Positions 1-64,000 of a stretch of 64,000 nucleotides of DNA are shown here, piece after piece (positions within the stretch are counted from its first letter, which is position 1; every line of letters begins with the position of its first letter). The DNA comes from Micromonospora sp. NBC_01699 (lineage in GTDB: Bacteria; Actinomycetota; Actinomycetes; Mycobacteriales; Micromonosporaceae). The stretch spans positions 4,278,001-4,342,000 of the forward strand of contig NZ_CP109199.1 in assembly GCF_036250065.1 (NCBI RefSeq), written 5' to 3'. Under the pieces are notes generated by a model, which was not told the DNA's origin, did no database searches, and saw only the letters and a list, made by a program, of their open reading frames with translations. Both the position numbers and the translations under genes were made by a program.

Positions 1-1214
1 ACCAGGATCTCCCAGATGCCGGCGGCCCACCGCTTCTGCTGGTTCATGTAGTCCGCCCAGGAGCTGGGTCCCTCCCCGATCGCCACCACGTCCGGGGTGT
101 AGACGCCCTTCCACCGGTTTCCGGTCGCCGGGTTGGCCGCGGCGTGGATCCGGATGCTGGTCAGGTGGTCCTCGATGATCGAGTCCTGGTAGCCGCCGAT
201 GGTCGCCCAGGCCGCGGGTCGGTAGAGGTGGCCGGTGCCGGTGAGCAGCGGCGCGTCCAGGCCGTTCCCGCCGCGCGCGATCAGTCCGTTGTAGAGGTAC
301 TGCTGGACCGAGGCGCCGTGCGCGACCCAGTTCTCGTGCATGTTGCCGTAGACCTGCGGCGTCACCACGAACGCGACGTCCGGGTCGCGGAAGTAGCCGA
401 GGGTCCGCTCCAGGAAACCGGGCAGCGGCACGTGGTCGGGGTCGACGTTCGCGACCACGTCGTACCGGTGCTCGTGCTCGGCCCGCCAGGCGTTGTGGTT
501 GCCGGACTTGGTCCGGGCCCGGAACTCGCCGCCGGGCAGGTTGTACTCCGGCCGACCCTTCCGGGTGAAGTGACGTACGCCGAGCCGCGCGGCCATCTCC
601 CGTACGGCCGGGTCGTCGCCCTCGTCGAGGATCCAGACGTCGACCGGTCCGCAGTACACGATCTGTCTCATCCGGCGCAGCGTCCGCTCGGCGACCTCGA
701 TCGGTTCCTTGCTGGGCACGATGGTGGTGAGCAGGGCGACCCGCAGCCCGATCGGCGGGTCGACCGGGACCGGGTCCTTGGCGTTGAGGGCGAAGACCCA
801 GACCGACACGTTCTGCGCGACGCGGATCAGTTCGACGGCGACGACCACACAGAAGCCGATCCGGGCCAGCATCGTCTGCCAGTTCCCCGGTCCGAACACA
901 CCCGCGCCCGGTACGTGTGCGGGCAGCAGCAGCCAGCCGACGAAGACCAGCCCGGCGGTCGCGTTGACGAGCACCAGGATGGTCAGCACCAGTCGCGCGG
1001 CGGGCGAGGCGACGTGGCGGAACTCGATCGGGGCCCGCCCCTGCCGGGGCGTTACCAGCGGACCCGCGGTGGCCCCGCAGCCGGCGTACGCGACCCTGGC
1101 GTCGATGTTGCGCTGCCGACGACCGGGGTGCCGGTCCACTGCCACGGGTCCCGACGGGTCGGGGCGCCCGGACGGGGGCGGTTGGTACGGGTGTGTCCGG
1201 CCGGCGACGCTCAC
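1..1214 (-). CDS. Cellulose-synthase-like glycosyltransferase, family 2 (partial, 3' end outside window)
   Basis: About 404 codons are visible. The GTG start at 1214 follows a G-rich Shine-Dalgarno (GGGGGG). An N-terminal proline-rich cytoplasmic stretch is followed by two hydrophobic segments (around LVLTILVLVNATAGLVFVG and IGFCVVVAVELI), then the GT-A catalytic domain. It shows the processive GT2 signatures: the nucleotide-binding IVPSKEP strand, DEGDD, the DxD-like NVDPDH, TGTGHLYRPA, a general-base IEDH and the QQKRW (QxxRW) motif that ends the visible part. The family polymerises beta-glucans or related exopolysaccharides at the membrane from UDP-sugars. Further membrane helices are expected beyond the window edge. 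The next gene in the same orientation is another membrane glycosyltransferase, so an envelope or exopolysaccharide role is likely. The polymer is not predictable. Confidence 0.85.
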   Translation of the reverse strand, partial: MSVAGRTHPYQPPPSGRPDPSGPVAVDRHPGRRQRNIDARVAYAGCGATAGPLVTPRQGRAPIEFRHVASPAARLVLTILVLVNATAGLVFVGWLLLPAHVPGAGVFGPGNWQTMLARIGFCVVVAVELIRVAQNVSVWVFALNAKDPVPVDPPIGLRVALLTTIVPSKEPIEVAERTLRRMRQIVYCGPVDVWILDEGDDPAVREMAARLGVRHFTRKGRPEYNLPGGEFRARTKSGNHNAWRAEHEHRYDVVANVDPDHVPLPGFLERTLGYFRDPDVAFVVTPQVYGNMHENWVAHGASVQQYLYNGLIARGGNGLDAPLLTGTGHLYRPAAWATIGGYQDSIIEDHLTSIRIHAAANPATGNRWKGVYTPDVVAIGEGPSSWADYMNQQKRWAAGIWEIL

Positions 1215-1355
1215 GATCCCCCCAAAGAACCCGAACTCTGCTCGCGACAAACCCTGCTAGACCAGATCCTAAACGCCCTGTCGCGACATACCAGGCGATC
1301 CAAACGAGTCACCCGAAAGCCTGGCTACCCGGCAAGACGCCTCCGACAGAGCTGG

Positions 1356-2906
1356 TCAGACCCCCGTACGCTCGTCGACCAGCAGGGCCAGCGTGAATCC
1401 GGTCAGCCGCCACACCTGCGCGATCTGGTAACGCGTACGCAGGACCTGCTCCTTGCGCTCACCGAGGGCGTGGACGGGGTCGGTCTGGGCACCGGGGCGG
1501 ACCACCCAGATCCGGCGGGCGTCACCGAGACAGCGGGCGACGTCGGCACACTCACCGGTCGAGAGCTGCCCGTCGGCCCGTACCGGACCGGTGGCGAGCA
1601 GGTCCACCGGCTGACGGTCGGCCGACAGGTAGCGGGCGAGCACACCCCGGCCGTCCCAGCCACCGGCCCCGCCGACCGCGCCGTAGACAACACCGTCGCC
1701 GGTACGCATCCCGGACTCGACTATCTGGGCGAGGTGACGGGTCGCCTGCCGGTGTCCGTCGGGGGCCCGGAACGCCGCCTGGACCGGCAGGCCGATCAAC
1801 CCGATCGCGACCAGCACCGCCACGCCCCACCGGGCGGGTACCCGACCCAGGGCGGCCGCGCCGAGCGTCGCCCAGGCCGGCAGGGTGAAGATCAGGCTCT
1901 GCGCCAACCCCAGCGGGGTCACCGACGCCACGAGCAGCAGGACCAGCAGCGGCACCACCGCCCACGCGGTGCAGATCGCCGCGGCGTACCGCAGCGGGAG
2001 GCTGAACAGGGCCAGTCCGAGCAGCAGCAGGCCGAGTGCGGTGGCACCGAACAGGTCCCTCGGTGTCGCGGCGAGCAGCTGCCCGCCGGGGTCGGCGATC
2101 CGGCCGAGCCCGGTCGCGTACCGGGCGCCGAGCAGGAACAGCCCGGCCACCGGGAGCACCCCGGCGCCCGCCGCCACCAACCACCGGTACCCGACCTTCC
2201 GCCCGAAGGCGAGCACCACCCAGCCGTGCCCGGCGAGCAGCACCAGCGCGACCGCGTGGGACAGCCCGAGAAGCGCGACCGCCACCGCGTACGCGACGAA
2301 CCGCCAGCGGCTCGGCCGGTCGATGACGAGCACCAGGAACAGCGTCGCCAGTACGGCGGCGAGCAGGGCGAACGCGTACGGTCGGGCCTCCTGCGCGTAC
2401 CTGGTCGAGGTCGGCAGCAGCGCGAAGATCACCCCGGCGAACAGGCCGACGCGGGGGGTGAACAGCCGGCCGCCCAGCACCCCGACGAGGGCCGCGGCGG
2501 CGGTCATGGCGAGCGCCGAGGGCGCCCGCAGGGCCAGGTCGGAGGTGCCGAGATACTCCGCCCACGCCCGCATGAACAGGTGGTAGGGGATGCCGGTGAC
2601 ATCGGCCCAGCGCTGCGGGGACCAGTTCTCCCGCCAGGTCGAGGTGGCCATGCCCCAGGTGCCGAGTTCGTCCCGCCAGAGTCCGGGGGCGGCGGCTCCC
2701 CGTACGCCGAGCGCGCCCATCAGCAGGGCCGGCACCAGCCACGGCGCGATCCGCCAACCGAGCCTCCGCCCGGCCGCGCCGCCGTCCGCGGAGCGGTCCG
2801 CCGCCCCGGCACGGCGTCCCCGCCCGTCCCGGTCCTCGCCCCAGGGATCCTCGACACCGTCCGGACGCCCGATTCGGGGCATCACCACGGTTTCCGCATC
2901 CTTCAT
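1356..2906 (-). CDS. GT-C type membrane glycosyltransferase (ArnT/PMT-like)
   Basis: 516 aa, multipass. A charged 50-residue N-terminus is followed by about 10-12 hydrophobic helices. The first extracytoplasmic loop carries WRDELGTWGMA, the acidic D-E motif of polyprenyl-phosphate-sugar-dependent GT-C enzymes (GT39/GT83 type). Further on, TSTRYAQEARPYAFALL is the usual second-loop signature. The C-terminus is a small soluble domain. The family moves a sugar from a lipid carrier onto protein, lipid or polysaccharide on the outer face of the membrane. It lies 141 bp upstream of the GT2 gene in the same direction, which fits a shared envelope-glycan role. A second in-frame ATG lies 8 codons in. 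The substrate is unknown. Confidence 0.7.
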   Translation of the reverse strand: MKDAETVVMPRIGRPDGVEDPWGEDRDGRGRRAGAADRSADGGAAGRRLGWRIAPWLVPALLMGALGVRGAAAPGLWRDELGTWGMATSTWRENWSPQRWADVTGIPYHLFMRAWAEYLGTSDLALRAPSALAMTAAAALVGVLGGRLFTPRVGLFAGVIFALLPTSTRYAQEARPYAFALLAAVLATLFLVLVIDRPSRWRFVAYAVAVALLGLSHAVALVLLAGHGWVVLAFGRKVGYRWLVAAGAGVLPVAGLFLLGARYATGLGRIADPGGQLLAATPRDLFGATALGLLLLGLALFSLPLRYAAAICTAWAVVPLLVLLLVASVTPLGLAQSLIFTLPAWATLGAAALGRVPARWGVAVLVAIGLIGLPVQAAFRAPDGHRQATRHLAQIVESGMRTGDGVVYGAVGGAGGWDGRGVLARYLSADRQPVDLLATGPVRADGQLSTGECADVARCLGDARRIWVVRPGAQTDPVHALGERKEQVLRTRYQIAQVWRLTGFTLALLVDERTGV

Positions 2907-3139
2907 CGTGCCTCACGCTTCCCTACGGATCGGGCGGTCAGGGCCACGGCGAGGCCGCCGGCGAAGCGGTGCCGGGACAGGGGGTTCCGAGTGGTCGGGT
3001 CAGGGCCGCACGACCCCTACCCGTGGGCCGGGCTGTCACCTGGATGCTAGTGAGACGGGTACGGAGAAACGCCACGAATGCGAAGCAACCACGGTCGTAC
3101 GGTGTGCTGCCGGCGCGTCATCGCACGAACGGGTGACAG

Positions 3140-4033
3140 TCAGCCGGATTGCCCGGACGGGCTCGGGCCGGGTTTCTCCCCGACCCCGCCCCGGCCGCCC
3201 GGCCGGGTGCTGGCCAGCCAGATCCCGAAGATCATCGCCAGTACGGCCGGCACTTCGATCAGCAACCGCAGCCCGCTGATCGAGAGCGTCTCGTGGAAGG
3301 CGGTCACCCCGATCACCACGCTGGCGATCGGATCGACCAGGGTGATCGCGGTCAGCGGTGCGGCGAGCGGACCGTTCTGGAACGCGTTCTGGTTCAGCAT
3401 CACGCCGGTCAGCCCGACCACTATCAGGGCGTAGAGGTGCCAGTCGGTGAGTATCGCGAACGGGTCGGCGAAGGCCCGCCCGGTGAATGCCTTCAGCAGC
3501 ACCGCCACCCCGGCGTAGAAGATGCCGGTGGCGATCCCGAGCAGGGTGCCGCGCAGGGCGCTGGTCGCCCGGTGGGCCAGGGCGAGGCAGAGGGCGACCG
3601 CCGCGCCCGAGCCGATCGCCACCCCCAGCCAGCCCATCACCGACGGCTCGGACAGTCCGGGTCGGGGGCGGGCGACGATGAGGAAGGCGCCGAGCCCGAC
3701 CACGCACGAGGTGACGGCGATGACGTCGCGGGGATGCGGACGCCGACGGTCCAGTGCCGCCTCCAGCGGGATGGCCAGGAACATGCCACTGATCAGCAAC
3801 GGCTGGACCAGGGTCAGCGGCCCGAACCGGAGCGCCACCGCCTGGAGCACGGTGCCGGTGATGTCCGGCACCTTACCCAGCAGCCAGCTCGGTCGGCGCA
3901 ACAGCCGCATGAACAGCCGGGGATCGAAGGTCTGGTGCGGCGGTTCCCGGCGGGCGGCGCGTTGTTGCAGCGCCGCTCCCGTCGCGAAACAGGCAGCGGC
4001 GCAGAGTGCCAGCAGGACCGCCAGGGGCGTCAC
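3140..4033 (-). CDS. DMT-superfamily (EamA-like) membrane protein
   Basis: A membrane protein of about 297 aa with some 9-10 hydrophobic segments. It starts VTPLAVLLALCAAACFATGAAL and contains repeated pairs of helices with short loops, as in the drug/metabolite transporter superfamily. Conserved features include FGPLTLVQPLL in the first half and LTAITLVDPIASVVIGV in the second half, equivalent positions of the internal duplication. A longer frame opens at 4123, but its extra 30 residues are polar and unconserved in style, so the GTG at 4033 is preferred. It is a single gene, convergent with nothing, followed by 233 bp with no gene before the GT-C gene. The substrate is unknown. Confidence 0.7.
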   Translation of the reverse strand: MTPLAVLLALCAAACFATGAALQQRAARREPPHQTFDPRLFMRLLRRPSWLLGKVPDITGTVLQAVALRFGPLTLVQPLLISGMFLAIPLEAALDRRRPHPRDVIAVTSCVVGLGAFLIVARPRPGLSEPSVMGWLGVAIGSGAAVALCLALAHRATSALRGTLLGIATGIFYAGVAVLLKAFTGRAFADPFAILTDWHLYALIVVGLTGVMLNQNAFQNGPLAAPLTAITLVDPIASVVIGVTAFHETLSISGLRLLIEVPAVLAMIFGIWLASTRPGGRGGVGEKPGPSPSGQSG

Positions 4034-4129
4034 GCGGCGTCCCGCCTGCGACGAGGGCCCCACGATCCCGTACGCACACGGTAACGCTACGCGACCATCG
4101 TCGCCTCGGTGCCGGAGTTCCATGGCAGG

Positions 4130-4173
4130 TCACGGAGGGTTCGGCCGGACGGACCGGGCCGAACCCTCCGTGA
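4130..4173 (-). terminator. Strong intrinsic terminator hairpin behind the sugar ABC operon
   Basis: Perfect 17-bp inverted repeat: TCACGGAGGGTTCGGCC at 4130-4146 and its complement at 4157-4173, with a 10-nt loop. It lies 17 nt past the sugC stop codon on the minus strand. There is no T-tract, which is usual for actinomycete terminators. It also isolates the operon from the DMT-family gene. Confidence 0.85.
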
Positions 4174-4190
4174 TCGACGCGCTGACCGGT

Positions 4191-5399
4191 TCAGGACGCG
4201 AGGGCGCCCGCGGCGCGGCCCTCGTGCAGGGTCAGGTTGCGTCCGTCGGCCGGGTCGAACAGGTGGATCTTCTCCAGGTTGAACCAGATCCGGCGGCTCT
4301 CCCCCTCCCGTACCGTCGACTCCGCCGACAGCCGGGTCACCAGGTTGGCGCCGGTGCCGCCCAGCTCCTCAGCGCCCGCGTCGGCGGCGAGCTCCCGCAA
4401 CTCGGCCGCAGTGGCCCGCTCCCCCTCGACGGTGAGGTAGACGTACTTGTCCGAGCCCATGGACTCGACGATCTCGACCGGCGCCTCGAACTCCGCTCCC
4501 CGGGCGCGGGTGTCGTCGTCGACCAGGGCCGCGTCCTCGAAGTGCTCCGGGCGGATGCCGAGAATCAGATTCCGGGGAGCGTCGGCGGCCGCCAACTCGC
4601 GCCGGAGACGGTCGCCCAGCGGCAGTTCGCCCAGCGCCGTCCGCAACCGGTCCTCGGCCGCCTCGGCCGGCAGGAAGTTCATCGACGGCGAGCCGATGAA
4701 GCCGGCGACGAACAGGTTCACCGGGTGGTCGTACAGCTCCTGCGGCGGGCCGACCTGCTGCACCGCGCCGGCCCGCATGATCACCACCCGGTCACCGAGC
4801 GTCATCGCCTCGGTCTGGTCGTGGGTGACGTAGACGGTCGTCGTACCGAGCTGCTTCTGCAACCGGGACACCACCGTACGCATCTGCACCCGCAGTTTCG
4901 CATCCAGGTTGGACAGCGGCTCGTCCATCAGGAACGCCTTCGGACTGCGGACGATCGCCCGGCCCATGGCCACCCGTTGGCGCTGCCCGCCGGAGAGGTT
5001 GGCCGGCTTGCGGTCGAGCAGCGCGGTCAGCTCCAGCACCCGCGCGGCGTCGTCAACCTTCCGCTCGATGGTCGCCTTGTCCAGCTTCGCCAGCCGCAAC
5101 GGGAAGGCCATGTTCTCCCGGACCGTCATGTTCGGGTAGAGGGCGTACGACTGGAACACCATGGCGATGTCCCGGTCCCTGGGTGCCCGGTCGTTGACCC
5201 GCTGCCCGTCGATCCGCAGTTCGCCGCCGCTGATGTCCTCCAGCCCGGCGATCATGTTCAGGGTGGTCGACTTGCCGCACCCCGACGGGCCGACCAGGAT
5301 CACGAACTCGCCGTCGGCGATCTCCAGGTCCACGTCGTGCACCGCCACGGTCCCGTCCGGGAACCGCTTGCTCACCTTGTCCAGCACGATGTCAGCCAC
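4191..5399 (-). CDS. sugC: Trehalose/maltose-type ABC transporter ATP-binding protein
   Basis: 402 aa. The ATPase domain spans roughly residues 1-235: Walker A GPSGCGKST, Q-loop VFQSYALYPNMTV, signature LSGGQRQRVAMGRA, Walker B FLMDEPLSNLD and H-loop YVTHDQ. A C-terminal OB-fold regulatory domain of about 160 residues follows, with the GIRPEHF motif typical of the MalK/UgpC/SugC/MsmX group. Such subunits energise carbohydrate importers and can serve more than one importer. It is the last gene of the lpqY-sugA-sugB-sugC operon, 6 nt downstream of sugB. The trehalose assignment comes from the gene order and the binding protein, not from this subunit. Confidence 0.85.
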   Translation of the reverse strand: MADIVLDKVSKRFPDGTVAVHDVDLEIADGEFVILVGPSGCGKSTTLNMIAGLEDISGGELRIDGQRVNDRAPRDRDIAMVFQSYALYPNMTVRENMAFPLRLAKLDKATIERKVDDAARVLELTALLDRKPANLSGGQRQRVAMGRAIVRSPKAFLMDEPLSNLDAKLRVQMRTVVSRLQKQLGTTTVYVTHDQTEAMTLGDRVVIMRAGAVQQVGPPQELYDHPVNLFVAGFIGSPSMNFLPAEAAEDRLRTALGELPLGDRLRRELAAADAPRNLILGIRPEHFEDAALVDDDTRARGAEFEAPVEIVESMGSDKYVYLTVEGERATAAELRELAADAGAEELGGTGANLVTRLSAESTVREGESRRIWFNLEKIHLFDPADGRNLTLHEGRAAGALAS

Positions 5400-5405
5400 A
5401 ACAAT

Positions 5406-6245
5406 TCACCCCTTGACTGCGCCGGAGGTCAGACCGGACACGATGCGGCGCTGGAAGAACAGCACGAACAGAATGATCGGAACGGTGATCACGACCGCGG
5501 CCGCGCAGATCGCCCCGGTCGGGTCCTCGAACTGCGACTCGCCGGTGAAGAACGACAACGCGACCGGCACCGTACGGGACCGCTCGGTCGAGGTGAGCGA
5601 GATCGCGAACAGGAAGTCGTTCCAGCAGAAGATGAAGACCAGGATCGCCGTGGTGAACACCCCCGGCGCGGCCAGTGGTGCGATCACCCGCCGGAACGCC
5701 TGGCCCTGGGTCGCGCCGTCCATCTTCGCCGCCTTCTCCAGGTCCCACGGGATCTGCTTGAAGAACGCCGAGAGCGTGTAGATGGCCAACGGCAGGGCGA
5801 ACGTGATGTACGGCAGGATCAGCCCCGGCCAGGTGTCGAAGAGCCCCAGCGACCGCTCGATCTCGAACAGCGGGGAGACCAGCGACACCTGCGGGAACAT
5901 CGCGATCAGCAGGGAGAGCCCGACCAGCAGCTTCTTGCCGGGGAAGTCCAGCCGGGCGACCGCGTACGCGGCCATGGTGCCGAGCACCACGGCGATCGCC
6001 GTGGCGATCAGCGCGATGCCGATCGAGTTGGCCAACGCCCGGACGAACTGGTCGGTGGCGAAGATGGTCCGATAGTTGTCCAGGGTCCACTCACGCGGGA
6101 CGAAGTTGCCGTCGGTGAGCGTGGCGGTGGTCTTGAACGACAGCGACGCGATCCAGAGCACCGGGACCAGCGCGAACACCACCACTACCAGGTCCAGCAG
6201 TCCCCACCGCCACTTCGCCGCGGCGGTGCTGTCGGCGGCCGACAT
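5406..6245 (-). CDS. sugB: Carbohydrate ABC transporter permease (SugB/MalG type)
   Basis: 279 aa with six predicted transmembrane helices. The ABC permease EAA loop is visible as [21 protein letters not shown], which contacts the ATPase. The N-terminus lacks a signal peptide and starts with a short cytoplasmic tail before the first helix. The start ATG shares one base with the TGA of the upstream permease gene (TGATG), so translation is coupled. It forms the membrane channel with SugA. The family is certain; trehalose as substrate is inferred from operon order and LpqY similarity. Confidence 0.85.
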
Positions 6246-7228
6246 CAGCGCCTCCCCTCGTCGGCGCTGCCGGGGGCGGCGGTGCCGAACAGCTTCACGA
6301 ATACGAACGCGATGATCGCCACGGTCAGGAAGATGAGCACCGACATGGTCGAGCCGATGCCGAGGTTCAGCCCCCGCATCAGGTTGTTGTAGGCCAGCAT
6401 CGACACCGACGAGGTCTCGTTCGCCCCGGCGGTCAGCACGAAGATGTTGTCGAAGACCCGGAACGCGTCCAGCGTCCGGAACAGCAGGGCGACCAGGATC
6501 GCCGGCTTCATCACCGGCAGCATCACCTTCGTGAACCGCTGCCAGCCGGTGGCGCCGTCCATCGAGGCCGCCTTGAGCAGGTCCTCGGGCACCAGGGCCA
6601 GCCCGGCCATCAGCAACAGCGCCATGAACGGGGTGGTCTTCCAGATCTCGGCGACCATGATGATCCCCAGCGCGCTGGCCCGCTCGGTCAGCGGCGCACC
6701 GTCACCGAACAGGGTGGCCAGGTAACCCGTGCCGGGTGTCCAGGCGTACCGCCAGGAGAAGGCCGCAACGACGGTGACGATCCCGTACGGGATCAGGGCG
6801 GCCGTGCGGACCAGCCCGCGCCCGACGATGGTCCGGTGCATCACGATGGCCAGTCCCATGCCCAGCACCAGTTCGACGGCGACCGTCACGACGGTGATCA
6901 ACATGGTCACGCCGAACGCCGTCCACCAGAACTCGTTGCTCAGCACGGTGGCGTAGTTGGCGAGCCCGACGAACTCCCGCTGGTCCGGAAACTTCAGGTC
7001 GAACCGCTGCAACGACAGCCAGACCGAATAGAGGATCGGGTACGCGGTGACCGCGACCATCACGAACGCTGCCGGGGCGCAGAGCAGCCAGGCCAACCGC
7101 CGCTCGGCCCGCTTACCCTCGCTCAGCGCCGCCGCGGCCCGCCGCTGCGACGGTATGCGGCCGGGCGCACGGCTCGGTTCCGCCGTCGCCGCCGGCTCCG
7201 GGACGGTGTCGGTACGCGGCCCGCTCAC
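6245..7228 (-). CDS. sugA: Carbohydrate ABC transporter permease (SugA/MalF type)
   Basis: 327 aa from the GTG at 7228, which overlaps the stop of the binding-protein gene as GTGA. The frame is open further upstream to 7636, but that part is only a shadow of lpqY. A cytoplasmic tail of about 55 residues precedes six transmembrane helices starting at [20 protein letters not shown]. The EAA loop is [22 protein letters not shown]. It pairs with SugB as the heterodimeric channel of the importer. The 1-base and 4-base overlaps on either side show a tightly coupled operon. Confidence 0.85.
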
Positions 7229-8511
7229 GGCAGTACCCCCTTGGACTCCAGCGCGTCCTGTGCCGCGTCCCGCAACCGGTCGGCGGTCTGTTCGGGTCGG
7301 ATGCCGCCGGGCGGGGAGAGCGTCGCCGACAGCACGGTGGAGATGTTCTGGTAGGCCGGGCTGCGCGGCCGGGTCGCCGCGTCCCGCAGCTCTTCGAGGA
7401 TGGTGTCGCGCATCGGGTACGCCTGCGCCATCTCCGGCTCCGCATAGACACTCTCGATCGTCGGCGGCACACCGTCGTTGACCGCCGAGAACTTCTGGTG
7501 CTCGGCGCTGCGCAGGCAGGCCGCCGCCTCGAACGACTCGGCCGGGTGGCGCGAGTAGCGGCTGACCGCCAGGTTCACCCCGCCGATCGTCACCCGGCTC
7601 GGGGTCTGCGGGTCCACGCCGGGGAAGCGCGCCCACTTCACCTTCTTCGCCAGCTCCGGGTCGGCCTCCTGCATCGCCGGGTAGACGAACGGCCAGTTGA
7701 GCTGGAAGGCGCCGCCGCCGGACTGGAACTCCAGCCGGGCCTGGTCCTCGATCGTGTTCGAGAACGACGGGGTCGTGACGCCCGCGGTGGCGAACCGGCG
7801 CAGCACCTCCAGCGCGCGGACCGCGCCGTCGTCGAAGACGGCCTTCGTGCCGTCGTCGTTGAGGATCTGCCCACCGGCGCTGGCGACCAGGGTGTTGTAG
7901 AGGACCACCAGACCCTCGTACTGGGCACCCATGGTGATCACCCGGTACGGGCCACCGCGCGACTTCAACTGCTGCGCCATCTCGATCATCTCGTCCCAGG
8001 TACGGGGCGCCCGGTCGACCAGGTCGGACCGGTACCAGAGCAGCTGCACGTTGGTGTTCTTCGGCGCGGCGAAGAGCTTGCCCTCGTACCGGGCGGTTTC
8101 CAGCGGTCCGGAAAGGGTGCCGCGCTCCGCCTCAGCCCGCTGCGCTCCGGTCCACTCCCGCAACCAGCCGGCGCTGGCGAACTCCTGGGTCCAGGTCACG
8201 TCCAGCCCGAGTACGTCCATGCCGCTGTCCTCGGCGGCCAGCCGGCGGACCAGTTGCACCCGCTGGTCGTCGGCGGCCCGGGGCAGGATCCGGTACGCGA
8301 TCCGGTACCGGCCGCCGGCCTGCGCGTTGCAGTCGTCGACCACCTGCTGGAGGTTCTGCTCCGGCGGGTAGTAGAGGTTGACCGTGGGCGGCCCACCGTC
8401 ACCACCGGCACCGCAGGCCGCCAGCGGGGCCAGCAGGGCCAGCCCGGCGGCGGCACAGGCGAGCCGGAACCCAACCGGGCGCGCCGGTCGGGCGGCGTCC
8501 GGCTCACTCAT
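7225..8511 (-). CDS. lpqY: LpqY-like trehalose-binding lipoprotein
   Basis: 428 aa extracellular solute-binding lipoprotein of family 1. The signal peptide ends in the lipobox LAAC (Cys near residue 33). Recalled mycobacterial LpqY resembles it through much of its length: a LDVTWTQEFASAGW segment near residue 100, NVQLLWYRSDLV, QLNWPFVYP, SRVTIGGVNLAVS near residue 290, a C-terminal region around YPMRDTILEEL, and the ending LP. LpqY delivers trehalose to SugABC, recycling the trehalose released during mycolate-type or other envelope metabolism. Other disaccharides remain possible, because this organism probably lacks mycolates. It is the first gene of the operon and has no good ribosome-binding site of its own; see the leader ORF at 8504-8626. 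Confidence 0.75.
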   Translation of the reverse strand: MSEPDAARPARPVGFRLACAAAGLALLAPLAACGAGGDGGPPTVNLYYPPEQNLQQVVDDCNAQAGGRYRIAYRILPRAADDQRVQLVRRLAAEDSGMDVLGLDVTWTQEFASAGWLREWTGAQRAEAERGTLSGPLETARYEGKLFAAPKNTNVQLLWYRSDLVDRAPRTWDEMIEMAQQLKSRGGPYRVITMGAQYEGLVVLYNTLVASAGGQILNDDGTKAVFDDGAVRALEVLRRFATAGVTTPSFSNTIEDQARLEFQSGGGAFQLNWPFVYPAMQEADPELAKKVKWARFPGVDPQTPSRVTIGGVNLAVSRYSRHPAESFEAAACLRSAEHQKFSAVNDGVPPTIESVYAEPEMAQAYPMRDTILEELRDAATRPRSPAYQNISTVLSATLSPPGGIRPEQTADRLRDAAQDALESKGVLP

Positions 8512-8626
8512 GGCGGCACCCGGTCCTGATCCGCAGCGGCACCGGGCCGGTTCGGTGCCGCGTGCCGCGCCGGGCGGTCGGCGTACGGTCCCGACCGGTC
8601 GTCACACCACAGTGATCGCTCATCAT
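8504..8626 (-). CDS. Candidate 40-codon leader ORF overlapping the lpqY start
   Basis: Tandem ATGs at 8626 and 8623 follow an excellent Shine-Dalgarno (GGAGGGAAGGG). The frame MMSDHCGVTTGRDRTPTA... is 40 aa, Arg-rich, and ends with a TGA inside the first codons of lpqY, in a different frame. lpqY itself lacks a clear ribosome-binding site, so ribosomes leaving the leader could reinitiate at lpqY. Whether the peptide has any function is unknown. It may instead be a chance ORF, and its composition is that of non-coding high-GC DNA. Confidence 0.3.
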   Translation of the reverse strand: MMSDHCGVTTGRDRTPTARRGTRHRTGPVPLRIRTGCRHE

Positions 8627-8858
8627 GTGCCCTTCCCTCCACGACGGCCGGAGCGCGTCCGTGCCCCGGCCCACGGCGAGCGACATCGCACCCGGCCGTG
8701 GCTGCCCCGGCGGCCGACGGTGCGCTGTCGCCCGGTCCCACTGCCCTCCGGCGAACCCGGCGAAACCTCGTGACCAGGCACGGGTCCGACCCGTATGGTT
8801 GCGCGCCGATCACCACTAGGCTGTCGGAGAGACGTACGTCGATCGTAGAGGGGCAGCG

Positions 8859-10691
8859 ATGAGACTCACGGTGACGACACTGGCCCGGGTGGCGGTCGCC
8901 GCCGTCACCCTGGTCGCCTGGCAGGCCGTACCGGCGCCGGCAGGTGCCGGGCCGGGCACCGCCGGCCACTCCGGCGAACCGCCGAGAACGCCGACGGCCC
9001 AGGGGTACGCCGGCGCCGTGTCGACCGTCGACCCGATCGCGACGGCGGTGGGCGTCGACGTCCTGCGCCGGGGCGGGAACGCGGTCGACGCGGCGGTGGC
9101 GGCGGCAGCCACCCTCGGCGTGACCGAGCCGTTCTCGGCCGGCATCGGCGGCGGTGGCTTCCTCGTCTACTACGACGCGCGCACGAAGCGGGTGCACACC
9201 ATCGACGGCCGGGAGTCGGCCCCGGCGTCGACGCGGCAGGACTCGTTCGTCGACCCGGCCACCGGTGCGCCGTACGCCTTCCAGGAGGCGCGGGTCAGCG
9301 GGCTCTCGGTCGGCGTACCCGGAACGCTTCTGACCTGGCACGAGGCGCTGCGTAAGTGGGGCAGCCGGCCGTTGTCGGCGCTGCTGTCCCCCGCGGCCGA
9401 CGTCGCCGAGCGCGGGTTCACCGTCGATCCGACGTTCCGTCAGCAGGTGAGCGACAACTCGGCGGCGTTCGCCCAGTTCGACTCCACCCGGGCGCTGTAC
9501 CTGCCCGGCGGGCAGCCGCCGGCGGTCGGGTCGAGGCAGCGCAACCGCGACCTCGCCGACACCTACCGGCAGATCGCCCGGCACGGCGTCGACGTGTTCT
9601 ACCGGGGCCCGATCGGAGCGGACCTCGTCGCCGCCGTGCAGCGCCCGCCGGTGGCCGATGATGCGACCGTGCCGTGGCAGTTCCCGATCCGACCGGGCGG
9701 GATGACCCGGACCGACCTGGCCCGGTACGACGTCCGGTTCCCCGCGCCGACCCGGTCCGACTACCGGGGCTACGACGTGTACGGCATGTCGACGCCGTCC
9801 AGCGGAGGTGTCGCCGTCGGGGAGGCGCTCAACATCCTGGAGCGGTTCGACCTGTCGACGATGACGGTGACCGAGGCGCTGCACCACTACCTGGAGGCGA
9901 GCGCGCTCGCGTACGCCGACCGGAACCGGTATGTCGGTGACGACACGTCCCAGCGGGTGCTGCGGGAACTGCTCGACGACGGGTACGCGGCCGAGCGGGC
10001 CTGCCGGGTCGACCCCAACCGCGCCGCACCGAAGCCGGTCCTGCCCGGCGACCCCGACGGCCGGTACGGCGGCTGCGCGACCGCGCCGACCGGCGCCGAG
10101 GGTTACCCCGGCCAGAGCACCACGAACCTGACGGTGGCCGACCGCTGGGGCAACGTCGTGGAGTACACCCTGACGATCGAGCAGACCGGCGGCAACGCGA
10201 TGGTGGTGCCCGGTCGCGGTTTCCTGCTCAACAACGAGCTGACCGACTTCAGCTTCGCGCAGACGCCCGGTGCCGCCCCGGACCCGAACCTGCCCGCGCC
10301 CGGCAAGCGGCCGCGCAGCTCGATGTCGCCGACCATCGTGCTCGACGACGGCCGGCCGTTCCTCGCGCTCGGCAGCCCCGGTGGCGCGACGATCATCACC
10401 ACCGTGCTCCAGATCCTCGTCAACCGGATCGACCTGGGCATGTCGCTGCCGGAGGCGATGGCCGCGCCGAGGGCGTCGCAGCGCAACAGCGCGGCACCGC
10501 AGGCGGAGCCGGCGTTCATCGCCGGGTACGGCGCGCCCCTGTCCGGGTTCGGCCATCCGCCGTTCGCGAGCACACCCGAGCTGGGCGCCGCCACGGCCGT
10601 CGAGCTCACCGGCCGGCACGGTTTCCTGGCGTCGGCAGAACCGGTACGCCGAGGTGGCGGGGCGGCGGCGGTCGTCCAGCCGACCTACTAG
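8859..10691 (+). CDS. ggt: Secreted gamma-glutamyltranspeptidase
   Basis: 610 aa with a Sec-type signal peptide (MRLTVTTLARVAVAAVTLVAWQ). The family transfers or hydrolyses gamma-glutamyl groups of glutathione and related peptides outside the cytoplasm. It is made as a precursor that self-cleaves at a conserved Thr. Here that Thr is T421 in QSTTNLTVADRWGN, aligned with the TTHYS motif of characterised enzymes. The large-subunit motif GGNAVDAAVA lies near residue 75. GSPGGATIITTVLQIL in the small subunit forms the oxyanion and substrate pocket. AGAGGGGCAG precedes the ATG. It is divergent from the sugar ABC operon and followed after 42 bp by a dehydrogenase gene in the same direction. Confidence 0.9.
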   Translation: MRLTVTTLARVAVAAVTLVAWQAVPAPAGAGPGTAGHSGEPPRTPTAQGYAGAVSTVDPIATAVGVDVLRRGGNAVDAAVAAAATLGVTEPFSAGIGGGGFLVYYDARTKRVHTIDGRESAPASTRQDSFVDPATGAPYAFQEARVSGLSVGVPGTLLTWHEALRKWGSRPLSALLSPAADVAERGFTVDPTFRQQVSDNSAAFAQFDSTRALYLPGGQPPAVGSRQRNRDLADTYRQIARHGVDVFYRGPIGADLVAAVQRPPVADDATVPWQFPIRPGGMTRTDLARYDVRFPAPTRSDYRGYDVYGMSTPSSGGVAVGEALNILERFDLSTMTVTEALHHYLEASALAYADRNRYVGDDTSQRVLRELLDDGYAAERACRVDPNRAAPKPVLPGDPDGRYGGCATAPTGAEGYPGQSTTNLTVADRWGNVVEYTLTIEQTGGNAMVVPGRGFLLNNELTDFSFAQTPGAAPDPNLPAPGKRPRSSMSPTIVLDDGRPFLALGSPGGATIITTVLQILVNRIDLGMSLPEAMAAPRASQRNSAAPQAEPAFIAGYGAPLSGFGHPPFASTPELGAATAVELTGRHGFLASAEPVRRGGGAAAVVQPTY

Positions 10692-10733
10692 GGTGTGCCT
10701 GCCAAGATCAGCCCGTCGGGTGAGGAGTCGGAG

Positions 10734-11819
10734 ATGACAGCGGTGGCGCAAACCAGCTTCGGTCTGGTCGGCAGCGGCTGGCGCTCTCTGTTCTTCCTTC
10801 GGTTGGCTCGGCTGCTACCGGACCGGTTGCGGGTCACCGGTGTGGTCACCCGTACCGCCGAGCGGGGCGACGAGGTGACGGCGGAGTGGGGCGTGCCGAC
10901 CTTCCGCTGCACCGCCGACCTGCTCGCCGACGAGCGGCCGGACTTCGTCATCGTGTCGGTGCCGTGGGCGGTGACCCCGACGGCGACCCGTGAGCTGGTC
11001 GCGGCCGGGGTGCCCGTACTCGCCGAGACGCCACCGGCGCCGGACCTGGACGGGCTGCGTTCGCTCTGGTCCGACGTGGGCGACAGCGGCCTGGTGCAGG
11101 TCGCCGAGCAGTACCTGCTGATGCCGGGACACGCCGCCCGGCTCGAACTGGTCCGGGCCGGGGTGATCGGCGAGCCGACCTCCGTACAGATCTCGTCGAC
11201 CCACCTCTACCATGCGGTCTCGCTGATCCGCGGCCTGCTCGGCGTCGGCTACGACGCCGCCGAGGTCAGCGCGCGGGCCTTCGTCGCGCCGCTGGCCGAT
11301 CCGCTGTCGCCGGGCGGGTGGAGCGGTGACGACACGCCCCGGCGGCTCGCCACCACCCTGGCGACGATCGACTTCGGCGGCCGGATGGGCCTGTACGACT
11401 TCACCGACAACCAGTGGTGGAACCCGCTGCGGGCCCGGCGGCTGACCGTACGCGGCTCGCTCGGTGAGATCGTCGACGACCGGGTGGTCCGGCTGGTCGA
11501 CCCGACCACACCGGTGGAGTCGTCGCTGGTACGCCGGCAGACCGGGCTCGACCTCAACCTGGAGGGGCTCGACCTGAAGCACATCAGCTTCGATGGTCGG
11601 GTGGTGTACCGGAACCCGTTCGTGGGCAGCGGGCTGTCCGACGACGATCTCGCGGTGGCCGACATCGTGGCCCGTACCGGCGCCTGGGCGCGCGGGCAGG
11701 GCGAGCCGCCGTACCCGCTCGCCGAGGCGTGCCAGGACCACCTGCTCAGCCTCGCCATCGAGGAGTCGGTACGCACCGGCCGGCCGGTGGTCACCACGAC
11801 GGAGGCGTGGGCCGGGTAG
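10734..11819 (+). CDS. Gfo/Idh/MocA-family oxidoreductase
   Basis: 361 aa from the ATG at 10734, preceded by GGTGAGGAG; an upstream in-frame start at 10695 has no such site. The N-terminal Rossmann fold contains FGLVGSGWRSLFFLRLA (a GxGxxG-like dinucleotide loop), then DFVIVSVPW and PVLAETPPA, where the Glu-Thr-Pro-Pro replaces the usual EKP motif. The C-terminal alpha/beta domain has the QVAEQYLLMPGHAA and IGEPTSVQISSTH segments common in the family. It probably oxidises or reduces a sugar or cyclitol with NAD(P). The missing active-site Lys of the EKP motif suggests altered or non-canonical chemistry. It may be co-transcribed with ggt. Confidence 0.75.
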   Translation: MTAVAQTSFGLVGSGWRSLFFLRLARLLPDRLRVTGVVTRTAERGDEVTAEWGVPTFRCTADLLADERPDFVIVSVPWAVTPTATRELVAAGVPVLAETPPAPDLDGLRSLWSDVGDSGLVQVAEQYLLMPGHAARLELVRAGVIGEPTSVQISSTHLYHAVSLIRGLLGVGYDAAEVSARAFVAPLADPLSPGGWSGDDTPRRLATTLATIDFGGRMGLYDFTDNQWWNPLRARRLTVRGSLGEIVDDRVVRLVDPTTPVESSLVRRQTGLDLNLEGLDLKHISFDGRVVYRNPFVGSGLSDDDLAVADIVARTGAWARGQGEPPYPLAEACQDHLLSLAIEESVRTGRPVVTTTEAWAG

Positions 11820-11929
11820 CCGGTCGGTCGGCGCGGGCCCCGATGGGGTGGACCCGAGGCATTCGCCCCACCGGGACGGCGGTGAGCGTCTAGCTTGATC
11901 ACGGAACGGAGGCCGTCGATCACGAAGAG

Positions 11930-14086
11930 GTGCCGCGGGTGTTCGCTGCTGTGGGACGGTTCGTGGTCCGCCACCCGATCTGGGTGATCGTGGCCTGGGT
12001 GGCCGCCGCGGTCGGGGTGATCGGGTTCGCGCCGACGCTGACCGCGACCACCGACGAGGCGTCCTTCCTGCCCTCGCACTACGAGTCGATCAAGGCAGCG
12101 GAGGTCCAGCAGCAGGCGTTCCCTCGGGCGGCGACCCCATCGGCGATCATCGTATTCGAACGCCGGGACGGGGGCCCGCTGACCGAAGCCGACGCCGCGA
12201 AGGTGGTCGCGATCGGGCAGGCGCTGACCGACCGCCGGATCCCGGACATCGTCGCGATCACGCCGACCCCGCCCTCGCCCAACCGGTTGATCCAGATCAT
12301 CGCGGTCGAGATGACCCCGCAGCGCGGTCCCGCCGACCAGGCCCAGCCCGACGCGGTCAAGGTGCTGCGGGCGGCGCTGCCGGACCAGCTCGCGAACTCG
12401 GATCTCAAGGCCGGCACCACGGGTACGGCGGCACAGAACCTGGACGCCCAGGATTCCGGGAACCGGGCCAACGTGATCATCGGGGTCGCCACCATCGGTC
12501 TGATCATCATCCTGCTGTTGATCATCTTCCGGAGCCCGATCATCGCGCTGCTGCCGGTGATCGTGATCGGCCTGGTCTCGCAGATCGCAACCGGGCTGAT
12601 CGCCTGGGCCAACCAGGCGTTCGACCTGAAGACCGACAGTTCGGTGAGCGCCATGCTCATCGTGGTGCTGTTCGGCGTCGGCACCGACTACATCCTGTTC
12701 CTGATGTTCCGCTTCCGCGAACGGCTACGGCTGGGCGAGGACCCGAAGACCGCGATGGTCAGCGCGGTCGCCCGAGCCGGTGAGGCGATCGCCTCGGCGG
12801 CCGGCGCGGTCATCATCGCCTTCCTGGCCCTGACCCTGTCCACGCTCGGCCTGTTCAAGTCCCTCGGGCCGGCGCTGGCCATCGCGGTCGCCACCACCCT
12901 GGTCGCCGGACTCACCCTGATCCCGGCCGTGGTCTCACTGCTGGGCACGAAGGTGTTCTGGCCGTCGAACGCGTGGCGACACGAACCGCGCGGCGCCCGG
13001 TTCGCCGCTATCGGCCGGTCGCTGGCCCGCCGGCCGGCGGTGTACGCGGCCGTGTCCGGCGCCGGACTGGTCGTACTGGCCGTCTTCGCCCTCGGCTTCC
13101 ACCCCAACTTCGACCTGAGCAGCGGTTCGACCTCGACCGAGTCGGAGTCGAACGTCTGGAGCAAGGAACTGCTCAGGGGCCTGCCGGCCGGCGCCACCGA
13201 GCCGTCGAACGTGTTCCTGCGCTCGGACACCGGCGCTCCGCTGCCGGCCGACCGGCTCGGGGCGTACCGGGACGCGCTGGTCAAGGTGCCGGGCGTGGGG
13301 CAGGTCGGGCAGCCGACGCTGTCGCCGGACGGCAAGGTCGCCGACTTCCAGGTGACCCTGGCGAACACCCCACAGTCCTCGGCCGCGCTGCACACCGTCA
13401 AGGGTCCGCTGCGCAGCACCGCGCACGCGGCCGCACCGGACGGGACGACCGCGTTCGTCGGCGGTATCACCGCGGTGTTCGTCGACATCCAGGCGGCCGT
13501 CAACCGGGACTACGCCGTCGTGTTCCCGGTCGCGGCCGTACTGATCATGGTCATCCTGGGGTTGCTGCTGCGCAGCGTGGTGGCGCCCTGGTACCTGATG
13601 CTCTCGGTCGGTCTCGGCTTCGCCGCCACCCTCGGCGCCACCGTGCTGATCTTCCAGCACGGCCTCGGCGAACCCGGCCTGATCTTCATCCTGCCGGTGA
13701 TCATGTACCTGTTCGTGGTGGCGCTCGGCACCGACTACAACATCCTGATGGTCGCCCGACTGCGTGAGGAGGCCCGCGAGGGGCGCAACCCGCGCGACGC
13801 CGCCGCGATGGCGATCCGGCACGCCGGACCGACGGTCGCCGCCGCCGGCCTCATCCTCGCCGGTACGTTCGCCTCGCTCATGCTGGCCGGCAACAGCACC
13901 CTCACCCAGATGGGCTTCGCCATCTCGGCCGGCATCGTCATCGTCGCGTTCGTGATGTCGCTGTTCCTCACCCCGGCGATCACCGCGCTGCTCGGCCACC
14001 TCGCCTGGTGGCCCGGACACGCGGACGTCGCCGACGACGGCGACCGCGAAGCCCCGGCCGGGCCCCGCGGTCGTGAAACGCCGTGA
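11930..14086 (+). CDS. MMPL/RND-family transporter
   Basis: About 718 aa. It shows the MmpL topology: one N-terminal helix (HPIWVIVAWVAAAVGVIGF), a first extracytoplasmic domain of roughly 130 residues, five helices, a second extracytoplasmic loop, then five or six helices. The typical proton-relay region GVGTDYILFLMFRFRERL follows helix 4, and its C-terminal copy is ALGTDYNILMVARLREE. The two Asp-Tyr pairs are the conserved RND residues. These proteins export lipids, siderophores or drugs using the proton gradient. A better start may be the GTG at 11939, which has AGAGG seven bases upstream. A TAGCTT -10-like element lies near 11891. It ends 12 bp from the convergent metallophosphoesterase gene. 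Confidence 0.85.
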   Translation: MPRVFAAVGRFVVRHPIWVIVAWVAAAVGVIGFAPTLTATTDEASFLPSHYESIKAAEVQQQAFPRAATPSAIIVFERRDGGPLTEADAAKVVAIGQALTDRRIPDIVAITPTPPSPNRLIQIIAVEMTPQRGPADQAQPDAVKVLRAALPDQLANSDLKAGTTGTAAQNLDAQDSGNRANVIIGVATIGLIIILLLIIFRSPIIALLPVIVIGLVSQIATGLIAWANQAFDLKTDSSVSAMLIVVLFGVGTDYILFLMFRFRERLRLGEDPKTAMVSAVARAGEAIASAAGAVIIAFLALTLSTLGLFKSLGPALAIAVATTLVAGLTLIPAVVSLLGTKVFWPSNAWRHEPRGARFAAIGRSLARRPAVYAAVSGAGLVVLAVFALGFHPNFDLSSGSTSTESESNVWSKELLRGLPAGATEPSNVFLRSDTGAPLPADRLGAYRDALVKVPGVGQVGQPTLSPDGKVADFQVTLANTPQSSAALHTVKGPLRSTAHAAAPDGTTAFVGGITAVFVDIQAAVNRDYAVVFPVAAVLIMVILGLLLRSVVAPWYLMLSVGLGFAATLGATVLIFQHGLGEPGLIFILPVIMYLFVVALGTDYNILMVARLREEAREGRNPRDAAAMAIRHAGPTVAAAGLILAGTFASLMLAGNSTLTQMGFAISAGIVIVAFVMSLFLTPAITALLGHLAWWPGHADVADDGDREAPAGPRGRETP

Positions 14087-14098
14087 TTGTTACCGCGG

Positions 14099-15457
14099 TT
14101 ACCGGACCAGGGCCAGGCCGCTGAACGAGCGGTCGTACTCGGTGAACGACTGGTTGGTGTACGGGCCGTAGACCCAGGTACGCACCGAGTTGGCCGCCGT
14201 GTCGATCTCCACCAGCCGGACCGGGTTGGTGGTGTTCGAGTGGAACGTCTGGAGGAACGTGTAGATCTTGTTGCCGTTCACGCCGGTGTCCACCCGGTTG
14301 CCCGCGATCCCGACATGACCGGAGAAGACGAACCTGATGTTGGCGTACTGCTTGACCAGGTTGTCGAACAGGTACTGCGGGCTGGTCGCCCCGTAACCGG
14401 CGCTCTGCTCGATGTTGCCGTTGCCGTCGATGTAGTCGTGCGTGACGACGATGACATTGTGCCGGGGGTGCGTCGCCACCACGTTCTTCGCCCAGGTGAC
14501 CGCCTGCGTACGCGGCCACAGCTCCAGGGTCAGCACCAGCCACTGGAGGCCGCCGGCCTCGTAGGTGGAGAACGAGTTGTCCACCTTGCCGGCCTCGAAC
14601 TGTCCCTTGACCGCGCCGTACTGGCCGGAGGTGAAGTACTGGTTGAACACGGTGGTGTCGCGGACCAGTTCGCGGGTCCGGGCGGGATCGCGGGCCGAGC
14701 CGCCAACCCCGGTCGCCTGGGTGTCGTGGTTGCCGAGCGCCAGCGAGTACGGGATGCCGGCGGTCTCCAGCGGACGCATCGCGTTGCGGGCGATCGTGTA
14801 CTGCGAGTGGTCGGGCGTGTCCCAGTTGACCACGTCACCGGAGTGGGTGACGAAGCGCAGGTCCAGTGCGGAGCGGTTGTTCACCAGCCAGTCGGTGCGC
14901 TGCCGGAACCGGGTGTCGGCGGCGTTCAGCACCTCCTGCTGGGTGTCCGGCATGACCGCGAAGCTGAACTTCGTGTCGACGGTGGTGCCGGGCGTCTCCA
15001 TCCGGGCGTACGCCAGGTGGACGTTGCGGTCGCAGGTGGTCGACTGGAAGTCGTTGATCAGCTCGATCTTGACGTTGTGCTGCCCCGCGCCGACCGCCGC
15101 GCCGATCGGATAGGTGCCGTAGCTGGTGGCGCTGACGATGGTGCTGGTGCCGACGGCGGTGCCGTCGACCGTCACCCGGATGGTCGGCCAGCCCTGGCAG
15201 TTGTCACCGATCGCGCCGACCAGCACCCGACCCGAGCCGGTGATCGTGGTGGTGGCGTAGCTGTTGTTGCCCCAGAGCGAGGCGTGCGTGCCCGATGCCG
15301 GCACCGGGGTACCTGTCGCCGTCCGGATCGCCCCGTTCACCACGACGAACTGCGACGGCTCCGCCGCGCTCGCGCTGCCGGCGAAGGCGATCCCGCCGGC
15401 CACCACCGTACCCGCGAGCAGTGTCGCCGCGGCGGATCTGACTCCCCTGATGCGCAT
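14099..15457 (-). CDS. Secreted metallophosphoesterase with N-terminal beta-sandwich domain
   Basis: 452 aa from the ATG at 15457, preceded by GGAGGA five bases upstream; a longer open frame to 15613 is non-coding. The signal peptide ends near SASAAEP. An N-terminal domain of about 130 residues (HASLWGNNSYAT ... HNVKIELINDF) resembles the xylan/Ca-dependent carbohydrate-binding (CBM60-like) modules. The catalytic part has all metal-binding motifs: MPDTQQE, HSGDVVNW, GNHDTQ, VTHDYI and SGHVG. It is probably an extracellular phosphodiesterase or phosphatase attached to, or acting near, polysaccharide. A sigma-A-like promoter lies at 15501-15529. Confidence 0.8.
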   Translation of the reverse strand: MRIRGVRSAAATLLAGTVVAGGIAFAGSASAAEPSQFVVVNGAIRTATGTPVPASGTHASLWGNNSYATTTITGSGRVLVGAIGDNCQGWPTIRVTVDGTAVGTSTIVSATSYGTYPIGAAVGAGQHNVKIELINDFQSTTCDRNVHLAYARMETPGTTVDTKFSFAVMPDTQQEVLNAADTRFRQRTDWLVNNRSALDLRFVTHSGDVVNWDTPDHSQYTIARNAMRPLETAGIPYSLALGNHDTQATGVGGSARDPARTRELVRDTTVFNQYFTSGQYGAVKGQFEAGKVDNSFSTYEAGGLQWLVLTLELWPRTQAVTWAKNVVATHPRHNVIVVTHDYIDGNGNIEQSAGYGATSPQYLFDNLVKQYANIRFVFSGHVGIAGNRVDTGVNGNKIYTFLQTFHSNTTNPVRLVEIDTAANSVRTWVYGPYTNQSFTEYDRSFSGLALVR

Positions 15458-15500
15458 CAATCCTCCATGCACGTTACGCCCGACATTCGGACACCTGGAC

Positions 15501-15529
15501 GATAAACAAGATCGGTACGATATATGCAA
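15501..15529 (-). promoter_or_regulatory. Candidate sigma-A promoter of the metallophosphoesterase gene
   Basis: On the minus strand a TTGCAT -35 (15529-15524), 17-bp spacer and TTTATC -10 (15506-15501) lie in an AT-rich island, 44 bp upstream of the ATG at 15457. The -10 is imperfect. Confidence 0.4.
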
Positions 15530-15643
15530 ATACCTGACACACAGCGCAGAAACCTCGGCTGTACGCCACCTTTCCCGTACGTGACGACCGGCCGGCAGTG
15601 GCAGGACATCCAAGTCGGACGATGTCGGGTACGTTGCTGACCC

Positions 15644-16696
15644 ATGCGGCTACGTATGATCTCCACCCTGCTCACCGGCGTCGTCGTGCTGACCGGCACG
15701 GCCGGCTTCACCACCCCACGGGACCCGGACTGGCGACTGCACGACACCGGCGCGACCGTACGGCTGCGCGGCCTCGCCGCGATCAGCGAACGGGTCGCCT
15801 GGGCCAGCGGCGCCGCCGGCACCGTCCTGCGCACCGTCGACGGCGGCCGCAACTGGCGGCAGGTCGGCCCGGCCGAGGTGAGCCTCGAACTGCGCGACAT
15901 CGAGGCGTTCGACGCCGACCACGCGGTGGCGCTGTCGATCGGCCCCGGTGACCAGTCACGGGTCTACCGCACCGACAACGGCGGACGAACCTGGACCGAG
16001 ACCTTCCGCAACACCGACGAGCGGGCGTTCTACGACTGCCTGGCGTTCTCCGACCGCAACCACGGGCTGGCCCTGTCCGACCCGGTCGACGGCCGGTTCC
16101 GCATCCTGTCCACCTCGGACGGCGGCCGGACCTGGGAGGTGCTGCCGACCGCCGGCATGCCGGCGGCGCTCGACGGCGAGTTCGCCTTCGCGGCCAGCGG
16201 CACCTGCCTGGTGACCGCCGACCGGAGCGCCGGCCGAGCCTGGTTCGCCACCGGCGGCGGTGCCTCCGCGCGCGTCTTCCACACCGACGACCGGGGCCGG
16301 ACCTGGCGGGTGACCGCGAGTCCGGTCCCGAGCGGGCCGTCCGCCGGCATCTACTCGCTGGCGTTCCGCGACGCCCGGCACGGAATCGCGCTCGGCGGCG
16401 ACTACACCACCCCGGCGAGCGCCCCCGACGGCGCGGCGACCAGCCACGACGGGGGCAGGACCTGGACACCCGCGCGCAGCCAACCGGGCGAGTACCGGTC
16501 CGGCTCGGCCTGGGTGAAGCGGGGCGGGTGGCTGACGCTCGCGGTCGGGCCGACCGGCAGCGACCTCAGCCTCGACGGCGGAAACCACTGGCGACGCTTT
16601 GACAGCGGCAGCTTCGACTCGGTCGACTGCACCCCCGGCGGGCACTGCTGGGCCTCCGGCGAACAGGGCCGGATCGCCTCACTGCGCTGGCACTGA
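15644..16696 (+). CDS. Secreted Asp-box (BNR/Ycf48-like) beta-propeller protein
   Basis: 350 aa with a short signal peptide (MRLRMISTLLTGVVVLTGTAG). It contains about six Asp-box motifs of the form S/T-x-D-x-G-x-T/N-W: TVDGGRNW, TDNGGRTW, TSDGGRTW, TDDRGRTW, SHDGGRTW and SLDGGNHW. These are spaced as in a six- or seven-bladed propeller. Asp-boxes are structural, not catalytic, so sialidase activity should not be assumed. The closest families are Ycf48-like and oxidoreductase-annotated propellers of actinomycetes. It is divergent from the metallophosphoesterase gene. The start lies only about 8 nt past a TACGTT -10-like element, so the transcript may be nearly leaderless. Confidence 0.75.
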   Translation: MRLRMISTLLTGVVVLTGTAGFTTPRDPDWRLHDTGATVRLRGLAAISERVAWASGAAGTVLRTVDGGRNWRQVGPAEVSLELRDIEAFDADHAVALSIGPGDQSRVYRTDNGGRTWTETFRNTDERAFYDCLAFSDRNHGLALSDPVDGRFRILSTSDGGRTWEVLPTAGMPAALDGEFAFAASGTCLVTADRSAGRAWFATGGGASARVFHTDDRGRTWRVTASPVPSGPSAGIYSLAFRDARHGIALGGDYTTPASAPDGAATSHDGGRTWTPARSQPGEYRSGSAWVKRGGWLTLAVGPTGSDLSLDGGNHWRRFDSGSFDSVDCTPGGHCWASGEQGRIASLRWH

Positions 16697-16699
16697 TCA

Positions 16700-16746
16700 C
16701 CGGCGGGCCGACCGGCGGCACGCCGAACCGCCGGTCGGCCCGCCGG
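16700..16746 (+). terminator. Strong hairpin terminator
   Basis: Perfect 19-bp inverted repeat (16700-16718 and 16728-16746, CCGGCGGGCCGACCGGCGG and its complement) with a 9-nt loop. It starts four bases past the Asp-box protein stop codon. Confidence 0.85.
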
Positions 16747-16791
16747 ACCCGCCTCGTACGGGACATTTACCGGATTCGTACGTTGTCGGCC

Positions 16792-16797
16792 TAGGGT
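16792..16797 (+). promoter_or_regulatory. TAGGGT -10 element of a likely leaderless transcript
   Basis: TAGGGT ends 6 bp before the ATG of the DUF1800 gene at 16804, so transcription would start at or next to the A of ATG. There is no Shine-Dalgarno. This arrangement is common in actinomycetes. The -35 is not clear. Confidence 0.45.
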
Positions 16798-16803
16798 CCC
16801 GGT

Positions 16804-18243
16804 ATGGCCCCACCGGACGCGATAGCCCACCTGCTGCGCCGCGCGACCTTCGGCCCCACCGCCGAAGAGGTCGAAGCGGCCGTACGCGTGGGTTTCGACA
16901 CCACCCTCGACCGGCTGCTGACCCCGGCCGGGACCGACGCGGGCGCCGCCGCCACCCCCGCACCGCGCCTCGGACCCGACCCCCACGCCACGCTCGGCAA
17001 GGGTGCCGGCCGGGAACAGCGGCAGCAGGCCAACAAGCAGCGCACGGAACAGGCCCAGCAGGTCACTCGGTGGTGGCTGGACCGGATGGTCGCCGCCGAC
17101 CACCAGCTCACCGAGAAGCTGATCTTCTTCTGGCACGGTCACTGGGCCACCAGCGTGCAGAAGGTGAAGTCCGCACAGCTCATGCTGGGCCAGTTGGACA
17201 CCCTGCGGCGCTACGGCCGGGACGGGTTCGGGCCACTGGTGGCCGCGATGGTGCGCGACCCCGCGATGATCCTCTGGCTCGACGGGGAGAAGAACACCCG
17301 CAGGGCGCCGAACGAGAACCTGGCCCGCGAACTGATGGAACTGTTCACCCTCGGCATCGGCCACTACTCCGAGGACGACGTGAAGGCCGGGGCAAAGGCG
17401 CTGACCGGATGGACCGTGGTCCGGGAGTCGGGCACCGCCCGGTTCGAGCCGAAGCGGCACGACACCGAGCCGAAGACCATCCTCGGCCGGACCGACACCT
17501 TCGACGCCGACTCGTACGCCGAACTGCTCGCCGGCCTCCCCCGGGCCGCCGAATTCGTCTCCGACCGGCTCTGGTTCCGCTTCGCCGGCGCCACGCCTCC
17601 CAGCGATGGCGTCGAACCTCCCGCCGGTGGCGTCGAACCTCCCGCCGGTGGCGTCGAACCTCCCGCCGGTGGCGTCGAACCTCCCGCCGGTGGCGTCGAA
17701 CCTCCCGCCGGTGGCGTCGAACCTCCCGCCGGTGGCGTCGCGCCTCCCGCCGGTGGTGCGACCGCCGACGTCACCGCGATCCTGCGCGCCATGTTCACCG
17801 ATCCCGCCTTCGTCCGGACCCGTGGGCAGCTGGTCAAGCAGCCGGTGGAGTGGGCGGTCGGCGCAATGCGCCAGCTGCGCATCCGTCCCGCCGACCTCAC
17901 CGAACAGCAGCGCAAGCAGGTGCAGTCCGGGCTGTCCGGAATGGACCAGGTGCCGCTGCGACCGCCGAGCGTCGGCGGCTGGCCGGCCGGGGCGGCCTGG
18001 CTCACCACCTCGTCGTTACAGGCCCGGATGCGGCTCGCCGACCTGTTCGCCGGTACGGCCGGCCCGGTGGCGGTCCAGCGGATCACCACGGCACCGGCGG
18101 CCGGCCGGCTCGACGCGCTGGCCCGGCTGCTCGTGGTGGACGCCTGGACCGAACGTACCCGCGCCGCCCTGACACCGCTGGCCGCGAACCCGGAACGGCT
18201 CATCGCGGCCGGCCTGGTGAGCCCCGAATACACCGTCAGCTGA
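16804..18243 (+). CDS. DUF1800 domain protein with inserted GVEPPAG repeat
   Basis: 479 aa. The N-terminus starts directly with the DUF1800 signature (AHLLRRATFGPTAEEV). Later family landmarks are LIFFWHGHWATS, NENLARELMELFTLGIGHYSEDDVKAGAKALTGW (around residues 160-200) and PSVGGWPAGAAWL near residue 395. No signal peptide is seen. DUF1800 proteins are nearly always paired with DUF1501 proteins, as here, and are thought to act in export or envelope processes; their activity is not established. Residues 269-317 are seven tandem GV(E/A)PPAG units inserted between FRFAGATPPSD and the following alpha-helical part, where relatives usually have a short loop. The DUF1501 gene follows after 13 bp. 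Confidence 0.85.
   Translation: MAPPDAIAHLLRRATFGPTAEEVEAAVRVGFDTTLDRLLTPAGTDAGAAATPAPRLGPDPHATLGKGAGREQRQQANKQRTEQAQQVTRWWLDRMVAADHQLTEKLIFFWHGHWATSVQKVKSAQLMLGQLDTLRRYGRDGFGPLVAAMVRDPAMILWLDGEKNTRRAPNENLARELMELFTLGIGHYSEDDVKAGAKALTGWTVVRESGTARFEPKRHDTEPKTILGRTDTFDADSYAELLAGLPRAAEFVSDRLWFRFAGATPPSDGVEPPAGGVEPPAGGVEPPAGGVEPPAGGVEPPAGGVEPPAGGVAPPAGGATADVTAILRAMFTDPAFVRTRGQLVKQPVEWAVGAMRQLRIRPADLTEQQRKQVQSGLSGMDQVPLRPPSVGGWPAGAAWLTTSSLQARMRLADLFAGTAGPVAVQRITTAPAAGRLDALARLLVVDAWTERTRAALTPLAANPERLIAAGLVSPEYTVS
17608..17754 (+). repeat. In-frame 21-bp tandem repeat, 7 units
   Basis: The unit is GGCGTCGAACCTCCCGCCGGT. Units 1-6 (17608-17733) are identical, and unit 7 (17734-17754) differs only at GAA to GCG. 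A degenerate partial copy precedes it. The unit length is a multiple of three, so copy-number changes keep the DUF1800 frame. The identical copies suggest recent slippage or unequal exchange. Confidence 0.97.
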
Positions 18244-18256
18244 CCGGAGGTCACCC

Positions 18257-19507
18257 GTGGACATTCTGACCCGGCGCAAGTTCCTCGTCGCCAGCGGCGT
18301 GGTGGGCGCGAGCGCCCTGGCCGCGGGTGCCGGCACGTACGCGCTGTCCGACCTGTTCGAGACCGCGGGTACCCGCGACCCGGCCGGCCACACCCTCGTC
18401 CTGGTCACGCTCTACGGCGGCAACGACGGACTCAACACCGTCATCCCGTACGCGGATCCGGCGTACCACGACGCCCGCCCGGAGATCGCCTACTCGGCGC
18501 AGGAGGTCAAGCGGCTGGACGACAACTTCGGGCTGAACCCGGCGATGACCGGCCTGCACGGGCTGTTCGGACAGGGACGGCTGGCGGTCGTACGCGGCGT
18601 CGGCTACCCGAAGCCGGACCGCAGCCACTTCCGCTCGATGGACATCTGGCAGACGGCCACCCCGGACCGGCCCGGCACGACCGGGTGGATCGGGCGGTGG
18701 CTCGACGGTGCCGGTGGCGACCCCCGGCTCGCGGTCTCGTTCGAGTCGGCGGTGCCACCACTGCTGGCCGGCGAGCGCAGCGCGGGTGCGTCCGTACCGG
18801 TGGCCGGACGGGCGGGACGCGGCCGCCTGCCGGACCGGACGTTGGCCGCACTCGCGGCCAGCAGCCCCGGCGAATCCCCGGCGCAGGCCCGAGCGGCCGC
18901 CTGCTTCGCGGATCTCCGCTCGGTCGACACGATGATCACCGAGGTACGCGACGCGGCAGAGGAAGCCGACACCGGTGACGATCCGGAACGGCCGGCAGCG
19001 ACCGCCACCGGCGGTGCGCGTACGTCGCTGGAGGCGCAACTCGACCTGGTGGCCCGGTGTGTCGAGGCGGGCGTGTCCACCCGGGTCTTCTCCGTGTCAC
19101 TGGGCGGGTTCGACAGCCACGCCGACGAGAAGCAGTTGCAGGCGGTACTGCTCGGGCAGGTGGACCGGGCGATCACCGGATTTGTCGAGCGGATGGGTCG
19201 TACCGAGGCGGGCCGCCGGGTGGCGGTGGCGGTCTACTCCGAGTTCGGCCGGCGCGTACGCGCCAACGCCTCCGACGGCACCGACCACGGCACCGCCTCG
19301 AACGTCTTCCTGCTCGGTGCCGGGGTACGCGGTGGCCTCCACGGCGAACAGCCGAGCCTGACCGACCTGGATGACGGCGACCTCAGGTACACCGTCGACT
19401 TCCGCGACGTCTACGCCACCCTGCTGGAGCAGGTGCTCGACGGCGATCCGGAGCGGGTGCTCGGCGGCTGGTCCGGCCGGCGCGACGAACTGTTCGCACC
19501 GGTCTGA
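18257..19507 (+). CDS. DUF1501 domain protein, Tat-exported
   Basis: 416 aa from a GTG preceded by GGAGG. The Tat signal LTRRKFLVASGVVGASALAAGAG is clear (twin Arg at 6-7). Then come LVLVTLYGGNDGLNTVIPY, FGLNPAMTGLHGLFGQGRLAVVRGVGYPKPDRSHF, and late in the protein VYSEFGRRVRANASDGTDHGTASNVFLLG. The Asp/His/Ser pattern is that of the alkaline-phosphatase-like DUF1501/sulfatase-related fold. It is translated from the same operon as the DUF1800 gene, and the two families co-occur widely. A metal-dependent hydrolytic role outside the membrane is plausible but unproven. Confidence 0.85.
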   Translation: MDILTRRKFLVASGVVGASALAAGAGTYALSDLFETAGTRDPAGHTLVLVTLYGGNDGLNTVIPYADPAYHDARPEIAYSAQEVKRLDDNFGLNPAMTGLHGLFGQGRLAVVRGVGYPKPDRSHFRSMDIWQTATPDRPGTTGWIGRWLDGAGGDPRLAVSFESAVPPLLAGERSAGASVPVAGRAGRGRLPDRTLAALAASSPGESPAQARAAACFADLRSVDTMITEVRDAAEEADTGDDPERPAATATGGARTSLEAQLDLVARCVEAGVSTRVFSVSLGGFDSHADEKQLQAVLLGQVDRAITGFVERMGRTEAGRRVAVAVYSEFGRRVRANASDGTDHGTASNVFLLGAGVRGGLHGEQPSLTDLDDGDLRYTVDFRDVYATLLEQVLDGDPERVLGGWSGRRDELFAPV

Positions 19508-19550
19508 CCGGCTGCCGCCGAGCCGACCTCCGAACCGCCGGTGCCGTGGC

Positions 19551-19588
19551 GCCGGGTGCCCCACCTCCACGGCGGTGCGGCACCCGGC
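19551..19588. terminator. Bidirectional hairpin between convergent genes
   Basis: GCCGGGTGCC (19551-19560) pairs with GGCACCCGGC (19579-19588), with an 18-nt loop that can itself pair partly. It lies between the stops of the DUF1501 gene (19507) and the MFS gene (19604), so it can serve both. Confidence 0.6.
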
Positions 19589-19603
19589 GTGGTGGCGCCG
19601 AGG

Positions 19604-21256
19604 TCACCTACCGCGCGGGCCCGGCCCCTCCGTTGCGGCGGCGTCCGATCCGGCCGCTGCCGCGCCGACCGTGGCCGTGGCCGCGCCGCTGTCCGGCACC
19701 TCGACCAGATCCAGGCTGGTACGCAGGGTGATCGGCTTGAGCAGGGCGGCGGCGATGACGCCGACCACCGCGATCGCGGCCGAGATGAGGAAGATGTGCC
19801 CGGTCGCGTCGCCGTACGCGTTGCGCACGATGTGCGCCACGGCGTCCGGCAGCCCGTTGAGGTTGAGGCTGCCACCGGCGTCACCCGAGGCCGAGGCGGG
19901 CACACCGGCGGCGGCGAGATCGTGGGTGATCTGGTCGGTGACCCGGCGGGCGAGGACGGCGCCGAGGACCGAGACGCCAATCGTGCCACCGAGCGACCGG
20001 AAGAAGGCCACCGTGGAACTGGCCGCCCCGATGTCGCGCAGCGGCACGGTGTTCTGCACGGCCAGGACCAGGTTCTGCATGGTCATGCCGACGCCGACCC
20101 CGACCAGCAGCATCGCCGCGCCGACGAACAGCAGCGAGGTCTGGTGGTCGATCGTGCCGAGCATGACGAAGCCGGCCACGAGCACGATCGCGCCGCCGAC
20201 GATGTAGGGCTTGACCCGGCCGCTCTTCGTGATCATGCGACCGGCGACGATCGAGGCACCGAGCACGCCGACCATCATCGGGATGGTGAGCAGCCCGGCC
20301 TCGGTCGGGCTGTAGCCGCGGCCGATCTGGAAGTACTGGCCGAGGAAGACCGCGCCACCGAACATGGCCATCCCGACCGCGAGACTGGCGACGATGGACA
20401 ACGCGGTGGTACGCCGCCGCACGATGTCCAGCGGCACCACCGGTTCGGCGGCGCGGGACTCGACCAGCACGGTGAGCGCGAACAGAACCAGCGATCCGCC
20501 GACCATGGCGGCGGTCTGCCAGGAGATCCAGGCGAAGGAGCCGTCGACGAACGAGATCCAGATGAGCAGCAGGCTGACCCCGGCCGCGATGAGCCCAGCG
20601 CCCAGGTAGTCGATCTTCACGTTCTCCCGGCGGACGGTCGGCAGCCGCAGGGTGGCCTGGAGAACCACCAGGGCGATGGCCGCGACCGGTACGCCGACGA
20701 AGAAGCACCAGCGCCAGCCCAGCCACGACGTGTCGACGATCAGACCACCGAGCAGCGGCCCGCCGACCGTGGCGATGGCCATCACACCGCCGAGGTAGCC
20801 GTTGTAGCGGCCCCGCTCCCGGGGCGGGATCATCGCCGCGATCACCACCTGGACCAGTGCCTGCAACCCGCCGACGCCGATGCCCTGGAAGGCGCGGGCG
20901 GCGATGAGCTGGCCGGCGCTCTGCGCGACACCGCTCACGATCGAGCCCAGGACGAAGATCACGATGGCGATCTGGACCAGCGACTTCTTGTTGAACAGGT
21001 CGGCGAGCTTGCCCCAGATCGGGGTGGTGGCGGTCGCGGTGAGCAGGGTGGCCGTGACCACCCAGGTGTACTGGCTCTGCGAGCCGTCGAGCGCGCCGAT
21101 GATCTGCGGCAGTGCGGTCGACACGACCGTACCGCTGAGCATCGCGACGAAGAGCACCAGCAGCAGGCCGCTGAGTGCTTCGAGGGTCTGCCGATGGTTC
21201 ATCGGCGCCGCACCGGTCGACCCGGTAGCGGTCGTGGTGGTCGTGGGTGCGCTCAT
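19604..21256 (-). CDS. EmrB/QacA-type MFS drug exporter (DHA2, 14 TM)
   Basis: 550 aa with about 14 hydrophobic helices. Motif A is KLADLFNKK, in the loop after helix 2. Motif C lies in helix 5 (GGVMAIATVGGPLLGGLIVD), the antiporter signature. The first helix has the DHA2 pattern LDGSQSQYTWVVTATLLT after STALPQIIGAL. The C-terminal 40 residues are Ala-rich and probably disordered. It exports a hydrophobic or cationic compound with proton antiport. It lies divergent from a TetR-family gene with operator-like dyads between them, the usual arrangement for an inducible efflux pump. The substrate is unknown. Confidence 0.9.
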   Translation of the reverse strand: MSAPTTTTTATGSTGAAPMNHRQTLEALSGLLLVLFVAMLSGTVVSTALPQIIGALDGSQSQYTWVVTATLLTATATTPIWGKLADLFNKKSLVQIAIVIFVLGSIVSGVAQSAGQLIAARAFQGIGVGGLQALVQVVIAAMIPPRERGRYNGYLGGVMAIATVGGPLLGGLIVDTSWLGWRWCFFVGVPVAAIALVVLQATLRLPTVRRENVKIDYLGAGLIAAGVSLLLIWISFVDGSFAWISWQTAAMVGGSLVLFALTVLVESRAAEPVVPLDIVRRRTTALSIVASLAVGMAMFGGAVFLGQYFQIGRGYSPTEAGLLTIPMMVGVLGASIVAGRMITKSGRVKPYIVGGAIVLVAGFVMLGTIDHQTSLLFVGAAMLLVGVGVGMTMQNLVLAVQNTVPLRDIGAASSTVAFFRSLGGTIGVSVLGAVLARRVTDQITHDLAAAGVPASASGDAGGSLNLNGLPDAVAHIVRNAYGDATGHIFLISAAIAVVGVIAAALLKPITLRTSLDLVEVPDSGAATATVGAAAAGSDAAATEGPGPRGR

Positions 21257-21397
21257 CGCGCGGCCTCCAGCAGTCTTGAAAGTGTCTCGGATCCGGGTTC
21301 GGGTTCGGTGAGGCTCCGAACCGCCTGCCCGGCGTGCGCCATCTCGTCACATCCGGGTCCGGGTGCCGACGCGCCGCCCGATCCCAGCTTCGTGGAT

Positions 21398-21416
21398 ACT
21401 TGCCCGCTGTGCAAGT
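21398..21416. promoter_or_regulatory. Operator-like dyad ACTTGC-N7-GCAAGT in the MFS/TetR intergenic region
   Basis: Perfect 6-bp arms separated by 7 bp. A second dyad, TTTTC-N7-GAAAA, follows at once at 21416-21432. Both sit 26-60 bp upstream of the divergent TetR start and 142 bp or more from the MFS start, which suits a regulator repressing both promoters. Confidence 0.5.
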
Positions 21417-21458
21417 TTTCCCATTGAGAAAATAGTCACGACAGCGTAGCCTCTACTG

Positions 21459-22043
21459 GTGGACACGACGCCCGGACGGCGGGAACGGAAGAAGACCGCG
21501 ACGCGCCAGGCGCTGCACGAGGCCGCAATCCGGCTCGCCGTCGAGGAGGGCCTCGACCGGCTCACCGTCGAGGCGATCGCGGACGCCGCCGACGTCTCCC
21601 GGCGTACGTTCTCGAACTACTTCTCCAGCAAGGAGGAGGCGCTCTTCCACAGCGACCTGGTCCGCAACCGCCGCCTCACCGAGCTGGTCCGGGCCCGCCC
21701 GGCGACGGAACGCCCGTGGACCGCGCTGGAACGGGCCGCCGAGCAGCTGATCGCCGAGGGCGACAACCTGGACCCGGTGTGGCTGGCCCAGCGCCGCCTG
21801 ATCCGGAGTCACCCCAGCCTCGCCGCCCAGCTCGTCGCGGTCTACGGCGCCGCCGAAAGCGACCTGACCACCGAGATCCTGCGGCGGCTGCCCGAGGGAC
21901 CGGACACCGCCCTGCGGGCCCGGGTGCTCGCCGCCGCGTTCCTCAACGCGGTGCGCGCGGCCATCCAGCACTGGATCGACCGACCCGACCGGCCGCTCGC
22001 GGAGCTGGTGCGCGCGGCACTGACGTACGCCCGGGACGGCTGA
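21459..22043 (+). CDS. TetR-family regulator of the divergent MFS exporter
   Basis: 194 aa from a GTG start. The N-terminal helix-turn-helix is canonical: TRQALHEAAIRLAVEEGLDRLTVEAIADAADVS followed by RRTFSNYFSSKEEAL. The remaining 130 residues form the ligand-binding helices, ending in a MftR-like pattern (AAAFLNAVRAAIQHWID). TetR repressors next to EmrB/QacA pumps normally bind the shared intergenic region and are released by the pump substrate. The dyads at 21398-21432 are the likely sites. Confidence 0.88.
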   Translation: MDTTPGRRERKKTATRQALHEAAIRLAVEEGLDRLTVEAIADAADVSRRTFSNYFSSKEEALFHSDLVRNRRLTELVRARPATERPWTALERAAEQLIAEGDNLDPVWLAQRRLIRSHPSLAAQLVAVYGAAESDLTTEILRRLPEGPDTALRARVLAAAFLNAVRAAIQHWIDRPDRPLAELVRAALTYARDG

Positions 22044-22099
22044 CCGGCCGACCAGCACATCGGACCGGACGGCGAACAGTGACGTTGGAGCACGGGCAC

Positions 22100-22744
22100 A
22101 TGGACCAGCACAGGACCGCAACCCCCGCGGCGGGCGGCCGCAACCGGATCCGAACCGGCGCGGACTCCCCGAGCAACACCGACGCCGGGCAGGTACGCGC
22201 CCACATCCAGCGGATAGCACTCGGGTTGTTCATCGAGAAGGGCTACGACAAAACCTCGCTGCGGGAGATCGCCGAGCAGCTCGGGGTGACCAAGGCCGCC
22301 CTCTACTACCACTTCCCCACCAAGGAGGACATCGTCAGCAGTCTCGTCGAGAGACGGGTCGCGGCGGTCGAGGAGCTGATCGGGTGGGCCCGACAGCAGC
22401 CCGATCCCGAGCTGATGCGGCCGGAGTTCGTCCGGCGGTACGCGGCCGGACTGCACGACGTGCACCACCACGAGGACGTACTGCTGTTCTTCGAACAGAA
22501 CAAGACGCTGGTCAACACGCTGCGGGCCGGGACGCTGCTGCGGGAGCAGATGGTACGCGTCTTCGAACTGCTCGCCGAGCCGGACGAACCGCTCACCCAG
22601 CAGTTGTACCGGGTGATGGCCATCCTCTCGCTCCACGCCGGCTGGCAGATCCTGCGCGACCGCGGCACCAACGAGGAACGCCACCAAGCCACCCTCGACG
22701 TAGCCCTCCAAATCATGCACAACGCCAACCACCAACCCCCCTAA
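22100..22744 (+). CDS. TetR-family regulator
   Basis: 214 aa from the ATG at 22100 with GGAG nine bases upstream; a GTG at 22079 is an alternative. After a polar N-terminal tail of about 35 residues comes the DNA-binding domain: RIALGLFIEKGYDKTSLREIAEQLGVTKAALYYHFPTKEDIV. The C-terminal half is helical with no recognised ligand signature. It sits 56 bp after the first TetR gene in the same direction and is probably read through from it. Its last codons become unusually C/A-rich (CACAACGCCAACCACCAACC) and merge into the C-tract described at 22737. Its target is unknown. Confidence 0.85.
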   Translation: MDQHRTATPAAGGRNRIRTGADSPSNTDAGQVRAHIQRIALGLFIEKGYDKTSLREIAEQLGVTKAALYYHFPTKEDIVSSLVERRVAAVEELIGWARQQPDPELMRPEFVRRYAAGLHDVHHHEDVLLFFEQNKTLVNTLRAGTLLREQMVRVFELLAEPDEPLTQQLYRVMAILSLHAGWQILRDRGTNEERHQATLDVALQIMHNANHQPP

Positions 22745-22948
22745 CTCCCCCACCCACCCCCTCCCCACCCCCTCCCCCTCCCCACCCCCCACCACCGCGC
22801 CGATCTTGCAGTTGTGGTTGTTCACAGAGCATCCCAAACCCGACATACCGGGAGCCACAACTGCAAGATCAACGCGAGCGGGGGTGGGGTGGGGGGCGGG
22901 GGGGGGTGGGAGGGGTGGGGTGGGGGTGGGAGGGGTGGGGGGTGGGGG
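22737..22948. repeat. C-tract / inverted repeat / G-tract structure between convergent genes
   Basis: A run of C with scattered A and T (22737-22800) is mirrored by a run of G with scattered T and A (about 22880-22948). Between them lies a perfect 16-bp inverted repeat, GATCTTGCAGTTGTGG at 22802-22817 and its complement at 22855-22870, with a 37-nt loop. The G-run has many GGG/GGGG blocks able to form G-quadruplexes. It separates the convergent TetR and FAD-oxidoreductase genes and could act as a bidirectional terminator. Confidence 0.9.
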
Positions 22949-24961
22949 TTAGGCGGCGACGAAGCGGGTGGCGTCGGCGACTACGTAGCCGGTGGTGTTT
23001 TCGGTTCGGATGAGGAGGCTGCCGGCGGTGCCGGCGGTGAAGGGGTAGCTGCCGAGGGAGACCCACTGGCCGCCGGCGGACCGCTGGTCGACGGTGCGGG
23101 TGGTGATGCCACCGCTGTGCACGATGTCCACGGGTACGTTGCTGGCCCGGTTCTCGTGCGCGGTCCAGCGCAGGTAGACCGCGTACGTGCCGGCGGACGG
23201 CAGGGTCGGGGTGAACCGCATCCGGTTGACGCCCTTGGCGGTGTTGTCGTCGTGCTCGTAGTCGGGGCCGTAGTAGCCGCCGATCGAGGTGCTGCTCAAC
23301 CAGGTGCCGGCCCTGGTGACCCCGCTGCCGGCCCGGCTGTCGAGGATCACCTCGCCGGCGACCGGCGGCGGCCAGACCAGCAGTTGGCCGTCGGCGAGCA
23401 GCCGGGTGCGCAACGCCGGGTAGTTGACGTCCTGCACGGCCGCGCCCGAGTCGATCGCCTGCAACGCCGCGGTGGCCGCCGACTGGGCGAGGATCATGAA
23501 GACCGGCTCCATCCGGATCGACCCGTACGCGATGTGGCTCGCCGCCAGGCAGACCGGTACGAACAGGTTGGCGCACTGGCCCCGGGCCGGCACAATCGAC
23601 CGGTAGCTGATCGAGTACGGCGCGGGAACGCCGATCTGCACGTCACCCTCGTTGCGGACCCGGCCGCCGACCACCACCCGCTGGCAGTTGTGCGAGTCCA
23701 TCGTGTAACTGGCCAAGCCGACCGGGTCGGTGACCGTCTCCTGGCCACGGCAGTTGCGCTCGGTCATCACGTACGCCGAGACCATCCGCCGGGCCTCGCG
23801 GACGTAGAGCTGTGGCGGCCACCCGCCGGTGCCGGTGAACTCGTCCGGTGCCAGTCCCCACGACCCGGTCGCCGACCTGATCGACGCCGGCAGCCGCGAG
23901 TCGTTGGCCAGGAACCACATCAGTCCCTGCTGGTAGGCACTGTGGTCGGCCGCCAAGCTGTCCCGGGCGGCGTAACTCGCGGTCGGGTACGCGTAGTTGG
24001 CGCCGATGAAGTCGGTGGAGAACGCCCCGTTGTTGTTGGAGTCGGTCTTGCCGTTGCCCACCCCGTGGGTGGTGAAGAACGGGCCGGTCCAGCCCGCCTG
24101 GACGTAGCGCAGCAGCAGTTCGTAGTCGGTGGCGTCGTAGCCGGCCGGGCGCGGGAACGGGATCCGGTTGGCCGCCTGGGTCAGGCACATCCGGTAGTTG
24201 TACGCCTGGATCAGGCCGTCACCGGTCCCGTTGGGCGCCACCGGGGCGGCCGAGATACCGGGCAGCAGCCCACTGGCCGGGCTGCCCGCCACCACGTACG
24301 GGTCGACCGGGAAGTTGAACTGGTGCCCGTTGCGAAGCTGCACCCCGTTGATCGTCTCGCCGTAGCTGCTGTTGCTCTCCCGGCCCACCGTCCAGGTCAC
24401 GCCCGCCCGGTGCATCAGGTCGCCCTCGTAGCTGGCGTCGACGAACATCGGTCCCCGGAACACCTGGCCGTTGTCGGCGACGATCTCGGTGATCCGGTTG
24501 CCGGCCATGGTGACCGCGGACAGCCGGGTGCCGTAGTAGACCGGTACGCCCGACTCGGCCAGCAGGTCGTCGAAGACGGCACGGGCGACGTGCGGCTCGA
24601 AGGTGAACCGGGCCGGTGAGGTCGGGGTGACCGGGGTTCCGGCGTACTTGGCGTGCACCCGGCGGTAGAACTCGCCGGCGATCCCCTTGATCGCGGACTG
24701 GGTGCCGCTGTCGGTCATGCCGAGGCCACCGGTGGTCAGACCGCCGAGGTGGGTGCCCGGTTCGAGCACCACGGCGGTGCGGCCCATCCGGCGGGCCTGC
24801 ACGGCGGCGACGATGCCGGCCGAGGTGGCGCCGTAGACCACCAGGTCGGCGGGGACGACGGCGGCGGCGAGGGCGGCGGTCGACAGGGCCGGCACACCGG
24901 CGACGACGACGGTGGCGCCGCCGACACGCAACAGCGTGCGGCGGGTGATCGGATGGGGCAT
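22949..24961 (-). CDS. Tat-exported FAD-dependent oxidoreductase with C-terminal golvesin/xanthan-lyase-like domain
   Basis: 670 aa. The Tat signal is ITRRTLLRVGGATVVVAGVPAL. The FAD-binding Rossmann motif follows at residues 38-70: DLVVYGATSAGIVAAVQARRMGR, then VVLEPGTHLGGLTTGGLG. The middle is the FAD-dependent oxidoreductase (FAD_oxidored, Pfam PF12831-like) fold with FVDASYEGDLMHRAG. The last 130 residues (VILDSRAGSG ... ADATRFVAA) match the golvesin/xanthan lyase C-terminal beta-sandwich, which is often appended to secreted enzymes. It probably oxidises a sugar or related alcohol outside the cell. The gene is monocistronic by position. Its start ATG is followed within three codons by the twin-Arg signal. 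Confidence 0.8.
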   Translation of the reverse strand: MPHPITRRTLLRVGGATVVVAGVPALSTAALAAAVVPADLVVYGATSAGIVAAVQARRMGRTAVVLEPGTHLGGLTTGGLGMTDSGTQSAIKGIAGEFYRRVHAKYAGTPVTPTSPARFTFEPHVARAVFDDLLAESGVPVYYGTRLSAVTMAGNRITEIVADNGQVFRGPMFVDASYEGDLMHRAGVTWTVGRESNSSYGETINGVQLRNGHQFNFPVDPYVVAGSPASGLLPGISAAPVAPNGTGDGLIQAYNYRMCLTQAANRIPFPRPAGYDATDYELLLRYVQAGWTGPFFTTHGVGNGKTDSNNNGAFSTDFIGANYAYPTASYAARDSLAADHSAYQQGLMWFLANDSRLPASIRSATGSWGLAPDEFTGTGGWPPQLYVREARRMVSAYVMTERNCRGQETVTDPVGLASYTMDSHNCQRVVVGGRVRNEGDVQIGVPAPYSISYRSIVPARGQCANLFVPVCLAASHIAYGSIRMEPVFMILAQSAATAALQAIDSGAAVQDVNYPALRTRLLADGQLLVWPPPVAGEVILDSRAGSGVTRAGTWLSSTSIGGYYGPDYEHDDNTAKGVNRMRFTPTLPSAGTYAVYLRWTAHENRASNVPVDIVHSGGITTRTVDQRSAGGQWVSLGSYPFTAGTAGSLLIRTENTTGYVVADATRFVAA

Positions 24962-25059
24962 GGCGCGCGACTCCTCCGTCAGTGGAATCGGGAGCGCGCC
25001 GCCGCATCCCTCGAATCACCCAAGACTCTCGGGCCGCCGTCCGACGTTGTCAAGGTCGT

Positions 25060-26211
25060 CTATCCGGTACGCCGAAATCCCGCACCCGGCTCGGCCGCCT
25101 CGATCCGCTCGGCTTGCTCGACCCGCTCGACCCGCTCGGCTTCCTCGGCTTCCTCGGCTTCCTCGGGCCGCTCGGCTTGCTCGGGGGCGCCGTGGCCCTC
25201 GTAGAGGTCGAGGTAGAGCCGGTTCAGCTCGTCGGCCAGGTCGTTGACCCTGTCCGGTCGTACGATGTCGTGCCCCAGCCCCAGTTCCCGGCCCAGCCGG
25301 TGCACGCGCAACGGCAGGTTGTTCGCCTCGGCCAGCCTCCGGGGCAGGTCGACGGCGGCCCGCCGGTCGATCGACTCGTCGTTGTCGGAGAACGCGACGG
25401 CCACCGTACGCAGGTCGCCGTGGACCGGCACCACCCTCAGGTTGATCGTGATCCGCAGGTACTGGGACAGTGCGGAGAGCCAGAAGCCGGTCCCGGTGAC
25501 CTGGCGGTCGGGCAGGACACGAAACCCGAACAGTACGGTCAGCGGCTTGATCAAATAGCCCGGCGCCTTCGCCGGGTTCACGCCGTAGAACGGGGCGAGT
25601 ACGAGCAGCCGGCGCACCACGTCGGAGCGGTACTGGGCCAGCCAGGTGCCGAGCACGGCACCGCCGGAGATGCCGACGACACCCACCTCCTCCCCCAGCC
25701 CGGCCGCGATGTTGATCGACTCGTTCGCGTACCCGACCAGGTCGATCGCGTTGAGCCGCCCCTCCGCCCGCCGGTCGACCAGGCCGTGTCCTGGCTCGCG
25801 GGGCACGTAGACGTTGTAGCCGTGGTCGAAGTAGAAGCGGGCCAGGTTCGCGAACTGGGCCGGCGAGACCGTGTAGCCGTGCAGCATCAGGACGGCTCTG
25901 GCGGTGCGGGTGCCGTGGGTGAGCAGGACGCTCCCGGCCTCGGGCGCCACCGCCGGATCGTCCCGGTCGGCGGCGACGATCTTCGCGGCGCGGGCGACAA
26001 CAGTGTCGTAGTCGGGCGACTCGACCAGCACCCGCCGCAGCCGTCCGCTGCGCAGCGGCCACGCGTACACCACCAGCACGGGGAGGAGCAGCAGCAGGAC
26101 CAGCGCCCCGACCACTATCGCGAGCCAGGGGAGAAAACCGCCGCCGAGGTACGCCGCCGAGTAGTGCCACACGTGGTTCGAGGGGTGGTCCAAGGGTTCA
26201 CCTGCCGTCAC
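25060..26211 (-). CDS. Membrane-anchored alpha/beta hydrolase with acidic repeat tail
   Basis: 383 aa. One transmembrane helix (WLAIVVGALVLLLLLPVLVV) near residue 30 precedes an alpha/beta-hydrolase domain. The oxyanion region is LMLHGYTVSP, the nucleophile elbow GISGGAVLG (Ser about 198), and a candidate catalytic His is in LGLGHDIV. The closest general type is the serine-aminopeptidase-like or carboxylesterase group; the substrate is unknown. The C-terminal about 35 residues are a Glu/Ala-rich stretch (EEAEEAEEAERVERVEQAER) encoded by 9-bp repeats, probably a charged helix or coiled coil. It lies upstream of the FAD-oxidoreductase gene in the same direction, with 98 bp between them. Confidence 0.7.
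   Translation of the reverse strand: MTAGEPLDHPSNHVWHYSAAYLGGGFLPWLAIVVGALVLLLLLPVLVVYAWPLRSGRLRRVLVESPDYDTVVARAAKIVAADRDDPAVAPEAGSVLLTHGTRTARAVLMLHGYTVSPAQFANLARFYFDHGYNVYVPREPGHGLVDRRAEGRLNAIDLVGYANESINIAAGLGEEVGVVGISGGAVLGTWLAQYRSDVVRRLLVLAPFYGVNPAKAPGYLIKPLTVLFGFRVLPDRQVTGTGFWLSALSQYLRITINLRVVPVHGDLRTVAVAFSDNDESIDRRAAVDLPRRLAEANNLPLRVHRLGRELGLGHDIVRPDRVNDLADELNRLYLDLYEGHGAPEQAERPEEAEEAEEAERVERVEQAERIEAAEPGAGFRRTG
25090..25184 (-). repeat. Degenerate 9-bp repeat in the hydrolase 3' end
   Basis: On the plus strand, units like CTCGGCTTC, CTCGACCCG and CTCGGCTTG repeat about ten times, giving the in-frame E-A-E/E-R-V pattern of the C-terminal tail. The most regular copies are near 25133-25165. 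Confidence 0.85.
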
Positions 26212-26451
26212 CGGGGCTGACGTACGCCCGCCGGGTGTACGTACCGGAAACGGTAGTTACGGAGGTCCCGTAACCGCCCGTGGCTGTGGTCGGGATCATG
26301 CCCGTACCGCCGTCACCGCTGGGCCATCGCCGTGCCGGCCGCCCGTACGCGATCGACCTTTCAACCCGCACAACCGGTGCCGGGGCGAGCCGCCTGTCGA
26401 AGAGGCGCGATATGGCCGCGAAGCCCGGCGACCGGCCGTAGCGTGGGAAAC

Positions 26452-27645
26452 GTGACGGACGCTCAGCTGACTCGCCGGCTGCTGCTCACGGGCATCGGCT
26501 CGGCCGCGGTGGCGGCGGGCCTCGCCGGCTGCGGGTCGTCCACGGCGAAGACACCGACGCGTCCGGTGGCGGCCTCGCCCCGACTGTCGACCTCCCAGCC
26601 GACCGGGACCGCGACGTTCGACGAGGCCGCGCTCCGCCGGAAGATCGCGAGCCTGCTCGTGGTCGGCTTCCGAGGCGAGGCGGTCGGCGCCGACTGGATA
26701 GTGAAGGCGGTCCGGAACGGCCTCGGCGGGGTCATCCTGTTCGACCGTGACCTGAAGACGGACGCCCCGCGCAACATCACCTCACCGGGTCAGGTCACCG
26801 CCCTCGTCAGGTCCCTGCGGCAAGCGTCGCCCGGACGGCTCATCGTCTCGATCGACCAGGAAGGCGGCCGGGTGGCCCGACTCAACCCGACCAACGGCTT
26901 CCCCGCCACCCGTTCGCAGGCCGAGATCGGCGCCGCGAACTCGCCGTCGACCACCCGGATGTGGGCCCAGGGCCTGGTACGCGACCTCACGTCGATCGGC
27001 GTCAACCTCAACTACGCGCCCGTGGTCGACCTGGACCTGAACCCGAACAATCCCGCGATCGGCAAGCTCGACCGCAGTTTCTCCGCCAATGCCGACGTCG
27101 TCGTCACGAACGCCACCGAGGAGATCCGGGTCCACCGCGCGGCCGGCGTCAGGACGAGCATCAAACATTTTCCGGGCTTCGGCAGCGCCACCGGGAACAC
27201 GGACTTCGCCGTCGTGGATGTCAGCAGTACCTGGAAGCGGACCGAACTCGAACCCTTCCGAAAGCTGATCGACAGCGGAACCGCCGACTCGGTCCTGGTC
27301 GCACACCTGCTCATCCGGCAACTCGATCCGAACCTTCCCGCGTCACTGTCGCCGGCGGTCGTCACGGACCTGCTCCGTGGTGAGTTGGGCTGGAAGGGTC
27401 CCGTGGTCAGCGACGACATGCAGGCCGTCGCCATCACGAGCAAGTTCGGCCGGGACGAGTCGGTCGCGCTGGCGCTCGAAGCCGGCCTCGATCTGCTCGT
27501 GTTCGGAAACCAACAGGTGTACGACACGAAGATCGTCGACGAGACACTCGACAATGTCGTCAACCTGGTCCGGACGGGGCGCCTCACCGAGGCTCGAATC
27601 GATCAGTCGGTCACCCGCGTCAACGCACTCCGGCCGAAGAGCTGA
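26452..27645 (+). CDS. GH3-family lipoprotein, NagZ/LpqI-like beta-N-acetylhexosaminidase
   Basis: 397 aa from the GTG at 26452, giving an immediate twin-Arg/lipobox leader (LTRRLLLTGIGSAAVAAGLAGC, Cys near residue 24). The GH3 N-terminal TIM barrel follows: VSIDQEGGRVARL, then IKHFPGFGSATGNTDF, and the nucleophile segment VVSDDMQAVAI (Asp in SDDM). No second GH3 domain is present, as in single-domain NagZ enzymes that cleave N-acetylglucosamine-anhydromuropeptides. The canonical GHGDT..DSH loop, which supplies the Asp-His acid/base dyad, is replaced by GFGSATGNTDFAVV. From memory, this variant is shared with LpqI-type actinobacterial lipoproteins. It probably acts in peptidoglycan recycling at the outer membrane face. 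Confidence 0.82.
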   Translation: MTDAQLTRRLLLTGIGSAAVAAGLAGCGSSTAKTPTRPVAASPRLSTSQPTGTATFDEAALRRKIASLLVVGFRGEAVGADWIVKAVRNGLGGVILFDRDLKTDAPRNITSPGQVTALVRSLRQASPGRLIVSIDQEGGRVARLNPTNGFPATRSQAEIGAANSPSTTRMWAQGLVRDLTSIGVNLNYAPVVDLDLNPNNPAIGKLDRSFSANADVVVTNATEEIRVHRAAGVRTSIKHFPGFGSATGNTDFAVVDVSSTWKRTELEPFRKLIDSGTADSVLVAHLLIRQLDPNLPASLSPAVVTDLLRGELGWKGPVVSDDMQAVAITSKFGRDESVALALEAGLDLLVFGNQQVYDTKIVDETLDNVVNLVRTGRLTEARIDQSVTRVNALRPKS

Positions 27646-27661
27646 CCGTCGTTCAACAGCG

Positions 27662-29962
27662 TCAGTTTTGCTCGGCCGTCGGGTGGCCGAGTCGTTTGGT
27701 GAGTTGGGTGAGGAGGTCGAGTGCGGCGTTGGGGATGATGGTTCCGGGTGGGAAGATCGCGGTTGCTCCGGCTGCGCGAAGTGCGTCGAAGTCTTGTTCG
27801 GGGATGACGCCGCCGACGATGATCATGATGTCGGGGCGGTCGAGGTCGGTGAGTGCGTCGCGGAGTGCGGGTACGAGGGTGAGGTGGCCGGCGGCGAGGG
27901 AGTTGACGCCGATGATGTGGACGTCGGCTTCGACGGCTTGGCGGGCGACTTCGGTGGGGGTTTGGAACAGGGGGCCGACGTCGACGTCGAAGCCGAGGTC
28001 GGCGAAGGCGGTGGCGATGACTTTCTGGCCTCGGTCGTGTCCGTCCTGGCCCATTTTCGCGATCAGGATGCGGGGTTGGCGTCCTTCGGCGGTGGCGAAC
28101 GCCGCGGTGGCGGTCCGGGTTTGTTCGATGGTGGTGTTGGTGCCGGCTTCGTTGCGGTACACGCCGGTGATGGTACGGATCTGGGCGGTGTGTCGGCCGT
28201 AGACATCCTCTAGGGCGTTGCTGATTTCTCCGATGGTGGCGTTGGCGCGGGCGGCGTTCACGGCGAGGGTGAGCAGGTTCTGGTCGAGGTTGGTGTGTGT
28301 GGCGGGTTCGGTGGCGGCGGCGTTGCGGAGGTTGTCGAGGGCGGTCGCCCATGCCCGGGGGTCGCGTTCGGTGCGGAGGCGGTGGAGTTTGTTGAGTTGT
28401 TCGGTGCGGACGGCGGTGTTGTCGACGCGTAGGACGTCGATGGGTTCGGTGGTGGTGGGTTGGTGGGTGTTGACGCCGATGACGGGTTGGCGGCCGGAGT
28501 CGATTCTGGCTTGGGTGCGGGCGGCGGCTTCTTCGATGCGGAGTTTGGGGATGCCGGCGTTGATCGCGGCGGCCATCCCGCCGGCGGTTTCGATTTCCTG
28601 GATGTGGGCCCAGGCGCGGGTGGCGAGGTCGTGGGTGAGGCGTTCGATGTAGTGGCTGCCGCCCCAGGGGTCGATGACACTCGTGGTGCCGGATTCCTGG
28701 GTGAGGAGGAGTTGGGTGTTGCGGGCGATCCGGGCGGAGAAGTCGGTGGGTAGGGCGAGGGCTTCGTCGAGGGCGTTGGTGTGCAGGGACTGGGTGTGGC
28801 CCTGGGTGGCGGCCATCGCTTCGACGCAGGTGCGGACGACGTTGTTGTACACGTCCTGGGCGGTCAGGGACCAGCCCGACGTCTGGGAGTGGGCCCGCAG
28901 GGACAACGACTTCGGGTTCTTCGGCTCGAACTGGCGGACGAGTTTGGCCCAGAGGAGGCGGGCGGCGCGGAGCTTCGCGACCTCCATGAAGAAGTTCATG
29001 CCGATACCCCAGAAGAACGACAGTCTCGGGGCGAAGGCGTCGATGTCGAGGCCGGCGGCTTGGCCGGCGCGGAGGTACTCGATGCCGTCGGCGAGGGTGT
29101 AGGCGAGTTCGAGGTCGGCGGTCGCGCCGGCTTCCTGGATGTGGTAGCCGGAGATCGAGATCGAGTTGAACCGGGGCATCCGGGTCGAGGTGTAGGCGAA
29201 GATGTCGGAGATGATCCGCATCGACGGTCCGGGTGGGTAGATGTAGGTGTTACGGACCATGAACTCTTTCAGGATGTCGTTCTGGATCGTCCCGGACAAC
29301 TGTTCCGGGGCCACTCCCTGTTCCTCGGCGGCCACGATGTACAGGGCGAGGATGGGTAGGACGGCCCCGTTCATCGTCATCGACACGCTCATCCGGTCCA
29401 ACGGGATCCCGTCGAACAACTCCCGCATGTCCAGGATCGAGTCGATCGCGACCCCGGCCATCCCCACATCCCCGACCACCCTCGGGTGATCCGAGTCGTA
29501 ACCCCGGTGCGTCGGTAGGTCGAACGCCACCGACAACCCCTTCTGCCCCGCCGCCAGATTCCGCCGGTAGAACGCGTTCGACAGCGCCGCGGTGGAGAAG
29601 CCGGCGTACTGGCGGATCGTCCACGGCTGGGTGGTGTACATCGTCGGATACGGACCCCGCACAAACGGGACCACACCCGGAAACGTATCCAGAAAATCCA
29701 CACCCTCAACGTCCGTCGCGGTGTAGAGCGGAGCAACGCTGATCCCCTCCGGCGTCTCCCACACCAAAGATTCAGGACCGGTACCGGTCCGGTCCCGGAC
29801 CGCGTCCGCCCACCGACCCGGATCCACCACCGGATCCGGAACACCCAACCCCAGATCCGAAAAATCCGGAATCAGACCCGACAAATCCGGGCCCAGGTTC
29901 GGGTTCGGGTCCGGCATCAGGTTCGGGTTCGGGCCTGGGTTCGGGTTCGGGTTCGGGTTCAT
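27662..29962 (-). CDS. mutB: Methylmalonyl-CoA mutase, large (catalytic) subunit
   Basis: 766 aa. It interconverts succinyl-CoA and (2R)-methylmalonyl-CoA using adenosylcobalamin. The catalytic barrel shows [24 protein letters not shown] near residue 100, [19 protein letters not shown], and [25 protein letters not shown]. The C-terminal cobalamin domain has the DxHxxG motif in [12 protein letters not shown] and SLAAGH. The start overlaps the stop of mutA as ATGA, with GGAGG upstream. The N-terminus is odd: about 25 residues of Asn-Pro repeats ([14 protein letters not shown]...) encoded by GGGTTC repeats. The 3' half uses A/C-ending codons (GAA, CAA, CTC, ACC) unlike its neighbours. It is the last gene of the KS-PKS-mutA-mutB cluster. 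No epimerase or MeaB chaperone gene is nearby. Confidence 0.95.
29890..29962 (-). repeat. GGGTTC hexamer repeat encoding the Asn-Pro leader of mutB
   Basis: Imperfect 6-bp repeats (GGGTTC on the plus strand, GAACCC on the coding strand) cover the first 25 codons of mutB, giving N-P-N-P-N-P-G-P. An in-frame ATG at codon 16 lies inside it. Nothing similar is expected in the family. Confidence 0.85.
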
Positions 29963-31791
29963 GCCACCTCCAGGTCAGCCAGCGTCGTTTGGAGGACCCG
30001 TACCGCGTCACAGCCGGTGAACAGGTAGGAATCCACCCCGTCGTACCCACCGGGCGGACCAGCCAGCCAAATTCGTACCGCACCCACCGCGGTCAACGCC
30101 GCCGCGACCGGTGACGCCAACGTCGTATACGCCTTATCCGTACCGCACACACAAGCGACGGTGGCGCCGGAGGCGACGAACGCCGCCACGATCCCGTCCG
30201 GATCGGTCCCCGGGCCGCCGCGGACGGTGGTGATCCCACCGGCGGCGAACAGGTTCGCCGCGAACGACGCCCGAGCCGTATGCGCCGCGACCGGGCCGAG
30301 AGTCGCCAAAAACACGGTCGGGGCGATGCCGGTGGTCGCGATATGCGTCTCGGCCCGATCCCGTAGATCCTCGAACACCTCCGCATACCGGTGCCGGGGT
30401 AACCCACCACCGGGTGAAGTCGGTGCCGGGGGGCGGACCGGTCGACGCTCCTCCAGATTCGGGAACTCACTCACCCCCGTGATCGGATCCCGCCGATGAG
30501 CCAGGTTCTCCACCCGCCGACCCCACGTGCCGGCCAACCGATCACCGACCAAGCCACTGCTCAGGGCGGCAGACAAACCACCGGCCCGCTCAATCTCGGT
30601 AAACCACACCCAGGCCGCCTGGGCGAGATCCTCGGTCAAACGCTCCACATACCACGAACCACCCGCCGGATCGATCACCCGACCCACATTCGCCTCCGCC
30701 AACAACAACGACTGCGTATTCCGGGCGATCCGACGACTGAACCCATCCGGCAACCCGAGTCGGGCGTCGAACGGCGCCACCGTCACCGCGTCCGCACCAC
30801 CCACCCCCGCCGCGAAACACGCCAAGGTCGTCCGGAGCATATTCACCCACGGATCACGAGCCGTCATCATCGCCGCCGACGTCACCGCATGCTGCCGCTG
30901 CCCACCCACCCCACCCACACCACACACCTGCGCCACCCGCCCCCACAACCGCCGCGCCGCCCGCAACTTCGCCACACCCAAAAACTGATCAGCACCCACC
31001 GCATACCGAAACTCCACCAAACCCAAAGCAGCAGCCGGATCAAGACCAGCACCGGTCAACGCCCGCAAATACGCCACCCCCGCCGCGATCGAACACCCCA
31101 ACTCCTGCGCATCACTACCACCCGCATCGTGAAACACCGTCGCGTCGATCGTCACCGCCCGCAGACCGGGATACTCCGCCGCACACCGCACAGCCAGGGC
31201 GGCGGCAGGCCGCAGGTCGGCGACCTCACCCGTACGAGCCTGCCAACCCAACGGATCAACACCCAAACTCCCGGACAACTGTCCCGGAGCCACACCCACA
31301 CCATCAGCCAACCCGAACAACGCCGCAGCCGCCACCTCCGTCAACGGACCAGCATCCAACACCACCCCGACCATATCGAGAAACACACCATCGAGAACCA
31401 CCGGCAACGCCGCCGGATCCACACCACCCGAACCCAACACCAACCAAACCGACGTACCACCATTTTCCAGATCCGCGAGGATCGCCTCGTTCGTCACCAC
31501 CGGATCAGGATCCACATGACGCTGCCGCACATCCCAACCCGAACCCACCGACCGACCACCACGAGTAAACGGCGACAACCCCGGCAAACCAGCCGACACA
31601 ACAGCATCCGCAGCGGTATACAACGGCGCAACATGGATACCGTCGTACGTCATCCGGGCCAGTAGTTCCTCGGCCGCCGCCGGGCTGGTCGACTCGTCGG
31701 CGGCGCCGCTCTTGCGCAGCACCGTCAGCACCAGCTCCTGCCACTGCGCCCGGGTCACCGGTGTGGCCGGAGCGGGAAGGGTTTCCGGCAT
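29959..31791 (-). CDS. mutA: Methylmalonyl-CoA mutase, small (non-catalytic) subunit
   Basis: 610 aa from the ATG at 31791, preceded by GGAAGGG; an upstream ATG at 31827 is also possible. It is homologous to the large subunit throughout but degenerate, as usual. Landmarks are [14 protein letters not shown] near residue 50, [18 protein letters not shown], and [23 protein letters not shown]. The cobalamin-type C-terminal domain lacks DxHxxG. It supports the catalytic subunit in the alpha-beta dimer. The central part (about 30480-31640) uses G/T-ending codons strongly, opposite to mutB. The gene follows the PKS by 68 bp (32 bp for the ATG at 31827) in the same direction. Confidence 0.92.
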
Positions 31792-31859
31792 GGCTGTTCG
31801 CCCTTCCCACTCCGGTCCGTACGTCATGGTTTGCCTTTGCCTTTGTCTCGGTCGTGGCC

Positions 31860-34800
31860 TCAGCCGTCGCTTCGCTTCGGGCCGAACAGGTCGAGGTCCA
31901 TGTACTCGGCCAGGCCGGTCGCGAGTTCGGCCAGCGTCGGGTGCTTCCACACGAAGTTGCCCGGCAACTTCACCCGCAGTCCGCCCTCAAGCCGGGTACG
32001 CAACTCCAGGGAGAGCAGGGAGTCGAAGCCGAGGGCCCGCAGTGGAGTCTGTGGATCCAGGGTCGCGGCACCCAGCCGGAGTACGGCGCGGATGTGCCCG
32101 GTCAGATACTCCTCCAGCGCGGTCCGCCGGCCGAGCCCCGGCTCCAGCGCCTCCAGGTGGCCCCGGATGTCCGGGCTGTCGACCGACTCGTTCTGGTCCT
32201 GCTCCGTGCCGATGTCGAGCAGTTCGAACAGCGGAGACTGCCGCGCGTTGGAAGAGAGCCAGGTCTCCGGCTCACCGGGGACGACACCGGTCCGCACCCG
32301 GTGATGGGTGAGCAGTGCGCCGAGCGCGTGCAGGCCGGACGAGGTGGGGATGGTCTGGTAACCACGGTCGGCGAAGTTGGTCGCCACGCCGGTCTGTCCC
32401 CATGGCCCCCAGTTGACCGCGAGGGTGGGCAGCCCACGGGCGTTGCGCCAGGTGGCGAATCCGTCCAGCCACGCGTTCGCCGCCGCGTAGACACCCTGGC
32501 CGGCGTTGCCGAACAGCGAGGCCATCGAGGAGTAGAGCACGAACCAGTCCGGGGCGGATCGGTCCGCGCAGGCCTCGTGCAGGCGCCAGGCGCCGGTGAC
32601 CTTGGGTGCCCAGACCCGGTCGAGCTGCGCGTCGGTGATGCCGGCGAGGGCGGCGTCGTCGAGCACCATCGCGGAGTGCACGACGCCACGCAGCACACTG
32701 CCACCGGCGTTCGCGACCGTCACCAGGCGTTCGGCGATGTCCGGCTCCGCGACGTCGCCGAGGACGACGGTCACCCGCGTCCCACCGCGTCGCAACTCGT
32801 CCAGCACCCGCTCGGTACGCCGCTCGGGCGGCGTACGACCGTTGAGGACGAGGTGGTTCGCGCCGTGCTCGGCCAGCCAGCGGGCGGTGGCGAGGCCGAC
32901 GCCGCGAAGACCGCCGGTGATGATGTAACCGCCGTCGGACCGTACCGGAACGGGGTCCGACCGGACCGCGGTGGTCTTGCCCTGCTCGGGCATGGTGAGG
33001 ACGAGTTTGCCGAGGTGCTCCGCGGCGGCCATGTCCCGGAACGCCGAGGGCGCGAGCGCCAACGGGTACGTCCGTTGCGGCAACGCGGAAAGCTTGCCGC
33101 TGGCTATCTCCGCCAGCACCTCCCGCAGGACCTCCGCGAGCAGGTCCGGCTGGCGTTCCTGCAACTCGGTGAGGTCCACCGTGCTCAGGCTGATGTTGTG
33201 CCGCAGCGGGGCGAGTCCGAGGGCGGTGTCGGAGATGATGTCGCGTACGCCGAGTTCCACGAACCGACCGAACGGGCGCAGGGTCTCCAGCCCGGCTCGG
33301 ATCGCCGGCCCGGCCAGGGAGTTCAGTACGACATCCACCCCCTCCCCCGCCGTCGCGGCGCGGGTCTGGGCCGCGAAGTCCAGCGAGCGCGAGTCCATCA
33401 CGTGCTCGATTCCCAGCTCGCGCAGGTAGCGGCGCTTCTCCTCGCTGCCGGCGGTGGCCAGGACCTCGGCGCCGAGCAGCCGGGCCACCCGTACGGCGGC
33501 CAGTCCGGTTCCGCCGGTGGCGGAGTGGATCAGGATCCGCTCGCCCGGCGCGAGGCGGGCCACGTGGCGCAGCGCGTACCAGGCGGTGGCGAAGCCGACG
33601 GGCAGTCCGGCGGCGGTGGCGAAGTCCAGTCCGGCGGAGATGGGGACCACGAAGACCGCGGGCACGGTGGCGAACGACGCGAAGGATCCGCCCCGCAGAT
33701 CGAGGGCGAGCACCCGGTCGCCGGGGCTGACGTGGGTGACGTCCGGGCCGACCGCGTGGACCACACCGGCGCATTCGAGTCCGATGCGGTACTTCAGGTC
33801 GTCGCCGCCGGGCAGCAGGCCCATGACGGTGAGGACGTCACGGAAGTTCAGCCCCGCCGCCTGGACCTGGATCTCGACCTCGCCGGGACCGGGTGCCACC
33901 GGGGCGGTGATCGCGAGTTCGAGTCGGTCGGGTTCGCCGAGCCGACCGGCCCGGAGCCGGAACCGGTCCACTCCGTACCGGACGGGACGCACGGTGGCGG
34001 CGGTCCGTTCGGTGCTGGACAGCGGCGCGTACGCGAGCCGGGCCACCTGCCGGGTGCCGGCCCACAGGGCCACCTCGTCGTCCGGGGCGGCACCGAGCAG
34101 TTCGTCGACGAGCGCGTCCGGGGTCGGCTGTTCCGGGTCGGTGTCGATCAGGGTGGCCCGCAGTTCCGGATGTTCGTGGGCGAGGACGCGGAGCACCCCC
34201 CGTACGGCGGTGTGGCTGAGGTCGACCCGGTTGGCCCCGGCGACGGCCTGCCCGCCGTGGGTGATGACGTACAGCCTCGGCGGTTGTGGGTAGTGGGCGG
34301 TCACCGCCTGGGCGGCGGCCAGCAGGAGTCGGGTGTGGCGCATGGCGGCGATGCCCGGATCCGCTTCCGATGCCAACGGTGGTAGCACCAGCACCAGGCC
34401 CCTCGGCGGTGCGGGCCGGGCGGCGAGCCATTCGACCAGGGACGACCGGAGGGAGTCCAGCGACGCGAGCGGGTCCGGGGCGTTCCGGGTACGGGTGATC
34501 GCGCCGGACTGGAGCAGCAGCTTGCTCAGGTCCTGGGCCGCGCCGCCGGGTCCGCCGAGTACGGCCCACTCCCCCGGCCGTGCCGACCGGACCGGTGGGC
34601 GGGGTTCGGTGCGCCAGCCGACCTCAAGGAACCACTGGTCGACATCGACCGGGTCGTCGCTGCGGTGCCGGACGAACTCAAGGTCGTCGAGCACGGCCAG
34701 CACCACGCCGTCCTCGTCCAGCACGGTGACGGTGCCGCGCAGGGTCGACGCGTCGTCGTGGTCGATCCGGGCGATGCAGTAGGCGGCGGTCGCCGGGTCG

Positions 34801-37800
34801 CCGAGGACCCGCATCGCCCGCAGTCCGACCGGCAGCACCTGGTCCTGTCCGCCGTCCGCGATCACGCCGGCGACCAGCAGTTGCGCGCAGGCGTCGAGCA
34901 GGATCGGATGGACCCGCAGCGCGGACTGCGCGACGTCCACGGACGGTGGTTCGATCCGGGCGAGGTAGCTGCCGCCGTCGGCGGAGCTGTGCAGTTCCCG
35001 GATGATCGCGAACGCGGGACCATGGTCGATGCCCCGCTCCCGCAGCCCGCCGTAGAGCGCGGCCGGGTCGATCGCCACCGGGTGCCGGTCGGCGAGCGCC
35101 GGTACGGAGAGCACCCGGCGTTCCTCGGAGGGGACATGGCGCAGTCCGGCGATGGCGTGCCGGATCCACTCGCCGTCGTCCTCCCGGACCAGGAACTCGC
35201 ACTCGGCCCGATCGGGTGCGACCACGGTGACGGTGGTGCCCAGCGCGGTCTGCTGGCCGAGCCGGAGCAGCTCGCGGAACTGCACGTCGGTGATCTCGAT
35301 CTCCGCCGGGGTGGCGTCGAACACGGCGCAGGCGGCGTCCACCGCGACCGCGACGTACGCGGCACCGGGCAGCACCGGTTCGCCGTGTACCCGGTGGTCG
35401 GTCATCCACGGCAGGGCGGCGGTGCCGACCTCGCCGTGCCAGGCGTGCTGGGCCGGGGTGCCGGCGACCTCGGTGTACCAGCCGGGCAGGGTGCCGGCGG
35501 CGCCGGGGGTGCGGTCGGGTCGGGTGGTCGCCCCGAGGTCGGGAATCCAGTGCCGACGGCGGTCGAAGGTCATCGTGGGTACGTCGGCGAGGGCGCTGTC
35601 GGCGTACAGGACCGACCAGTCGACCGGTACGCCGACACAGTGCAGGGCGGCGAGCTGGGTCCGGAAGGTGCGTGACTCGTCCTCGTCGCGCAGCAGCGTG
35701 GGCAGGACCACCGGGTCGCTGCACAGGCCGCGCAGCACCTCCGCCACCGGCTGGGTCACCACCGGGTGGGGTGACACCTCGACGTACACGGTGTGCCGGT
35801 CGGCCGCGGCGGCGGTGACGGCGGCGGCGAAGCGGACCGGGCGGCGCAGGTTCGCGCACCAGTACGCCGCGTCGAACGCCGGTGCGTCGGCCGGGTCGTC
35901 GAGCACGGTGGAGTAGAACGGCACTTCGGTCGGACGGGGACGGAGGTCGGCGAGTGCGGTGGTGAGGTCGGCGAGCAGCGGATCGACCTGCGGGGAGTGG
36001 GATGCCACGTCCACCGCGATCTGTCGGGCCGGTACGCCGCGCGCGTCCCATTCCTCGACCAGTCGCCGGATGTGGGCGGCGTCGCCGGCCACCACCGTGG
36101 ATTCGGCGGAGGCGATGACCGCCACCGAGACGGTGTCGGTCACCCCGGCGGCGGCGAGTTCGCCCTGTACGGCGTCGCGGTCGAGGCTGACACTGGCCAT
36201 CGCCCCGGCACCGGCGATCCGCTCCAGCAGCGCCGACCGGCGGCAGATCACCTTGACCCCGTCGCTGACCGACAGGCCGCCGGCGACCACCGCCGCGGCA
36301 ACCTCGCCCATCGAGTGGCCGATCACGCCGGCCGGTTCGACGCCGTACGCCCGCCAGGTCGCGGCGAGGGCGACCTGCATCGCGAACAGCACCGGTTGCA
36401 CCCGGCCGCAGCCGCTGACGGCGGTGCCGTCGCGGATCACGTCGAGCACCGAGAAGCCGGCCTCGGCGAGGACCAGCTTGTCCACCTCGGTCAGTGCCCT
36501 GGCGAAGGCGGGCTCGTGTGCCAGCAGGGTTGCGCCCATGCCCGCCCACTGGGAGCCCTGGCCGGAGAAGACCCAGATCGGCCGGCGACTGATGCCGGCG
36601 CCGACCGCACCGGAGACGACCGCCGGATGAATCCGGCCGGCGGCGTACGACCGCAGCGCGCCGACCAGGTCCTCCCGGTTGTCGGCGACCACGCCGAGGC
36701 GGCCCCGGCCCGGGGATCGGCGCAGGGCGAGGGTGTGGGCGATGTCCCCGAGCGCGACCGGGGCGCCGTCCCGTTCGAGCCAGTCGGCGAGCCGCTCGGC
36801 CGCCACCGGTAGCGCCTCCGGTGACCCGGCCGGTACGAGGAACACACCGGGGCCGTTCGTTACGGCCGATGCGGTGGTCCCGGACCGGTGGCGGCGGCCG
36901 ACCGGGGCCGGGGCCTGTTCCAGGATGACGTGGGCGTTCGTGCCGGAGAAGCCGAACGACGACACCGCCGCCAGTCGGCTCTCCTGCCCGGCGGGCCAGC
37001 CGACCACCTCGGTCGGCACGAACAGCCGGGTGTCCTCCGCGTCGATAGCCGGGTTCCAGCTGTTGAAGTGCAGGTTCGGCGCGATCTGGTCGGCCTGTAG
37101 GCAGAGTACGGCCTTGATCAGGCCGGTGACGCCGGCCGCGGGTTCCAGGTGGCCAATGTTCGTCTTCACCGATCCGAGTGCGCACGGGTGCTCGCCGGCG
37201 CCGTAGACGCTGGCCAGGCTCGCGAACTCGATCGGGTCGCCGACCGGGGTGCCGGTGCCGTGCGCCTCGATCAGCCCGATGTCGCCCGGCTCGACCCCGG
37301 CCGACCGTAGCGCCCGCTGGTACAGGGCCTGCTGCGCGGCACCCGACGGCGCGGTGAGCCCGTCGGAGCGACCGTCCTGGTTGACCGCACTGCCCCTGAT
37401 CACGGCCAGCACCCGGTCACCGTCGCGGGTGGCGTCGGCCAGGCGCTTGACCACCACCACTGCGCATCCCTCGGAGCGGACGAAGCCGTCGGCGTCGGCG
37501 TCGAAGGTGTGGCAGCGGCCGGTCGGGGAGAGCATCTTCATCCGGGCGAACGACCTGGTGGTGGTCGGCCAGAGCCGCAGGTTGACCCCGCCGGCGAGGG
37601 CGGTGTCGCACTCCCCGGCCCGCAGTGCCTGTACCGCCAGGTGTAGTGCCACCAGGGAGGACGAGCACGCGGTGTCCAGTGAGACGCACGGGCCGCTGAG
37701 CCCGAGCAGGTAGGAGATCCGTCCGGCGGCGACGCAGAACCCGTTGGTGAGGATGGCGCCGGCCAGTTCCTCGGTCCGACCGGCGAGCTGCCGTACGTAG

Positions 37801-38213
37801 TCGTCGTAGCTGATGCCGGTGAACACACCGGTGGAGGTGCCGTCCAGCCGCTCCGGCGGCAGTCCGGCGTGCTCCAGCGCCTCCCAGGTCACCTCGATCA
37901 GCAGCCGCTGCTGCGGGTCGAGCACGTCCGCCTCCTGGCGGCCGACGCCGAAGAAGTCCGCGTCAAAGCCGGCGACGTCGCGCAGGAAGCCGCCGGCCCG
38001 GGGTACGCGTTCCCCGGCCGGTATCCGTCCCCCCAGGTCCGACATCTCGCCGCCGGTCCGTTCGACCGGCAACTCGCCCACCGCGTCCCGCCCGTCCACT
38101 AGCAACTGCCAGAGCGCCGCGGGCGAGTCGACGTCGCCGGGCAGGCGACATCCCATCCCGATGATCGCGATGGCCTGATTTTCCGGTCCGGCGTGTTCTG
38201 TTTTCTGGCGCAC
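31860..38213 (-). CDS. Single-module fully reducing type I polyketide synthase (KS-AT-DH-ER-KR-ACP)
   Basis: 2117 aa from a GTG with GGAAGGGG upstream. The domain order is as follows. KS (about 15-440): nucleophile C183 in DTACSSS, H318 in EAHGTGT, H355 in KTNIGHLEP. AT (about 545-860): S634 in GHSMGE and VASH at 736-739, closer to the methylmalonyl xASH class than to malonyl HAFH. DH (about 925-1200): H940 in HRVHGEPVLP and a HPILLDA Asp. ER: LNFRDVLTVMG and the NADPH loop SATGGTGLAAV. KR: TGGLRGVGLA, an LDD motif (B-type) and YSSMASLFGNAGQGVYAAANA. ACP: S2065 in LGFDSLL. There is no thioesterase. Length and order match mycocerosic acid synthase-type iterative enzymes that make methyl-branched acyl chains. 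The adjacent mutase genes point to methylmalonyl-CoA as extender. The product is unknown. Confidence 0.93.
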   Translation of the reverse strand: MRQKTEHAGPENQAIAIIGMGCRLPGDVDSPAALWQLLVDGRDAVGELPVERTGGEMSDLGGRIPAGERVPRAGGFLRDVAGFDADFFGVGRQEADVLDPQQRLLIEVTWEALEHAGLPPERLDGTSTGVFTGISYDDYVRQLAGRTEELAGAILTNGFCVAAGRISYLLGLSGPCVSLDTACSSSLVALHLAVQALRAGECDTALAGGVNLRLWPTTTRSFARMKMLSPTGRCHTFDADADGFVRSEGCAVVVVKRLADATRDGDRVLAVIRGSAVNQDGRSDGLTAPSGAAQQALYQRALRSAGVEPGDIGLIEAHGTGTPVGDPIEFASLASVYGAGEHPCALGSVKTNIGHLEPAAGVTGLIKAVLCLQADQIAPNLHFNSWNPAIDAEDTRLFVPTEVVGWPAGQESRLAAVSSFGFSGTNAHVILEQAPAPVGRRHRSGTTASAVTNGPGVFLVPAGSPEALPVAAERLADWLERDGAPVALGDIAHTLALRRSPGRGRLGVVADNREDLVGALRSYAAGRIHPAVVSGAVGAGISRRPIWVFSGQGSQWAGMGATLLAHEPAFARALTEVDKLVLAEAGFSVLDVIRDGTAVSGCGRVQPVLFAMQVALAATWRAYGVEPAGVIGHSMGEVAAAVVAGGLSVSDGVKVICRRSALLERIAGAGAMASVSLDRDAVQGELAAAGVTDTVSVAVIASAESTVVAGDAAHIRRLVEEWDARGVPARQIAVDVASHSPQVDPLLADLTTALADLRPRPTEVPFYSTVLDDPADAPAFDAAYWCANLRRPVRFAAAVTAAAADRHTVYVEVSPHPVVTQPVAEVLRGLCSDPVVLPTLLRDEDESRTFRTQLAALHCVGVPVDWSVLYADSALADVPTMTFDRRRHWIPDLGATTRPDRTPGAAGTLPGWYTEVAGTPAQHAWHGEVGTAALPWMTDHRVHGEPVLPGAAYVAVAVDAACAVFDATPAEIEITDVQFRELLRLGQQTALGTTVTVVAPDRAECEFLVREDDGEWIRHAIAGLRHVPSEERRVLSVPALADRHPVAIDPAALYGGLRERGIDHGPAFAIIRELHSSADGGSYLARIEPPSVDVAQSALRVHPILLDACAQLLVAGVIADGGQDQVLPVGLRAMRVLGDPATAAYCIARIDHDDASTLRGTVTVLDEDGVVLAVLDDLEFVRHRSDDPVDVDQWFLEVGWRTEPRPPVRSARPGEWAVLGGPGGAAQDLSKLLLQSGAITRTRNAPDPLASLDSLRSSLVEWLAARPAPPRGLVLVLPPLASEADPGIAAMRHTRLLLAAAQAVTAHYPQPPRLYVITHGGQAVAGANRVDLSHTAVRGVLRVLAHEHPELRATLIDTDPEQPTPDALVDELLGAAPDDEVALWAGTRQVARLAYAPLSSTERTAATVRPVRYGVDRFRLRAGRLGEPDRLELAITAPVAPGPGEVEIQVQAAGLNFRDVLTVMGLLPGGDDLKYRIGLECAGVVHAVGPDVTHVSPGDRVLALDLRGGSFASFATVPAVFVVPISAGLDFATAAGLPVGFATAWYALRHVARLAPGERILIHSATGGTGLAAVRVARLLGAEVLATAGSEEKRRYLRELGIEHVMDSRSLDFAAQTRAATAGEGVDVVLNSLAGPAIRAGLETLRPFGRFVELGVRDIISDTALGLAPLRHNISLSTVDLTELQERQPDLLAEVLREVLAEIASGKLSALPQRTYPLALAPSAFRDMAAAEHLGKLVLTMPEQGKTTAVRSDPVPVRSDGGYIITGGLRGVGLATARWLAEHGANHLVLNGRTPPERRTERVLDELRRGGTRVTVVLGDVAEPDIAERLVTVANAGGSVLRGVVHSAMVLDDAALAGITDAQLDRVWAPKVTGAWRLHEACADRSAPDWFVLYSSMASLFGNAGQGVYAAANAWLDGFATWRNARGLPTLAVNWGPWGQTGVATNFADRGYQTIPTSSGLHALGALLTHHRVRTGVVPGEPETWLSSNARQSPLFELLDIGTEQDQNESVDSPDIRGHLEALEPGLGRRTALEEYLTGHIRAVLRLGAATLDPQTPLRALGFDSLLSLELRTRLEGGLRVKLPGNFVWKHPTLAELATGLAEYMDLDLFGPKRSDG

Positions 38214-38276
38214 CGGAGTCCCCTTCCACTAACAATGTGAATACCTGGCGGGCGTGCTGGTGGTGACGTACCGGTG

Positions 38277-39584
38277 TCAGTCCGCTCGACCCAGCAGGAT
38301 CGAGCTCTGTAGGCCGCCGAGCTGGTAGGTGAAGGTCAGGGCGTGGTCGAAGTCGAGCTTCCGGGTGGTCACCCCGGGTACGGGGTCGAACGGCAGGTCT
38401 TCGAGGGGTTCCTCGCAGTTGGCGGTGGGGCACACCTCGCCGTGTTGCATCATCAGCAGGGTCAGCGCCACACCGAGCGATCCGGTCGGTGCGCCGTTGT
38501 GCCCGAAGCACCCTTCCTGCGAGGTCATCAGCAGGTCCGCCGCCGCCGGGCCGTACAGGGTTCTGATCGCGTTGGACTCCAGGGTGGCCATGCCGCCGTC
38601 GCTGCCGCCGTGGATGTAGGGGACCTGCTTCAGGTCCCACTGCTGTCCGAGGCACTTGCGGACCGCCGACACCAGTCCGGCACCGCTGTCGTCACTGGCC
38701 AGCGGGTGGGCCAGCCCGTCCCGGACGACCGCCTGGGCCAGCACCCGGCCGTGGGGTCGGGCGCTCCGGCGTTCGGCGTGTTCCCGGCTCTCCAAGATGA
38801 CGGTCGCGGCACCCTCGCCGTAGTTGACGCAGTGCGCCCGCCGGTCGTACGGCCGCATCAGCCGTTTGAAGGACAGCACCTCGTCCGGCAGCGGCATCGG
38901 CCGGTCCGCGGCGTCGAGTTGCTGGACGACCTCCACCAGTCCGAACAGGCGCTGGAGCAGGTCGAAACTCAGGGTGTCGACGCCGGTGACGACGGCGATC
39001 TCCACCTCGCCGGCGGCGATCATCCGGCGGGCGTTGTTGATCTGGACCGACGACGACGAGCAGCCGCAGGAGACGGTGAAACACGGGCCGGTGGAGCGGA
39101 CCAGTGCCGACTGGGCCAGTGCCACATCGGACGGGGTGAGCGAGAGCGCGGTTTCGACGAAGATCCCGGCCGCGGCGGCGAGGTCGATCGTCTCCGAGTC
39201 ACTACGGAGCATCGCGAGGTAGCTGCCGATGTTGGCGTCCACCCCGCCACGGGCGGCGAGGATCCCCGCCTCGGTGAGATCGTCGGTCCGGAAGTCGAGC
39301 CCGGCGTCCTCGCAGGCGGCGACCATCGCCACCAGCCCGAGCCGGTGGGCGTCGGTGAAGTGCTCGGCGAAGACGCCGGGCACGTCCGGCACGAGTTGCT
39401 CGAACATCCCCGCGGTGAGACCGACGGTGCCGTAGTAGACGCCCTCGTCGTTGCGGGTCAGGCAGCAGCGACCGGTGGAGGCGACCCGCCACATGTCGTC
39501 CGCGGTGGTGACCGGCTCGTTCTCTCCGGGCAGGCAGAAGCCCATGCCGGTGACCAGCACGTCGCGTCCGCTCGCGCCGGTCAT
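38277..39584 (-). CDS. Stand-alone ketosynthase with altered active-site lysine
   Basis: 435 aa, thiolase/KAS fold. The nucleophile is C175 in SCGCSSSSVQI. The first His is H325 in YIHGGSDGG, which replaces the usual HGTGT. The second His is H362 in EGCFGHNGAPTGSLG. The conserved Lys four residues before that GH motif is Glu357 here. Other KAS landmarks are VTGMGFCLPG at the N-terminus and MRPYDRRAHCVNYGEGAATVIL near residue 245. The triad is thus intact but the Lys is lost, so chain initiation, acyl transfer or a selective step is possible instead of ordinary decarboxylative elongation. It is translated first in the cluster, 63 bp before the PKS. Its ATG overlaps the stop of a 13-codon leader (ATGA), and an in-frame TAG three codons upstream fixes the start. 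Confidence 0.85.
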   Translation of the reverse strand: MTGASGRDVLVTGMGFCLPGENEPVTTADDMWRVASTGRCCLTRNDEGVYYGTVGLTAGMFEQLVPDVPGVFAEHFTDAHRLGLVAMVAACEDAGLDFRTDDLTEAGILAARGGVDANIGSYLAMLRSDSETIDLAAAAGIFVETALSLTPSDVALAQSALVRSTGPCFTVSCGCSSSSVQINNARRMIAAGEVEIAVVTGVDTLSFDLLQRLFGLVEVVQQLDAADRPMPLPDEVLSFKRLMRPYDRRAHCVNYGEGAATVILESREHAERRSARPHGRVLAQAVVRDGLAHPLASDDSGAGLVSAVRKCLGQQWDLKQVPYIHGGSDGGMATLESNAIRTLYGPAAADLLMTSQEGCFGHNGAPTGSLGVALTLLMMQHGEVCPTANCEEPLEDLPFDPVPGVTTRKLDFDHALTFTYQLGGLQSSILLGRAD

Positions 39585-39622
39585 GAGGGGCTACCCGAGG
39601 TCGACGGTACGAATGCTTTCAT
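39581..39622 (-). CDS. 13-codon leader ORF coupled to the ketosynthase gene
   Basis: An ATG at 39622 follows AAGGAGAGAG, the best ribosome-binding site of the cluster. The peptide is MKAFVPSTSGSPS. Its TGA overlaps the ketosynthase ATG by 4 bases, and the ketosynthase has no Shine-Dalgarno of its own. This is a translational-coupling arrangement; a role for the peptide itself is not evident. Confidence 0.55.
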   Translation of the reverse strand: MKAFVPSTSGSPS

Positions 39623-40559
39623 GATCTCTCTCCTTGAGAAAAGCGCGGACTTGGACACCGACTTGAAACCTCGCCGCAATATGGGTTGCATTTCCCGGCG
39701 GCCATTCGGCCGACAGACACAATGAACCCCCGGGATGGGGGCGGCAACGTCACCCGGCAGCCCGCGTGACGTCTACGCGGTGGTGGCGTCGTAGAATTCG
39801 ACAGTTCTCAGTTCGGCGCCGGCACACAGCCGGAACACGAGACTCGGCGATGGAGACACCGCGTCGTCTCAGAATTCGCGCAAGCGCCAGCCTGCCTCTT
39901 TGTATGTTCGCGCCTTCGCGCGGAGCTGGCGGCGACAACCACGACGCCGAAATGTCAGACCCCAGCGGCGTGCACCGGGATCGAGCTTGACGCGAGCATA
40001 TACATATGCCCAGACCCTTGCAAGGGTCACCACTCTGATCAAACGCCGCCGTCTCCGGACTCTTCGACAACAGCGCTCGAAAACCGAAAAATGTGAGGGC
40101 GAATCGATAATAGGCAGTTCTCAGATTTCCGCGGCAAGATGAAAGGTTTACTGTGCGGCCGGCCGGATCGCCGGTTACCGGAGCAGGTCGACCGCGCCGA
40201 AGTAAGCCCGGAGCGGCCCGATCGGACCCCCGGCCGACCCGCCACCCGCCCACCGGGAGGGCAGTCAGCGCTCAGGCGAGGCTCGAACTTCGATGCTGAT
40301 CGATATATCACCGTTCACGCAGGTCACAGCCCTGGTTGACCGGACAGAACATCCACCGAGACAGATGTGAGATCTGCCCACATCTCCAGCAATGGCTACA
40401 CAGCTCTCGTACGCGACATCTGGGATTTATCGTGACGGATCAATGACAGACGGACCGGAGCCGGGGCCGGTACGGTCGGACCACGCCGCGAGCCCGACAA
40501 ACGGGGCCGATCCCCTGGTCGGCATGTTCCCGGCGAGGTCCCATCGCAAGGAGAAGACC
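39623..40559. other. 937-bp gene-free region upstream of the PKS cluster
   Basis: No convincing coding frame is present; the open frames on both strands have non-coding composition. The region is less GC-rich than its surroundings and lies between the divergent leader/ketosynthase and a secreted-protein gene. It holds two perfect palindromes at 39996-40028 and a 7-bp dyad AGATGTG-N9-CACATCT at 40363-40385. It is probably a control region with a long 5' leader on one or both sides. Confidence 0.7.
39996..40028. promoter_or_regulatory. Two adjacent perfect palindromes, candidate operators
   Basis: GCATATACATATGC (39996-40009) and GACCCTTGCAAGGGTC (40013-40028) are both fully symmetric (14 and 16 bp) and separated by 3 bp. 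The region around them is AT-rich for this genome. They lie about 375 bp upstream of the cluster leader and 530 bp upstream of the secreted-protein gene. The binding protein is unknown. Confidence 0.5.
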
Positions 40560-41144
40560 ATGGGCGTTTTCAAAACGACCTCGGCGAAAGCCCTCACCGC
40601 GTGTCAGGCCGGGCTCGGCGTCGCCGCCACCCTGCTCGCATTCGGTCTGCTTCCGCCCTCGACCGCCACAGCGAAAGCCGCCGACCCAGAGGTCGTCGCA
40701 CCCCGCCTCATTCCAGTCCTGACAAACTTCAGAGACGATGGCATCGGGCTACCGGGGGCTGCCCCCTGTCCCGGCGGCACGGCAATCCGCGGCGACGCGG
40801 TACTCGGGACCCGGACCGGCGACACCTGGCTGGGCAACATTGTGTACGACTACTGCCTGATGTCGACCGGACTACCCGACCTGTTCACCCTGAGCGGGAC
40901 GGCGTCGTTCGTCGGCACGATAGTCGGATGCGGAATCGGCAGTATCAGTTACAACGTTTCCAACGGAGTGGTACGGCCGGTTGCCGGCGCAAAGGCCGCC
41001 AACGGCTACCTGTCCTGGACAATGATCGACGGCACAGGCACCCTCGGTCTGGTCGGTGTGACCGCCGGCAGTGGTGCCGGAGTCCTCACCATGCAACGCA
41101 ACTTCGCCAACGAAGGTTATTTCGTGGGCGTCGTCACCTGCTGA
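40560..41144 (+). CDS. Small exported protein with four cysteines, unknown function
   Basis: 194 aa from the ATG at 40560, with AAGGAG seven bases upstream; in-frame starts further upstream have none. A signal peptide of about 40 residues (ALTACQAGLGVAATLLAFGLLPPSTATAKA) precedes a mature part of about 155 residues. This is Gly/Thr/Val-rich and probably all-beta, with Cys in APCPGG, YDYCLM, VGCGIG and the C-terminal VVTC, enough for two disulfides. I recognise no family. It may be a secreted beta-sandwich protein. A hairpin follows 6 bp after the stop. Confidence 0.7.
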   Translation: MGVFKTTSAKALTACQAGLGVAATLLAFGLLPPSTATAKAADPEVVAPRLIPVLTNFRDDGIGLPGAAPCPGGTAIRGDAVLGTRTGDTWLGNIVYDYCLMSTGLPDLFTLSGTASFVGTIVGCGIGSISYNVSNGVVRPVAGAKAANGYLSWTMIDGTGTLGLVGVTAGSGAGVLTMQRNFANEGYFVGVVTC

Positions 41145-41149
41145 ACCCG

Positions 41150-41181
41150 CCGGGCTCGCCGACCCACCGAGGCGGGCCCGG
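41150..41181 (+). terminator. Hairpin terminator
   Basis: CCGGGCTCGCC (41150-41160) pairs with GGCGGGCCCGG (41171-41181) with one G-T wobble and a 10-nt loop, just after the stop at 41144. Confidence 0.6.
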
Positions 41182-41307
41182 ACAGCATGCCGGGCGCATG
41201 ACCGTACAGCCGTCGGTCGTGCGCCCGCCGCCGTGTCACGGCGTGCCGCACCGCACGGTGGCGCACCGCCGGAGAATCCACCGCCGGCGGTCGGCCACAA
41301 TGCGCTG

Positions 41308-42081
41308 ATGAACGGCGCCTCGATCACCATCGGCCCGACCCTGTTCCCGGTCCTGGCGGCGCTGACCCTGCTCGCCGCGACCGTGTTCGGGCTGACCCGG
41401 CTCGGCTCGGGAGCGGCGGTGGTACGGGCGGCGGCACGGGCCGTACTGCAACTCGGCGCCGTCTCGCTGATCATCCTGACGGTGCTGGAATCCTGGTGGA
41501 GCACGTCCGCCTTCATCGCCGTCATGTACGTGGTGGCCTCGCTGACCTCGGCCCGCAGAATCAGCTCCGCGCGTGCCGGATGGGTCGCCGCACTCCCGAT
41601 CGGACTCGGTGTACTGCCCGCGCTCGGGCTGCTCCTGGCAAGTCGGTCGCTGCCCGCGACACCGCTGGCGGTACTGCCGACGGCCGGAATCCTGATCGGT
41701 GGTGCGATGACCGCCACCACCCTCGCCGGCCGCCGCTCACTGGACGAACTACACGCCCGCCACGGCGAGTACGAGGCCGGGCTGGCGCTCGGGTTCGGTC
41801 GACGCGACGCCGTACTTGAGGTGTGTCGGGAGCCCGCCGGCCAGGCGCTCGTACCCGCGCTGGACCAGACCCGGACGGTCGGGCTGGTCACCCTGCCCGG
41901 CGCGTTCGTCGGCGTACTGCTCGGCGGGGCGAGCCCGGTGCAGGCCGGAGTGACGCAACTGCTCATCCTCGTCGCACTGCTCGCGGTGGAGACGATCGCC
42001 ATCGCCGCCACGGTCGAGTTGATCGCCCGCGGCGTGCTGCGTCGGGACCCCTCACCTATCGGCCGGATCGGGCCGCGTTGA
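41308..42081 (+). CDS. fetB: FetB/UPF0014-family ABC permease
   Basis: 257 aa from the ATG at 41308; the frame is open further upstream but that part is non-coding. About seven transmembrane helices. The UPF0014 signature VLPTAGILIGGAMTATTLAGRR lies near residue 130, and LPGAFVGVLLGGASPVQAGVTQLLILV near residue 210. FetAB in E. coli is an iron exporter that protects against oxidative stress. No FetA ATPase gene is adjacent, so the partner must be elsewhere or this works differently. Its stop overlaps the convergent M56 peptidase gene by 26 bp. Confidence 0.8.
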   Translation: MNGASITIGPTLFPVLAALTLLAATVFGLTRLGSGAAVVRAAARAVLQLGAVSLIILTVLESWWSTSAFIAVMYVVASLTSARRISSARAGWVAALPIGLGVLPALGLLLASRSLPATPLAVLPTAGILIGGAMTATTLAGRRSLDELHARHGEYEAGLALGFGRRDAVLEVCREPAGQALVPALDQTRTVGLVTLPGAFVGVLLGGASPVQAGVTQLLILVALLAVETIAIAATVELIARGVLRRDPSPIGRIGPR

Positions 42082-42967
42082 GCAGTTCGAACAGGTCGTA
42101 GATCGCCTCGCCGGTCCACACCAGCGAGGCCAGCGCCAGCGACACCGGCAGTGCCCGCAGCGCGGGCGAGCGGACGGGTGGGCGGGGGTGCAGCAGTCGC
42201 GCGACCCGGCGCGGAACGATGCCGCCGGGCGACGCGGCGTGCAGGATCCGCGGGATGTTCCGCTGCCCGGTCGCCGCCAGGGCGGCCACGCCGATGGCGT
42301 GTGCGACCGTACGGCGGCTGCCGACCTCGATCGCGGCCTGCTCGTCGGCGGCCCGTTCCACCAGGTAGTCGACCTGGCGGGCGACCCACCACAGGGCCGG
42401 ATGGGTGGCGGCGGCGAGTTCGGCCAGCCGGACGAGCCGATGGTGACCGGCCGTCAGGTGCGCGTGCTCGTGGGCGAGCAGCGCGTCGAACTGGCGCTCG
42501 GTGAGCAGTTGGCGCAGGCCGGTGGTCACCACCACCCGACCGGGACGCCCCGGCACCGCGAACGCCTGCACCGACGGATCGGTGAGCAGCACGAGCGGAC
42601 CGTCGCCGGGCAGCCCGACGGGTTCGAGGTCGAGCGCCCGACGGTGCCGGCGCCAGCGCCGGGCGACCGCCACCCCGGCGGTCACCAGCAGTGCCACGCT
42701 CAACCAGGGCGCCCAGGCCACATGGGCGGTGTCGTCCGCGACCACCCGCGACGACCAGCCGACCGTCCGCCCCACGGCCGGCACCTCGGCGACCGCCACC
42801 AACGCGAACACGGCGAGGTTGGTCATGCTGGCCGCGCCCACGACAGCGGCCGACCAGGCCAGGGTGACCGCGGCGATCGAGGGTGGCAACCGGTCGGCCA
42901 GCAACCGCATCGCCAGCACGATCAGCGGCGGGACCACCACCACCGACCACACGAAATGATCGAACAT
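42056..42967 (-). CDS. M56-family (BlaR1/MecR1-like) membrane metallopeptidase
   Basis: 303 aa from the ATG at 42967, with GGAGG just upstream. Three or four transmembrane helices surround a zinc-peptidase domain with LLAHEHAHL (HExxH, near residue 160), followed by a downstream Glu in ERAADEQAA as third ligand. A sensor domain like the penicillin-binding C-terminus of BlaR1 is missing. Such short M56 proteins are very common in actinomycetes and are almost always divergent from a BlaI-like repressor gene, as here (97 bp). It presumably cleaves the repressor or a partner to relieve repression. Confidence 0.85.
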   Translation of the reverse strand: MFDHFVWSVVVVPPLIVLAMRLLADRLPPSIAAVTLAWSAAVVGAASMTNLAVFALVAVAEVPAVGRTVGWSSRVVADDTAHVAWAPWLSVALLVTAGVAVARRWRRHRRALDLEPVGLPGDGPLVLLTDPSVQAFAVPGRPGRVVVTTGLRQLLTERQFDALLAHEHAHLTAGHHRLVRLAELAAATHPALWWVARQVDYLVERAADEQAAIEVGSRRTVAHAIGVAALAATGQRNIPRILHAASPGGIVPRRVARLLHPRPPVRSPALRALPVSLALASLVWTGEAIYDLFELLNAARSGR

Positions 42968-43064
42968 GCCCCTCCGTCCGGACCGGTCGAGTGTGCCACG
43001 CTTGGAGCCCGGACGGCACGACGACCGCGACCGGGCTCGGCCGCGGACCGATACAGTCAACCCG

Positions 43065-43469
43065 ATGAGCACGACACAGCCCGCTCCCGGCGACAGGGCG
43101 TCCGAGAACGGTCGCCGACGTCCCGGTCAGCTCGAAGCTCAGGTGGTCACCATCCTCGTCGAGGCGACCGGGCCGTTGACCCCCGGCGAGGTCCGCGATC
43201 GGCTCGATCCGGGCGGGCCGCTGTCGTACAGCACGGTGGTGACCACGCTCACCCGGCTGTTCGACAAGGGTGCCGTCCGCCGGGAACGGGACGGTCGGGC
43301 CTACCGCTACGGCGCGGTACGCGACGCCGCCGGGCTGGTCGCCGAGCGGATGAGCCGGCTGCTGGCAGCCGAGCCCGATCGCACCTCGGTGCTGCGCCGG
43401 TTCGTCGGCACCCTGGACGACCGGGACGAGCGGATCCTGCGTGCCCTGCTGCGCGAGGACGCCGAGTGA
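43065..43469 (+). CDS. BlaI/MecI/CopY-family repressor
   Basis: 134 aa from the ATG at 43065. The winged-helix domain spans residues 20-95: QLEAQVVTILVEATGPLTPGEVRDRL, then SYSTVVTTLTRLFDKGAVRRERDGRAYRY, the hallmark of Penicillinase_R proteins. The C-terminal helix forms the dimer and holds the usual cleavage region. It probably represses itself and the divergent M56 gene. The target in this organism is not evident; in relatives it includes envelope-stress or respiration genes. Confidence 0.85.
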   Translation: MSTTQPAPGDRASENGRRRPGQLEAQVVTILVEATGPLTPGEVRDRLDPGGPLSYSTVVTTLTRLFDKGAVRRERDGRAYRYGAVRDAAGLVAERMSRLLAAEPDRTSVLRRFVGTLDDRDERILRALLREDAE

Positions 43470-43560
43470 TGAGGCCGGCGAGGTAGGGGCGGATCGGGGA
43501 CGCCCCGAGCGGCAACCTCGACGATCCGCCGGCCTTGGCCGTCGAGTCCCGCTCTGTTAA

Positions 43561-43579
43561 CTTCTACAAACTGTAGAAG
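43561..43579. promoter_or_regulatory. Operator palindrome CTTCTACA-N3-TGTAGAAG before the PadR-like gene
   Basis: Perfect 8-bp arms with a 3-bp centre. It sits 40 bp upstream of the preferred GTG start of the PadR-like gene and just downstream of a GTTAAC -10-like element. The core TCTACA-N3-TGTAGA is repeated in the iron-transport promoter at 44157-44175. Confidence 0.75.
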
Positions 43580-43618
43580 ATGGCCTGCCGCGCGGGTCGG
43601 CGGGAGGGTTGCATCGCG

Positions 43619-44134
43619 GTGACCCCGGCACTGGACGATGTCCTGCTCGTACTGCTCGGCGAGCGTCCGTACAGCGCCCAGGACCTGCGCCAGCGGCATG
43701 CCACGCTGTTCGGCGACGGGCAGGCCGTCGACCTCGGTCGGGTGACCGCGGCACTGAATCGCCTGGAACGCTCCGGACACCTGCGGATCGAGGCCGCGGC
43801 GCCGGCCCGCAGACGCCATCGCAACCGACGCACGTACGTGCTGACCGTCGCCGGGCAGCACCGTCAGCGGTCGTGGTTGACCGAGATCCCGGCCGGCGCC
43901 GGGGTCGAGGACGTCCAGCTGCGCGGCATGCTCGCCGTCGAGGTCGCCGATCCGTCCACCTTCGACGCCTTCCTGGGCAACAGCCTGGATGTGGTCCGGC
44001 GACACCAGCGGGAGATCGCGGCCGACGGGGCGGGGCATCCGCCGGCGGTCCGCGCCCGGTTGGCGTACGCGCACGAGCTGAGCCGGGCGCTCGTGCTCTG
44101 GCTGCATCAACTGCCCAACCTGCGCCGACCGTAG
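43619..44134 (+). CDS. PadR-like transcriptional regulator next to iron-transport operon
   Basis: 171 aa from the GTG at 43619, preceded by GGGAGGG; an ATG at 43580 abuts the operator and is less likely. The PadR-type winged helix is seen at residues 1-90: LDDVLLVLLGERPYSAQDL, VDLGRVTAALNRLERSGHLRIEA, RRTYVLTVAGQHR. The C-terminal half is a helical dimer/effector domain, longer than in the small PadR subfamily. Matching palindromes sit before this gene and before the iron ABC operon downstream, implying autoregulation plus control of the transporter. The effector is unknown. Confidence 0.8.
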   Translation: MTPALDDVLLVLLGERPYSAQDLRQRHATLFGDGQAVDLGRVTAALNRLERSGHLRIEAAAPARRRHRNRRTYVLTVAGQHRQRSWLTEIPAGAGVEDVQLRGMLAVEVADPSTFDAFLGNSLDVVRRHQREIAADGAGHPPAVRARLAYAHELSRALVLWLHQLPNLRRP

Positions 44135-44156
44135 CCCCCTCCGGGTCGGAAGTTGA

Positions 44157-44175
44157 CATCTACAACATGTAGATG
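44157..44175. promoter_or_regulatory. Operator palindrome CATCTACA-N3-TGTAGATG in the iron-transport promoter
   Basis: Perfect 8-bp arms. The core TCTACA-N3-TGTAGA is identical to the site at 43561-43579. A TTGACA -35 at 44153-44158 overlaps its left edge, so a bound regulator would block RNA polymerase. Confidence 0.78.
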
Positions 44176-44185
44176 CAACAGTTCC

Positions 44186-44223
44186 TCAGGTAAGGCAACC
44201 CTAATTGAGGTAAGCCTGCCCTG
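44186..44223. promoter_or_regulatory. IdeR/DtxR-like iron box, with a weaker second copy
   Basis: TCAGGTAAGGCAACCCTAA at 44186-44204 matches the DtxR/IdeR/DmdR consensus TTAGGTTAGGCTAACCTAA at 15 of 19 positions. The next 19 bases begin TGAGGTAAGCCT and give a weaker match. The box lies between the PadR-type operator and the binding-protein gene, consistent with iron repression. Confidence 0.7.
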
Positions 44224-44315
44224 TGTCTCGCTCGGGTCGTGGCCGCACCCGCCTGGCCGAACGAGCCGTTCCACCGCACAGGGCCCGGCTGGCCCCGTAC
44301 CCCTCGGAGGACCTG

Positions 44316-45350
44316 ATGCGCGGCAAGCGCACCCTGGCTGGCGTGGCGGCGATGGCGCTACTCACCGTGACCGGCTGCTCGACGTCCGAACCGGCGGCCG
44401 ACGGCGCCGGCAGCCCGTCGGACGTGACCCTGACCCTCTACAACGCCCAGCACGTGGATCTGGCCGAGGCGATGGTCAAGGACTTCACCGAACAGACCGG
44501 CATCAAGGTCCAGCTCCGCAACGGCAAGGACTTCGAGTTGGCCAACCAGATCGTCGCCGAGGGCCAGGCCTCCCCGGCGGACGTGTTCATCACCGAGAAC
44601 TCCCCGGCGATGAGCCTGGTCGCCGCCAAGAGCGGCTTCGCCACCGTCGACCCGGCCACGCAGGCCCAGGTCCCCGCCCGCTTCACCCCGCCGGACAAGT
44701 CGTGGGTCGGCTTCGCCGCCCGGCAGACCGTGTTCGTGCACAACCCGTCGCTGCTGCCCGCCGCCCAGCTGCCCAAGTCGCTGCTGGACCTGGCCAAGCC
44801 GGAGTGGAAGGGCAGGTTCGGGATCGCCGCCGCCGGCGCCGACTTCCAGGCCATCGTCAGCGCCGTCCTCGCCCTCAACGGCCCCGAGCAGACCAGCGCC
44901 TGGCTCACCGGCCTGAAGACCAACGCGAAGATCTACACCGGCAACGGCGCGATCCTCAAGGCGGTCAACGCCGGCGAGATCCCGGCCGGGGTCATCTACC
45001 ACTACTACTGGTACAAGGACCGGGCCGAGTCCGGTGCGAACAGCAGCAAGACCGAACTGCACCTGTTCGACGCCAAGGACCCGGGCGCGTTCCTGAGCGT
45101 CTCCGGCGCCGGGGTGCTCAAGTCCAGCAAGCACCCGAAGGAAGCGCAGCAACTGGTGGCGTACCTGACCGGGGCGAAGGGGCAGCAGATCCTGTCCGAC
45201 AGCACCGCCCTGGAGTACTCCATCGCCAGCGACGTACCGCCGAACGCCAAGCTCAAGCCGCTGTCCGAACTCAGCCCGCCGGACGTGGACCTGTCCGCGC
45301 TGAACGGGCCCGAGGTGATCGCGCTGATGCAGAAGGCCGGCCTGCTGTGA
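44316..45350 (+). CDS. fbpA: Iron(III) ABC transporter substrate-binding lipoprotein (FbpA-like)
   Basis: 344 aa from the ATG at 44316, with CGGAGGA upstream. The lipobox is LLTVTGCS (Cys near residue 20). The mature protein is a family-1 ferric-binding protein: LTLYNAQHVDLAEAMVKDF at the start, DVFITENSPAMSLV, and the iron-binding paired Tyr in VIYHYYWYKDRA near residue 230. It binds free or chelated Fe(III) outside the cell. It is first in an operon with a double-length permease and an ATPase. An iron box and a PadR-type operator lie upstream. Confidence 0.88.
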   Translation: MRGKRTLAGVAAMALLTVTGCSTSEPAADGAGSPSDVTLTLYNAQHVDLAEAMVKDFTEQTGIKVQLRNGKDFELANQIVAEGQASPADVFITENSPAMSLVAAKSGFATVDPATQAQVPARFTPPDKSWVGFAARQTVFVHNPSLLPAAQLPKSLLDLAKPEWKGRFGIAAAGADFQAIVSAVLALNGPEQTSAWLTGLKTNAKIYTGNGAILKAVNAGEIPAGVIYHYYWYKDRAESGANSSKTELHLFDAKDPGAFLSVSGAGVLKSSKHPKEAQQLVAYLTGAKGQQILSDSTALEYSIASDVPPNAKLKPLSELSPPDVDLSALNGPEVIALMQKAGLL

Positions 45351-45378
45351 CCCGTGTTGCCGGGAAGGGACGTCGTCG

Positions 45379-46932
45379 GTGACGGTGACGTCGTCGGCGC
45401 GGCGGTGGGGTGCCCGGGTACGCGGGTACCCCACCGCCGTCGCCGGGTGCGCCGCCGCAGTGGCCGCGCTGACCCTGATCCCGCTCGGCTACGTCGCCGG
45501 GTTCGCGGTGGGCGAGGGCTGGGGTGCCGCGTACCAGCAGCTCGTCCGGCCGCGCGTCGGGGAACTGCTGTCGAACACCGCCCGCCTGGCGGTCGCGGCG
45601 ATGCTCGCCAGCGCGGTCCTCGGCACCGGCGCCGCCTGGCTGACCGAACGCACCGACCTGCCCGGTCGCCGGGTGTGGCACGTCCTGCTCGCCGTGCCGC
45701 TGGCCGTTCCCGCGTTCGTCAACAGCTTCGGCTGGGTGTCGCTCACCCCGGCCGTCGAGGGCTACGGCGGAGCGGTCCTGGTCGTCACGCTCTCCTACTA
45801 CCCACTGGTCTACCTGCCCGCCGCCGCGACGCTGCGCGGACTCGACCCGGCCCTCGAAGACACCGCCCGCGCCCTCGGACTGTCCCCGGCGCGGGTCTTC
45901 CTGCGCGTTGTCGTGCCGCAGCTGCGGCCGGCGATCCTCGGCGGAATGCTGCTGGTCGGCCTGCACCTGCTGGCCGAGTTCGGGGCCCTGCAAATGCTGC
46001 GCTTCCCCACCTTCACCACCGCCATCTACGACCAGTACCAGGCCACCTTCAACGGACCCACCGCGACCATGCTCGGCAGCGTGCTGGCCGTCGCCTGCCT
46101 GCTGCTGCTGATGGGCGAGCTGCGACTGCGGGGACGGGTCCGGCACGCCCGGCTCGGGTCCGGGTCGGCCCGGTACGCGACCCCGGTACGCCTGGGTCGG
46201 CGGACACCTGCGGCGCTGGCCGCCGTCACCGGTGTCGTCGGGCTCGCCCTCGGGGTGCCGCTGGGCAGCCTGGTCTACTGGCTGAGCACCGGATCCTCCA
46301 CCCGGTTCCCGGTCGCCGACCTGGCCGGCGCGACGGCGACCACCCTCGGCCTGGGTGTGGCCGGTGCCGCCGTCACGGTCACGCTCGCGCTACCGGTGGC
46401 CTGGCTGACCGTCCGTCGGCCCGGTCGGCTCAGTACCGTCATCGAACGGGCCACCTATTTCGGCAGCGCGCTTCCGGGCATCATCGTCGCCCTCGCCCTG
46501 ATCACCATCTGCGTCCGCTCCGCCCCCGCCCTCTACCAGACCACGACGATGCTGCTGGCCGCGTACGCGATCCTGTTCATGCCGCGCGCGGTGGTGAGCC
46601 TGCGGTCCGCCCTCGCCCACGCGCCCCCGCACCTCGACGACGCCGCCCGCGCCCTGGGCGCCGGACCGGTCGCCGTCTGGGGCCGGGTGACGCTGCCGCT
46701 CATCGCCCCCGGTGTCGGAGCCGGGGCGGCCCTGGTGTTCCTGGCCGTCACCACCGAACTCACCAGCACCCTGCTGCTCGCACCGATCGGCACCCGCACG
46801 CTCGCCACCGAGTTCTGGGCCAACAGCGACTCCGTCGCGTACGGCGCCGCCGCCCCGTACGCGGCGCTCATGGTGATCCTGTCGGCGCCACTGGCCTACC
46901 TCCTCAGCCGCACCACAGGCAGGACCCGATGA
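45379..46932 (+). CDS. fbpB: Iron(III) ABC transporter permease, fused double permease (FbpB)
   Basis: 517 aa from a GTG. It carries two permease halves of about 255 residues in one chain with 12 transmembrane helices. EAA loops are DTARALGLSPARVFLRVVVPQL near residue 160 and DDAARALGAGPVAVWGRVTLPL near residue 420. This fusion is typical of FbpB/SfuB ferric importers. It follows the binding-protein gene by 28 bp, and its stop overlaps the ATPase start (ATGA). Confidence 0.9.
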   Translation: MTVTSSARRWGARVRGYPTAVAGCAAAVAALTLIPLGYVAGFAVGEGWGAAYQQLVRPRVGELLSNTARLAVAAMLASAVLGTGAAWLTERTDLPGRRVWHVLLAVPLAVPAFVNSFGWVSLTPAVEGYGGAVLVVTLSYYPLVYLPAAATLRGLDPALEDTARALGLSPARVFLRVVVPQLRPAILGGMLLVGLHLLAEFGALQMLRFPTFTTAIYDQYQATFNGPTATMLGSVLAVACLLLLMGELRLRGRVRHARLGSGSARYATPVRLGRRTPAALAAVTGVVGLALGVPLGSLVYWLSTGSSTRFPVADLAGATATTLGLGVAGAAVTVTLALPVAWLTVRRPGRLSTVIERATYFGSALPGIIVALALITICVRSAPALYQTTTMLLAAYAILFMPRAVVSLRSALAHAPPHLDDAARALGAGPVAVWGRVTLPLIAPGVGAGAALVFLAVTTELTSTLLLAPIGTRTLATEFWANSDSVAYGAAAPYAALMVILSAPLAYLLSRTTGRTR

Positions 46933-47969
46933 CCGACCTCACCATCACCGCCCTGACCAAGAGCTATCCCGACCAGACCGTGCTCGACGGGATCGACCTG
47001 CACGTACCGGCCAGCACCCTGACCGCCGTACTGGGGCCCTCCGGGTGCGGCAAGACCACCCTGCTGCGCCTCGTCGCCGGGTTCGACCGACCGGACAGCG
47101 GCACCGTCAGCGTCGGTTCCACCACGGTCACCGGGCCGGGCCGCTGGACCCCGGCACACCGGCGGCAGATCGGCTACGTCGCCCAGGAGGGTGCGCTGTT
47201 CCCGCACCTGACCGTCGCGGCCAACATCGGTTTCGGGCTCCCCCGGCGCCGGCGGCGTGACCGGGGCCGGCTCGCCGAACTGCTGGACCTGGTCGGTCTC
47301 GACCCGGCCCTGCACGGCCGCTATCCGCACCAGCTCTCGGGCGGACAGCAGCAGCGGGTCGCGTTGGCCCGCGCCCTGGCGCCCGAGCCGAGCGTCGTCC
47401 TGCTCGACGAGCCGTTCTCCGCCCTGGACACCGCCCTGCGCGAGGGCACCCGGCGCGCCGTCACCGCCGCGCTGGCCGCCACCGGCACCACCACCATCCT
47501 GGTCACCCACGACCAGGCGGAGGCCCTCTCCCTGGCCGACCAGGTAGCGGTGATGCGCCGGGGCCGGCTCGTCCAGGCCGGGTCGCCGGCCGAGCTCTAC
47601 CACCACCCGGCCGACCTGGAACTCGCCGGCTTCCTCGGCACCGCCGTGATCCTGCCCGCCACCCTCGCCGACGACGGCGCCCACACCGTCCTGGGTGTCA
47701 TCCCGGTACGGCGGCCCCGGCCCGCCGTCGGCGACAGCGTCATGATCCGGCCCGAACAGATCACGCTCACCCCACCGGCCGCCGACCGGCCCGCGGCACA
47801 CGTCGCGGCCGTCACCTTCTACGGACCCGACGCGATCGTCGAGCTCAGGTTGCCCGGAGCCGCCTCCCCGATCACCGCCCGCGTGCCCAGTCACCGGACC
47901 CCACCGGTCGGCACCGAGACCGGCCTGGCCGTACGCGGCACCGTCACCGCGTACCCGTCGGGTTCGTGA
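46929..47969 (+). CDS. fbpC: Iron(III) ABC transporter ATP-binding protein (FbpC)
   Basis: 346 aa from the ATG at 46929, which overlaps the permease stop; a longer open frame to 45354 is only a shadow of the permease gene. Walker [11 protein letters not shown]-loop [14 protein letters not shown], signature [14 protein letters not shown], Walker [13 protein letters not shown] and H-loop [10 protein letters not shown] are all intact. The C-terminal OB domain (IRPEQITL) is of the FbpC type, which in relatives can bind regulatory iron. It energises ferric import. Confidence 0.9.
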
Positions 47970-47995
47970 CCCGACAGGGCCGCCGGTCGACCGCG

Positions 47996-48661
47996 TCACC
48001 CGGGTACGGCGGCCTTCGCCGGTGCGGGACGCGCCCTCGTGCCGCCCGACCCGGTGGGAAGGTTCACCAACCGGTCCCAGGCCGCCATGGCGCAGGTGAC
48101 GATGTCGTCGAGCGTCTCGCGGCTCGCGCCGTCCCGGGCCTGGACCGACATTCCCTGTTGTACGGCGCCGAAGAAGCGGGCGACCATCGCGGAGTCGACG
48201 GTCGGTGGTACGTCGCCCTCGACCACACCCCGTTCGACGCGGGTACGGAGCCCGGCGATGTCGTCGTTGCGGCACCCGGCGAGAAATCGACGGACCTCGT
48301 CGTTTCCGGCCGGGCCGGCGGTGGCGGCCAGTACGACCATGCAGCCCAGCGGCCGGGACGGATCCACGTGGGTACGGGCATTGTGCCGCAGCATCGCCTC
48401 GATACCGGCCCGCGCGGTGTCGCCGCCGTCGAGTGCGGCCAACGGGGCGGCGCCCTCGGTCGCGTTGTAGTGCGCCACGGCCTCCCGGAACAACGCCTCC
48501 TTGCTACCGAAGGCGGCATAGAGGCTCGGCGAGGCGATACCCATCGCCGTGGTGAGTTCGGCCATCGAGGCGCCCTCGTAACCGTGTTGCCAGAACACCT
48601 CCATCGCCCGCCCCAGCGCGACCGTTCGATCGAACGTGCGCGGTCGTCCCCGTCCCGCCAT
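47996..48661 (-). CDS. TetR-family regulator
   Basis: 221 aa with a GGAAGGGGG ribosome-binding site. The DNA-binding domain is RTFDRTVALGRAMEVFWQHGYEGASMAELTTAMGIASPSLYAAFGSKEALFREAV, a pattern of the AcrR-like group that often controls oxidoreductases. A C-terminal TetR_C domain includes SRPLGCMVVLAAT. It lies 117 bp downstream of an SDR gene in the same direction and probably controls it. It is convergent with the iron operon. Confidence 0.88.
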   Translation of the reverse strand: MAGRGRPRTFDRTVALGRAMEVFWQHGYEGASMAELTTAMGIASPSLYAAFGSKEALFREAVAHYNATEGAAPLAALDGGDTARAGIEAMLRHNARTHVDPSRPLGCMVVLAATAGPAGNDEVRRFLAGCRNDDIAGLRTRVERGVVEGDVPPTVDSAMVARFFGAVQQGMSVQARDGASRETLDDIVTCAMAAWDRLVNLPTGSGGTRARPAPAKAAVPG

Positions 48662-48778
48662 CGGTCACCCCCTTCCCCGCGAGCATATTCCGGGGCGTGA
48701 CCACCACTCACCCGCGACGTCAGCCGTCCACCGCCCTCAGCCCCGCGATGCCGACCACGACCGGCCGACGGCGCGTGG

Positions 48779-49549
48779 TCAGGCGGCGAATCCACCGTCG
48801 ACCGCGATGGACGTACCGGTGATGTAGCGACCGCCCTCGCCGGCCAGGTGGCCGACGGTGGCGGCGATGTCGGTCGGCTCGGCGTAGTGGCCGAGCGCGA
48901 TGAAGGTCCGTTCGTGGTCGGCGCTCTCGCCGTCGGCCGGGTTCATGTCGGTGTCGGTGGAGCCGGGATGCACCAGGTTGACGGTGATGCCGCGCGGGCC
49001 GAGGTCGCGGGCCAGCCCCCGGGTCAGGCCGATCAGCGCGCTCTTGGTCATGGCGTAGAGGCTCACCCCGGCGTACGGCACCCGCTCGACGAAGCAGCTG
49101 CCGATGCTGATCACGCGCCCGCCCGTACCCATCTGCCGGACCGCCGCCTGGGTGGCCAGGAAGACACCGCGTACGTGGATCGCGAGGGTCCGGTCCAGCT
49201 CGGCGAGGCTCACGTCCTCGATCGGACCGTACGGGAACACCCCGGCGTTGTTCACGAGGATGTCGAGCCGACCCAGCTCGGCGACCGTACGCTCGACCGC
49301 GCCGCTCGCGCCGTCGGAGCTCGCGCTGTCGGCGCGGACGGCGACCACCCGGCGTCCCAGCGCCTCGACCTCGGCCACGACGGTCTTGGCCCGGTCCTCG
49401 GCGTCGACGTAGGTGAACGCGACGTCGGCGCCGTCCCGCGCCAGCCGGGCCACGATCGCCGCGCCGATACCCCGACTTCCCCCGGTCACCAGGGCGACCC
49501 TGCCAGCAAGTCCGGCCACGTTCTGCCTCATTTCTGTGTCGATCGGCAC
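48779..49549 (-). CDS. Short-chain dehydrogenase/reductase
   Basis: 256 aa, classical SDR. The NAD(P) loop is VTGGSRGIGAAI (TGxxxGIG), then NNAG, the catalytic Ser in ISIGSCF and YAMTK (YxxxK), with a C-terminal GTSIAVDGGFAA. A start at ATG 49531 is also possible. A TAGGGT -10-like element at 49565-49560 would give an almost leaderless transcript starting near the GTG at 49549. The substrate is unknown; related enzymes act on ketones or 3-oxoacyl groups. It pairs with the TetR gene downstream. Confidence 0.85.
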   Translation of the reverse strand: MPIDTEMRQNVAGLAGRVALVTGGSRGIGAAIVARLARDGADVAFTYVDAEDRAKTVVAEVEALGRRVVAVRADSASSDGASGAVERTVAELGRLDILVNNAGVFPYGPIEDVSLAELDRTLAIHVRGVFLATQAAVRQMGTGGRVISIGSCFVERVPYAGVSLYAMTKSALIGLTRGLARDLGPRGITVNLVHPGSTDTDMNPADGESADHERTFIALGHYAEPTDIAATVGHLAGEGGRYITGTSIAVDGGFAA

Positions 49550-49680
49550 AATAAACAGAACCCTAACCCACCGAAGTGGACGGTGGGGTCCCCGCCGGGC
49601 TTGAAGAAAAGTTGAAGCAGGATCGGAGATGCTGCGTCGGATCGGGGGGTCGCCGCCGGCCCGGCCGGCACGGAGCGTCA

Positions 49681-50337
49681 GTGGATGAGGTGCTGAACGT
49701 GGGCATGGTGCTGCTGTCCGACCCGGGCGTGACGGCGACGCAGGTACGGGAGTGCGGTGAGCCGTTGGTCGACCTGCGCGACGTCGACGCGTTGCGGCTC
49801 GACCACCGGCTTGCCGACTCCGCCGGTGCGTTCGCGCGGCTGCGGGTCGGCGTGGTCGACCGCCTGGTCACCGCGCAGACCCTGCTCCCGGCCGGAACCA
49901 GGCTCCTGGTCATCGAGGGGTACCGGCCGCTGAGCCTGCAAGAACACTACTTCGAGGCACACGTACGGCGGCTGCGCGACCGTACGCCGGATGCCGACGA
50001 GTCGGCACTGCGCCGCCACGCCAGCCGGTACATCTCCCCGCCCGCGGTGGCCCCGCACGTCGCCGGGGCGGCGGTCGACCTCACCCTGTGCAGTGTCGAC
50101 GGCGAGGAACTTCCGATGGGTACGGCGGTGAACGACACCGACACCACCGCCTGCCACACCGACTCCCCCGACATCGGCGCGCCGGCACGGGCGAACCGGG
50201 ACCTGCTCTGCGCCGCCCTGCACGGCGCCGGCCTGGTGAACTACCCCAGCGAGTGGTGGCACTGGTCGTACGGCGACCGCTACTGGGCCTACCTGACCGG
50301 TTCCGATCATGCCCTGTACGGCCCGGTCAGCGCCTGA
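49681..50337 (+). CDS. D-Ala-D-Ala dipeptidase, VanX/DdpX-like (M15D)
   Basis: 218 aa from a GTG with GGAG upstream. The family motifs are present: LVIEGYRPLSLQ, the zinc site APHVAGAAVDLTL (HxxGxxxD) near residue 126, and EWWHWSYGDRYWAY (Glu and zinc His) near residue 200. VanX hydrolyses D-Ala-D-Ala and so removes vancomycin's target; DdpX-type homologues recycle cell-wall dipeptide. No vanH, vanA or VanRS genes are near, so recycling is at least as likely as glycopeptide self-resistance. No signal peptide is present, which fits a cytoplasmic enzyme. An SARP-type regulator gene follows after 70 bp. Confidence 0.85.
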   Translation: MDEVLNVGMVLLSDPGVTATQVRECGEPLVDLRDVDALRLDHRLADSAGAFARLRVGVVDRLVTAQTLLPAGTRLLVIEGYRPLSLQEHYFEAHVRRLRDRTPDADESALRRHASRYISPPAVAPHVAGAAVDLTLCSVDGEELPMGTAVNDTDTTACHTDSPDIGAPARANRDLLCAALHGAGLVNYPSEWWHWSYGDRYWAYLTGSDHALYGPVSA

Positions 50338-50407
50338 CCCCACCGATCGACCGAACCGGCGCCGCTAGCATCCAGGGGGTGCGGGTGGTCGGCGACTGGA
50401 GGTTGAT

Positions 50408-53400
50408 TTGCTACAGGTCCGGCTACTCGGTCCGGTCTCGGCCCACTCCCCGGACGGGCCGGTACCGCTGGGCGGCCGAAAGCCACGGGCGCTGTTCGCG
50501 GCGCTGGTGCTGGAACGGGGGCGGGTCGTACCGGCCAGCCGCCTGATCGACGTGGTCTGGCCGGACAGCCCGCCGGAGAGCGCCCGTGCCCTGATCCAGA
50601 CCTACGTCTCCACCCTGCGCAAGTCGTTCGCCCGGCACGGCCTTCCGGACGTCATCGGCAGTGATCCGCCGGGCTACCTGGCCCGACTCGACGACGCGAC
50701 GGTGGACGCCGATCTCCTCGCCGAACTCGTCGGCGCGGCCGGGGAGCGGGCCGGGCGCGGCGACCACGGCCGGGCGGCGGAGCTGCTGCGGCGGGCGATC
50801 GGGCTGAGTCACGGACCGGCCCTGTCGGGTCTTGATCAGTCGCCGCTGTCCGCCGACGCCCGCCGGCTCGACGAGCTGCTCCTGGTCGCCCGGAGCGAGC
50901 GGGTCGAGGCCGAGCTGAATCTCGGTCGCCTCGACCACCTGGCCGAACTGACCGGGCTGCTGGAGGGTCACCCGACCAACGAGCGGCTACGCGGGCAGCT
51001 CATGCTCACCCTGTACCGGTTGGGGCGGCAGACCGACGCGCTCGCCTGCTACCGGGAGGGCAGGTCGGCGCTGGTCGAGGAGTTGGGCGTCGAGCCGGGC
51101 CAGCCACTGCGGGAACTGCACGACGCGATCCTGCGCGGTGCCGGCGAGCTGCGCCACGGCGGCCGGCCCAAGCCCGATCCGGGCCCGCCCGTGGTGATCC
51201 CGGCGCAGGTCCCGCTCGCCCCCTCGGACTTCACCGGGCGGGAGGCGGAACGAGGGACGCTGGTCGCCGCGCTGCGGTCCGCCATGCCGGGTACGCACGT
51301 CCTGGCCGGTCAGGGTGGCAGCGGCAAGTCGGCGCTCGCCGCCCGGGTCGCCCGGCAGGTGGCCGGGTCGTTCCCGGACGGTCTGCTCTACGCCGACCTG
51401 CGCGGCATGACCGAGACCCCGGCGACGCCGGACGAGGTGCTGGCCGGCTTCCTCCGCTCGCTCGGGGTCGGTCCGGCCCACCTCCCGGACCCCGGCCCGG
51501 AGCGGACCGAGTTGTACCGCAGCCTGGTCGCCGATCGGCGCATCCTGGTCCTCTGCGACGACGCGGCGAACGAACGGCAGGTCCGGCCGCTGCTACCGGC
51601 CGGACCGCGCTGCGCGGCGTTGATCACCTCTCGGGATCGGCTGGCCGGGCTGGCCGGCGCGACCCTGATCGAACTCGGGGTCCTCACCGACGAGGAGGCG
51701 TGGGCCCTGCTCTGCCGGATCATCGGGGCGGAACGGGCCGCCGTCGACGCCGACTCGGCCCGGCGCATCCTGGCCGGCTGCGAGAACCTGCCGCTGGCGA
51801 TCCGGATCGCGGGAGCACGGCTGGCCACCCGCCGGCGCCTGCCGCTGCGGGTGCTCGCCGAGCGGCTGGCCGACGAGCGGCAGCGCCTCGACGAACTCGC
51901 CGCCGGTGACCTCGCCGTACGGTCCAGCATCGCCCTCAGTTACCGGGCTCTGGACGAGCGCGCCGGGGCGGCGCTGCGCCGGTTGGGTTTCCTCGGCATC
52001 CCCGAGTTCGACGCGTTCGTGCTCGGCCGGCTGCTGGACACCCCCGAACCCGCCGCCGAGCGGTTGCTGGAACTGCTGGTCGACGCGCACCTGGTGGAGT
52101 TCACCGGGGTCGACCCGACCGGCACGCTGCGTTACCGACTGCACGACCTGGTTCGCCTCTACGCGCGGGAGCGGGCGGACGCGGAGGAACCGGCCGGGAC
52201 GCTGCGGGACGCGGTGCTCCGGGCGGTCGACGGTTGGCGGTCGGTCATGAACCACATCGCGGCCACCTTCCCGCCGGCCGAGGTCGTCTGGCGGGAGCCA
52301 CCCGTACCGGGAACGGCGGTGCCGGACGATCTGGCCCGGCGGGTCCTCGCCGACCCGGCGGGCTGGCTCCAGCGCGAGGAATCGGTGCTGGCCATCGGGG
52401 TCGAGCGGGCCGCGGCGATCGGCCTGCACGAGGTCGCCTGCGACTTCGTCTCGACCCGGATGGCGCTGGACCTGGAGGGGGTGAACCGGTTCGAGTTCCG
52501 GTCCCGGATCGTCAACGCCGCGCTGGCGGCGAGCGTGCTGGCCGGCAACCTGCACGGTGAGGCGGTCATGCTGGCGGAGCTGGCGCAACTGCGGTACGCC
52601 GAGGACCGGTACGCCGAGTCCCGGCGGCACTTCGGCGAGGCGTTGAGCAGGTTCCGCGCCCTGCGCGACGTACGGGGGCAGGCGTCGGCGCTGGCCGGGC
52701 TGGGCCTGGCCTGCCGGGAGCCCGGTCACCTGGCGGAGGCGTTGCACTTCCTCGACCAGTCGGCGGCGTTGGTGCACACCCTGGACGATCCGGTCGGCCT
52801 CGGCTACGTGCACCGGGTACGCGGTTCGGTGTTCCTGGAACAGGGCAACTTCCCGGCCGCGCTCGCCGACCTGGAGCGGTCGATGCGCGCCTACCTGCGT
52901 ACCGGCAGCCGGCGCGGGGTGGCGTACACGCTGCGCAGCCTCGGGCTCTACCACCGGGCCCGGGGCGAGTACGACGAGGCGTTGCGCGCCTGCGCCGAGG
53001 CTGCGGAGATCTTCGCCGAACTCGGCAACGACCTGATGCACGCGTACGCCGTACGCGCGCATGCCACCACCCAGTTGCGGATGGGCCTGGTCGCCGAGGC
53101 GCTGCCCCGGTTGGAGTGGGTGCTGTCGGTGGCCCGCGACGCCGGGGACCGGTGGGGGCAGGGCGTGACGCTGCGCGCGCTGGGGCAGTTGCACCTCGCG
53201 CAGGGGCGGCTCGACCTGGCGCAGGAAGCGCTCGACACGGCGCTCTCGCTGTGGGACACCGTCCAGGCGCCGCTCTGGCGGGCCCGGACCGAGTACGTCC
53301 TGTCCCAGGTGTACGCCGCGCGCGGGGACGCGGTCGCGGCGGAGCGGGCCTTCGCCAACGCGCGCCGGGTCTTCCACGACCGGCACTCCCGCGAGTACGT

Positions 53401-53452
53401 CGTGCTGACCGACCCGCCGACGGTGGCTCCGGGCGGCTCGAAGCCCCGCTGA
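50408..53452 (+). CDS. AfsR/SARP-type regulator (OmpR-like wHTH, BTAD, NB-ARC, TPR)
   Basis: 1014 aa from a TTG start preceded by GGAGG. The N-terminal winged helix (residues 1-95, LGGRKPRALFAALVLERGRVV ... RALIQTYVSTLRK) is followed by the bacterial transcriptional activator domain to about 245. Then comes an NB-ARC NTPase with Walker A GQGGSGKSALA near residue 303, RILVLCDDA as Walker B and LPLAIRIAGARLA. The C-terminal 300 residues hold TPR-like repeats (YAESRRHFGEALSRF, DEALRACAEAAEIFAELG). Such proteins activate antibiotic gene clusters or respond to phosphorylation or ligands. A TAGCAT -10-like element lies about 40 bp upstream. The PKS cluster of this window is 11 kb away, so a link is possible but unproven. 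Confidence 0.9.
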   Translation: MLQVRLLGPVSAHSPDGPVPLGGRKPRALFAALVLERGRVVPASRLIDVVWPDSPPESARALIQTYVSTLRKSFARHGLPDVIGSDPPGYLARLDDATVDADLLAELVGAAGERAGRGDHGRAAELLRRAIGLSHGPALSGLDQSPLSADARRLDELLLVARSERVEAELNLGRLDHLAELTGLLEGHPTNERLRGQLMLTLYRLGRQTDALACYREGRSALVEELGVEPGQPLRELHDAILRGAGELRHGGRPKPDPGPPVVIPAQVPLAPSDFTGREAERGTLVAALRSAMPGTHVLAGQGGSGKSALAARVARQVAGSFPDGLLYADLRGMTETPATPDEVLAGFLRSLGVGPAHLPDPGPERTELYRSLVADRRILVLCDDAANERQVRPLLPAGPRCAALITSRDRLAGLAGATLIELGVLTDEEAWALLCRIIGAERAAVDADSARRILAGCENLPLAIRIAGARLATRRRLPLRVLAERLADERQRLDELAAGDLAVRSSIALSYRALDERAGAALRRLGFLGIPEFDAFVLGRLLDTPEPAAERLLELLVDAHLVEFTGVDPTGTLRYRLHDLVRLYARERADAEEPAGTLRDAVLRAVDGWRSVMNHIAATFPPAEVVWREPPVPGTAVPDDLARRVLADPAGWLQREESVLAIGVERAAAIGLHEVACDFVSTRMALDLEGVNRFEFRSRIVNAALAASVLAGNLHGEAVMLAELAQLRYAEDRYAESRRHFGEALSRFRALRDVRGQASALAGLGLACREPGHLAEALHFLDQSAALVHTLDDPVGLGYVHRVRGSVFLEQGNFPAALADLERSMRAYLRTGSRRGVAYTLRSLGLYHRARGEYDEALRACAEAAEIFAELGNDLMHAYAVRAHATTQLRMGLVAEALPRLEWVLSVARDAGDRWGQGVTLRALGQLHLAQGRLDLAQEALDTALSLWDTVQAPLWRARTEYVLSQVYAARGDAVAAERAFANARRVFHDRHSREYVVLTDPPTVAPGGSKPR

Positions 53453-53459
53453 GCCGGGT

Positions 53460-53477
53460 CGCGCGGCACCCCGCGCG
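53460..53477 (+). terminator. Short hairpin followed by ATTTTC
   Basis: CGCGCGG (53460-53466) and CCGCGCG (53471-53477) form a 7-bp stem with a 4-nt loop, followed after three bases by ATTTTC, eight bases past the SARP-gene stop. Confidence 0.5.
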
Positions 53478-53516
53478 GACATTTTCGGCAATCGATGACA
53501 GCGATCGATCGGAGTG

Positions 53517-53545
53517 TTGACGTGCCCGTAGCACGTCGGTAACAT
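53517..53545 (+). promoter_or_regulatory. Sigma-A-like promoter with an operator dyad in its spacer
   Basis: TTGACG (-35, 53517-53522), a 17-bp spacer and TAACAT (-10, 53540-53545). A perfect dyad GACGTGC-N5-GCACGTC at 53519-53537 starts inside the -35 and fills most of the spacer. A protein bound there must block RNA polymerase, so this gene is probably repressed until an inducer, perhaps a sugar, appears. Confidence 0.65.
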
Positions 53546-53800
53546 TCGGCCAAAGCACTGCAAGATTACGACAAGAAGCTGCTCTGTTCGTCGCTTGCAT
53601 CTGCAATTTCCAGTGGGGCCGCTCCCCGGCGGTGTTTCTCCCCCGTTCCGGAGAGGCCCGGTGATGCCGTCCGGCATACCCACCCCCGATCGTCCCGCCG
53701 TTGCCACGGCCCCGACCGGTCGAACGCCGGCCCACGCCCGACCCCACGCCCATGGGGATCACCACACGCGCAAACGTCCCTCCACGCGACAAGGACAGTG

Positions 53801-56800
53801 ATGAGACGAACGAATCTGGTCAGGGTGGTGGCGACGACGGTCGCCACCACCATGATCGCCACCGTAGGGTTGGCCGCCGTCGCGACCGCGGCCGGCAAAC
53901 CCGACCACTCGCCCGGCACGACAGCCTCCGCGAACGCGGTCGTCGGCCCGAACGCGGTCGGCAACCTCGCCCAGGGCCGCCCCACCCAGGAGAGCGGCCA
54001 CGCCGACGTCTACGACTCGTCCCGGGCCGTCGACGGCAACCAGGGCACCTACTGGGAGAGCGCCAACAACTCCTTCCCGGAGTGGATCCAGGTCGACCTC
54101 GGCCCGTCGGTGACCGTCAACCAGGTCGTCCTGCGGCTGCCGGCCGCCAACTGGGGCACCCGTACGCAGACGTTGAGCGTGCAGGGCAGCACCAACGGGT
54201 CGACGTTCAGCAACCTCGTCGGGTCGCAGACGTACACCTTCAACCCGGCGGTCAACGGCAACTCGGTCACCATCAACTTCGGCCAGGCCACCACCCAGTA
54301 CGTGCGGGTCAACATCACCGCCAACAGCGGCTGGCCGGCCGGACAGATCTCCGAGTTCGAGGTCTACGGGCCGCAGAGCGGCGCCGACACCACCCCGCCG
54401 AGTGTTCCCGGCACCCTGTCCTACACCCAGTCCGGTACGACGATCAGCCTCAACTGGGGGGCGTCGACGGACAACGCGGGCGGCAGCGGCCTGGCCGGGT
54501 ACGACGTCTACCGCAACGGCGCGTACCTCCAGTCCCTCGGGAACGTGACCACCTTCGCCGACACCCAGCCGGCCTCGGCCACCGTGTCGTACTACGTCCG
54601 GGCGCGCGACGTCGCCGGCAACCTGTCCGGCAACAGCAACACCGTCACCCGGACCGGCGCCGGTGACGCCACCGCGCCGACCGTGCCCGGCACGCTGTCG
54701 CACAGCACCTCGGGCAGCACCATCACCCTCAACTGGGGCGCCTCCACCGACTCCGGTGGCAGCGGTCTGGCCGGGTACAACGTCTACCGGGGCGGCAGCC
54801 TGATCGCGACGCTGGGCACCGTGCTCACGTACCAGGACACCCAGCCGGCGACGGCGACCGTGTCGTACTACGTCCGGGCGCGCGACGGTGCCGGCAACCT
54901 GTCCGGCAACAGCAACACCGTCACCCGGACCGGCACCCAGCCGCCGGGCTGCACCAACGTGGCCCTGGGCAAGACCATGACGGCGAGCGGTTCCACCTTC
55001 ACCTTCACCCCGGAGAAGGCGAACGACGGCTCGCTGGCCAGCTACTGGGAGGGCGGGGCGGGTTACCCGCAGAGCCTGACCGCGGTGCTGGGCGCGAACC
55101 ACGCCATCACGTCGGTCAACGTCAAGCTGAACCCGGACGCGTCCTGGGGCACCCGTACCCAGAACTTCCAGATCCTCGGCCGCGACCAGGGCTCGACCAC
55201 CTACACCAGCCTGGTGGCGGCGGCGAACTACCAGTTCGTCCAGGGCAGCAACGCGGTGAGCATCCCGGTCAGCGCGACCACGGCGGACGTACAGCTCCGG
55301 TTCAACTCCAACACCGGCGCCCCGTCCGGCCAGGTCGCCGAGTTCGAGGTGTGCGGCACCCCGGCCCCCAACCCGGACCTGGTGGTCAGCTCCACCACCT
55401 GGACCCCCGCGGCACCGACCGAGGTCACCCCGGTCACCCTCACCGCCACGGTTCAGAACATCGGCTCGGCGGCGGCCGGCGCGACCACTGTCAACTTCAG
55501 CCTGGGCGGTGCCGTCGTCGGCAGCGCGCCGGTGGGCGCGCTGGCCGCCGGTGCCTCGACCACCGTCTCGTTCAACGCCGGGACCCGGCCGCTGGGCAGC
55601 TACAGCGTCGCGGCGGTGGTCGACCCGACCAACACCGTGATCGAGCAGAACAACGCCAACAACAGCTTCACCGCGCCGTCGCCGCTGGTGGTCGCCCAGG
55701 CTCCCGGCCCCGACCTACAGGTGCTGAGCATCAGCTCCAACCCGCCGAACCCGGCGGTCGGCGCGACGGTCACGTTCACCGTCGCGGTGAACAACCGTGG
55801 GACCAGCGCGACCGGCGCGACCACGATCACCCGGCTGGCGGTCGGCGGCACCACGCTGAACACCAGCACGCCGTCGATCGCGGCCAGTACGACGGCCAAC
55901 GTGGCGATCACCGGTAGCTGGACCGCCACCAGCGGTGGCGCCACCATCACCGCGACCGCCGACGCGACCGGAGTGGTCGCCGAGACCAACGAGTCCAACA
56001 ACGTGTTCACCCAGTCGATAGTGGTTGGCCGGGGCGCGGCCGTCCCGTACGTCTCGTACGAGGCGGAGGCCGGTCGCTACCAGGGCGTCCTGCTGGAGAC
56101 CGACCCGCTGCGCACGTTCGGGCACACCAACTTCGCCACCGAGTCCTCGGGCCGCAAGTCGGTACGCCTGAACAGCACGGGCCAGTTCGTCGAGTTCACC
56201 TCGACCAACCCGTCCAACTCGATAGTGGTCCGCAACTCCATCCCGGACGCGGCGGGCGGCGGTGGGATCGAGGCCAGCATCAGCCTGTACGCGAACGACA
56301 CCTTCGTCCAGAAGCTGACGCTCTCGTCCCGGCACAGCTGGCTCTACGGGAACACCGACCAGCCCGAGGGACTGACGAACACCCCCCAGGCCGACGCCCG
56401 GCGGTTGTTCGACGAGTCGCACGCGCTGCTGTCGCAGTCCTACCCGGCCGGCACCAGGTTCAAGTTGCAGCGCGATGCGACCGACAACGCCTCGTTCTAC
56501 ATCATCGACATGGTCGACCTGGAGCAGGTCGCGGCACCGACGAGCCAGCCGGCCGGTTGCACCTCGATCACGGCCTACGGCGCGGTGGCCAACGATGGGC
56601 TCGACGACACGACCGCGATCCAGCGGGCGGTCACCGACGACCAGAACGGTGTGATCAGCTGCGTGTGGATCCCGGCCGGCCAGTGGCGGCAGGAACAGAA
56701 GATCCTCACCGACGACCCGCTGAACCGGGGTCAGTGGAACCAGGTGGGCATCAGCAACGTCACGATCCGCGGCGCGGGGATGTGGCACTCCCAGCTCTAC

Positions 56801-57778
56801 ACCCTGACCGAGCCGCAGGACGTGGTGGGTGGCATCAACCACCCGCACGAGGGCAACTTCGGCTTCGACATCGACAACAACACCCAGATCTCCGACATCG
56901 CCATCTTCGGCTCGGGCCGGATCCGCGGCGGGGACGGCAACGACGAGGGTGGCGTGGGCCTGAACGGGCGGTTCGGCGACAACACCAAGATCACCAACGT
57001 GTGGATCGAGCACGCCAACGTGGGTGCCTGGGTCGGTCGTGACTACGACAACATCCCCGCACTGTGGGGACCCGGCGACGGCCTCGAATTCAGCGGTATG
57101 CGCATCCGCAACACGTACGCCGACGGCATCAACTTCACCAACGGCACGAGCAATTCGAAGGTGTTCAACTCGTCGTTCCGTACCAACGGTGACGACGCCC
57201 TGGCGGTCTGGGCCAACACGGCCGTGCGGGACCGGGTCGCCGACAACACGCACGACAACCACTTCGTCAACAACACCATCCAGTTGCCCTGGCGGGCGAA
57301 CGGCATCGCGATCTACGGCGGCTACGACAACTCGATCGAGAACAACCTGATCTACGACACCATGAACTACCCGGGCATCATGCTGGCGACCGACCACAGT
57401 CCCCTGCCCTTCTCCGGGACCACCCTGATCGCCAACAACGGGCTCTACCGCACCGGTGGCGCCTTCTGGAACGAGGATCAGGAGTTCGGCGCCATCACGC
57501 TGTTCCCGGCGACCCTGGACATCACCGGCGTCACCATCCGTGACACCGACATCTACGACTCGACCTACGACGGCATCCAGTTCAAGAACGGCGGCGGCAA
57601 CATGCCCGGCGTCGTGGTCAGCAACGTACGCATCGACAAGTCCAACAACGGCGCCGGAATCCTGGCCATGGGTGGTGCCCGCGGCAGCGCCACGCTGACG
57701 AACGTGACCATCACCAACTCGGCCGACGGCAACATCGTCCGAGAACCGGGATCGAGCTTCGTGATCACGGGCGGTTAG
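53801..57778 (+). CDS. Secreted multidomain GH87-type alpha-1,3-glucanase (mycodextranase) candidate
   Basis: 1325 aa with a signal peptide of about 32 residues. In order: a discoidin/F5-8 type C carbohydrate-binding domain (about 50-195), two FN3-like domains (about 200-385), a second discoidin domain (about 390-530), and two CARDB-like domains (about 530-750). These are followed by a beta-sandwich (YEAEAGRYQGVLLETDP...) and a right-handed beta-helix catalytic domain from about 915. Candidate catalytic residues are D1108 (YADGINF) and D1131/D1132 (TNGDDALAVW). Their 23-residue spacing equals that of the GH87 triad recalled from studied alpha-1,3-glucanases. It would attack fungal cell-wall or biofilm alpha-1,3-glucan. 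A generic pectate-lyase-like enzyme is the alternative. Confidence 0.78.
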   Translation: MRRTNLVRVVATTVATTMIATVGLAAVATAAGKPDHSPGTTASANAVVGPNAVGNLAQGRPTQESGHADVYDSSRAVDGNQGTYWESANNSFPEWIQVDLGPSVTVNQVVLRLPAANWGTRTQTLSVQGSTNGSTFSNLVGSQTYTFNPAVNGNSVTINFGQATTQYVRVNITANSGWPAGQISEFEVYGPQSGADTTPPSVPGTLSYTQSGTTISLNWGASTDNAGGSGLAGYDVYRNGAYLQSLGNVTTFADTQPASATVSYYVRARDVAGNLSGNSNTVTRTGAGDATAPTVPGTLSHSTSGSTITLNWGASTDSGGSGLAGYNVYRGGSLIATLGTVLTYQDTQPATATVSYYVRARDGAGNLSGNSNTVTRTGTQPPGCTNVALGKTMTASGSTFTFTPEKANDGSLASYWEGGAGYPQSLTAVLGANHAITSVNVKLNPDASWGTRTQNFQILGRDQGSTTYTSLVAAANYQFVQGSNAVSIPVSATTADVQLRFNSNTGAPSGQVAEFEVCGTPAPNPDLVVSSTTWTPAAPTEVTPVTLTATVQNIGSAAAGATTVNFSLGGAVVGSAPVGALAAGASTTVSFNAGTRPLGSYSVAAVVDPTNTVIEQNNANNSFTAPSPLVVAQAPGPDLQVLSISSNPPNPAVGATVTFTVAVNNRGTSATGATTITRLAVGGTTLNTSTPSIAASTTANVAITGSWTATSGGATITATADATGVVAETNESNNVFTQSIVVGRGAAVPYVSYEAEAGRYQGVLLETDPLRTFGHTNFATESSGRKSVRLNSTGQFVEFTSTNPSNSIVVRNSIPDAAGGGGIEASISLYANDTFVQKLTLSSRHSWLYGNTDQPEGLTNTPQADARRLFDESHALLSQSYPAGTRFKLQRDATDNASFYIIDMVDLEQVAAPTSQPAGCTSITAYGAVANDGLDDTTAIQRAVTDDQNGVISCVWIPAGQWRQEQKILTDDPLNRGQWNQVGISNVTIRGAGMWHSQLYTLTEPQDVVGGINHPHEGNFGFDIDNNTQISDIAIFGSGRIRGGDGNDEGGVGLNGRFGDNTKITNVWIEHANVGAWVGRDYDNIPALWGPGDGLEFSGMRIRNTYADGINFTNGTSNSKVFNSSFRTNGDDALAVWANTAVRDRVADNTHDNHFVNNTIQLPWRANGIAIYGGYDNSIENNLIYDTMNYPGIMLATDHSPLPFSGTTLIANNGLYRTGGAFWNEDQEFGAITLFPATLDITGVTIRDTDIYDSTYDGIQFKNGGGNMPGVVVSNVRIDKSNNGAGILAMGGARGSATLTNVTITNSADGNIVREPGSSFVITGG

Positions 57779-59051
57779 CCACCGCGGTAACACCGGTGCC
57801 GGTCGTGCGGCGTGCTCCCGGGTGGAACGTCACCTCGGGAGCACGCTCACGGCCGGCACCGCGCAGCAGCGCGCGGAACCCGATCCCGAGGGCGGCCACG
57901 ACCAGCGCGTTGCGGACGAGCAGCAGCGCGGATCCCGGCCAGGACGGGTCCGTCGACACCTGGTCGTAGAACCACGGGAAGAGCACACTGGTCAGCCCGG
58001 TGGCGACCATGATCAGGGCGCTGGTGGCCCGTTGCGTCGTGTCCCGACGGGTCAGGCAGACCGCCGCCAGCCCGACCAGCCACAGCATGTACTGCGGCGA
58101 GAAGACGCGGCTGGTCACCACCGACACGAGCACCGCCAGCAGCGCCACGTCGAAACCGACCGCCGGGGTCCAGGCGAGCCGTCGGCCCCGCACCAGCCAC
58201 CACAGGGCCAGGACGCCCAGCCCGACGGCGGTCAGGACGGGCAGCACGACCGTCGCCGGCCGCACGTACCCGTGCTGGAACTCCATCGCGCCGTAGACGT
58301 ACGCGACGGTGATGGTCTCGTCCCGGAGCCGGGCCAGCACCAGCGGGGCGGCACCCACCGCCTCGATCTGCAACCCCCGGCCGGACTGGTTGTCGGTGAA
58401 TCCGGACCAGGCACCGGCGAAGGCGACGGTGAGGGCACCGCCCAGCACGGCGAGCGTGGCGACGAAGCCGGTCAGCAGCGGGCGGAGTCCGGCCACCGGT
58501 CGGGCGCTGATCAGCAGCAGCACCGGCCAGACCTTGACCAGCCCGCCGACGGCCAGGACGCCGCCCGCGACGAGCGGACGCCGGACGGTGGCGGCGAGCG
58601 CGACAACCGCGGACGCCGTGACGAAGATGTCGTACCGGGAATAGGTCAACAGATTCAGACACGGTACGACCACAGCCCAGGCGCCGGCGCCGAGCAGCAG
58701 CCCGTTGCCCCGGGCCAGCCGGAGCAGGGCGAGCAGGACCAGCAGGTCCGCTGCCAGCGCGGCGACGAAGAAGGTGTCGTCGTACGCGCCGACGGAGTCG
58801 CCGGCCAGGTGGCGCAGGAACAGGAAGAGCGCCGCCGCGCCGGGCGGATACTGCCACATCGGATCATCACCGGGGATCTGCCCGGTCAGCAGCGAGTCGC
58901 TCCAGCGGTAGTACAGCTCCACGTCCGCGAAGACACCGCTGAAGTCGGGCGCCTCGACGACCTTCGTGTAGACCAGCACGAATGCGGTTCTGCTGAGGGT
59001 CCAGACAGCCAGCACGGCAACGATCGGCCAGGGACGTCCCGGTGAATCCAT
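57765..59051 (-). CDS. GT87/DUF2029-family membrane glycosyltransferase
   Basis: 428 aa from the ATG at 59051 (GAGG upstream); the open frame beyond it to 59426 is non-coding. About 11-12 transmembrane helices. The family landmarks are the first-loop acidic/aromatic region FADVELYYRWSDSLLTGQIPGDDPMWQYPPGAA, and a later FSPQYMLWLVGL. DUF2029/GT87 enzymes transfer mannose or arabinose from polyprenyl-phosphate carriers on the outer membrane face. The acceptor is unknown. Its 3' end overlaps the GH87 gene by 14 bp, tail to tail. Confidence 0.78.
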   Translation of the reverse strand: MDSPGRPWPIVAVLAVWTLSRTAFVLVYTKVVEAPDFSGVFADVELYYRWSDSLLTGQIPGDDPMWQYPPGAAALFLFLRHLAGDSVGAYDDTFFVAALAADLLVLLALLRLARGNGLLLGAGAWAVVVPCLNLLTYSRYDIFVTASAVVALAATVRRPLVAGGVLAVGGLVKVWPVLLLISARPVAGLRPLLTGFVATLAVLGGALTVAFAGAWSGFTDNQSGRGLQIEAVGAAPLVLARLRDETITVAYVYGAMEFQHGYVRPATVVLPVLTAVGLGVLALWWLVRGRRLAWTPAVGFDVALLAVLVSVVTSRVFSPQYMLWLVGLAAVCLTRRDTTQRATSALIMVATGLTSVLFPWFYDQVSTDPSWPGSALLLVRNALVVAALGIGFRALLRGAGRERAPEVTFHPGARRTTGTGVTAVANRP

Positions 59052-59255
59052 TGTCCAGCCTCGTTCCCGGTCGGCACCCGGCTGCGGGTTAGCGGCGGGC
59101 CACTGTCGGCGCGAGGATTGTAGGCGGACAAATGTTTCCGGAATGCGAAAGCACCATGCCCCGGTGGCGCCCGTCGGGTTGACGGTGATCGCCAACGTCG
59201 GGTCCGCTGAGGTGGCCGATGAAGGGACGACGCATGTTCGGTTCTGCGCGCTTCG

Positions 59256-59579
59256 ATGTCCTACGGGACGGGCGTTTCCTGGTACGACCGCTCCGGCTCG
59301 CCCTCGCCCGCCCCCGGCCCCGGCCCCGGCGGTGGCTGGCCGGCCACCGACTCCCCGAAGTACGCCCTGGTCGCGAAGGTGACCGCCGGTTTGATCTGGT
59401 CGACCCGGACCGGGCGCCTCTACCACGCGAACGAATGGTTCCCGGTCGGCGCCGACAGCCGGTGTGTGCAGTTCCAGGGTTGGAACGTCGGCATCCCGCA
59501 GTTGGTGTTCTCGTACAACGACCCCAACCTGGGCGACAACGGCGGCGGGGCGCAGGTGGCCGTCAAGCAGTGGTGGTGA
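59256..59579 (+). CDS. Small lectin-like protein (PA-IL/LecA-like fold), possibly truncated
   Basis: 107 aa. The C-terminal 75 residues read ALVAKVTAGLIWSTRTGRLY then GIPQLVFSYNDPNLGDNGGGAQVAVKQW. This resembles the second half of PA-IL-type galactose lectins, where a YND motif and an N-x-G turn help hold calcium and sugar. The first half of such a fold (about 50 residues) is missing; in its place is a Pro/Gly-rich stretch. No ribosome-binding site precedes the ATG at 59256. An upstream different-frame segment contains VGLTVIANVG, which could be a lost strand, so a frameshifted remnant is possible. It ends 9 bp from the convergent transporter gene. Confidence 0.4.
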   Translation: MSYGTGVSWYDRSGSPSPAPGPGPGGGWPATDSPKYALVAKVTAGLIWSTRTGRLYHANEWFPVGADSRCVQFQGWNVGIPQLVFSYNDPNLGDNGGGAQVAVKQWW

Positions 59580-59588
59580 CGGTTCGGG

Positions 59589-60503
59589 TCACACCGTGGT
59601 GGAATCCGCCGCCCGGCCGGTGACCTCGGTTCCGGCCGCGGTCCGGCGGGCGGCGACGAAGCCGAAGGCGACGGCGGTGAAGAACATGACGGTGCCGTAG
59701 ATCACCGACGGCATCGCCATGTCGGTGCTGTCGAGCAGCGCCGGACTCATGCCGATGGTGATGGCCAGCGTCGCGTTGTGCAGACCGATCTCGAACGAGG
59801 AGGCGACCGACTCCCGGTGCGGGACCCGCAGCGCGCGCGGCGCGACGTACCCGATCGCCAGGCTGATCAGGTTGAAGACCAGGACGATGACGATGATCTC
59901 GCCGATGGTGGCGGCGATGTCGTCCTTGATGCCGCTGAGCGCTCCGGTGATCATCACGACCAGCACCACGATCGACAGCACCTTGACGGTGCGTTCCATC
60001 CGGACGGCGAAGTCGGTGAACCGGGCCCGGATGGCCATGCCGACGGCGATCGGGATCAGGACCATGGCGAAGACCTGGATCACCTTGTCGAACTGCAACC
60101 CGATCGAGGTGTCCGAGCCGATGAAGCCGGCCACCGCCAGGTTGACGATCAGCGGCAGGGTGAACAGTGCCAGCACCGAGTTGATGGCGGTCAGCGACAC
60201 GTTGAGCGCGACGTTGCCCTTGAAGAGGTGGCTGTACAGGCTGGCGGTGCTGCCGCCCGGTGACGCGGCCAGCAGCATCATGCCGACGGCCAGTTCGGGA
60301 CGCAGGTCGAAGGCGACGACCAGCCCCAGACAGATCGCCGGCAGGATCAGCATCTGGCAGACCAGGGAGATCACCACCACCCTCGGGTAACGCATGACCC
60401 GACGGAAGTCCTCGACGGTCAGGGTGAGCCCGAGCCCGAACATGACGATGCCCAGTGCGACTGGGAAGAGCACGAGTGACAACCCGGAACCCACGACGTC
60501 CAC
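59589..60503 (-). CDS. BASS-family (bile acid:sodium symporter-like) transporter
   Basis: 304 aa with about nine hydrophobic helices. It shows the BASS landmarks: GIVMFGLGLTLTVEDFRRVMRYPR near the N-terminus, LLAASPGGSTASLYSHLFKGNVALNVSLTAINS near residue 85, and SSFEIGLHNATLAITIG near residue 235, where the crossing helices bind sodium. Substrates in bacteria include bile acids, pantoate and other organic anions; here it is unknown. Single gene; the 299 bp upstream hold no gene. Confidence 0.88.
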   Translation of the reverse strand: MDVVGSGLSLVLFPVALGIVMFGLGLTLTVEDFRRVMRYPRVVVISLVCQMLILPAICLGLVVAFDLRPELAVGMMLLAASPGGSTASLYSHLFKGNVALNVSLTAINSVLALFTLPLIVNLAVAGFIGSDTSIGLQFDKVIQVFAMVLIPIAVGMAIRARFTDFAVRMERTVKVLSIVVLVVMITGALSGIKDDIAATIGEIIVIVLVFNLISLAIGYVAPRALRVPHRESVASSFEIGLHNATLAITIGMSPALLDSTDMAMPSVIYGTVMFFTAVAFGFVAARRTAAGTEVTGRAADSTTV

Positions 60504-60802
60504 CTTCCGATCGAGGACCGCAAATCTCTACGGATCCTCACATCGGCGCCGCCCACCGCGCATCTCGTGACGTGCGCAATATCGTCGTGGCCGCCCGGCC
60601 GCGTACGCCCGCGCCCGGTCCTCGGGTCGAATCCGAACGTCGCGAGCGGCAGCGAGACGACCGGCGCGACGGTGGCGCGCACGGGGAACGGCGGTAGCGT
60701 TGCGCAGCCCCCGGCGGGCGGTATAGTCCGGCGGTTGAGCCGTGTCCCCGGCGGCGTGCCTCGCGCGCCCGGGCCGGGCTCCGATCGTATGGAGGATGGC
60801 GT
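60504..60802. other. 299-bp divergent intergenic region
   Basis: It separates the BASS transporter and the DivIVA-like gene. Apart from the promoter at 60700-60727 for the latter I see no conserved feature and no plausible small gene. Confidence 0.6.
60700..60727 (+). promoter_or_regulatory. Sigma-A-like promoter of the DivIVA-like gene
   Basis: TTGCGC (60700-60705), a 16-bp spacer and TATAGT (60722-60727), giving a leader of about 70 nt before the ATG at 60803, which has a GGAGG site. Confidence 0.6.
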
Positions 60803-62026
60803 ATGTCCCAGGCCGCGGAGCTGTTCGACCTACGCGAGGGCACGACCTCGCGGCCGGGCTTCGAGTCCGCCCTGCGCGGCTACGACAAGCGGCAGGTGGA
60901 CCACTATGTGTCGCAGGCGACCGGCGAGATCTCGAAGCTGACGTCCGAACGCGGATCCGCGTACGCCCAGATCCAGAAGCTGGCCACCCAGCTCCAGCAG
61001 CTACAGGCCGAGCTGGCCGAGCTGCACCAGCGGCCACCGCAGACGGACCGGGCGTCCTTCCGCCAGCTCGGCCCGATGGTCGAACAGATCCTGGCCCTGT
61101 CCGACATGCAGGCCGAGGCGATCGTCAACACCGCCGCGCAGCAGGCGTCCGAGCACCAGGCCGAGGCGGAACGGGTTCTGACCGAGGCCCGTGATCACGC
61201 CGAGAAGTTGATCGCCGACGGTACGGCCGCCCTACAGCAGGCCGAGCAGGAGGCGGACCGGATCAACGAGCAGAGCATCCAGCAGGTCGAACAGGCTCGG
61301 GCCGAGGCCGAATCGATGCTCGACGCGGCCCGTACCCAGGCCCAGCAGGAAATCGAGGCGGCCCGTACGCAGACCCAGCACGAGCTGGCCCAGTGGAAGG
61401 CCCACGTGGAGCGGGAGGTCACCGAGCGGCAGGCGGCGGCCGAGGCGGACCTGACCCGCTGGCGCTCGGCGGCCGAACAGAAGAACGCGGCCCTCCAGGC
61501 GGAGGCCCAGCAGTACTCGGCCGACCTGCACCGGCGCGCCGACGAGCAGGCCGCCGCCCTTGAGCAGCAGCTCGCGGTCGCCCAGAAGGAGATCGAAGCC
61601 CGGCAACAGGCGCTGGCCCAGCTCCAGGCCGCACAGGAGACCGCCCAGCAGCGACTCGCGCAGTCGCGCCAGGAGCGGGCCAGCACCGAACGCGATGTCA
61701 TCCAGCTACAGCAGCGCCTCGGCGAGGTCCGTCAGGACATGACCGCCGAGCTCACCCGGTTGGACGACGCCCGGCAGGCGGCCGACTCCGCCGAACGGCA
61801 CGCCATGGAGGTACGGGCCAGGGTGCAGCGCGAGGCGAAGCGGGTGGCGGACCGCGCGGCGGCGGCGGTCATGGCGGCCGCCGCGATCAGTGCCGAGACC
61901 GGCGAGTACCGGATGGTGGCGGTCCCGCCGGCAGCCAACCGGGCCGTCGTCGAGCCGGCCGAGCCGACCAGCGACGGCAGCACCGCCGAACACCCGATGC
62001 TCAACGGCGACAACGGCCGACACTGA
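60803..62026 (+). CDS. DivIVA/Scy-type coiled-coil cytoskeletal protein
   Basis: 407 aa, no signal peptide. A DivIVA-like N-terminal domain (GFESALRGYDKRQVDHYVSQATGEI, residues 20-45) is followed by about 300 residues of near-continuous coiled coil very rich in Gln, Glu and Ala (QAEAERVLTEARDHAEKL, QQEIEAARTQTQHELAQW). The tail (about 345-407) is Ala-rich then disordered. This is the pattern of actinomycete polarity and cell-wall scaffolds of the Scy/FilP/Wag31 group, sometimes annotated as cellulose-binding proteins. It probably organises polar growth or wall synthesis. A 22-bp-period duplication straddles its stop codon. Confidence 0.85.
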   Translation: MSQAAELFDLREGTTSRPGFESALRGYDKRQVDHYVSQATGEISKLTSERGSAYAQIQKLATQLQQLQAELAELHQRPPQTDRASFRQLGPMVEQILALSDMQAEAIVNTAAQQASEHQAEAERVLTEARDHAEKLIADGTAALQQAEQEADRINEQSIQQVEQARAEAESMLDAARTQAQQEIEAARTQTQHELAQWKAHVEREVTERQAAAEADLTRWRSAAEQKNAALQAEAQQYSADLHRRADEQAAALEQQLAVAQKEIEARQQALAQLQAAQETAQQRLAQSRQERASTERDVIQLQQRLGEVRQDMTAELTRLDDARQAADSAERHAMEVRARVQREAKRVADRAAAAVMAAAAISAETGEYRMVAVPPAANRAVVEPAEPTSDGSTAEHPMLNGDNGRH

Positions 62027-62051
62027 CGGCGGCAACGGCCGACACCGACGG
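62011..62051 (+). repeat. Short tandem duplication across the stop codon
   Basis: CAACGGCCGACACTGACGG (62011-62029) is repeated at 62033-62051 with one change (CTGA to CCGA). The TGA stop of the coiled-coil gene lies in the first copy; the second copy has lost it. Confidence 0.8.
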
Positions 62052-62162
62052 GGACAACCGACGACGCTGAGCGGCGCGACCGGACGCCGTTGGCCGACGG
62101 TTGCGACGATGGCGGGGAGCCGGCATGGCAGGAGCCCGGCAACCCCCGAGGGACGTGGTCGG

Positions 62163-62684
62163 ATGAGGATCCGCGAACTGGACGCCGAGGAGCGGGCGGA
62201 GCTGAGTCTGCCGTTGCAGACCTACTCCTTCCGCCCCTCGCCCCGCGGAAACGGGAGCGACGACCAGCTGCGTCAGTTGCAGCCGTACCTGCGGGACAAC
62301 CTCACCCTGGTGGTGGAGGACGGTGGCGACGTCGTCGCCGAGGCGTCGGCGATCCCGATGCGCCAGAACGTACGCGGGCTGGTCTGCCCGATGGCCGGCA
62401 TCGCCGGGGTGGCGAGTAACCCGCTGCACCGGCGCCGGGGCCACGTGCGGACCCTACTGACCGAACTGCTCGGCCGGATGCGGGACCGGTCGCCAGCCGA
62501 CCCGGCTGCGGCGTACGCGCTCGGCGAAGGCGGCGGCCACCGTCGACTTGCCGACGCCGCCCGGACCGGTCAGCACCTCCACGCCGCCGGTGGGTCGACG
62601 CAGCGACCGCCACAACTGCCGGGTCAGCTCGTCGCGGCCGCGCAGCACCGACGGCAGCCGCCCGATCGGTTCCCGCACGGGTAG
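62163..62684 (+). pseudogene. 5' fragment of an Eis-like GNAT acetyltransferase
   Basis: The first about 108 codons encode the N-terminal part of an enhanced-intracellular-survival-type acetyltransferase: MRIRELDAEERAEL, QNVRGLVCPMAGIAGVASNP, and the acetyl-CoA loop HRRRGHVRTLLTELLGRM. Full-length relatives are about 400 residues. After codon 108 (near 62487) the frame runs into the antisense of an NB-ARC gene (RSPADPAAAYALGEGG...) until a chance stop at 62684. The second GNAT domain and the SCP2-like domain are missing. It is almost certainly inactive as an Eis-type enzyme. Confidence 0.8.
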
Positions 62685-62810
62685 ACCGACCACGTCGGGC
62701 GGGTGGCGGTCGTCGGCGTCGAGCTGCCGCTGCCGTCTGTGGCGCGGGATCAACCAGGCGAGCGCCGCGACGGCGGTGCCGAGGATCGAGAGCAGCAGAT
62801 CGGCGTCCAT
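62454..62810 (-). pseudogene. 5' fragment of a membrane-anchored NB-ARC/STAND NTPase
   Basis: The start ATG at 62810 has GGAGG upstream. One N-terminal helix (LLLSILGTAVAALAWLI) is followed by a linker and the start of an NB-ARC domain: LRGRDELTRQL, then Walker A LTGPGGVGKSTVAAAFAERV. At about residue 107 (near 62490) the sequence switches into the antisense of the GNAT fragment and stops at 62454. The rest of the NTPase and the expected TPR repeats are absent. Promoter and start look intact, so a short peptide may still be made. Confidence 0.8.
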
Positions 62811-62947
62811 CCTGGTGGATCCTCCCGGCCGTGGAGGTTCGTCGGCACACCCGACAGCAGGGCGTACGGCGCTCCGACGGCCAGGATAGTGGCCGATGCC
62901 AAGCTCCCGGCCGGTCTACCGACCGGTGCGGGCACCCGGTCCGGTGT

Positions 62948-63286
62948 TCAGCCGCAGTGGACGTCCGGCAGGATGTAGCCGCCGCTCCCGACGACCTGGC
63001 CGCCGAGCTGGTACGTCCAGACGTCGGAGGTGCGGCAGACGTAGGTGGCCACCCCCATTCCGCTGGCGGCGTACTGCTGGGGGCCGCCGGCCTGGCTGCG
63101 CAGCAGCACCAGGTACGCCGGCTGCCAGCCGTTGTCGCAGGCGAAGCCGCCGGTGACCTCGACCTTGCCACCGTAGTGGGCGATCGAGTAGATCCCCTGA
63201 CAGGGCGCGGCCTGGGCGGCGCCGGCCGGGACGAGGACGGCGGCGGCCGTGATGGCGGCGGCAACGGCCAGCTTGATGATTTTCAC
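62948..63286 (-). CDS. Small secreted protein with four cysteines, unknown function
   Basis: 112 aa from the GTG at 63286, with GAAGGA five bases upstream; the frame is open further 5' but that part is non-coding. A Sec signal (IIKLAVAAAITAAAVLVPAGAAQA) leaves a mature protein of about 86 residues, with Cys in APCQGI, FACDNG, YVCRTS and the terminal DVHCG, probably two disulfides. Tyr/Gly-rich and probably all-beta. I recognise no family. A promoter is at 63333-63361. Confidence 0.75.
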   Translation of the reverse strand: MKIIKLAVAAAITAAAVLVPAGAAQAAPCQGIYSIAHYGGKVEVTGGFACDNGWQPAYLVLLRSQAGGPQQYAASGMGVATYVCRTSDVWTYQLGGQVVGSGGYILPDVHCG

Positions 63287-63332
63287 GGTGATCCTTCGCG
63301 GTGGGGGCGGGTGGATCGGTGGCGACGCAAGG

Positions 63333-63361
63333 ATCGTAGGTTGTCGAACAATGCGTTGCAA
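63333..63361 (-). promoter_or_regulatory. Sigma-A-like promoter of the small secreted protein gene
   Basis: Minus strand: TTGCAA (63361-63356), a 17-bp spacer and TACGAT (63338-63333), 46 bp upstream of the GTG at 63286, in an AT-rich island. Confidence 0.6.
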
Positions 63362-63523
63362 TATCCGAAGAGGATCCCGCAAATTTCCGCGCATGGGCTC
63401 CGGCTTGGAACCGAGACGAGGGGACGCCACGAGGTCGTTTCCGCCCTCCGGTCGTTGCGATCTCCACAGGAAACGATAATCATGTCTGTTTAGGACGCGC
63501 GGCCCGGCCACCGGAGGAGGACC

Positions 63524-64000
63524 ATGGAGCCCACCGCCCCGGTGCAGGCGCACCTGTTCCTGCTCGCCGGACAGCACCCGGACAGCACCCACGCCGAGAC
63601 ACTCGCCGCCGCGAAGGAATACGCGCTCGCCGGCGAGGCCGCGGACTACGCCGGGGTGTGGATCGCCGAGCACCACTTCATCTCGTACGGCGTCTGCCCG
63701 TCGGCGCTGGCCTTCGCCGCGTACCTGCTCGGCGCGACCCGGCGGATCACCGTCGGCACCGCGGCCTGCATCCTGTCCAACCGACACCCCGTCGCCCTGG
63801 CCGAGGAGACGGTACTGCTCGACGAACTCTCCGGCGGCCGGTTCGCGCTCGGCGTCGGGCGCGGCGGGCCCTGGGTGGATCTGGAGGTCTTCGGCACCGG
63901 CCGGCAGCGGTACGCCGACGGCTTCGCCGAATCGATCGACCTGCTCGCGAGCTGGCTCTCCGGAGCCGAGAGGGTCACCGGAACGGGCCGTTTCCCGTTC
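63524..64000 (+). CDS. LLM-class flavin-dependent monooxygenase (partial, 3' end outside window)
   Basis: 159 codons are visible, with an excellent GGAGGAGG site before the ATG. The N-terminus is of the bacterial luciferase-like TIM barrel: HLFLLAGQHPD, GVWIAEHHFISYGVCPS (the EHHF motif near residue 50), TRRITVGTAACILSNRHPVALAEETVLLDELSGGRFALGVGRG. These enzymes use FMNH2 (or F420) and oxygen to oxidise small molecules. The substrate is unknown. Confidence 0.85.
   Translation, partial: MEPTAPVQAHLFLLAGQHPDSTHAETLAAAKEYALAGEAADYAGVWIAEHHFISYGVCPSALAFAAYLLGATRRITVGTAACILSNRHPVALAEETVLLDELSGGRFALGVGRGGPWVDLEVFGTGRQRYADGFAESIDLLASWLSGAERVTGTGRFPF

Follow-up and report, generated by a model that had tools for sequence, protein, structure and literature searches.

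What does a stand-alone ketosynthase (KS) do beside a complete iterative polyketide synthase (PKS), and why do genes for a methylmalonyl-CoA mutase follow in the same array? Both questions are raised by a locus of Micromonospora sp. NBC_01699, which we analyzed in a window of 64,000 nucleotides. A first-pass annotation had described a minus-strand array at 27662..39622 that consists of a leader ORF, a stand-alone KS, a KS-AT-DH-ER-KR-ACP PKS, mutA and mutB, in this order and with an ATGA overlap between the last two genes. All of these elements are present as described, and the spacing and overlaps along the array are operon-like.

An inserted block containing the array

The proposed extent is correct for the array, but the block to which it belongs continues to about position 42,053. 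The blastn alignment with G002, a genome of the same genus, ends at 27646 and restarts at 42054, delimiting an inserted block of 14,407 bp (27647..42053, no strand assigned) that is flanked by a GH3 gene on one side and an M48 peptidase gene on the other. In G002, the one genome compared in this way, gene order and blastn place the matching site at about 51 bp without any block. In addition to the array, the block contains a gene for a small, probably secreted protein with no Pfam family (40560..41144, plus strand), whose start is our reading of an ATG ahead of a signal-like segment. It also includes most of a gene for a UPF0014 membrane protein (41071..42081, plus strand, as the listed ORF; the true start is probably later). 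There is no meaB within the block, and scans for Rfam families, tRNAs, repeats, promoters and terminators returned nothing relevant to the interpretation of the array.

On balance, the block is probably an acquired operon whose product would be a fully reduced acyl chain with multiple methyl branches, and in which the PKS is combined with a KS0-like KS and mutAB. Gene order, insertion site, motifs and co-occurrence are direct observations, as is, in most trees, the duplication of the mutase genes.

A PKS of the mycocerosic acid synthase type

The PKS (31860..38213, minus strand; 2117 aa) has six Pfam domains, KS, AT, DH, ER, KR and ACP, in one chain with the catalytic motifs, which is the architecture of PKSs related to mycocerosic acid synthase (MAS). 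MAS is also its best solved relative, matching at 1574 bits over essentially the full length (residues 14-2103). Solved MAS and MAS-like PKSs (PDB 9d2z, 5bp1, 7agp) share with the window PKS not only domain order, size and the full-length match but also the AT motif VDVASHSPQVDP, located within the segment that comprises the KS-AT linker and the AT domain (PKS residues 454-880; 35574..36854, minus strand). The VASH motif of the AT, which is of the methylmalonyl type and identical to that of MAS, is present in all 54 PKSs of the family. Six solved proteins match the AT at E 1e-80 or better, and each of them is MAS. Methylmalonyl is a likely substrate because the AT carries this MAS motif. The earlier assignment to the MAS type is thereby supported at the sequence level. 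The equivalog model of mycobacterial Pks2 (NF041183) gives the PKS 1848.2 of the 2400 bits needed, placing it below the cut-off of that narrower group. Judging from its domains and motifs, the enzyme would iteratively add methylmalonyl units and fully reduce each of them.

Compared with MAS, the window adds an upstream stand-alone KS and lacks adjoining loading or release genes: beside the PKS we found no TE, ligase, FadD, PapA or other transferase gene. Iterative PKSs of Streptomyces are reportedly the subject of Wang et al. 2020, which may cover related PKSs. A comparable case is BGC 1P on the giant linear plasmid of S. rimosus, which has one KS-AT-DH-ER-KR-carrier PKS predicted to be iterative (PMC9045324). 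According to the available part of that description, it is a stand-alone MAS-like PKS on a linear Streptomyces plasmid, and its neighbors are given as five hypothetical proteins, two regulators and a P450, with no KS named among them.

A stand-alone KS predicted not to elongate

The stand-alone KS (38277..39584, minus strand; 435 aa) matches the Pfam ketoacyl-synt family and is KS0-like by residue counts and profile alignments. Across the 53 KSs linked to a PKS of this kind, the active-site Cys and the second His are always kept, the His of the HGT motif is found in none by profile alignment, and the position of the catalytic Lys is occupied by Glu (52 KSs) or Asp (one KS); one row in these counts, L150, is misaligned. 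Profile alignments with FabF-like proteins (9 of the 16 in the reference set, those on the other strand having been skipped) and with cis KS domains agree in placing Gly at the position of the catalytic His. The phmmer pairwise alignment disagrees, placing the His of the YIHGG segment at the catalytic position. Two residues upstream, 10 of the 53 sequences have Asn instead of His, and the GFGG gate loop of FabF is not conserved. A structure model built from two sequences was unusable (mean pLDDT 32.7). The set of residues typical of an elongating KAS II (FabF), namely Cys, two His and Lys, is therefore incomplete, even though phmmer places a His there, whereas the retained Cys and lost HGT-motif His correspond to a non-elongating KS0 despite the conflicting phmmer alignment.

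Because the HGT-motif His is absent and the catalytic Lys is replaced by Glu or Asp, we predict that the KS is a non-elongating acyl-transfer enzyme. It may provide the loading or release step that the locus otherwise lacks, and the changes in its active site support the original suggestion that the extra KS may serve one of the two. Non-elongating KS0s have been recognized by their loss of the HGT-motif His and proposed to act in release or transfer (PMC4661987), and KS0 has also been presented as a gate for chain transfer (PMC7618002), in both cases in the available part of the paper. Like the KS0 of type I PKSs, the window KS keeps the Cys and has lost the HGT-motif His; however, in the available part of PMC4661987, KS0s are domains of large PKSs, whereas the window KS is a separate FabF-like protein in which the Lys is changed as well.

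In the mechanism that we propose, the KS, made by coupling to the leader ORF, would be a KS0-like acyltransferase of the thiolase fold. An acyl chain would sit on its Cys, and since it has neither the HGT-motif His nor the catalytic Lys, there would be no decarboxylative condensation. Most likely, it would load the PKS with a starter acyl group or unload the finished chain, and we slightly favor loading over release.

Alternatively, the KS could be a condensing enzyme that builds the first unit or adds the last one, a role probably played by its distant relatives in type II-like clusters. These relatives (38-49% identity, 14 loci) occur without this PKS, and their neighbors are genes for KSIII, SDR, a second KS, CoA ligase and CocE. 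The invariant Cys and the phmmer alignment also fit a condensing role, and the weak NCBIfam matches include AmcF of the AmcF-AmcG pair (cispentacin), a stand-alone, FabF-like KS that does not belong to fatty acid synthesis (PMC10698177, available part). The match to the AmcF model is far under the cut-off (96.1 of the 325 bits needed); moreover, according to the same part of that paper, AmcF condenses and acts with AmcG, whereas no AmcG-like partner adjoins the window KS. Condensation is further opposed by the changes at the Lys and HGT-motif His positions in all 53 sequences, by the recurrent Asn and by the lost gate loop. We therefore regard a condensing role as unlikely and retain acyl transfer as the preferred reading. 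Our literature search found no paper that describes a stand-alone KS together with an iterative PKS and none mentioning DUF5988.

The raw identity of the window KS peaks at Streptomyces-type loci (63%). Recent arrival from a Streptomyces plasmid was nevertheless rejected, as in the KS tree it clusters with five genomes from its own family (100/99); this tree covers 54 of 68 KSs, the other 14 being near-copies, fragments or type repeats.

A leader ORF overlapping the KS gene

The leader ORF (39581..39622, minus strand) has 13 codons, MKAFVPSTSGSPS. It is preceded by AAGGAG, and its stop codon overlaps the KS start codon in an ATGA. A leader was defined as a short ORF that starts with ATG, has a ribosome-site-like sequence and overlaps the KS start. 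Since 34 of the 53 KS+PKS loci have one, compared with an expectation of 0.58 when mononucleotides of the DNA upstream of the KS are shuffled, the leader is more than a chance occurrence, and the overlap probably represents translational coupling. Under the same rule, the leader is absent from the remaining 19 loci and from all seven relatives of the same family. In S. milbemycinicus, an overlapping ORF is present and fails the rule solely for want of a ribosome-site match. The idea that the leader peptide serves as an acyl acceptor was dropped as too weak, given its variable sequence and the 19 loci without it.

A probably duplicated mutase gene pair

mutB (27662..29962, minus strand; 766 aa) scores 1271.5 bits against the large-subunit model PRK09426 of NCBIfam (cut-off 876), and its Tyr, Arg, His and DxHxxG motif align with those of the solved mutase 1req; we take these residues to be the mutase active site. 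mutA, the small-subunit gene (29959..31827, minus strand; the start may be 31791), scores 556.7 bits against TIGR00642, short of the cut-off of 617.25, as does the other copy in the genome (584.6). A GTG start at 31950, given by the mechanical ORF call, is unlikely because it is located inside the PKS. On the strength of the mutB score and aligned residues, the pair appears to encode a true methylmalonyl-CoA mutase, as the first-pass annotation had it.

The possibility that the window mutAB is the only housekeeping mutase is ruled out by a complete second mutA-mutB-meaB operon elsewhere in the genome. Trees of mutB protein (99/98), mutB DNA (100/100) and mutA DNA (93.6/89) join the window copy with this housekeeping copy. 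The mutA protein tree does not resolve the placement, and window mutA is slightly more similar to that of G002 (81.0% identity) than to its own second copy (79.0%). In most trees, then, the window mutAB is a duplicate of the housekeeping mutase of the host. Both reading frames are intact, and the codon pattern indicates that mutB is under constraint, because its differences are concentrated at the third codon position (identity 0.922, 0.938 and 0.775 at the three positions over 739 codons).

In the operon reading, this housekeeping copy, which became part of the operon in this lineage, would convert succinyl-CoA to (2R)-methylmalonyl-CoA. An epimerase, of which the genome has one above-cut-off match 2.5 Mb from the block, would then yield (2S)-methylmalonyl-CoA. 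The activities and the product of the block are all inferred from sequence. The methylmalonyl-CoA mutase reaction is reversible, and the enzyme might conversely drain methylmalonyl-CoA to succinyl-CoA while the PKS is idle; however, a gene placed for joint production with the PKS would then compete with it, and we consider such a role highly improbable.

PKS clusters carrying their own mutase are already known: the kendomycin B cluster includes mutA-mutB type genes within kmy22-kmy25 (PMC8708025), and environmental rifamycin-like clusters provide another example (PMC6175910), both according to the available parts of these papers. As described there, kendomycin B is made by a large modular cluster that also has meaB and a carboxylase gene, whereas the window has one iterative PKS, accompanied by mutAB only. 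Our literature search found no paper joining MAS with a mutase, and a separate query on a mutase within a cluster gave no match.

KS+PKS as the conserved unit

The KS+PKS pair is a conserved unit. We compared 53 loci, 13 of them on plasmids (one of these, in S. nigrescens, in a record without annotated features). Among 101 relatives, KS and PKS co-occur in the same four, and a fifth genome has a PKS with 52% identity and no KS of this family. KS and PKS distances over 47 loci are correlated (r 0.79), with none of 2000 permutations as high. mutAB adjoins the pair at the window alone, that is, at 1 of the 53 loci, although four of the other 52 show less than 1.5 kb beyond the PKS. The five-part set thus did not prove to be a conserved pathway. 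Since mutAB is absent from the other 52 loci, and in seven of the nine family genomes that have KS+PKS no mutB reaches the NF006944 cut-off, the KS+PKS pathway does not need it.

These counts also bear on whether mutAB is a hitchhiker, a housekeeping duplicate that ended up next to KS+PKS and plays no particular part in it. They are in line with this view, as is the presence of meaB alongside the other genomic copy and not the window copy. Yet mutA lies on the same strand only about 32-68 nt past the PKS, it overlaps mutB in an ATGA, both reading frames are undisrupted, and mutB is constrained. We find the hitchhiker explanation fairly unlikely and continue to prefer a mutase that serves the operon.

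Implications

More tentatively, the KS+PKS loci may represent a widespread minimal lipid cassette not earlier set out as a kind, in which a free KS0-like acyltransferase serves a MAS-type iterative PKS. This cassette would have spread among actinobacteria partly on linear plasmids, with the window copy capturing its precursor supply via a fresh duplicate of the host mutase. If so, KS+PKS would make methyl-branched chains with only two genes, a compact system in which the free acyltransferase replaces the ligases and transferases of mycobacterial systems, and two proteins would suffice to test how single-module PKSs are loaded and unloaded. In addition, the window would show a housekeeping precursor gene entering a biosynthetic operon, at a stage where the donor copy, the new copy and the empty site are all still visible.

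Gene array and inserted block

The window (G000:C1:4278001-4342000) belongs to a genome that consists of a single contig of 8.28 Mb. The first-pass annotation had described a minus-strand array of a leader ORF, a stand-alone ketosynthase (KS), a PKS with KS-AT-DH-ER-KR-ACP architecture, mutA and mutB, and all parts were indeed found in that order. The stop of the leader overlaps the start of the KS gene, the KS and the PKS are 63 nt apart, the gap between the PKS and mutA is 32 or 68 nt depending on the choice of mutA start, and mutA and mutB share a common ATGA, a spacing that is operon-like.

In the same-genus genome G002, genes for GH3 and an M48 peptidase adjoin, their aligned parts about 51 bp apart. 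The window has an inserted block of 14,407 bp (27,647-42,053) between the same two genes. Another genome of the genus, G001, has the GH3 gene and lacks the array; its M48 gene was not found in the 40 kb around the GH3 gene. A search at E 1e-50 detected the window KS in neither genome. The block also carries, on its plus strand, most of a UPF0014 gene and the gene for a small protein that is probably secreted. Just outside it, the minus strand (22949-24961) encodes a FAD-dependent oxidoreductase with a golvesin C-terminal domain.

The KS and PKS form a recurrent cassette

Within the family, 9 of 354 genomes, from 3 of 44 genera, have the KS; so do 44 of 392 genomes of a large genus, g75, taken to be Streptomyces, and 1 of 396 genomes sampled across the phylum, the window's own. 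A low-sensitivity pattern scan yielded one chromosomal locus in S. milbemycinicus. Among 72,556 PLSDB plasmid records, 22 have the KS (21 Streptomyces, 1 Kitasatospora). Of these, 13 were examined, 12 of them annotated; 12 of the 13 are linear plasmids, and genes of replication type (primase or DnaB-like) appear near the KS in 10 of the 12 annotated records. A stand-alone mycocerosic acid synthase (MAS)-like PKS has been described on a Streptomyces linear plasmid, as S. rimosus BGC 1P (PMC9045324). Genes for IPT/TIG-domain and VCBS-repeat proteins are frequent neighbours of the cassette on the plasmids (L051-L063). In a Streptomyces sp. NBC_00376 plasmid (L057, 14532-22358), an IS4-family transposase gene interrupts the cassette-family PKS.

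We compared 53 loci in which the KS is followed by the PKS: the window, 7 from the family, 13 plasmid loci, the S. milbemycinicus locus and 31 from g75; a 54th, in genome G019, is split across two contigs and lies outside this set. At two loci, L127 and L136, the PKS match is split near residue 1280 by a gap of about 0.3-0.6 kb, reflecting an insertion or a broken gene. Within g75, the PKS adjoins the KS at all 31 loci with KS identity of at least 55%, and none of the 14 loci whose KS identity is 38-49% has an adjoining PKS; those of the latter that were read contain KSIII, SDR, second KS, CoA ligase or CocE genes. At L145-L148, two distant KS relatives lie about 7.5 kb from each other, one on each strand, at L145 with KSIII and SDR genes between them; this is a different, type II-like cluster type. 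Among 101 relatives, KS and PKS at 65-67% co-occur in the same 4 genomes, and a fifth, from another family, has a PKS at 52% and no window-type KS. KS and PKS distances over 47 loci correlate (r 0.79; 0 of 2000 permutations as high), although much of such a correlation is to be expected from shared descent alone. The conserved unit is the KS together with the PKS.

At 34 of 53 loci the KS start is overlapped by the stop of a short ORF that has a ribosome-site-like sequence; mononucleotide shuffling of the upstream DNA predicts 0.58. The ORF is absent in 7 of 7 family relatives, though five of these group with the window KS in the tree. Leader length (mostly 10-13 codons) is better kept than leader sequence, in keeping with translational coupling. 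In 32 of 53 loci a DUF5988 protein (about 65-72 aa) is encoded 230-390 nt upstream of the KS match; it is absent upstream of the window KS, and our literature search found no paper naming it.

A MAS-type PKS with an atypical KS partner

Among solved structures, the best match of the whole PKS is MAS, and the AT matches at E 1e-80 comprise six chains, all MAS. Wild-type MAS chains carry the same VDVASHSPQVDP as the window AT, and entry 7agq has Phe for Ser. The corresponding motif, VASH, is present in 54 of 54 family PKSs. Since the window PKS combines this AT motif with DH, ER and KR motifs, its predicted product would naturally be a fully reduced, methyl-branched chain.

The active site of the stand-alone KS is unusual. 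All 53 PKS-linked KSs keep the Cys and the second His. At the position of FabF His303 they have Gly in 42, Ala in 9, Ser in 1 and Cys in 1; at that of Lys335, Glu in 52 and Asp in 1; and at that of the gate residue Phe400, Val in 30, Ile in 15, Leu in 7 and Thr in 1. FabF His303, His340 and the GFGG gate have been described (PMC7138838). Gly also falls opposite the catalytic His in profile alignments to E. coli FabF and nine FabF-like proteins, and to 54 cis KS domains. In contrast, the phmmer pairwise alignment opens a gap and sets an upstream His against the catalytic one; this His lies two residues before the catalytic-His column, where 10 of the 53 KSs have Asn. Loss of the HGT His with retention of the Cys marks non-elongating KS (KS0) domains, whose proposed roles are release or transfer (PMC4661987; PMC7618002). 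Because the KS residues fit this mark, we favor a role as a non-elongating acyl-transfer enzyme that would load or unload the PKS. Such a role, we hypothesize, would answer how the chain starts or is released, which the first-pass annotation had left unexplained.

The mutase genes as a probable local addition

Conservation of the full KS-PKS-mutAB order in relatives was not borne out: in a flank search of the 53 loci, mutA and mutB lie beside the cassette in the window alone. The search reached at least 4.9 kb past the PKS in 48 of the other 52 loci; the flank is 1.3 kb at L107 and almost nothing at L110, L128 and S. milbemycinicus.

The same genome has a second, housekeeping mutA-mutB-meaB operon (G000:C1:3943147-3947051 and on). 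In the mutB protein tree the window copy groups with this own copy (support 99/98), and five-taxon DNA trees give the same grouping (mutB 100/100, mutA 93.6/89). The mutA protein tree leaves placement of the window copy unresolved, and window mutA is 81.0% identical to that of G002 and 79.0% to the own copy, which counts against duplication. Identities between the two copies at codon positions 1, 2 and 3 are 0.922, 0.938 and 0.775 for mutB and 0.833, 0.865 and 0.569 for mutA, and by this measure both genes are constrained, mutB more than mutA. Window mutB begins with an Asn-Pro-rich repeat stretch (29880-29962, minus strand), encoded by imperfect direct repeats; when window mutB is aligned with the housekeeping copy, this stretch is left uncovered.

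A mutB above the NF006944 cut-off occurs in 2 of 9 family genomes with the KS and PKS (two in the window's genome, one in G169); the remaining 7 have lower-scoring relatives only. The cassette therefore generally has no need of mutAB, and the copy in the window seems to have been added in this lineage. The mutase yields (2R)-methylmalonyl-CoA, and PKSs take the (2S) form; of six epimerase matches in the genome, one is above the curated cut-off, far from the window.

Mutase genes within PKS clusters have been described for kendomycin B (PMC8708025) and environmental rifamycin-like clusters (PMC6175910). Our literature search, which covered few subscription journals, turned up no paper describing a MAS-like PKS partnered by a stand-alone KS. 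The earlier proposal of a self-supplied pathway to methyl-branched lipids is partly supported: the MAS-type PKS is upheld by its AT motif and best solved match, and mutAB as a conserved part is not, being found in the window alone of 53 loci. What emerges is a MAS-like PKS whose conserved partner is KS0-like, with a captured mutase added here. It is noteworthy for the unusual partner enzyme and for the recurrence of the cassette.
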